Source of the DNA: a virus
Length of the DNA: 27,121 nt
Reading direction: 5' to 3' (one strand)
Virus record (IMG/VR): IMGVR_UViG_3300013120_000913
Span: 1 to 27,121 of that record
Under the pieces are notes generated by a model. That model was given only the letters and a program-made list of their open reading frames with translations. It made no database searches and was not told where the DNA came from. Position numbers and translations under genes: made by a program. Below, piece after piece: positions 1-27,121 of this stretch. Positions within the stretch are counted from its first letter, which is position 1. Each line of letters opens with the position of its first letter.

Positions 1-3000
1 GTGCGCCGAATGCCGCTGACGCTGGAACAACCTGTGGGCGTCGCGCCGGAATGGGATGAGGACATCCTCAGCGCCCGATCCGCGCCCAAGCCGCAGTCCC
101 AGCGGATTCGGCAATGGGCGCAACGGGCCTACAGGAACCGCAACGCCTACGGCGAGAAGACCGCCGCCAGGGTGACCGGCGTACTGGCGCGCGCCGAGAA
201 GGACGTAAAGGCCGCGCTGCTCCACACCACCACACTGGGCGACATGCCGGAAGGAAGACTCGCCAACCAGCGGTCGCTCCGCCGGCTCCAGGGCGAGATC
301 CGCACCATCGCCGCCCAGGTCCGTGACGAGCACCGGTTGATCCTAAAGCACGCCTCGACGGGCAGCTTCAAGCGCGGCATCGGCCACGGCATCGAGGAAT
401 TCGTGGCCGCACAGTTGCCGTTCTACAAAGACCTTGGGCCGAACGGCATCGACAAGATGTCCACGAACGTCTTCACCGTCATCGACACCTCGGCCCTCGA
501 CTTCATGACGCGCTTCAACATGCAACTGACCGGCGACGTGTCCCGCGAACTGGCCGATGGCTTGAACCGCGTCGTCCAGACCGGCATCGCCACAGGCATG
601 TCGGTGAAGGACATCGTCAAAGAGATGGGGACCGTCGTCACGGACAAGGAGGCGTTCCGCCACGCTGGCAAGAAGGTCTTCGGCAAGGCGCAGACCCGCA
701 TGGAACTCATCGCGCGGACGGAAACCATGCGGGCCCACAGCCAGGGTCAGCGGAAGTTCTACTCTACGGTGGGCGTGCGCAAGCTCGAATGGATGACCAT
801 GGACGACGAGCGCATGTGCCCCGAGTGCGAGCCTCTCGACGGCAAGGTCTACCCCACCGGTAAGTTCCCGAACCAGCCCAAGCATCCGAACTGCCGCTGC
901 GGACACACGGCCGTCGTGGACCTTCCCATCTGTGGCTCTCAGCCGCTCGTAAGCCACGCCGCGCCCGCACAGCAGAGCTGCATCCTGTCGCCGGACGACG
1001 TTGCGGCGGAGACGGCGAAGGTCACGGCGGACGAGCAATCGGTCAAGTACGCCGTCAAGAGCGGAAACTTCGACAACCTGACCGCCAAGCAGGCGCAGAT
1101 GGCCGCGAAGCAGAATGGCGTGTCCGTCGCCCGCACCAAGGCCGACTTCATCAAGCTGCTTGACCAAGCCGAGCCGGGCGTGAGTCACTCCCACCTCGGA
1201 GGCCAGGCGCTCAAGCAGAAACTCTCCGAGTACAAGATCGGCGCGCTGCGCACCAAGCAGGAGTTGCTCGATCTGCTGAAGGCGAAACACGCGGCCGCGG
1301 CGCAGAAGCAGACCATCGACGCGGTTACGCCGCCAGGCGGCTATGGACAGTTCACGGTCAAGGAGTTGCAGCAGCAGGCCCTCAATGAGGGCGTCTCGAT
1401 CCACATGACGAAGCAGGACGTCATCGACCATCTGGACCAGATCGAGCTCGGCGTCGACCACTCCCACCTGAGCGGCAAGTCCCTGGCCGCGGCGAAGCAG
1501 AAGTACGGCATCGGCGCGCTCAAGAACAAGCAGCAGTTGATCGACGCCCTCAACAAGCAGGCGGGACAAGCGGCCGCCGAGCAGGCGAAGAAACAGGCCG
1601 ACCAGGCGGAACTCGCCGTCAAGATCGCCCACGCCAATGAACACCTCGAGGCCAAGACCGCCGCCGTCCAAGTGCCCGAGGATCCGGCGGATTACGACTC
1701 CTTCCTCGCGTCGGTGAAGTCGGCCGAGGACCAGATCGCCCAGTCGGGCATCGTGCCCCAGGATGCGGTGCAGTCCCACGCCTCGGCGCTCGCCGTCAAG
1801 AAGCAGGTATTCCATCAGCAGATCGCCTCGATGTCGAGCTCCGAGCTGAAGAAGCTCGCACAGAAGACCAAGGTCCACCACTACCAGTGGGCGGCCAAGG
1901 GCGATCTCGTTGCGCTCTTCACCGAGACCGACCCGGCCAAGGTTCAAAAGGCCAAGGACAAGATCGAGGCCAAGTGGGGCAAATGGGCCGAGAAGCACGG
2001 ATCGAAGAAGGCCAAGAAGAAGCAACCCGCCGCGCCCAAGCCCGCGCCCGCGCCGGAGCCGCCGCAACCCGCCGCGACCGTCCAGCCCAAGAAAGGCTCG
2101 GAGTTCGTCGCCTCTGACGAGGCATGGAAGCAGAAGGGCCAGCCCAACAACTTCACCTTCCAGGGCAAGGCCGAGATCGAAGGCGCACACACCAAGTACT
2201 TTTACACCGACGAGAACGGCGAGAAGTGGCTGTTCAAGCCGGCGGAAGAGGAGTTCCGTGCGCACGGCGATGAGGCCGCCTACCGGATCGGGCGGCTCAT
2301 CGATCCGGAAGCCATTGAGGTGCGCGTCGTCACGCTCGACGGCAAGGTCGGCTCCATCCAGAAGTGGCGCACGGGCCTGGCGGCCAAGAAGGACTTCGCC
2401 GGGGTCGATCCGGCGGATCTGACACCGTCCGACGTAGCGCAACTCCAGCGCGAGCACGTGGTCGACTGGCTCATCAGCAACCACGACGGCCACGGCAAGC
2501 AGTTCCTGCGCACTCGGGACGGGCGCGTTCACGGCATCGACAAGGGACAGCTGTTCAAGTTCCTGGGCGACGACCGGTTGAGCATCGACTATCACCCGAA
2601 TCAGGCGCACGGCGAGAGCGAACCGTACTACAACACGGTCTTCCGCGCGGCGAAGCAGGGCAAGGTCAAGTTCGATCCTGCCGAGACGTTGCGGTACATC
2701 CGCGAGGTCGAGCGCATTTCGGATGACGACTACCGCGCGCTCCTGGCTCCGTATGCAGATCGCCGATTCGGCAGAAAGGCAGCTCAGAAGGAGGCGTTCT
2801 ATCGCACGGCGCTGGAACGCAAGCAGCACATCCGGCGCGACTTTGAGCAGTTCTACGGCGGCGTCTTGGGACAGAAGGACTTCCGCTTCGAGGACGCGGG
2901 GCCCAAGGCGGGAGGCCAGCTGGGCAAGGCTGAGATCGAGATGCTCCAAGATGCCAAACGCGCCGGCTGGCAAGGCAAGGTGATCCCCTTTGACGTCGAG

Positions 3001-4608
3001 GACGTCGAGGACCAGAACGCCCTCGTCTTCACCGAGACGGTCGGCGGCAAGCGACGCACCGTGGTCCGCATGAAGATCAGGCCCGAGGCCGAGTCCAAGA
3101 TGCTGAAGAACCTGGCGCTCACCTCCGACGACAGCCTGGTGACGCTCGTCGGCGACTCGCTGCCCGACGACAAGTACCACGACACGATCCTGGCGGGCAT
3201 CAAGACCGTCAACAGCCATGTCGCCAAGGGCGACCTCGAGTACAACAAGCAGAAGCTGCAGGCGGTACGCGACATCCTCCCCGGCCTCGAGCGGCTGCGG
3301 AAGTCGAAGGACCGCGACGTGGCGGCCATGGCCGATCAGTACCTGGCCGACTGTCGCAAGGTGCTCGACGGCGCGACCGCGGATGCCAAGTACCAGGGGA
3401 CGTTCGTGCAGTACAAGAAGCGGTTCGAGAGCAAGCCCGACCGCAAGAAGCCCGTCGAAGGCATCACCGCGCGCAAGACCAAGGTCCGCATGCCGCTGCG
3501 GCAGATACGCAACGGCGATGTCTCCGTGGTCGACGAGACGGCATCAACCAGCGACGTGTTCGGCCGCGCCATGAAGGACGGCGTCCAGTACGAGATCGAC
3601 CTTGGCGACGGTATGCGCGCGAGCTACAGGCCCTGGGTCAACGGCAACTACTACGCGCACCAGGGGGAGTTCGAGATTCACCTGCCGGGAGACGCCGATC
3701 CGAAGCAGTTCGATCAGATGATGACGCGCCTCGACCGAATGGGCATTACGGCGACCATCGCCACGCCTCAGGACGCGGAGTTGATGTACCTCCAGAAGCA
3801 GGCATACGTCGTCAAGGCCGATACCACGGCCCCGTACAAGAAGACGCTTCGAGACCTCGACCGTCGCGGCGCGAGCAAGGAGGAGCGCATCGCGGCGTTG
3901 CGGGGGTTCTGGGAGAAGAAACTCGGTGTGCCGGACCTGACCAGGATGCCCGGCTACAACCCACTGGGCGAGTACCAGACGCAGTGGGACGATCCGAAGC
4001 GCCAGGCCGGCTATCGCCACCAGATGCGGTTCGACGTCTCGAACGAGGAACTGGACCGCCAACTGCCCGGATACGGCCTCTACCACCGGCTGACCGACGA
4101 CGGCAGCCTGCCGACCTTCATGGACGAGATACTCGGAAGCAACGGTGCGATGGCGTCCACCGTCGAGAAGATGCGCATCGGCGTCAAGCCGGGCGGCATG
4201 TCGCCCCAGGAAGACATGAACACCGGCGGCGCGACATACTTCTTCACCCGCATTCGGAAGCTTCCCGGTCAACGCGGCGGATCCCGCGAGCCGGGCCTCT
4301 ACTTCAAGAAGCGCATGCTCCGGCGCATGGACGCGATCACCTACACTGGCGACAAGTACGGTCGTGTCACGGGTGACACGGTCCACAAGAGCCGTCGCAG
4401 CGGCGTCGCGGACTGGAAGAAGATCGCCGAGCGCGGCGGGTCTGACGAGACGATTTTCAAGTATTCCGTGACACTTCTCGACAATATCGAGGTCGTCGCG
4501 GTACGTAATGCATCAGAGAGAACGAAGGTGATCGCCGCGTTCAAGAAGCGCGGGATCGCCCAGTTACCGGACGGACGCAAGATCGAGGAGTTGGTGGTCG
4601 CGCGATGA
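1..4608 (+). CDS. MuF/SPP1 gp7-type minor head protein fused to kinase-like and other C-terminal domains (5' end at or beyond window edge)
   Basis: Giant (1535 codons) minor head protein that probably enters the procapsid with the portal. Residues about 220-305 carry the MuF/SPP1 gp7 signature: RTE near 240, then DDERMCPECEPLDGKVY (268-284) and PNCRC (296-300). Residues about 350-530 hold two similar repeats, each with GV[SD]HSHL (393-399 and 484-490). A Lys/Pro/Ala linker around 665-695 leads to a HipA/PI-kinase-like domain (about 700-910), with candidate ATP lysine K746, catalytic loop DWLISNHDGHGKQFL (822-836) and metal Asp in GIDKG (845-849). The usual loop Asn is Gln834, so activity is uncertain. 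Residues about 1200-1535 are unrecognised and end in a compact domain (TYFFTRI near 1412; DETIFKY near 1482). The frame opens with GTG at base 1 and an ATG at base 10, but the true start may lie upstream. It overlaps the next gene by ATGA. MuF homology is firm, the kinase-like fold moderately so. Confidence 0.85.
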   Translation: MRRMPLTLEQPVGVAPEWDEDILSARSAPKPQSQRIRQWAQRAYRNRNAYGEKTAARVTGVLARAEKDVKAALLHTTTLGDMPEGRLANQRSLRRLQGEIRTIAAQVRDEHRLILKHASTGSFKRGIGHGIEEFVAAQLPFYKDLGPNGIDKMSTNVFTVIDTSALDFMTRFNMQLTGDVSRELADGLNRVVQTGIATGMSVKDIVKEMGTVVTDKEAFRHAGKKVFGKAQTRMELIARTETMRAHSQGQRKFYSTVGVRKLEWMTMDDERMCPECEPLDGKVYPTGKFPNQPKHPNCRCGHTAVVDLPICGSQPLVSHAAPAQQSCILSPDDVAAETAKVTADEQSVKYAVKSGNFDNLTAKQAQMAAKQNGVSVARTKADFIKLLDQAEPGVSHSHLGGQALKQKLSEYKIGALRTKQELLDLLKAKHAAAAQKQTIDAVTPPGGYGQFTVKELQQQALNEGVSIHMTKQDVIDHLDQIELGVDHSHLSGKSLAAAKQKYGIGALKNKQQLIDALNKQAGQAAAEQAKKQADQAELAVKIAHANEHLEAKTAAVQVPEDPADYDSFLASVKSAEDQIAQSGIVPQDAVQSHASALAVKKQVFHQQIASMSSSELKKLAQKTKVHHYQWAAKGDLVALFTETDPAKVQKAKDKIEAKWGKWAEKHGSKKAKKKQPAAPKPAPAPEPPQPAATVQPKKGSEFVASDEAWKQKGQPNNFTFQGKAEIEGAHTKYFYTDENGEKWLFKPAEEEFRAHGDEAAYRIGRLIDPEAIEVRVVTLDGKVGSIQKWRTGLAAKKDFAGVDPADLTPSDVAQLQREHVVDWLISNHDGHGKQFLRTRDGRVHGIDKGQLFKFLGDDRLSIDYHPNQAHGESEPYYNTVFRAAKQGKVKFDPAETLRYIREVERISDDDYRALLAPYADRRFGRKAAQKEAFYRTALERKQHIRRDFEQFYGGVLGQKDFRFEDAGPKAGGQLGKAEIEMLQDAKRAGWQGKVIPFDVEDVEDQNALVFTETVGGKRRTVVRMKIRPEAESKMLKNLALTSDDSLVTLVGDSLPDDKYHDTILAGIKTVNSHVAKGDLEYNKQKLQAVRDILPGLERLRKSKDRDVAAMADQYLADCRKVLDGATADAKYQGTFVQYKKRFESKPDRKKPVEGITARKTKVRMPLRQIRNGDVSVVDETASTSDVFGRAMKDGVQYEIDLGDGMRASYRPWVNGNYYAHQGEFEIHLPGDADPKQFDQMMTRLDRMGITATIATPQDAELMYLQKQAYVVKADTTAPYKKTLRDLDRRGASKEERIAALRGFWEKKLGVPDLTRMPGYNPLGEYQTQWDDPKRQAGYRHQMRFDVSNEELDRQLPGYGLYHRLTDDGSLPTFMDEILGSNGAMASTVEKMRIGVKPGGMSPQEDMNTGGATYFFTRIRKLPGQRGGSREPGLYFKKRMLRRMDAITYTGDKYGRVTGDTVHKSRRSGVADWKKIAERGGSDETIFKYSVTLLDNIEVVAVRNASERTKVIAAFKKRGIAQLPDGRKIEELVVAR
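1081..1557 (+). repeat. Two SAP/HeH-like protein repeats inside the minor head protein
   Basis: Two in-frame, diverged copies of a roughly 75-residue unit, starting near 1081 and 1348. Both contain a helix resembling LTAKQAQ/FTVKELQQQA, then GVS..TK.D.I..LDQ.E, GV[SD]HSHL, and a second helical half ending IGAL[RK][TN]KQ[EQ]L[LI]D.L. The helix-turn-helix pattern resembles SAP/HeH-type nucleic-acid-binding modules, which is an inference. A weaker third half-unit (SELKKLAQKTKVHHYQ) occurs near residues 614-629. Confidence 0.6.
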
Positions 4609-5081
4609 ACTTGCAAGAGACGATTCAGGCCGAGAAGCAACGCGTCCAGGAGGCGCTGGACCGCGTCTGCGATCCGGGCGCAACGATGCAGATCACCTTC
4701 CCGGACGGAGGCTCGCTGCGCTTCGAGGTCGACGGCTTCGTGGTGCTGCGCGCGCTGCCCCATGTGGACTCCCAGGGCGAGGTGAAGCAGTGGCGGTACG
4801 ACCTGCTCTTCAAGGAGGTCGGCTACGACCAGGGGATGCAGTACGCCCACATGATCGGCAAGGCCGGCATTGCACAGGACGAGAAGTCCTGGGCGATCAT
4901 CAAGGACGAGCACGGGAACATGTACACGGTCAACGTGATCGAGCCGGACATCGATCCCGAAGTGAAGGCGGTGTTCGACCGCTGGCGCGTCCAGAAGGAC
5001 GGCGAGCGGGAGAAGTTCGAGCGGATTGATCGGCAGCTGGTCGAGGAGTACACGCGCATGGCCGAGGGGGGAGACGAATGA
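4605..5081 (+). CDS. Hypothetical protein, 158 aa
   Basis: I do not recognise this family. The protein is acidic and soluble, with an N-terminal helix, a beta-rich centre (MQITFPDGGSLRFEVDGFVV) and a charged helical C-terminus. It has no signal peptide or membrane segment. The ATG overlaps the stop of the minor head gene (ATGA) and its own stop overlaps the next start, so it is translationally coupled within the head operon. Position between a MuF protein and other small genes would suit an accessory or an immunity-type partner of the large protein, but nothing in the sequence shows this. Confidence 0.7.
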   Translation: MNLQETIQAEKQRVQEALDRVCDPGATMQITFPDGGSLRFEVDGFVVLRALPHVDSQGEVKQWRYDLLFKEVGYDQGMQYAHMIGKAGIAQDEKSWAIIKDEHGNMYTVNVIEPDIDPEVKAVFDRWRVQKDGEREKFERIDRQLVEEYTRMAEGGDE

Positions 5082-5410
5082 AGTTCCACTATATGATCGA
5101 GTACAGGCTGGTCGGCGGCGAGTACCGGCCCATCGGGGTCTGGTGCCTCGGCGAAGGCTCCGGCCTCGACCTGGAGATCCGCATGCTGCCGGAGTACCCC
5201 GACGAGCAGGAGGAGGCCGACTGGATCATCAACCGGATCATCGAGAGCGGCGTGACGCACCTGGACCGGTCGCTCTTGGAATACCACCAGCAGACGATCT
5301 CGCCCTACGATGGCATGCGCTCGAAGATCGTCGAGACGGACGAGTACCCGAACCGCGACGCGCTGTTCGCCGACCTGCTCAAGCGGATACGGGAGGGGAA
5401 GATTCGATGA
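5078..5410 (+). CDS. Hypothetical protein, 110 aa
   Basis: Unrecognised small acidic protein. It begins with a beta-hairpin-like segment (MKFHYMIEYRLVGGEYRPIG) followed by a helical, Glu-rich middle and a basic end (LLKRIREGKIR). The ATG overlaps the upstream stop (ATGA) and the stop overlaps the next start, so it belongs to the same tightly coupled run. Codon use matches the structural genes. No membrane segment or known catalytic motif is visible. Confidence 0.65.
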   Translation: MKFHYMIEYRLVGGEYRPIGVWCLGEGSGLDLEIRMLPEYPDEQEEADWIINRIIESGVTHLDRSLLEYHQQTISPYDGMRSKIVETDEYPNRDALFADLLKRIREGKIR

Positions 5411-5580
5411 ATACGGGCGAGAAACTCTTCCACTTCCTGGCGAAGCTCATTCTGGACAGGTTCTACGGATCGGTTACAATACGCTTCGAGCACGGGAAGG
5501 TGACGCACGTCGAGACGGAAACTCGACGAGTTTGGGAGTACAAGAACCTTCCGCCTGAGAGCGGGGCTCAAGAGTCCTGA
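5407..5580 (+). CDS. DUF2292/YezD-like small protein, 57 aa
   Basis: Short reading frame starting at an ATG that overlaps the previous stop (ATGA). The core FYGSVTIRFEHGKVTHVE matches the pattern I associate with the small DUF2292/YezD family (a Tyr-Gly-Ser-Val strand, then His/Asp-Gly-Lys-Val and an acidic strand). The family has no established molecular function that I know of. The last roughly 12 residues are less constrained. Coupling to the two genes before it supports expression; the family assignment is from memory of the motif. Confidence 0.55.
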   Translation: MNTGEKLFHFLAKLILDRFYGSVTIRFEHGKVTHVETETRRVWEYKNLPPESGAQES

Positions 5581-5590
5581 GGAAGTAGCC

Positions 5591-6328
5591 ATGGTATTTG
5601 AAGCACATCTCAGAGTCATAGGTGACGACGATAGTCGTGCTTGGCCCGTTGAGCATGTGAACGACTTGACCATCGAGCAAGTATCTCCTGGACTGCTGAA
5701 GGCAACGAGCAATGGGGAGTATGCTGACGGCGAGGACTTTCGTGCGCACGTTAAGAGCCTTTTGCCAGCATTGGCGAGTCGATGTGTGTGGACACGAATG
5801 GGGGCCCTCTCCTTCGACATCAATGACGTGAGAGAAACGAAGCCTGGTATCGTGACAATTCATGTCTCCGACACAATCGCCATCGGCGACGGGCGTGACC
5901 TAATTGGCCTCAAGCCTATGAAGCCAGACCAATGGGACATGGGTGCTGTCCGTGATGAGATCATCCGATCAGCGCTTGCAGACGGTGACCATGATATCGC
6001 GGCGGAACTTGAGGCGAATGCCACGCTGCTGCATTCCGTTGAGAGCTTCATACGAGCCATACTGCAGCCAGGGAACACGTTGGCTCACCTATACAAGGCG
6101 GTCGAGGTCGTTCAGCATCACGTTGGCGGCAGAAAGGAACTCTCGCAGATCGGTCTGTCGAAGAACTATGTAGACTTCATCATGTCAAGAGCCAATCGTT
6201 CCGAACTTGACCAACGACATGCACCAGTAGACGCCGGAACGGTTGAGGCGATCCCCGAAGAGGAAAGACTCGAGTGTATTGAGCGCGCAAGGGAGGTAGT
6301 CAGGAAGTTCGCTGATAGCCTGAAGTAG
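5591..6328 (+). CDS. Unknown cargo (moron-like) protein, 245 aa
   Basis: The start follows a GAGGAAG ribosome site. Base composition is visibly more AT-rich and codon choice more relaxed than in the flanking structural genes, which suggests separate acquisition. The N-terminal half is a beta-rich, unrecognised domain. The C-terminal half (about residues 130-245) is helical, with segments such as LYKAVEVVQHHVGGRKEL and RANRSELDQRHAP, and ends in EEERLECIERAREVVRKF. That half resembles an uncharacterised domain seen in scattered bacterial proteins of unknown role. There is no membrane segment. It lies between head genes and immediately upstream of structured element copy 1, and a structural role is unlikely. 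Exclusion or defence would be typical of morons but is not shown here. Confidence 0.7.
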   Translation: MVFEAHLRVIGDDDSRAWPVEHVNDLTIEQVSPGLLKATSNGEYADGEDFRAHVKSLLPALASRCVWTRMGALSFDINDVRETKPGIVTIHVSDTIAIGDGRDLIGLKPMKPDQWDMGAVRDEIIRSALADGDHDIAAELEANATLLHSVESFIRAILQPGNTLAHLYKAVEVVQHHVGGRKELSQIGLSKNYVDFIMSRANRSELDQRHAPVDAGTVEAIPEEERLECIERAREVVRKFADSLK

Positions 6329-6439
6329 TTTCAGACGGCGTTGATGACTCAAGCCTGACGGGAAAGCCAGCAGGCGTTGAACGATCAAGCCCGGTGTCTT
6401 GGAGAGACAACCTCTCCGAGGCATCGGGCTTTTTCTTTT
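6329..6439 (+). promoter_or_regulatory. Structured intergenic element, copy 1
   Basis: Begins directly after the cargo gene stop. Hairpin 1 (6337-6355) pairs GGC-TTGA with TCAA-GCC around loop TGAC, with one bulged G. A weak hairpin (CCTG 6354-6357 with CAGG 6371-6374) follows. Hairpin 3 (6373-6391) repeats the TTGA/TCAA stem with loop ACGA and the same bulge. A long hairpin (6390-6428) and T-tract come last. The next start codon is 17 bases past the tract. The same layout recurs at 17829 and 26169. Function is unknown; transcription termination or conditional read-through is inferred. Confidence 0.7.
6390..6439 (+). terminator. Intrinsic-terminator-like hairpin of element copy 1
   Basis: CCCGGTG pairs with CATCGGG, extended by TCTTGGAGAG with CTCTCCGAGG around loop ACAAC, and followed by CTTTTTCTTTT. 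The outer CCC also forms part of the preceding TTGA/TCAA hairpin, so the two folds compete for a few bases. Confidence 0.7.
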
Positions 6440-6455
6440 GGCGAGGACGAGACGG

Positions 6456-9400
6456 ATGGAGACATTCGCAACCGACATCGAGAAGCTCGACTTCCTGCTG
6501 GAGGCCGACGCAGCCCTGGCCTTCTTGGGGCTGGAAGCCGAAGCCGCGGCCGCCGACGCGGAAGAGCGGCCGAAGTACGTGGCCACGTACATCGGCTCCA
6601 AGCAGAAACTCGTGGACTGGATTTGGCGCAACACCCCCGAGGGCGTCAAGAGCGCCTTCGACGCGTTCTGCGGGTCTGCGGTGGTCGGCTACATGTACAA
6701 GACCAAGGGCCTGCGCGTGGTCGCCAACGACCGGCTGCGCTTCGCCTACCACACGGCGCGCGCCATCATCGAAAACGACTCCACTCGGCTGACGGACGCC
6801 GAGATCGATGCCCTCGTCGCCGCCAACCCCAAGGCCGGCGACTTTGTGCAGCGGACGTTCAAGGGCATCTACTTCAGCCCCGGCGTGCATGGGATCATCG
6901 ACCATATTCGCGCCAACATCGACGCACTAAGCGGCTACAAGAAGGACTTGGCCCTCTTCGCCCTGGGCAAGGCGTGCATCACGGGCGGCTTCGGCCACTT
7001 CTCGGCAACCACCGAGATGGCGCGGCGCAACTACACCCCCGACCAGTTCCGGGAGAAGGTCAAGGAGACCGCGCGGCGCGTCAACGCCCTGGTCTTCGAC
7101 AACGGCCAGAAGTGCAAGGCGCTCCAGAAGGACATCCTGGAAGCCCTGCCCGAGGCCAAGGTGGACCTCGCCTACTTCGATCCGCCCTACGCCACGCACT
7201 TCTCCACCACCAATTACGAGAGGGCCTACCACTTCATCGAGGGGCTGATGACGTACTGGGACGGGCTGGAGATCGACACCGACAACAAGCTCCGCAACTT
7301 CAAGTCGACCCACAAGACCGTCACCAAGGCCAATGCCCACGACTTCTTCGACGGCTTCTTCGCCAAGGCCCGCCACATCCCGCACTGGCTCGTGTCCTAC
7401 CGCGACCAGGCGTACCCGTCCGAGCCGGAGATGAAGAAGCTCTTGGCGACTCACGGGCGCGACTCCCGCGTGAAGTCCAAGGACCACGAGTACATGATGA
7501 CCACGCGCCACGGCGACGCGTCGCACGGCAAGGAGAGGCTCTTCATCTGCCGCCGCGCGCAGGTGCAGCGGGCCGCGGCTGCCCTCGCTGGCGAGGCGCT
7601 CCACGCCGACGCCATGCAGGCCGAAGCCATCTGGGAGGAGACCCGGAGCGAAATCCGCTACCGCGTGCGCGACCCGAAGGATTTTCGCCCCGACACCTTC
7701 CGCCGGAAGGCGCTCGACGGCGTGGACGGCGTCTCCATCGTCGTCGCCAAGCTGAAGCCGGAGCACGTTCTCGAGGGCAACGATCCGGAGTCCATGGTCA
7801 TCCAGGCGTACCGCTTTGCGCGGAAGACCAACGACACTCCCGAAGGCTGGACCCTGGATCGCGCCAAGGAGTGGATCGCCGAGAACGCCAAGGACGGAAC
7901 GGCCCATTTGGAGGCGGCCGCCGCGGATGAGGCCGCGGATGCGGAAGGCGCCTTGCCCCAGGACGCCGAGGACGCACACTCCTCCTCGGATACCCTCGTC
8001 GCAGAGGGCGAAGAAACACACGATCTCCTGTCCCTGACCGGCGAGTTCGACCTGGACATCCTGGAAGCCATCGCCGCGCAGGAGCGCGTGCCGCGCGTTA
8101 CCGGCTTCATGGGGTCCAAATACTTCATCCTGGGCTGGATCGACAAGCACGTGCCCAAGGACGCCAAGAGCCTGTTCGACGCCTTCGCCGGCGGCTGCAA
8201 CGTGGCCTACTACTACAAGCGCAAGGGCCTGAAGGTCTATGCCAACGACCTGCTGAAGTTCCCGTACCACCTGGCCCGCGCCGTCATCGAGAACTCGAAG
8301 GAAACGCTCACTCCCGAGGACGTCGAGGCCCTCTTCGAGCCGAATGCCCAGGCTGGCAAGTTCTGCGTGGACAACTTCCACGGCTACTACTACACGCGGC
8401 CCATCCTCGCCTGGCTCGATAACACCTGGGCCAACATCCAGAAGTTGTCGGGCTACAAGAAGGACATTGCCCTGGCCGCCCTGGGCTGTACCTGCAAGGC
8501 CAAGGCGCGCTTCGGCCAGTTCTCGCGCAGCAAGAAAGGCATGCGGGGCCGGCTGAGCGACGACCACGAGCGCGCCCGCCACACACAACTGGGCAACATG
8601 CCGCTGTCGGAGTTCACGGAAACCTTCCGGCGCTATGTGAAGCAGCTCAACCGGCTCGTTTTCGACAACGGCCAGGAATGCCGCGTCTTCAACGCCGACG
8701 TGCTTGAGATCATTCCCAAGGTCAAGGCCGACGTCATCTACTGCGACCCACCGTATGTGACCGAGTTCGGCTCGAACGATTACGAGAGCGACCTCCACTT
8801 CGTCGAGGGCCTGATGACGATGTGGAAGGGCAAGACGCTCACCGACGACACCCGCCGCGCCTTCCAGTCCCGCACCCGTTACACCAAAGCGTCCATGAAG
8901 GAACTCTTCCAGAGCTTCATCGCCGCCGCGCGCAAGAACGCTTCCACGATCCTCATCAGCTACCGCGACAAGGCATTCCCGACCGAGGACGAGGTCAAGG
9001 GCATGCTCGCGCACGACTATGAGAAGGTGGGCGTGAGCGCCATCGACGTGCAGTACGGCATCGTACCCTACGAGGCCAAGCGCGGCGGTAAGTTCGCCAA
9101 GGAACTCCTGTTCGTGGCGACCGGGCCCAAGCGCATGGCCTCGGCGGCCAGCGAGAACGCTGGCGATCCCGGCTTCCATACAACCTTCCCGGTCGAGATC
9201 AGCTTTTCAGACGATGTCCGACCATCGGCCCAGGCGATCAATCTCAGCGACATGCCCTCGGGCGACAAGGAGTTCACGTTCGTGCTGTGCCACTCCGGCA
9301 CGAATCGCAACGGCGACCACTTCACGCGCGAGGAACTGTCCAGCCGCCATCCCACGGCGGTCAACAAGAAGATCGACCTCAAGCACAGCCAGGATTTCCG

Positions 9401-10412
9401 GGACATCGTCGGCGGGATCGTAGCCAGTGACTTCGTGGACGACGACACCGGCGGCCGCGTCGAGTGCGTGGGCGAGTTGTACGTCGCCGACAACGAGAAC
9501 GCCCGCCTGGCCTACAAGCTCATGCGCAAAGGGATCATCACGCAGGTCTCCATGGAGTGCGACTACGACGAGGGCGAATGCTCGGTCTGCTCCAAGCGCG
9601 TGAAGTCCAAGGCCGAGTACTGCGTTCACCTGAAGAAGTTCAAGGGCAAGGAGTTCCAGGGAAAGCCCGTGTGCGAGGTCCTGCACGGGATCACCTTCAC
9701 GGGTTTGGGCCTCTTGGACCGGAAAGGAGCCGACGAGAATGCACGGATCAAGCAGGTAGCGGACCACCTTTCGGATGTTAGTAACCCCCAGGAAGGAGGA
9801 AGTGAATCCATGGCGGATGAGAAGAAGACGGACGAGCATCCCGTTGAGGATGCCGCGAAGAAGGACACGGGCGGCGGCGGAGAGCCGTCCAAGGACGCCC
9901 GGATCAAGGAGCTCGAGAGCGAGAACCAGAAGCTCAAGGCCCAGGTGGCCGAGCTCCAGAAGCAGCTCGAGGCGTTCCAGGCCAAGGAGGAGGCGTCCGC
10001 GCGTCGCGCCAAGGCGGAAAAGCTCCTGCAGAAGCTGGAGAAGGACGGCTTCGCTTTCGGCGATGAGGACGCCCGCGAGCAGGAACTGGAACGGCTGGCC
10101 GGCCTCTCGGACGAGGCCTTCGCCGCGACCCAGGCGGCCTACGAACGCGTGCCCAAACCGAAGGTCGAGGGCAAAGCCGACGAGGCCGAGGACAAGGCCG
10201 ACGCCGGCAAGGGCTCCGACAAGAAGACGGACGCCGACAAACCGGCCCAGGAGAGCGACAAAACCGGGGCCAAGGCGTCCGACGACCGTCGGATGCGCAC
10301 CGACGCGGGCGTGAAGCCCCTGGTCGTGGACGACAAGAAACTGTCCCTCGAGGACAAGCTCAAGACCGGGATGATGGCGGCCTACAAGGACCGCGTCGCC
10401 ACCGAGGTCTGA
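6456..10412 (+). CDS. Fusion: two D12-class adenine DNA methyltransferase domains + prohead-protease-like domain + scaffold
   Basis: Uninterrupted 1318-aa frame. The chosen ATG follows a GAGGACGAGACGG stretch; an upstream TTG at 6399 lies inside the terminator hairpin and is unlikely. Residues about 45-370 and 550-880 are two homologous D12/Dam-type N6-adenine methyltransferase domains. Each has a SAM motif (FDAFCGS 68-74; FDAFAGG 574-580) and a catalytic DPPY (242-245; 764-767). Between them is a small domain (IRYRVRDPKDFRPDTF, about 400-480) that I recall from phage head proteins. Residues about 925-1095 resemble phage prohead proteases, with candidate His977 (LKHSQDF), Ser1032 (QVSMECDYDEG), a Cys cluster (CSVC 1042-1045) and VLHGITFTGLGLLDRKGADE. 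Residues 1119-1318 are a charged coiled-coil scaffold. It is the first gene after element copy 1. Domain calls are good; the protease catalytic residues are inferred. Confidence 0.85.
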   Translation: METFATDIEKLDFLLEADAALAFLGLEAEAAAADAEERPKYVATYIGSKQKLVDWIWRNTPEGVKSAFDAFCGSAVVGYMYKTKGLRVVANDRLRFAYHTARAIIENDSTRLTDAEIDALVAANPKAGDFVQRTFKGIYFSPGVHGIIDHIRANIDALSGYKKDLALFALGKACITGGFGHFSATTEMARRNYTPDQFREKVKETARRVNALVFDNGQKCKALQKDILEALPEAKVDLAYFDPPYATHFSTTNYERAYHFIEGLMTYWDGLEIDTDNKLRNFKSTHKTVTKANAHDFFDGFFAKARHIPHWLVSYRDQAYPSEPEMKKLLATHGRDSRVKSKDHEYMMTTRHGDASHGKERLFICRRAQVQRAAAALAGEALHADAMQAEAIWEETRSEIRYRVRDPKDFRPDTFRRKALDGVDGVSIVVAKLKPEHVLEGNDPESMVIQAYRFARKTNDTPEGWTLDRAKEWIAENAKDGTAHLEAAAADEAADAEGALPQDAEDAHSSSDTLVAEGEETHDLLSLTGEFDLDILEAIAAQERVPRVTGFMGSKYFILGWIDKHVPKDAKSLFDAFAGGCNVAYYYKRKGLKVYANDLLKFPYHLARAVIENSKETLTPEDVEALFEPNAQAGKFCVDNFHGYYYTRPILAWLDNTWANIQKLSGYKKDIALAALGCTCKAKARFGQFSRSKKGMRGRLSDDHERARHTQLGNMPLSEFTETFRRYVKQLNRLVFDNGQECRVFNADVLEIIPKVKADVIYCDPPYVTEFGSNDYESDLHFVEGLMTMWKGKTLTDDTRRAFQSRTRYTKASMKELFQSFIAAARKNASTILISYRDKAFPTEDEVKGMLAHDYEKVGVSAIDVQYGIVPYEAKRGGKFAKELLFVATGPKRMASAASENAGDPGFHTTFPVEISFSDDVRPSAQAINLSDMPSGDKEFTFVLCHSGTNRNGDHFTREELSSRHPTAVNKKIDLKHSQDFRDIVGGIVASDFVDDDTGGRVECVGELYVADNENARLAYKLMRKGIITQVSMECDYDEGECSVCSKRVKSKAEYCVHLKKFKGKEFQGKPVCEVLHGITFTGLGLLDRKGADENARIKQVADHLSDVSNPQEGGSESMADEKKTDEHPVEDAAKKDTGGGGEPSKDARIKELESENQKLKAQVAELQKQLEAFQAKEEASARRAKAEKLLQKLEKDGFAFGDEDAREQELERLAGLSDEAFAATQAAYERVPKPKVEGKADEAEDKADAGKGSDKKTDADKPAQESDKTGAKASDDRRMRTDAGVKPLVVDDKKLSLEDKLKTGMMAAYKDRVATEV
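9791..9800 (+). promoter_or_regulatory. Internal Shine-Dalgarno for nested scaffold
   Basis: GGAAGGAGGA lies inside the fusion gene about 10 bases before an in-frame ATG at 9810. Its quality matches the ribosome sites before the decoration and capsid genes, so chance occurrence inside coding sequence is unlikely. Confidence 0.75.
9810..10412 (+). CDS. Nested in-frame capsid scaffold protein, 200 aa
   Basis: A second translation start inside the protease fusion, in the same frame and ending at the same stop. The product starts MADEKKTDEHPVEDAAKK and is highly charged. It has a coiled-coil region (IKELESENQKLKAQVAEL and following, about residues 30-75) and a low-complexity Lys/Asp/Ala tail, as expected of a scaffold. 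Lambda gpC/Nu3 uses the same arrangement: the scaffold is the C-terminal part of the protease gene and is made in excess from an internal start. Placement just before decoration and major capsid genes fits. It is presumably degraded by the protease during maturation, which is inferred from family behaviour. Confidence 0.75.
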   Translation: MADEKKTDEHPVEDAAKKDTGGGGEPSKDARIKELESENQKLKAQVAELQKQLEAFQAKEEASARRAKAEKLLQKLEKDGFAFGDEDAREQELERLAGLSDEAFAATQAAYERVPKPKVEGKADEAEDKADAGKGSDKKTDADKPAQESDKTGAKASDDRRMRTDAGVKPLVVDDKKLSLEDKLKTGMMAAYKDRVATEV

Positions 10413-10435
10413 AACCCCAGAAGGAGGTGTGAACC

Positions 10436-10798
10436 ATGGCGTTTCTGAATGCGGACCATCCGGGCCTGGCCTACGGCGATGGCTACATGTCCGGGGCCGG
10501 CACGCTCGGCCAAATCGTGAAGGTCGCCGGCAACGACCAGTTCGCCGTCAACGACGACGCGACGGTGCGATCCTTCGGCATCCTGCGCAAGGACTATGCC
10601 GACGCCAAGATGCCCGGCATCTGGTGTCGCGGCGGCGTCTACACCACGGACGTGTTCGAGGGCACGGTCAACGCCGGCGACGAACTGAAGGCCTCGGCCA
10701 ACGGCAAGCTCACCGCTGGCGTGGTCGCGGGCGACGAAGTCATCGCCGAGGCGATCAGCGTGGTCGGCGGCGTGCTCAAGTTCAAGCTGCTCATCTGA
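10436..10798 (+). CDS. Capsid decoration (head-stabilising) protein, 120 aa
   Basis: Starts after GAAGGAGGTGTGAACC and lies between scaffold and major capsid protein, the classical position of lambda gpD-type decoration proteins. The sequence is Gly/Ala/Val-rich and beta-predicted: a central GTLGQIVKVAGNDQFAV, then VFEGTVNAGDELKASANGK, ending in a hydrophobic strand (VVGGVLKFKLLI). There is no membrane segment or enzyme motif. The call rests mainly on position, size and beta-barrel-like pattern. It would bind the outside of the expanded capsid. Confidence 0.65.
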   Translation: MAFLNADHPGLAYGDGYMSGAGTLGQIVKVAGNDQFAVNDDATVRSFGILRKDYADAKMPGIWCRGGVYTTDVFEGTVNAGDELKASANGKLTAGVVAGDEVIAEAISVVGGVLKFKLLI

Positions 10799-10828
10799 GC
10801 GCCCAACTGAGAAGGAGGACTGTGACAC

Positions 10829-11692
10829 ATGGAAGCTCCGACGATTGACGTTCACTCCCAGGAGTACATGGAGGCCATGGCCGCGCTCATGAGCGAGGCC
10901 GTCGAGTCTCCCGAGGGCCTGCGTGCCCTCGCCGCGGCCATCGGGCCGCCCATCGAGCAGGAGATCAAGCGCAAGGAGATCTCCTCGCTCCTGCTCACGA
11001 AGCACACGCTGCCCAAGGGCGAGCGCCCGCTGTACCAGAAGAAGCCGACGCTCAAGGCCTACTGGATCAGCGAGGACGGCGAGGCCCGCGAGCAGGAGGT
11101 CGGCAAGGACGAGGTGGAGTTCCCCACGAGCCGCGTGCATAGCGCGCCCATGGTGGACATCTCCGTCCTCAAGCACGGCAACATCGGCACGCTGGTGGAC
11201 ATCCAGAAGTCCGCAGCCGACGAGATCCGCAAGACCATCGACAGCCGGACGATCTCAGTGGTCTCCGCGGGCGTGCCCGCGGCCAACACGGTCGATGTCA
11301 CCGGGTCCGTCCTCACGGACGACGGCCTCAACGAGGCCATCTCCATCCTCGAGGACATGGAACTGACGGTGAAGTGGATCGTCATGCGCGGTCGCCGGTT
11401 CAACGACATCCGCGACTGGGACCTCGATCCTCAAACCAAGGCCGAGTTGCGCCAGAAAGGCGTCATCAAGAACTACGGCACCGGCGGCATCCTGCTCACG
11501 TCGGCCATGCCCCTCGATGAAGTGCTGGTCCTGCCCGACGAAGAGGTCGGCAAGATGCCGGTGCGCGAGGCGGTCAAGACCGAGAGCGTGGACCGCAAGA
11601 CGAAGTTCAAGACCGGATGGCTCATCTGGAGCGAACTGGGCATGGGCGTCACGCGCCCGGACATCTGCGCCAAGGTCAAGATCCTCGGCTGA
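10829..11692 (+). CDS. Major capsid protein (HK97-fold type), 287 aa
   Basis: Strong ribosome site (AGAAGGAGGACTG) before the ATG and a position directly after scaffold and decoration genes. The N-terminal about 70 residues are helical and could be a cleavable delta-like region. The body contains patterns of HK97-fold capsids: a strand/helix stretch VDISVLKHGNIGTLVDIQ, an A-domain-like VKWIVMRGRRFNDIRDWDLD and a late GGILLTSAMPLDEVLVLPDEEVG, ending with GMGVTRPDICAKVKILG. The length suits a small HK97-type coat protein. No other gene in the window could fill this role. Confidence 0.8.
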   Translation: MEAPTIDVHSQEYMEAMAALMSEAVESPEGLRALAAAIGPPIEQEIKRKEISSLLLTKHTLPKGERPLYQKKPTLKAYWISEDGEAREQEVGKDEVEFPTSRVHSAPMVDISVLKHGNIGTLVDIQKSAADEIRKTIDSRTISVVSAGVPAANTVDVTGSVLTDDGLNEAISILEDMELTVKWIVMRGRRFNDIRDWDLDPQTKAELRQKGVIKNYGTGGILLTSAMPLDEVLVLPDEEVGKMPVREAVKTESVDRKTKFKTGWLIWSELGMGVTRPDICAKVKILG

Positions 11693-11712
11693 TCCGAAAG
11701 GAGAGAAAACCC

Positions 11713-12072
11713 ATGAAGATTCGCAGCAGACGACCGGGCCCGCTGGTGATCGCCGACGCGAGACTCCGGTTGGCCCCCGGCGAGGTGGTTGAAGCGCCGA
11801 AGAGCACGCCGCAGTTGGAAGCGGCCCTGAAGCGCGGCTTCGTCGAGAAGGTACAGGAGGATACGCCGGTCGGAGCGCCGGAGCCCGTGGCGCCCCCGCC
11901 GAGCGTGCCCGCCGACTACGAACGGCTCTCCGCGGGTGAGGCCATCGAATACATCGACGACGAGGACGATCCGGAGAAGCTCCAGGGCATCCTCCGCGCC
12001 GAGAAGCGCAAGACCGTGCTCGACGCACTGCGCAAGAAGCTCAAGGAGGTGAGCGCCGGTGCTGCTGACTGA
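11713..12072 (+). CDS. Small head/neck-region protein, 119 aa, function unknown
   Basis: The ATG at 11713 is chosen because AAAGGAGAG precedes it; a longer frame from 11617 would run back into the capsid gene. The N-terminal 45 residues (MKIRSRRPGPLVIADARLRL then APGEVVEAP) form a small beta-rich domain seen in short phage structural proteins. A Pro/Ala/Val linker follows, then an acidic helical C-terminus (IEYIDDEDDPEKLQGILRA and a Lys-rich helix) resembling short helix-extension-helix binding segments. The gene at 13948 has the same plan of beta head plus Pro-rich tail. The next gene starts 14 bases before its stop. Confidence 0.6.
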   Translation: MKIRSRRPGPLVIADARLRLAPGEVVEAPKSTPQLEAALKRGFVEKVQEDTPVGAPEPVAPPPSVPADYERLSAGEAIEYIDDEDDPEKLQGILRAEKRKTVLDALRKKLKEVSAGAAD

Positions 12073-12511
12073 CTTGTTGCAGAAGCTCCGCGTCGACGTG
12101 GGAGACCCGGACGGGACGGTGTTCTCGGACGACGAGTGCAAACGCGCGCTCGGTCGTGCCGTGACGCGCGTCAACATGGACCTTTCCATGGACTATGCGC
12201 TCGGCGACACCGAACTGACGCCCGACCTCACGGACGGCCACCTGGAGCTTCTGCTGCTCGCGGCGCACGCCTTCTTGGCCGGGATGCGCAGAAGCACTTC
12301 GGCCACGACCGGGATGATGTTCCAGTCGGGCGACAAGAAGGTGGACAAGAGCAAGCGGTTCGCCTCGTGGGCCAGCATGTGCGATTCGCTCTGGAGCCAG
12401 TATCGGCGTCTCGTGGCTGGCCTGACCGGAACGTTTCCGGATGACGACATCCTGACCGCGCCGGACCTGAACCCGGTGATTTACGAACGGGCCAGTGAAG
12501 TCGAGGAGTGA
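12059..12511 (+). CDS. Head-tail connector (gp6-like), 150 aa
   Basis: GTG start after AAGGAGGTGAGCGCC, overlapping the previous gene. The helical protein begins MLLTDLLQKLRVDVGDPDGT, with FSDDECKRALGRAVTRVNMD and a long helix rich in Leu/Ala. This matches the layout of phage head-tail connector proteins that dock under the portal (short N-terminal helix, DP.....F.D.EL...L..A...v). It occupies the expected place between capsid and tail completion genes. The exact family (HK97 gp6, SPP1 gp15 or related) cannot be decided by eye. Confidence 0.65.
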   Translation: MLLTDLLQKLRVDVGDPDGTVFSDDECKRALGRAVTRVNMDLSMDYALGDTELTPDLTDGHLELLLLAAHAFLAGMRRSTSATTGMMFQSGDKKVDKSKRFASWASMCDSLWSQYRRLVAGLTGTFPDDDILTAPDLNPVIYERASEVEE

Positions 12512-12514
12512 GCA

Positions 12515-12907
12515 ATGGCGATTCTGACCGACGCTGAGAAGGCGGCTGCCGTAGCCGACGTGCGGGAGATGATTCTCGCCGCCGGCCAGCGGGGACAGCG
12601 ACTCACCCCGCCGACGTCGGGAGAGCGGCTCTACGGGTCGGACGAACAGGAGTACGAGGACGCAAGCGAGATCGTGTTCGAGTTCGTGCCCAAGCCCGCT
12701 GAGACGCTCAAGAAGCTCGGCGCGGACGCGGTCGTCTCGATGCTGCCGGAGCAGGCCATCGAGGTGAACGACCGGCTCCGGTTTGAAGGCGACGGCGCGC
12801 TCCATCTGGGCACGAATGTGTTTCGGGTCGTCACGGTGGTCGAGGAACGGCTCTTCGGCGTGGTGACCCACAAGTCGGTTCATCTGGTGAAACATCATGG
12901 CGGTTAG
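12515..12907 (+). CDS. Head closure / neck protein, 130 aa
   Basis: ATG three bases after the connector gene's stop. An N-terminal helix (AEKAAAVADVREMILAAGQ) precedes a beta-rich body (EIVFEFVPKP, NDRLRFEGDGALHLGTNVF, RVVTVVEERLFGVVTH). This pattern and size fit head-tail stopper proteins (SPP1 gp16/HK97 gp9-like barrels), as does the neighbourhood. The call is positional with moderate structural support. The next gene overlaps its end by 11 bases. Confidence 0.55.
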   Translation: MAILTDAEKAAAVADVREMILAAGQRGQRLTPPTSGERLYGSDEQEYEDASEIVFEFVPKPAETLKKLGADAVVSMLPEQAIEVNDRLRFEGDGALHLGTNVFRVVTVVEERLFGVVTHKSVHLVKHHGG

Positions 12908-13385
12908 ACGATTCGGGCAGTGGAACAAGGCGAAGCGGATGCTCGGAACCAACCTCGGATCGAGGATGGCCCGGGCGCTACGCCAGGCCACGGTCAAGAA
13001 CGCCATGCTCCTGGTTCGAGAGATCAAGAAAGGGATCGTGTCCCAGGCCCCCGGCGATCAGCCGTTCGTGAAGCTGGCCGAGAGCACGATCCGGAAGAAG
13101 GGGTCGTCCAAGGCGCTGATCGATACGGGCTTTCTCGTGGCCTCGATCACCCAACTGATCCTGGGCGACCGGGCCTTCGTGGGACTGCTGCGCGGGACGC
13201 GGAACAAGGACGGTGACGAGATGGTGAACCTCGGAGCCATCATGGAGTACGGCGCGACGATGAACCACCCCAACGGCGCGGTGATCGTCATTCCGGCGCG
13301 GCCGTTCCTGCATCCGGTGATGGAGAAGTATCGCGACCAGGTCGTCGAAAACTACCGGGAGGCGATTCGCAGTGTACTCGGTTAG
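12897..13385 (+). CDS. Tail completion / HK97 gp10-like protein, 162 aa
   Basis: Basic N-terminal helices are followed by the typical pattern of gp10/virion-morphogenesis proteins: KALIDTGFLVASIT, VGLLRGTR, IMEYGATMNHPNG and IVIPARPFLHPV. The ALIDTG....SI and PARPFL motifs are characteristic of tail completion proteins that join tail to head. It overlaps the preceding gene by 11 bases and the following one by 14, forming a neck block. Confidence 0.75.
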   Translation: MAVRRFGQWNKAKRMLGTNLGSRMARALRQATVKNAMLLVREIKKGIVSQAPGDQPFVKLAESTIRKKGSSKALIDTGFLVASITQLILGDRAFVGLLRGTRNKDGDEMVNLGAIMEYGATMNHPNGAVIVIPARPFLHPVMEKYRDQVVENYREAIRSVLG

Positions 13386-13935
13386 GGACGTGGTGGAGAC
13401 ATTCATCCGGCTGGTCAAGGCCGAGGTCCTCCAGGACGCGGTCCTGGTGCCTCCGGACGACGCCTACGAGGTCCAGCGCACGCCGAGCCTGGTGATTCAA
13501 GGCCCGCACCTCGTCGAGAACAAGGCCCGGCGCACCATGGCCCGGCAGGTGGTCAAGGACACGGACTCGCTCACGTTCGAGGAACGGGAGTATCCGCGTT
13601 TCTACCACCTGGACTTCGACGTGATTGCTACGACCGACAAAGAAGCGGAACTGATCGACCTCGTGGCCGGCGTGGTGGTGTTCTTCGCGTTCCAGCGGGA
13701 GTTGATAATCCCGCCCGACGGCGACCGGCTGCCGATCACGGAACTCGTCCCCATCGGCGGCCTGAACCGCGTGAACCTGTCGAATCTGAAGCAGTCGTCG
13801 GGCCGCTACCGCATCGAGGACTGCGCGGTGTACGGCGGCGAGGTCACCGAAGGCAAGCTGATCCTCGACCGCATTTTCGATTACGCGGGATCGACGTTCG
13901 CCGAGTCGCGGACGCACGAGCCGCCGAACACATAG
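13372..13935 (+). CDS. Probable tail terminator protein, 187 aa
   Basis: GTG start inside the end of the tail completion gene. An N-terminal amphipathic helix (VVETFIRLVKAEVLQDA) is followed by a mixed alpha/beta body (FYHLDFDVIATTDKEAELID, VVVFFAFQRELIIP) and a late strand region (SGRYRIEDCAVYGGEV). This matches the general architecture of tail terminators (gpU/SPP1 gp17 fold) in the slot before the sheath gene. It would cap the tube and sheath and bind the neck. Confidence 0.6.
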   Translation: MYSVRDVVETFIRLVKAEVLQDAVLVPPDDAYEVQRTPSLVIQGPHLVENKARRTMARQVVKDTDSLTFEEREYPRFYHLDFDVIATTDKEAELIDLVAGVVVFFAFQRELIIPPDGDRLPITELVPIGGLNRVNLSNLKQSSGRYRIEDCAVYGGEVTEGKLILDRIFDYAGSTFAESRTHEPPNT

Positions 13936-13947
13936 GAGGACGGACGG

Positions 13948-14238
13948 ATGATTGAGATCCGAAACCTGAAGTTCCAGCCCCTGACGCTGCACCTGGCGAA
14001 CTCCAAGCGCACGGTGCATCTGGCGTCGCGGGGCAGAGCGGAGATCGACGACAAGGACGTGTCCGTCGAAATCCGCAACGCGGCGCAGAAGCGATTTCTG
14101 ACGCTGCGCGAGGTCAAGAAACACAGGCCGGCGAAAACGGTCTCGCCGCCGAAACCCGACGCGCCTGCGCAGCCGCCCAAGGCAACAGCTCCGGGCAAAG
14201 GCACGTCCGACGGCAAAGACAAAAAGGAAAGGGGGTAA
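13948..14238 (+). CDS. Small structural-region protein, 96 aa, function unknown
   Basis: ATG after TAGGAGGACGGACGG. The N-terminal half (IRNLKFQPLTLHLANSKRTV and following) is beta-predicted; the rest is a Lys/Pro/Ala-rich, probably disordered tail. It sits immediately before the tail sheath gene and shares its plan with the 119-aa protein at 11713. Short proteins of this type are frequent just upstream of sheath genes in myoviruses. I cannot assign a role. Confidence 0.6.
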   Translation: MIEIRNLKFQPLTLHLANSKRTVHLASRGRAEIDDKDVSVEIRNAAQKRFLTLREVKKHRPAKTVSPPKPDAPAQPPKATAPGKGTSDGKDKKERG

Positions 14239-14244
14239 CGCGAT

Positions 14245-16098
14245 ATGAGTCCTTATCTTTCCCCAGGTCTCTACGTGAGGGAGACGGACTTCTCCTTCTA
14301 CGTCAAGCAGATCTCCACTTCGGCCGCCGGGTTCGTCGGCGTCGCGGAGAGAGGCCCGATCAACAAGGTCCAGTTGGTGACTAGCTGGGAGCAGTTCGCG
14401 AGAAAGTACGGGTCGTACATCGCCGACGGCTACCTGGCTTACGCGGCGCGGGCGTTCTTCGACAACGGCGGCAACATCCTCTACGTGAACCGGATCGCCC
14501 ACTACACGGACATCACCGACAAGGCGACGCTGTCCGCCGTGAAGGCCGCGCGCACGCTGAAGGACCGCTCCGGCGTCAAGGCGTCGAAGACCACGGGCGC
14601 GCCGGGTACGGATGAGATCACCTGGGCGGCGATGGAGTCCGGTGTCGCCGGCAACGCCATCACCGTGACCATTGTGGTCGCCGGCAACAGCACGCCGCTC
14701 TCGGTCGCGGTCGCTGGGACGGACATTACGGTCAACGCGGCCACGGATGCTGGCGGCCTTGGCATCTCGACCGCCGACGAGATCGTGGACGCTGTCAATG
14801 CAGATACCGATGCGTCGGCCTTGCTGCTGGCCTCCACCTCGGATTCCGGCGTCGCTTCCGCCGTGGCCCAGACGAGCCTGGAAGGCGGCGTCGACGCGCA
14901 GGATACCCTCGATATCAGCGCGATCAACGAGGGAACTTGGGGCGACGGGCTGACCGCGGCCGTCGCCGACGGCACGCTCAATCCTTTGACCGAGTTCAAT
15001 CTGACGGTCAAGGACAACGGCCAGGTGGTCGAGATCTTCCGCGACTTGTCCATGGACGAGTCCTTGCCCAACTTCATTGAGCTGAAGGTCAACGAGAAGT
15101 CGGAGTACGTCACCGTGGCGGCCGCCGGCTCGACCACGCCCGCTCCGGGCGACCGGCCCGAACTGGGTGAGTTCGGATTGTCGGGAGGCGACGACGGACT
15201 GACCGGCCTGGCGGATGCCGACTACTCCGGCGACGCATCGAACCACACCGGCCTCTATGCCTTCGACGAGATCGACGCGGTGAATATGCTGTCCGTGCCG
15301 GGCGTGACCAGCGCCGCGGTGATCCACGCCGGTATCGCCTACTGCGAAGGCAGGCAGGACTGCATGCTGGTCGGCGAGTGCCCGATCTCCCTCGATCCGC
15401 TGGAGGCTGTGGACTTCCGCAAGGGCCAAGGGAGTTACACCCACGCGGCCTTTAACTCAAGCTACGCGGCGCTCTACTACCCCTGGCTGGAGATCTCCGA
15501 CCCACTCACGTCGCAGCGCAAGCTCGTGCCGCCCTCGGGCGCGGTGTGCGGCTGCTACGCGCGCAGCGACCAGAAGACGCAGGTCTGGTACGCGCCGGCG
15601 GGCATTGACCGCGGACGGGTGTTCAACGTCCTCGGCCTGGGCTACAAGACCTCGCGCGCCGAGCGCGACGTGCTCTACCCCGAGGGCATCAACGTCATCG
15701 CCAGCTTCCCGGATTCGGGCGTCAACGTCTGGGGCCAAAAGACGCTTCAGTCCCAGCCTTCAGCCCTGGACCGAGTCAACGTGCGCCGGCTGATGATGCA
15801 CATCGAGGAGGCCGTGGCCGAGAGCAGCCGGTTCGTGGTGTTCGAGCCGAACAACCCACAGACCTGGCGCGCGCTCGCACGGCTCATCAACCCGTTCCTC
15901 CAGACCATCAAGGAGAACGGCGGTCTGTACGAGTACGCCGTCCAGTGTGACGAGGAAACCAGCACACCGGCGCACATAGACCGGAACGAACTGGTCTGCC
16001 GCGTCTTCGTGAAGCCCGTGAAGACGGCGGAGTTCGTGGAACTGAACTTCATCCTCGTGTCAACGGGCGGCAGCTTTACCGAAATCCTGAGCGCCTGA
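14245..16098 (+). CDS. Contractile tail sheath protein, 617 aa
   Basis: Begins MSPYLSPGLYVRETDFSFYV, the typical PGVYv.E.d sheath start, followed by AAGFVGVAERGPIN and FFDNGGNILYVNRI. The C-terminal half carries the conserved sheath core: VPPSGAVCGCYARSD, GINVIASFPDSGVNVWGQKT, VNVRRLMMHIEEAV, ARLINPFLQTI and a final strand FVELNFILVSTGG used for inter-subunit augmentation. Residues about 120-218 are a Thr/Ala/Val-rich insertion (VAGNAITVTIVVAG...), typical of decorative beta domains placed in tail proteins. The sheath surrounds the tube and contracts on infection. It shows that the particle is a myovirus. Confidence 0.92.
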   Translation: MSPYLSPGLYVRETDFSFYVKQISTSAAGFVGVAERGPINKVQLVTSWEQFARKYGSYIADGYLAYAARAFFDNGGNILYVNRIAHYTDITDKATLSAVKAARTLKDRSGVKASKTTGAPGTDEITWAAMESGVAGNAITVTIVVAGNSTPLSVAVAGTDITVNAATDAGGLGISTADEIVDAVNADTDASALLLASTSDSGVASAVAQTSLEGGVDAQDTLDISAINEGTWGDGLTAAVADGTLNPLTEFNLTVKDNGQVVEIFRDLSMDESLPNFIELKVNEKSEYVTVAAAGSTTPAPGDRPELGEFGLSGGDDGLTGLADADYSGDASNHTGLYAFDEIDAVNMLSVPGVTSAAVIHAGIAYCEGRQDCMLVGECPISLDPLEAVDFRKGQGSYTHAAFNSSYAALYYPWLEISDPLTSQRKLVPPSGAVCGCYARSDQKTQVWYAPAGIDRGRVFNVLGLGYKTSRAERDVLYPEGINVIASFPDSGVNVWGQKTLQSQPSALDRVNVRRLMMHIEEAVAESSRFVVFEPNNPQTWRALARLINPFLQTIKENGGLYEYAVQCDEETSTPAHIDRNELVCRVFVKPVKTAEFVELNFILVSTGGSFTEILSA

Positions 16099-16113
16099 AG
16101 GAGGTGATGAACG

Positions 16114-16575
16114 ATGCGTAGCGGCAACATGCCCAAGAGTCTGTACCAGAACTGGCAGTTCGCCATCGAGGTGAACGGGTTCGACGTCGCTCTGTTCCGC
16201 AAGGGAACGGAGCCGAAGACGGAGTTCGAGGAGGTCGCGTTTGCGCCTGCCGGGTCCATGTTCGATCAGAAGGTCGCCGGGCGGGTGAAGTTCGACGACA
16301 TCAACCTCGAGAAAGGCATCCTGCAGGACGGCTCCGACGCGGCCGCCCTCGACTGGATCAAACAGGAGGTGGACGTCAACGCCGTGACCGGCCAACTCCC
16401 CGACGAATACATGCGCGACATCGATATAGTGCGTTACGACCGCGCCGGCCAGGAAACCCGGCGGTGGACATTGCACGGTGCGTGGGTTAAAGTCTTGGAG
16501 TACGACGACCTGGAGGGTGGAAACACGGATAATTCCATCGAGAAGCTGTCGATCTGCTACCAGTATTGGACATAA
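16114..16575 (+). CDS. Tail tube protein (T4 gp19-like), 153 aa
   Basis: Follows the sheath gene after GAAGGAGGTGATGAACG. The sequence SLYQNWQFAIEVNGFDVALF, then EFEEVAFAPAGS, VKFDDINLEKGI and RWTLHGAWVKVLEYDDLEGG, matches the gp19-type tube family (Phage_T4_gp19). The family shows the F.v.i.g....F.e..G pattern, 'D.s.EkG' and a C-terminal 'w...f.. g.aW p..y...l'. Hexameric rings of this protein form the inner channel. Length is typical for the family. Confidence 0.9.
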   Translation: MRSGNMPKSLYQNWQFAIEVNGFDVALFRKGTEPKTEFEEVAFAPAGSMFDQKVAGRVKFDDINLEKGILQDGSDAAALDWIKQEVDVNAVTGQLPDEYMRDIDIVRYDRAGQETRRWTLHGAWVKVLEYDDLEGGNTDNSIEKLSICYQYWT

Positions 16576-16579
16576 CTGC

Positions 16580-16915
16580 ATGCCCTATTCACAAGTCGTG
16601 ACTAACCTTGTCAGCGCAGTCCTCGCGGCGTTCGTCATGTGGTGCGCTGCCCGACTCTACAGGCTGTGGGAGCGGAGGCGTGATTCTGGCAAGGTGCGCG
16701 ACTGGCTGCGGTCGAATACCAGAGATGAGTCTGGCGACACGCATCGCTCAACGCTCGAGATTTCGACGGGAACCCGACTGCCGGAAGTCCGAGTGCTTCA
16801 GGCCTGCTTAGGCGATCCACAGATACTCCGATCCCAAACGCAGCCGAACCTGTGGAGCATTTGGCGGAAAGAGCCGCCGAGCGTCTACGAGAAACGCGGG
16901 CTGATCACGATCTAG
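16580..16915 (+). CDS. Small membrane-anchored cargo protein, 111 aa
   Basis: ATG at 16580 is chosen; the longer frame from 16478 would lie inside the tube gene. Residues about 6-25 (VVTNLVSAVLAAFVMWCAAR) are a clear hydrophobic segment followed by basic residues, so an N-terminal anchor is likely. A soluble C-terminus follows, with LPEVRVLQACLGDPQI and LWSIWRKEPPSVYEKRG. That end resembles a winged-helix-like tail I recall in small membrane proteins of unknown function. No good ribosome site is visible. Composition is more AT-rich than the tail genes. Start and expression are uncertain. Confidence 0.5.
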   Translation: MPYSQVVTNLVSAVLAAFVMWCAARLYRLWERRRDSGKVRDWLRSNTRDESGDTHRSTLEISTGTRLPEVRVLQACLGDPQILRSQTQPNLWSIWRKEPPSVYEKRGLITI

Positions 16916-16937
16916 CTGACGGGAGCTTCGCACATAG

Positions 16938-17795
16938 ATGCGCAAGGCAGGCATCAAACAGGTAAGGAAGTGGCTCTCCGAAGTCCGAGGCTGGCTTGAG
17001 CCTCCGGGCTGTGAAACGATCCACATGGAGTCTCCAGTGCATCCCAGAAAGATGTGCTGCACCGTTGGCATCGTTCATGAGCATCGGTTCGCCTTCTTCT
17101 ACTGGGCGCTGTTTGCACACGACCGGTATTCACGGAAGTCCGGCTACGACTTCGATCCTCCTGTTTTGGTGACGGTGGACTACCATGACGATATTGGCGG
17201 GGATTGCGACTTCATTGCCGATGATCTCAAGTCGCTTGATCTGACCGACAGAAGCGAACTTGGTCTCTTCTGCTGGTGCAGATTACGCAGGCTCAATGAC
17301 GGTCACGTTGCGCCAGCCCTCTATCTGAATATGTTCAGCGACGTCTATGTTCTCCTGAAACAGAACCGAGAAGGTAGACGCATGTATCCTGAGCAGGCGA
17401 CACGCACACAGCGAGATCGTAGAGGCCGGGATCACACGATTCGCTATTTCGACCGACCAGTCGATCTAGTGCGCGCGCTGGAAGCAGACGACAGACACGT
17501 GTACCTCGACATCGATCTGGACTACTTTACACGCGAAGACGAGGAGGGCGGTGGCAAGCTCGGAGATGAGCGCTTGGTCAGCAGGCGCAGCATCAAGAGG
17601 CTTCTTTCGTTTGACGGCCGCTTTATCTCGTGCGTCTTCCCGCGTCTGGTTGGATTCACAATTGCTCTGGAGCCGCAGTATTGTGGCGGTCTGGCTCAAT
17701 CGCTCGAAATCCTCGATATTCTGAATGAGGAGTTGTTTGGGCGAACCCTATGCACCGATGACTGTAGGTGGAAGGACTACCGCGTAATGCACTAG
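16938..17795 (+). CDS. Cargo protein, 285 aa, possibly UPF0489/arginase-like fold
   Basis: AT-richer than its neighbours and unrelated to virion assembly, so probably a moron. Two acidic motifs stand out: VTVDYHDD (D81-H83-D84) and VYLDIDLDYFTRE (D191, D193, D195). Paired Asp/His clusters on hydrophobic strands, especially 'DLDYF', recall UPF0489 and the metal-binding strands of the arginase/deacetylase fold. This is an inference from short motifs. There is no signal peptide. Substrate and role are unknown. It lies just upstream of structured element copy 2. Confidence 0.65.
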   Translation: MRKAGIKQVRKWLSEVRGWLEPPGCETIHMESPVHPRKMCCTVGIVHEHRFAFFYWALFAHDRYSRKSGYDFDPPVLVTVDYHDDIGGDCDFIADDLKSLDLTDRSELGLFCWCRLRRLNDGHVAPALYLNMFSDVYVLLKQNREGRRMYPEQATRTQRDRRGRDHTIRYFDRPVDLVRALEADDRHVYLDIDLDYFTREDEEGGGKLGDERLVSRRSIKRLLSFDGRFISCVFPRLVGFTIALEPQYCGGLAQSLEILDILNEELFGRTLCTDDCRWKDYRVMH

Positions 17796-17828
17796 CCGGT
17801 TCAGGAATGAACCCAAGGTGCCTTCATC

Positions 17829-17946
17829 GTAGTTGACTTCCGCAAGGCATTGACGACTCAAGTCCGCTGAGACACGTCAGCGGATGTTGAAGGATCAAGC
17901 CCGTTGAGACGAGAGACATCCTCTCGTTTCAGCGGGCTTTTTGTTT
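17829..17946 (+). promoter_or_regulatory. Structured intergenic element, copy 2
   Basis: Hairpin 1 (17846-17864) pairs GGC-TTGA with TCAA-GTC around loop CGAC, with a bulged A and a G-T wobble. Hairpin 2 (17864-17883) is a perfect 7-bp stem, CCGCTGA with TCAGCGG. Hairpin 3 (about 17883-17902) has the TTGA/TCAA stem with loop AGGA. A long hairpin and T-tract end the element 21 bases before the chaperone gene's ATG. Stem bases differ from copies 1 and 3 while pairing is kept. Confidence 0.7.
17900..17946 (+). terminator. Intrinsic-terminator-like hairpin of element copy 2
   Basis: CCCGTTGAGACGAGAG pairs with CTCTCGTTTCAGCGGG around loop ACATC (16 positions, mostly Watson-Crick with a few G-T or mismatches), followed by CTTTTTGTTT. 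Confidence 0.75.
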
Positions 17947-17967
17947 GCACAGAAAGGAGACGCGGAA

Positions 17968-18645
17968 ATGCACACGTTCACATTGCCGTCCGGGCCGGAG
18001 GTCGACCTCGTCGAGATGACCGGCGTCGAGGAGGACCTGCTTACCAACCAGCGGCTCATCAAGACCGGCGAGGCCATCAACCAAGTCCTCGCCAACTGCA
18101 TCAAGCGCGTGGGCGACAACGACTCGCCGGCCATGAAGGACGTCCTGGACATGCTGTCCGGCGACCGGCTCTTCGCGCTGGTGCGCCTGCGGCAGGTGTC
18201 GCTCGGCGACGAGGTGGAGCTTGAGCTCGCCTGCCCGAACATCGCCTGCGGCGAGCGCACCTACGTCACGATCAACCTGGAAGACCTCGAAGTGACGCCC
18301 TACGGCGAGGAGCGTGAATTCGGCTTCACACTCCTGGGGTCGGGCAAGGTGGTCAAGTTCGGCTACCTGGACGGACACAAGGAGAAACGGTTGGCCGCGA
18401 TGAAGCAGCCGTCTCTCACCACGGCCATGATGATCCGCATCCTCAGCATCGATGCCCAGCCGCCGTCCAAGAAGCACCTCAACGAGATGTCCATACGTGA
18501 CCGCTCGGCCCTGCGCGAGGAGATGACGCGCGTGGACGGCGGCATCGACACGGCGGTGGACGCCTCCTGCGATACCTGCGGGGCGCGCATCCGCACGCGC
18601 CTGGAGGCTGAGCCGGCTTTTTTGTTCCCGTCGGTAGCCTCCTGA
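17968..18645 (+). CDS. Tail assembly chaperone (T4 gp26-like family), 225 aa
   Basis: ATG at 17968 follows AAAGGAGACGCGGAA. The sequence MHTFTLPSGPEVDLVEMTGV begins the chaperone-like protein commonly found before tape measure genes in contractile phages (T4 gp26-like in databases, as I recall). Two cysteine pairs (CPNIACGE near residues 90-96 and CDTCG near 202-206) may bind zinc. It contains VEEDLLTNQRLIKTGEAIN and LFALVRLRQVSLGDEVELEL. The 3' end carries a -1 slippery heptamer and the -1 frame stays open into the tape measure start, as for lambda gpG/gpGT. It should bind the tape measure protein during tail assembly. Confidence 0.8.
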   Translation: MHTFTLPSGPEVDLVEMTGVEEDLLTNQRLIKTGEAINQVLANCIKRVGDNDSPAMKDVLDMLSGDRLFALVRLRQVSLGDEVELELACPNIACGERTYVTINLEDLEVTPYGEEREFGFTLLGSGKVVKFGYLDGHKEKRLAAMKQPSLTTAMMIRILSIDAQPPSKKHLNEMSIRDRSALREEMTRVDGGIDTAVDASCDTCGARIRTRLEAEPAFLFPSVAS

Positions 18646-18794
18646 GGGACGTCTTCTTCCTGGCCTACGGCGGCATGCACTGGAGCTACCGGGACGTGCT
18701 GAGCATGCCGATCCGCCGGCGGCTGGAGTTCGCCGAGGCCCTGGAGCAGCAGTTGGAGTTTGAGAAGCGCGAGATGGAGAAGCATTCACGATGA
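17968..18794 (+). CDS. Frameshifted chaperone extension (gpGT-like), about 275 aa
   Basis: In the chaperone frame, codons near the end read GCT TTT TTG, giving the -1 slippery heptamer T TTT TTG at 18618-18624. A -1 shift continues from GTT at 18624 through 56 sense codons to TGA at 18792-18794. The added part includes LLRDVFFLAYGGMHWSYRDV and LEFAEALEQQLEFEKREMEK, which reads like the downstream half of other tail-chaperone frameshift products (aromatic 'HW/HWS', then a helical Glu-rich end). Its stop overlaps the tape measure ATG (ATGA). No separate ribosome site precedes the extension. The frameshift itself is inferred from position, slippery site and coding character. Confidence 0.75.
18618..18624 (+). 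promoter_or_regulatory. -1 ribosomal frameshift slippery site TTTTTTG
   Basis: X XXY YYZ heptamer with X=T, Y=T, Z=G in the chaperone frame, 18 bases before the zero-frame stop at 18643. Both tRNAs keep pairing at the first two codon positions after slipping to TTT TTT. Confidence 0.75.
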
Positions 18795-21700
18795 TGAACG
18801 AGTTGGGCATGGGCGTGGTCGTGAGCATGAAGGACATGTTCACGCGCAACGCCCATCGTATCCAAGGCAGCATGATGAGCCTCGACGCCACGGTCGCGGC
18901 CTCGGCGGGGAGCATGCAGCGCAACATGCAGCTCATCCAGCGGGGCACGATGATGATGGGCGCGGGGCTTGCGCTGCTGGCCGTGCCCGCTGTCGTCGTG
19001 ACCTCCACGCTTCGCACGCAGAAGGCCTTGGGCGAGATGGCCTCCCTGGGCGTTAAGGATCTCGCCAGCTTGTCGGCCGCCGCGGAATCGTTCTCGAACA
19101 CCTGGGGCGGCACGAGCAAGGCCGAGTTCATTGCCGCGGCCTACGACATCAAGAGCGGCATCTCAACCCTCACGGACGCCGCCGTGGGCGAATACACCAA
19201 GCTCGCGGCGCTCACCGCCAAGGCGACGAAATCCACCGTCGCTGAGATGACCAGCCTCTTCGCTACGGGCTACGGCATCTACCGGCAGATGTACGCGCGG
19301 ATGAGCGACTTCGAGTTCGGGCGGATGTTCTCCGGGGGGATGGCGGCGAGCGTCCAGGCGTTTAAAACCACCGGCTCCGGCATGGCCTCGGCGATCTCAT
19401 CGCTTGGCGCGACGGCGACTACGGCCAAGATCCCGCTTCAAGAGCAACTGGCGATCCTCGGCATGCTCCAGGCGACCATGTCCGGGGCCGAAGCCGGCAC
19501 GAAGTACCGCGCCTTCATGAAGTCCGCCGCCGAGGCAGGCAAGGAACTCAATATCGAGTTCGTGGACCAGAACAACAACCTCCTCGGCATGACGGCCATC
19601 CTGAAGAAGCTCAAGACGCGATACGGCGAGACGCTCGACGCCATGGAGAAGATGGAGATTCAGAAGGCCTTTGGGCGCGCCGAGGCCGTGGCGGTCGTGG
19701 ACCTCTTCTACACCAAGATCGGCGACCTTACCGGCAACATCCGCCAGATGAACGTGTCTATGCGACAAGGCACGCGGCTGACCCTCGAGATGGCTCAGGC
19801 CATGAACATGGACATCGGCTCGCAGCTGAGCCTGGTTGCCCAGCAGATGCACAACCTCTTCGAGATCATGGGCGAGGTGCTCCTGCCGGTCGTCAATCCG
19901 CTCATCCGAGGCGTCTCTTACATCATTCAGGGACTCCAACGGGCCGCGAAGGCCGCGCCCGGTTTGACGCGCGCCGTGCTGGTCCTGTCGGCCGCCTTGG
20001 GCGCGGCGTTGGTGGCCGTCGGCGGGTTCATGGCCGCGGCGGGCATGGTGGGCATCATGCTGCCGGCGATCAAGGCGGGACTCATCGCCATCGGCGGCGC
20101 ACTGGCCGCTGTGGGTTCCGCCGTTGCCGCCTACATCCTCCCCGCAATCGCCATCATCGCCGGTGTCGTGGCCGCGGTCTATCTGCTGCGCAAGGCCTGG
20201 CAGACCAACTTCGCGGGCATTCGCGACGTGGTTATGGGCGCGTACACCCGGATCAAGGCCGTGTTTCAGGGGCTGTGGCAGCTGCTGTCGTCCCTGTCGA
20301 GCGGCACGGGCCGGATCAGCGCCGAACTCGCCGCCAAGCTCAAAGGCATGGGGCTGTGGGGATTCGTGAAAACAGTCTTCATGGTGTTCCACCGCGCGCG
20401 GGAGTATGTGGTCGGCTACCTGACCGCGATCATCTCGGCCTTCAAGAAGGTCGCCAAGGTCCTGGAGCCGCCGATCCGCGCGCTGCGCTCGGCCTATGGC
20501 GCGCTCTACAAGGCGATTTTCTCGGTCGTCGAGATCTTCGGCGTCGCCGGGACGGCGGCGGACGGCTCCAGCTTCCGTTCCCTGGGCCAGACCATCGGCA
20601 CGGTCCTGGGCGTCATCGCGCAGGTCGGGGCCTACGTGCTGAAGTTCATCATCTACCCGTTGTCGTGGACGATCCGCATCGTGGCGCTCGTGGTGCGCGG
20701 CGTCGTGCTGCTCGTGAAGGGCATCGTCCAGGGCGTCATCTATGCCGGAAAATTTCTGTACAAGTTCGCGCTGCCGTTCCGAATGCTGATCCAGGCCATC
20801 GCCGCCGTGGTCAAGGTCGCCTACGCGCTCTGGCAAGTGCTCACGGGCGATATTTCCATCATGGACGGCCTCAAGAAGATCGGCGGCGCGATCCTGCACT
20901 ACCTGGCGACGCCATTCCGCTGGGCAAAGGATGTGGCCGCAGGCGCGTGGCGCTTCATCAAGAGCCTGTTCTCCGGCGCGGTCGCGTTCTTCAAGTGGGC
21001 CGGCGGCCTCATCGTCTCGGCGATCCTGAATCTCCCCATCGTCAAGACGCTCGTCGGGCTATGGAAGAGCATTCGCGCCTTCTTTTCCGGCGACAAGACT
21101 TTCTTCGAGGCCGGCAAAGGCATCCTGCTGGCCATCGGCAAGGGGATATGGTCTGCCATTACCTTGCCCTATACATTAATCAAGAGGGCTTTCAGTTGGC
21201 TTCGGCGGTTGCTGCCGTTCTCCGACGCCCAAGAGGGGCCGCTGTCGACGCTGACCGCTTCGGGGCGCGCGATCATCACGACGATCTGCAAGGGCATCCT
21301 GGGCGTAGCCATGCTGCCGCTGAAGATCATCGGCAGCATCTTTCGCGGCGCGCTACGCATCGCCGGCGCGGTCTGGTCCGGCGTGAAATCGGTCGTGTCC
21401 AAGGGATGGGAGCTTGTCAAAGGCGTCGGCAAGGCTGCCGTGGGCATCCTGACCGGCCCGTTCCGAGTGGGAATTTCGCTGGCCGGGAAGATATGGGCCG
21501 GCGTCAAGGGCGTTGTCTCGGCGGGTTGGCGTGCCGTCAAGGGGGCGGGCTCTGCCGCATGGTCGGCGATGTCGGCTCCGTTCCGCTGGTTCGGCAAGGC
21601 CGCCTCAGCTGCATGGTCGGGCGTCAAGGGCGCGGTCGCGCGCGGCTGGGAGTTCGTCAGGGGAACGGGCAGTCTGGCAGTCGGTATTCTTACCGCGCCG

Positions 21701-23122
21701 TTCCGCATGGCGCTTTTCGTAGGTCGCTCGGTGTGGTCGGGCGTCAAGAACGTCGTCTCCGCCGGATGGGCCGCGATCAAGGGTGTCGGTTCAACGGCAT
21801 GGTCGGTCGTGTCCGCTCCGTTCCGATGGATCGGCAGCGCCGCTTCGTCGGTCTGGTCAGGGATCAAGGGCGCGGCGTCACGCGCATGGGATGGCATGAA
21901 GTCCCTGGCGAGTTCGGCCTGGGGATTCCTGTCGGCCCCGTTCACAAAGCTCCGTGACGTAGCTTCGGGGACTTGGGACTGGATCAAGGGAAAGGCGACC
22001 GGCGCATGGGAGGGCATCAAGTCGGCGGTCGCTTCAGGCGCGGGGGTGGTCAAGGACGTCGCGTCCACGGCCTATCAGGCGGGCAAGTCCGTGCTCAACA
22101 CCGTTGCGGAAGGCGCGAAGGCGGTCATCACCGCTCCCTACAACGCCGTCAAGAAGGCGTTCAGCGCGGTGAGGAAGCTGCTGCCGTTCTCTGACGCGCA
22201 GGAGGGCCCGCTCGCCAACCTGTCCGCGTCGGGCCGGGCCATCCTCGAGACGCTCACCGGGGGTATCGAACGCGTGGGCAAGTTGCCGGCGACCGTGTTC
22301 TCCAAGGTGTGGGGATTCATCGGCGGCATTGGCAAGACAGTGGTTTCACCGAAGATCGAGCCGAGCATCGTCTCACCGAAGCCAGTCAACATAGAGGGCA
22401 ACGCGCCTGTTGTCCGGCCCCAGGTGGAGACCGGCGGCATCCTCTCGCGGCTACCGATCATCGGCGGATTGATGAACCGGATGCAGGCGGGGCTGTCGGC
22501 GGCGGGTGATCGGCTCGACAACGTCCTGTCCGACGTGTGGAGCCGGTACTCCGCCTTCTGGGAGATGATGCGCCAGGGAGCGCGGGATACGGTCGCCGGA
22601 CTGAGGCAGGCGGCCGGCGTCGCCCTGCCCGGGTTCCTGGCCGGGACGCTGTCGTTGACCCCGGTGCTGGCGGAAGCAGCGCCGCGGCTTGTCGCAGAGG
22701 CTGGCGTCACGAGCGCCGTGGCCGCGCCAGCGATGCCAGCGCTTGTGCCGGAGGTGATGCGCCTGCCCGTGACTCCCACGGCGAACACAACCCCGACGCC
22801 GCTGCTCGAGGCCGGGCCCATGGGCGCAGTGGCGACGCCGGTCGAGAAACCCACGCCCACGGTCGTGAAGGAGCGCGAGATCGAGCGGACGCGGATGCTC
22901 GCGGAGCGCGTAACGACTATCGCGCCCGCCCCGCAGACGAACACAGCGGCGGGTGAAACAGGGACGCCGCTGGCAGCCTTGCTGTCGAAACTCGATGCCT
23001 TGGGCGACCGGCCCATCGATGTAAACGTCACCGTGGTCTCCAAGCTCGATGGCCGAACTATCGCGCAGGCGGTCTACAAGGACATCCGCCAGCAGAAGGT
23101 GAAGAATTACGAGACGCTTTAG
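18791..23122 (+). CDS. Tail tape measure protein, 1443 aa
   Basis: The longest tail gene, right after the chaperone. Residues about 75-320 match the TP901-type/PhageMin_Tail tape measure domain (GVKDLASLSAAAESFSNTWG, ISSLGATATTAKIPLQEQLA, LNIEFVDQNNNLLGM). Residues about 395-467 and 600-680 are strongly hydrophobic and may insert into the host membrane at DNA entry. Residues 861-1100 hold six units of exactly 40 residues. The motif LPFSDAQEGPL appears twice (808 and 1131), each followed by SGRAI. The C-terminus is Ala/Pro/Thr-rich, ending VNVTVVSKLDGRTIAQAVY. At about 0.15 nm per residue, the known tape measure scale, the tail would be roughly 215 nm long. Confidence 0.92.
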   Translation: MMNELGMGVVVSMKDMFTRNAHRIQGSMMSLDATVAASAGSMQRNMQLIQRGTMMMGAGLALLAVPAVVVTSTLRTQKALGEMASLGVKDLASLSAAAESFSNTWGGTSKAEFIAAAYDIKSGISTLTDAAVGEYTKLAALTAKATKSTVAEMTSLFATGYGIYRQMYARMSDFEFGRMFSGGMAASVQAFKTTGSGMASAISSLGATATTAKIPLQEQLAILGMLQATMSGAEAGTKYRAFMKSAAEAGKELNIEFVDQNNNLLGMTAILKKLKTRYGETLDAMEKMEIQKAFGRAEAVAVVDLFYTKIGDLTGNIRQMNVSMRQGTRLTLEMAQAMNMDIGSQLSLVAQQMHNLFEIMGEVLLPVVNPLIRGVSYIIQGLQRAAKAAPGLTRAVLVLSAALGAALVAVGGFMAAAGMVGIMLPAIKAGLIAIGGALAAVGSAVAAYILPAIAIIAGVVAAVYLLRKAWQTNFAGIRDVVMGAYTRIKAVFQGLWQLLSSLSSGTGRISAELAAKLKGMGLWGFVKTVFMVFHRAREYVVGYLTAIISAFKKVAKVLEPPIRALRSAYGALYKAIFSVVEIFGVAGTAADGSSFRSLGQTIGTVLGVIAQVGAYVLKFIIYPLSWTIRIVALVVRGVVLLVKGIVQGVIYAGKFLYKFALPFRMLIQAIAAVVKVAYALWQVLTGDISIMDGLKKIGGAILHYLATPFRWAKDVAAGAWRFIKSLFSGAVAFFKWAGGLIVSAILNLPIVKTLVGLWKSIRAFFSGDKTFFEAGKGILLAIGKGIWSAITLPYTLIKRAFSWLRRLLPFSDAQEGPLSTLTASGRAIITTICKGILGVAMLPLKIIGSIFRGALRIAGAVWSGVKSVVSKGWELVKGVGKAAVGILTGPFRVGISLAGKIWAGVKGVVSAGWRAVKGAGSAAWSAMSAPFRWFGKAASAAWSGVKGAVARGWEFVRGTGSLAVGILTAPFRMALFVGRSVWSGVKNVVSAGWAAIKGVGSTAWSVVSAPFRWIGSAASSVWSGIKGAASRAWDGMKSLASSAWGFLSAPFTKLRDVASGTWDWIKGKATGAWEGIKSAVASGAGVVKDVASTAYQAGKSVLNTVAEGAKAVITAPYNAVKKAFSAVRKLLPFSDAQEGPLANLSASGRAILETLTGGIERVGKLPATVFSKVWGFIGGIGKTVVSPKIEPSIVSPKPVNIEGNAPVVRPQVETGGILSRLPIIGGLMNRMQAGLSAAGDRLDNVLSDVWSRYSAFWEMMRQGARDTVAGLRQAAGVALPGFLAGTLSLTPVLAEAAPRLVAEAGVTSAVAAPAMPALVPEVMRLPVTPTANTTPTPLLEAGPMGAVATPVEKPTPTVVKEREIERTRMLAERVTTIAPAPQTNTAAGETGTPLAALLSKLDALGDRPIDVNVTVVSKLDGRTIAQAVYKDIRQQKVKNYETL
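21371..22090 (+). repeat. Six 120-bp (40-aa) tandem repeats in the tape measure gene
   Basis: Copies of a [VI]W[SA]G[VI]K-type start lie at 21371, 21491, 21611, 21731, 21851 and 21971, always exactly 120 bases apart. A typical unit has Trp at positions 2 and 13, often 24, plus PFR near 30-32. The last unit is the most diverged. Period and Trp spacing of 11 residues point to a regular helical rod. Confidence 0.85.
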
Positions 23123-23148
23123 ACGCGAGAAGGATATGAACTGACACC

Positions 23149-23619
23149 ATGGGTTGGGAAGACATTGCCATCAAGGGCTACCTCATCGACGCCGACGGCG
23201 ACGGGGAGTTGGAGTTTCAATACAACCCGTCCGAGATCGTCGATGACAAGGCCACGAACTTCGCCGCCATCCGCATTCCCGGCATGAGCCATCCGCGATA
23301 TCAGTATGTCTCGGGCGAGCCGAGGAAGATCGTGTTCAAGCTCCAGTTCTTCAAGGGAGACGTGCAGCAGAAGGTCAGCTGGCTCCAGTCGCTGCTCTAT
23401 CCCGAGTACGCCGACACCATGCTGAAGACCGCGCCGCATCGTGTGATCCTCGTGTTCGGCGACCTGTTCCCCGGCGTGCTCTGCATCCTACGCCAGGCCA
23501 AGGCGCGGTTTCACGGCCTGTTCGAGCCGGACACGCTCACGCCGCAGCAGGCCGACGTGGACGTCGTGCTCGAGGAATACGTGGACGAGAGCGTCCCTTA
23601 CAGCGAGGTGCGCGCATGA
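23149..23619 (+). CDS. CIS tube-like baseplate/hub adaptor, 156 aa
   Basis: ATG after AAGGATATGAACTGACACC. The protein contains LEFQYNPSEI followed by PRKIVFKLQFFKG, the diagnostic pattern of the N-terminal domain of contractile injection system tube-end/hub proteins (CIS_tube family; 'F.fNP.e'). Many relatives carry a C-terminal LysM domain; here the protein ends without one and the next gene supplies a LysM/gpX-like module. It should sit at the tube-hub junction below the tape measure. Confidence 0.75.
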   Translation: MGWEDIAIKGYLIDADGDGELEFQYNPSEIVDDKATNFAAIRIPGMSHPRYQYVSGEPRKIVFKLQFFKGDVQQKVSWLQSLLYPEYADTMLKTAPHRVILVFGDLFPGVLCILRQAKARFHGLFEPDTLTPQQADVDVVLEEYVDESVPYSEVRA

Positions 23620-23906
23620 TCACCAAGCGGTCGCGATACAGGTTTTCGATCCTCTGCGAGGAGGACGATGGCTCGTTCCTGGGCAACCGTCCGCAGATCG
23701 ACACCACGCCGCGCGACGATGACCGAATGCACACCGTTGTCGAGGACGACCGGCTCGACCTCCTGGCGCATCGATATCTCGGCGACGCGCGGCTGTGGTG
23801 GGTGATCGCCGACTTCAACGACATTTTCTGGCCGCTGGACCTGGAGATCGGCTCGGCGCTGCGAATGCCGAGCTACAAGCACGTGCAAATGAGTATTCTC
23901 GGATGA
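23616..23906 (+). CDS. gpX/LysM-like baseplate protein, 96 aa
   Basis: Starts within the stop of the preceding gene (ATGA). The C-terminal half reads HTVVEDDRLDLLAHRYLGD, then ARLWWVIADFNDI, and IGSALRMP. This is the gpX/LysM plan of a V..gDrLD.lA..y.g...lWW.Ia..N and a final l..G..LriP. Such modules link tube-end and hub proteins in P2-like and CIS baseplates. The N-terminal 35 residues are unrecognised. The split of a CIS tube domain and LysM module into two genes is noted but not unusual. Confidence 0.75.
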   Translation: MITKRSRYRFSILCEEDDGSFLGNRPQIDTTPRDDDRMHTVVEDDRLDLLAHRYLGDARLWWVIADFNDIFWPLDLEIGSALRMPSYKHVQMSILG

Positions 23907-23919
23907 GGATTCATTGACG

Positions 23920-25185
23920 ATGGACCTGGACACCTACGCGCCGACGTTCCTGATTCAGATCGAGGGACAGGATCTGTCTGCAGATATCACGCAGGAGATC
24001 CGGTCCTTCGTGTTCGAGGACAACGAGAAGGAGCTCGACGTCCTGGAATTGACCGTCACCGACCGGAACCTGCAGTTCGTGGACGATCCGCTCTTCCAGG
24101 AGGGCAACGAGATCACCGCGCGCTTCGGCTACGCCGGCGACCTGTCGCCCAAGAAGAAGGTTGTCATCAAGGACATCGAGTACGACTTTCCCGAGGACGG
24201 CGATCCCAAGATCACGCTGCGGGCCTATGACAAGGGTCACAAGCTGGCGGGTCGCGAAAACCAGAAGGTCTGGGCCAAACCGCCCCCCGGCATCCTGTAC
24301 TCCGAGATCGCCGAGGAGATCGCGGCGAAGTACGGCCTCACGCCCAAGGTGACCGAGACCAAGGCGCCTCACCTGCGCGTGGCCCAGAGCAACGTCTCCG
24401 ACGCCGAGTTCCTGAAGAAACTGGCCGAGACCGCCCGCGCCAAGGACGGAGAAGGCGTGACGGGTTACGTCTTCTACGTCCAGGACGATGAACTGCACTT
24501 TCATCCGCGCGGCTTGGACCAGGAGCCGGCGCTGGTCCTCGAGTATTTCACGGACACCAAGGGCGTGCTCCGCAGTTTCAAACCGGCGACACAGAGCCAG
24601 GGGGCGAAGGGAGCGGGCACGGAAACCAAGACCGTGGGTGTGGACCCGCGCAAGAAGGAGCCGGTCGAGCACAAGGCCTCGAAGGACACGACGTCCCAGC
24701 GGACCACGCTGGGCAAGAAGACGGTCCTCGTGGACGGCAACACCGGCGAGGAGAAGTTCGAGGAGCAGGAATCCGGCCACATCACGCCCACGGCCGCGCG
24801 CACCGAGGGGTTCCACGAGGAGCCAGCCCAGGAACCGGCGCAGGACGAGGCCGAGGGGAAGTTCAAGGAAGCTGAGATGGGACAGGTCGAGGCCACGGCC
24901 CTGACCATCGGCATTCCTGTCCTGAAGGCCAAGGAGAACGTCGAGGTCAAGGGCGTGGGGCGGAAGTTCTCAGGGGTGTACTACGTTCAGGGCGTGCGGC
25001 ACGAGATCGGCGAGAGCGGGTATTCCTGCGAGTTGAAGCTCAAGCGCAACGCCCTCGGCAAGGGCGCGGGCGACAAGTCCGAGGACGCCCAGGGCCAGGA
25101 GAACGACAGGGAAGCGCCGCCAGTGCCCAAGGAAGAGACGCCGGAGATGGTGACCGTGGACGCGGATACGGGGGAGGAATCGTGA
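23920..25185 (+). CDS. Baseplate hub protein gpD-like (late control D / gp27-like), 421 aa
   Basis: ATG at 23920 is preferred over a TTG at 23914; GGATGAGG lies upstream of both. YAPTFLIQIEGQDLSADITQ, ELDVLELTVTDRN, GNEITARFGYAGD, then LRVAQSNVSDAEFLKKLAET and GYVFYVQDDELHFHPRG, match the Phage_GPD/VgrG gp27-type hub fold. Residues about 220-320 are a highly charged, probably flexible stretch rich in Lys/Glu/Thr, before a final barrel segment (VEVKGVGRKFSGVYYVQGVR). The C-terminal tail is again acidic. A trimer of this protein would form the platform for the spike encoded next, which overlaps it by GTGA. Confidence 0.85.
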   Translation: MDLDTYAPTFLIQIEGQDLSADITQEIRSFVFEDNEKELDVLELTVTDRNLQFVDDPLFQEGNEITARFGYAGDLSPKKKVVIKDIEYDFPEDGDPKITLRAYDKGHKLAGRENQKVWAKPPPGILYSEIAEEIAAKYGLTPKVTETKAPHLRVAQSNVSDAEFLKKLAETARAKDGEGVTGYVFYVQDDELHFHPRGLDQEPALVLEYFTDTKGVLRSFKPATQSQGAKGAGTETKTVGVDPRKKEPVEHKASKDTTSQRTTLGKKTVLVDGNTGEEKFEEQESGHITPTAARTEGFHEEPAQEPAQDEAEGKFKEAEMGQVEATALTIGIPVLKAKENVEVKGVGRKFSGVYYVQGVRHEIGESGYSCELKLKRNALGKGAGDKSEDAQGQENDREAPPVPKEETPEMVTVDADTGEES

Positions 25186-26168
25186 TCGACGTCTACGAAA
25201 AACAGCACGAGGAGCGATACAAGAACCGGTGGTTCGGGAAGTACCGGGCCTTCGTGCGCGACCATCACGATCCGGAGCGCCTCGGCCGCATGCGGCTCGA
25301 AGTCCCCGCGGTCCTGGGCACGGGCGATGAGAACTGGTCGGACTGGGCGTCGCCGTGCTTCCCCTACGGTGGGAACGACGATATCGGCATGTTCCTGGTC
25401 CCTGAAGAAGGCGCGTCTGTCTGGGCCGAGTTCGAGGGAGGAGACGCGCGGTATCCGATCTGGGTCGGCGTCTGGCTGGCCAAGTCCGATCCCGGCGAGC
25501 AACCCGAGGAGGCGAAACGGCTCTGTAGTGAGGCGAAGTGCAAGGACTGCGAGGACAAGAACGAACACCAAGCCAACCCAGCCGACGACGAAGAACACAA
25601 GAAGTTCCACCAGCATCCCGACTACTACTGCCCTCGGCGCAAGGTGCTGCTTAAGACCGAGACCGGCCACACCATCGTAGCCGACGACAAGGACGAGGAG
25701 GAGTTTCTGAAGGTCATTGACCGCGCGGGACAGATGCTCCACTTCTTCTGTCCGGTGAAGGCCGACAAGAACGAGAACAACGCGCTCCGCCGCGGCACGC
25801 AGGAGGCCGAGGGCGGACGTTGCCTGGACGTGGCCGAGGACATCAAGGACGGCAAGGCGCGGATCGAGATTACGGATCTGTGCCGGCAGTTCGTGCGGTG
25901 GGAGGCGTGGCAGGACGAGGAGAAGATACACATCCAATCCTGTGACCATAATCGCTCGCGCATTCAGAAGCTCCTGCTGGACACCACGAAGGACAAGGAG
26001 CGGGTGGTCCTCTCCGGCCTCAACTTCCAGCAGGAGATCATCATCGATTCGACCGCGGGCCGGGAGCGCATCCTGGTCCGCGATAAGGTGGGAAGCACGA
26101 TTGTCATGGACGCGGTGAACGGCAACGTGACCGTCAACGCGAAGAACAAGGCCTTCATCAATCCGTAG
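25182..26168 (+). CDS. Baseplate spike protein with gpV/gp5 OB domain, 328 aa
   Basis: GTG start within the previous stop. Residues about 12-105 form the Phage_base_V/gp5 OB domain (FVRDHHDPERLGRMRLEVPA; DWASPCFPYGG; GASVWAEFEGGDARYPIWVG). A Cys/His-rich insert follows, with C115, C120, C123, several His residues and C150, suggestive of a metal site. The C-terminal part (about 210-328) has short beta repeats ending KVGSTIVMDAVNGNVTVNAK, like the triple-stranded beta-helix of gp5/VgrG needles. No lysozyme domain is present. The PAAR protein encoded after element copy 3 would cap the tip. Confidence 0.85.
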   Translation: MIDVYEKQHEERYKNRWFGKYRAFVRDHHDPERLGRMRLEVPAVLGTGDENWSDWASPCFPYGGNDDIGMFLVPEEGASVWAEFEGGDARYPIWVGVWLAKSDPGEQPEEAKRLCSEAKCKDCEDKNEHQANPADDEEHKKFHQHPDYYCPRRKVLLKTETGHTIVADDKDEEEFLKVIDRAGQMLHFFCPVKADKNENNALRRGTQEAEGGRCLDVAEDIKDGKARIEITDLCRQFVRWEAWQDEEKIHIQSCDHNRSRIQKLLLDTTKDKERVVLSGLNFQQEIIIDSTAGRERILVRDKVGSTIVMDAVNGNVTVNAKNKAFINP

Positions 26169-26277
26169 TTTGGACAAGGCGTTGAAGACTCAAGCGTAGC
26201 GCTTCGGGCGCTTCGCATTGAAGGCTCAAGCCCGGTGATCGAGAGCAAATGTTCTCGGTTTCCGGGCTTTTTGTTTT
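26169..26277 (+). promoter_or_regulatory. Structured intergenic element, copy 3
   Basis: Begins immediately after the spike gene stop. Hairpin 1 (26178-26196) has the TTGA/TCAA stem with loop AGAC. Hairpin 2 (26194-26216) pairs GCGTAGCGC with GCGCTTCGC over a TTCGG loop. Hairpin 3 (about 26214-26232) has the TTGA/TCAA stem with loop AGGC. A long hairpin and T-tract end 20 bases before the PAAR ATG. Unlike copies 1 and 2, no cargo gene precedes it. Confidence 0.7.
26231..26277 (+). terminator. Intrinsic-terminator-like hairpin of element copy 3
   Basis: CCCGGTGATCGAGA pairs with TCTCGGTTTCCGGG (a few internal mismatches), followed by CTTTTTGTTTT. Confidence 0.7.
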
Positions 26278-26297
26278 GGAGTTCTCTGGAGAACGAC

Positions 26298-26561
26298 ATG
26301 GCGCGGCCGCAGGCGAGGTTGGGCGACATCAGCAGTCACGGAGGCGTCATCGTGACCGGCGCGCGGCGAACCTTTGTGAACGGCCGCCCGGCGGCGCGCA
26401 TGGGCGATCTCCACGTCTGCCCGCTGCCGTTCCACGGCATGACGCCGATCTGTACCGGCGACACGGACACCATCATCGAAGGACGGCCCACCGCCCGGAT
26501 CGGCGACATCGCCGCGTGCGGCGCGGTCATCGCGACCGGCAGTGAAGACACATTGGCATAA
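26298..26561 (+). CDS. PAAR-domain spike tip protein, 87 aa
   Basis: ATG at 26298 is chosen; a longer frame from 26235 would start inside the terminator. The protein is almost entirely a PAAR domain: MARPQARLGDISSHGGVI, VNGRPAARMGD, HGMTPICTGDTDTIIEGRPT, ARIGDIAACGAVIATGS. His/Cys residues (H33-type positions within SSHGG, HVC, HG and AACG) are those that coordinate the metal at the cone tip in PAAR proteins. It sharpens the gpV-type spike encoded upstream. Confidence 0.9.
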   Translation: MARPQARLGDISSHGGVIVTGARRTFVNGRPAARMGDLHVCPLPFHGMTPICTGDTDTIIEGRPTARIGDIAACGAVIATGSEDTLA

Positions 26562-26565
26562 CGAA

Positions 26566-27121
26566 ATGGACTGTCAAGCACTCGACAACCTGGACCTCGG
26601 CTACTGGGACATCGTTCCCAAGGTCGTGCGCGTGCAGTGCGAGGAGGAGGCGATCAGCTTCCCCCTCACCGCCTACGGAAAGCGCAAGACCGATCTGGGC
26701 TACCGCGTCCTGAACCCGGACATCGCGCAAGTGACCGGTTCGGGCAACGTGTCCCTGGGCCCCGTCGCCGGCGTCACCATGATCCTGGCGTGGCCGCTCG
26801 ATGACCCGTGCGACATCAAATACATCCAGCTCGAAGTCGTTTGCGAGGACGCCTTGGCCTGCGGCGCATGTGAGACCAGTTGCCAGGCAGGATGCGAGCT
26901 CAGCTGTGAAACCGGCTGCGAGGTCACGTGCGAGACGGGATGCGAAACCGCCTGCGAAACCGGGTGTGAAGTCAGTTGTGAGACCGGGTGCGAGATCGCC
27001 TGTGAAACCGGCTGCGAGATCTCATGCGAGACGGGCTGCGAAGTCTCTTGCGAAACGGGATGTGAAATCGCCTGCCAGACCGGCTGTGAGATGGCTTGCG
27101 AGACGGGTTGCCAGGTCTCCT
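26566..27121 (+). CDS. Protein with cysteine at every fourth residue, C-terminal end beyond window
   Basis: ATG four bases after the PAAR stop; the frame is open to the window end (185 codons seen). The N-terminal about 100 residues look like a soluble beta-rich domain (VVRVQCEEEAISFPLTAYGK; GSGNVSLGPVAGVTMILAWP) and could attach it to the particle. From residue 102 on, cysteine occurs at every fourth position without exception for 21 tetrads, mostly alternating CETG and CE[VI][SA]. I do not recognise this family. A fibre, spike or other tail-tip component is suggested by position after PAAR. There is no signal peptide. The true length and C-terminal domain are unknown. Confidence 0.75.
   Translation, partial: MDCQALDNLDLGYWDIVPKVVRVQCEEEAISFPLTAYGKRKTDLGYRVLNPDIAQVTGSGNVSLGPVAGVTMILAWPLDDPCDIKYIQLEVVCEDALACGACETSCQAGCELSCETGCEVTCETGCETACETGCEVSCETGCEIACETGCEISCETGCEVSCETGCEIACQTGCEMACETGCQVS
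26869..27120 (+). repeat. Tandem CxxxCxxx coding repeat (24-bp period, 21 tetrads to the window edge)
   Basis: Twenty-one consecutive four-residue units start with Cys, the typical pair being C-E-T-G-C-E-[VI]-[SA]. Codons for the same residue vary freely (TGC/TGT, GAG/GAA, ACC/ACG, GGC/GGA/GGG), so the pattern is kept at protein level and not only by recent DNA slippage. Confidence 0.9.

Follow-up and report, generated by a model that had tools for sequence, protein, structure and literature searches.

In phage λ the C protease is ClpP-like and of the S49 type, and the scaffold is also produced from an internal start; the herpesvirus UL26/UL26.5 pair is likewise a protease-scaffold with a nested scaffold. 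The placing of protease and scaffold in one gene has been described for both λ and P2 (PMC8508860), the overlap of the λ C and Nu3 genes goes back to Shaw and Murialdo (1980), as cited in PMC8508860, and PMC2949831 describes the whole of UL26.5 as contained in the C-terminus of UL26. A second precedent comes from phage P1, in which DarB, an adenine methylase borne in the head, gives the phage DNA protection in cis (PMC5512222), and whose Dar proteins are ejected along with the DNA (PMC12810830). Nested protease-scaffold genes and head-borne anti-restriction methylases were thus already known, as was the protein family considered here, in the form of phrog_27806, and it is their combination that was not found described in the literature searched. 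That search covered titles and abstracts, with most subscription journals outside its coverage, and returned nothing relevant on a fusion of methyltransferase and prohead protease.

The window, i.e., the whole stretch of 27,121 nucleotides that was analysed (positions 1 to 27,121 of IMG/VR record IMGVR_UViG_3300013120_000913), carries a head and tail module from a contractile-tailed phage, with the genes for neck, tail sheath, tail tube and tape measure lying downstream of that for the major head protein (Table 1). The MuF-like protein encoded upstream is very long (1535 aa), and further cargo could be held in its large C-terminal part, which is uncharacterised (phrog_6577), and the small gene between the fusion and the major head protein matched no Pfam or PHROGs family. 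The fusion frame is open from a TTG at 6399 or an ATG at 6456, the latter in agreement with the conserved N-terminal motif of its homologues, M-x-x-F-A-T-D.

Table 1. Features of the fusion gene and its neighbours in the window (positions from the first nucleotide of the window).
Feature	Position	Strand	Basis or detail
MuF-like minor head protein, upstream	1..4608	+	Phage_Mu_F, E 2.8e-12; phrog_6577
Terminator-like hairpin with a T run, immediately 5' of the fusion ORF	6387..6440	+	z-score -6.0
Whole fusion ORF, 1318 aa	6456..10412	+	methyltransferase D1, linker domain, methyltransferase D2, prohead protease, scaffold
D12 methyltransferase domain 1 (D1)	6576..7565	+	Pfam PF02086, invariant DPPY in intact homologues, Dam-like fold
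D1 motif I	near 6657..6683	+	
D1 DPPY	7179..7190	+	
Small linker domain	7629..7895	+	conserved alignment block, ~41% occupancy
D12 methyltransferase domain 2 (D2)	8088..9140	+	best PF02086 stretch; single clade in tree
D2 motif I	near 8175..8201	+	
D2 DPPY	8745..8756	+	
Variable segment joining methyltransferase to protease	9141..9260	+	low conservation, low pLDDT; possible cleavage region
Prohead protease domain (predicted)	9261..9755	+	conserved residues, sub-threshold Peptidase_S78, predicted fold
Protease His977	9384..9386	+	
Protease Ser1032	9549..9551	+	
Protease Cys/His finger	9579..9629	+	
Internal ribosome-binding site AAGGAGG (9793-9799) and start ATG (9810-9812) of nested scaffold gene	9793..9812	+	
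Nested scaffold ORF, 200 aa	9810..10412	+	long helix ~9888-10043, conserved C-terminal helix ~10347-10406
Small gene at capsid-decoration position	10436..10798	+	syntenic in homologues; function from position only
Major head protein	10829..11692	+	phrog_2522, E 1.3e-81; syntenic

The first-pass annotation of this DNA had read the frame as carrying two D12 adenine methyltransferases with intact DPPY and SAM motifs, and both were borne out. Pfam MethyltransfD12 (PF02086) matched the window protein over two stretches (E 2.4e-42, 145.9 bits vs a cut-off of 22), the two DPPY motifs occupy residues 242-245 and 764-767, and SAM motif I is intact in both domains (FDAFCGSAV and FDAFAGGCN). A solved-structure sequence search with the methyltransferase part produced nothing relevant, and its closest structural match is E. 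coli Dam. Profile, motifs and the modelled Dam-like fold place the domains in the D12 class of N6-adenine DNA methyltransferases, with catalysis predicted. D1 and D2 share ~40% identity with each other and 31-36% with the C-terminal domain of Dam-family enzymes that belong to restriction systems of the AlwI type, e.g., that of plasmid pGS18; this domain was the nearest among the few outside proteins compared. Enzymes of the AlwI type, however, have two unlike domains and lie beside a restriction enzyme, whereas the fusion has one or two copies of the C-terminal type joined to head proteins. The different N-type and C-type D12 domains that mark two-domain type IIS enzymes (M.FokI/AlwI type) were not found in it, and the capture of an intact M.FokI-like enzyme is unsupported, with D1 and D2 both resembling the C-terminal type. 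D1 is present throughout the family; in a tree with long outgroup branches the D2 domains form one clade (support 100/100) and most of the domains from single forms group with D1, the singles having either lost D2 or preceded it. The linker domain, for which there was no Pfam match, occurs between D1 and D2 in part of the two-methyltransferase forms, and at one locus with a broken frame (L131) part of it seems to be joined straight to the protease.

That these domains truly share a frame with head proteins is established by their homologues. Searches of viral contigs and GTDB genomes, after the removal of duplicates, yielded 88 distinct homologues that are complete and fused, 40 of them bearing a single methyltransferase and 48 bearing two (44 clusters at very roughly 90% identity), and the gene order of the head module around them is unchanged. 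The window's own sequence recurred at 100% identity on two other contigs (L002, L003). Fused copies also lie within genomes of cultured bacteria, including Desulfosarcina alkanivorans PL12, D. widdelii PP31, Desulfobulbus rhabdoformis DSM 8777, Ectothiorhodospira shaposhnikovii DSM 243 and Sulfidibacter corallicola M133, and the prophages of Desulfosarcina and Sulfidibacter carry the fusion adjoining the capsid gene. A sequencing, assembly or frame artefact that had linked separate genes could appeal to the frame breaks in a handful of homologous contigs (L004, L058, L064, L092, L131, L135), which fall mostly in the methyltransferase part and are contig errors or decayed copies, but we give it virtually no credence against 88 distinct complete copies, isolate genomes and low dN/dS along the frame. 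The fusion is no error, because so many distinct complete homologues keep it, and the alternative for which the first-pass annotation had allowed, methyltransferases encoded apart in homologues together with an error here, fails on the same grounds: separate methyltransferase genes were not seen among the relatives, where the fusion is nearly universal. The chromosome of D. alkanivorans PL12 holds a single-methyltransferase prophage and a double-methyltransferase prophage together (L117, L119).

The family was in the databases under an incomplete name. PHROG phrog_27806 (PHROGs v4) matches the window protein with E=0 over D2, protease and scaffold, and its model of 798 positions spans methyltransferase, protease and scaffold and matches a single-methyltransferase homologue end to end. 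It is the same family as the fusion, named only 'DNA methyltransferase', and its annotation omits the protease, the scaffold and the nested start, while the window adds a second methyltransferase and the linker domain. The label can now be corrected, as phrog_27806 carries a head protease and scaffold besides the methyltransferase.

Selection has acted along the whole protein. In homologue pairs dN/dS was about 0.04-0.11 for D1, 0.03-0.10 for D2, 0.02-0.06 for the protease and 0.07-0.27 for the scaffold, figures that are rough, as many synonymous distances exceeded 1 and the last four listed pairs were left out. The methyltransferases are thus similar to the protease and mostly below the scaffold; between the window and its nearest relatives the values were 0.25-0.32 for D1 and 0.16 for D2. 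Such ratios indicate that both methyltransferase domains are kept by purifying selection. They bear on the idea that the domains are mainly structural or regulatory, tying the procapsid core to DNA or portal or controlling their own transcript, with catalysis unimportant. Big N-terminal domains could fill a procapsid core, two copies are common and the leader of the gene is structured, all of which would suit such a role, but the DPPY motif is invariant in all intact copies and purifying selection on both domains is strong, and we regard a mainly structural or regulatory role as unlikely.

The domain that follows the variable segment has an invariant His977, an invariant Ser1032 (in QVSMEC) and an inserted zinc finger of the Cys-Cys-Cys-His kind. 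In the window protein neither the protease nor the scaffold had a significant Pfam match: Peptidase_S78 scored 14.3 bits vs a cut-off of 21, it matched 14 of 29 homologues at E up to 1 (best 9e-4, sub-threshold), and it rose above the cut-off in 0 of 10 contigs. A structure predicted from 29 sequences had protease blocks with pLDDT mostly of 80-97, and its top match among solved structures was to the herpesvirus assemblins, a weak one (E 0.004), while among predicted viral structures it matched many annotated prohead proteases and, best of all, gp19 of Bacillus phage G (E 1e-15). A solved-structure sequence search with the protease-scaffold profile found nothing relevant. Phage G gp19 was also the best phage sequence match to the protease region and its gene lies upstream of the capsid genes, but it has only 300 aa and no methyltransferase. 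The herpesvirus UL26/UL26.5 proteins, which share the assemblin-like fold to that weak degree, also have no methyltransferase and are very distant from the fusion in sequence. Conservation, the sub-threshold Peptidase_S78 profile, the predicted fold and the position in the head module together point to an assemblin/S78-like prohead protease, an assignment that the modelled fold fits and the profile approaches from below its threshold. A protease of the λ type (S49/ClpP-like) was considered and set aside, as neither Pfam nor the listed fold hits showed an S49 match; the best of those fold hits were assemblins and prohead serine proteases. Weak protease matches were seen near the N-termini of gp90 of Mycobacterium phage Alice (1511 aa, L206:3872-8407) and gp77 of Rhodococcus phage E3 (895 aa, L205:3854-6541), so that other phages, too, may load extra domains on such a protease, at its opposite end.

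C-terminal to the protease there is a long helix fit for a coiled coil and then a conserved last helix. This part was labelled scaffold on its helical build, which is usual for scaffold, on its position and on a nested start, our main new finding and one that the first-pass annotation had missed. In the window AAGGAGG is followed after 10 nt by an ATG that opens the 200-residue scaffold in frame. With a loose rule, an internal ribosome-binding site and start were present at this place in 42 of the 44 clusters vs 12.6% of stretches of similar size taken from the rest of these ORFs, and with a strict rule (AGGAGG or AAGGAG) in 34 of 39 vs 1.2%, the percentages being rates rather than independent trials, as the background stretches overlap. 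The residue at the internal start in the listed junctions is Met, Val or Leu, the codon being ATG, GTG or TTG. The conserved internal site, then, has the look of a translation start. A ribosome-binding site ahead of the protease, from which a separate protease-scaffold might be made, turned up as isolated single-locus hits, none conserved.

The arrangement is that of λ C/Nu3: the predicted protease is N-terminal to the scaffold within a single frame of the head module, adjoining the capsid gene, and the in-frame start is conserved; λ differs in having no methyltransferase, and the protease of the window is assemblin/S78-like. From the conserved internal ribosome-binding site and start, two products are therefore expected, as in λ C/Nu3 and herpesvirus UL26/UL26.5, i.e., the gene should give a long enzyme-protease-scaffold and a separate free scaffold.

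A relative without methyltransferase came from a second prophage of S. corallicola, in which a 425-residue protein corresponds to the protease-scaffold part only and is 47% identical over that part. Its locus (L209:8646-9923, L210) has the order MuF, protease-scaffold, decoration, major capsid, neck, and inside the gene AAAGGAG and TTG stand where the fused forms have their nested start. There was no D12 match on the 90-kb contig of this prophage. Among the relatives examined, which were found with patterns from fused members, no other intact frame lacked the methyltransferase, and further such forms may have been missed. Because this prophage has the protease-scaffold by itself, the enzymes look like an optional, removable N-terminal load on the gene. 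The fused and the methyltransferase-less forms thus both occur in the same host, S. corallicola.

Our reading of the locus, to which we assign a probability of about 0.5, is that of a nested protease-scaffold gene with N-terminal methyltransferase cargo, whose long form would bring the enzyme into the procapsid to act on the packaged or ejected genome. The phage would have gained, and would keep under selection, N-terminal D12 adenine methyltransferases on its protease-scaffold gene, which would then make the full-length methyltransferase-protease-scaffold and, from 9810, a free scaffold that would be the bulk scaffold. The full-length product would enter the procapsid by its C-terminal scaffold end, like the λ C protease, and so carry both protease and methyltransferase into the head. 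As the head matures, the protease would remove the scaffold, would probably cut the variable segment before it and may free the methyltransferase, some of which would remain with the packaged genome and methylate its adenines at packaging or after ejection; the simplest purpose would be protection from host restriction. The homologue counts, the isolate genomes, the order of the head module, the selection, the nested start, the protease fold, the methyltransferase-less relative and the precedents of P1, λ and P2 all lend support to head cargo. The first-pass annotation had proposed that fusion to a protein entering the procapsid would place methylation activity inside the particle; the fusion to a protease-scaffold has proved real, conserved and selected, the case for entry into the procapsid is strengthened by the conserved C-terminal helix and by the nested start of the scaffold, which is conserved as well, and the location within the particle is the part that we infer.

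Several points count against head cargo. Prohead proteases often degrade internal proteins, and the enzyme may not survive; the supply of SAM in a packed head is doubtful, and action may need ejection; the identity of the protease comes from its fold and a sub-threshold profile; and the methyltransferase-less relative means that the enzyme is unnecessary for head assembly. Nor is the P1 precedent exact: its Dar (polyvalent) proteins include a head-borne methylase, whereas a place in the virion is conjectural for the methyltransferase here, and the DarB methylase is paired with a SWI2/SNF2 helicase, whereas that of the fusion is joined to protease and scaffold, with no match in Pfam or PHROGs to a helicase of the DarB type in the fusion protein.

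The chief rival is that the methyltransferase, expressed late together with head genes, acts in the infected cell on replicated progeny DNA, perhaps at the packaging site as the scaffold gathers at the portal, and is cleaved off or lost before completion of the head, so that virions would have methylated DNA and no enzyme. The D12 methyltransferases of phages are usually cytoplasmic, a variable segment lies between the enzyme and the protease, and single, double and methyltransferase-less forms all exist, as would suit such late methylation. It leaves unexplained, however, why separate methyltransferase genes did not turn up and the fusion is near-universal among relatives, and why the enzyme is on the long product rather than the abundant one. 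The present evidence is compatible with both head cargo and methylation in the cell, and we hold the latter to be the less probable of the two.

If the enzyme is carried in the head, the gene would show how phages can, by simple genetic means, get enzymes into their particles via the scaffold, and protection of incoming DNA by a virion-borne methyltransferase would be testable in culturable lysogens. A further thought, which we offer as tentative, concerns design: with the enzymes on a minor full-length product, each procapsid would receive a small, controlled number of methyltransferases, which the protease would release and which would mark the genome at packing or travel to the next cell, and the long form would be kept rare by a leader in which the ribosome-binding site is buried.

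Many homologues do have a long structured leader directly 5' of the fusion start codon (z-scores -2.6 to -6.8), in which YUCCGGU and ACCGGAG form the two arms of an outer stem and the ribosome-binding site falls within the second arm. With the start of the long form hidden in such a leader and the scaffold start open and strong, little long product would be expected relative to the short one, and we put this forward as a suggestion only. An Rfam search with the window and seven homologous loci gave no match, and in a MAFFT alignment of the leader RNAs the register differed between groups. The leader region of the window (6387-6455) has instead a 20-bp terminator-like hairpin, which is also found in some other two-methyltransferase relatives. 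In examples of the long leader (L015:6547-6618, L024:5415-5496, L119:7188-7279 and L101:8666-8743) the inner part differs strongly from one locus to another, both in length and in sequence.
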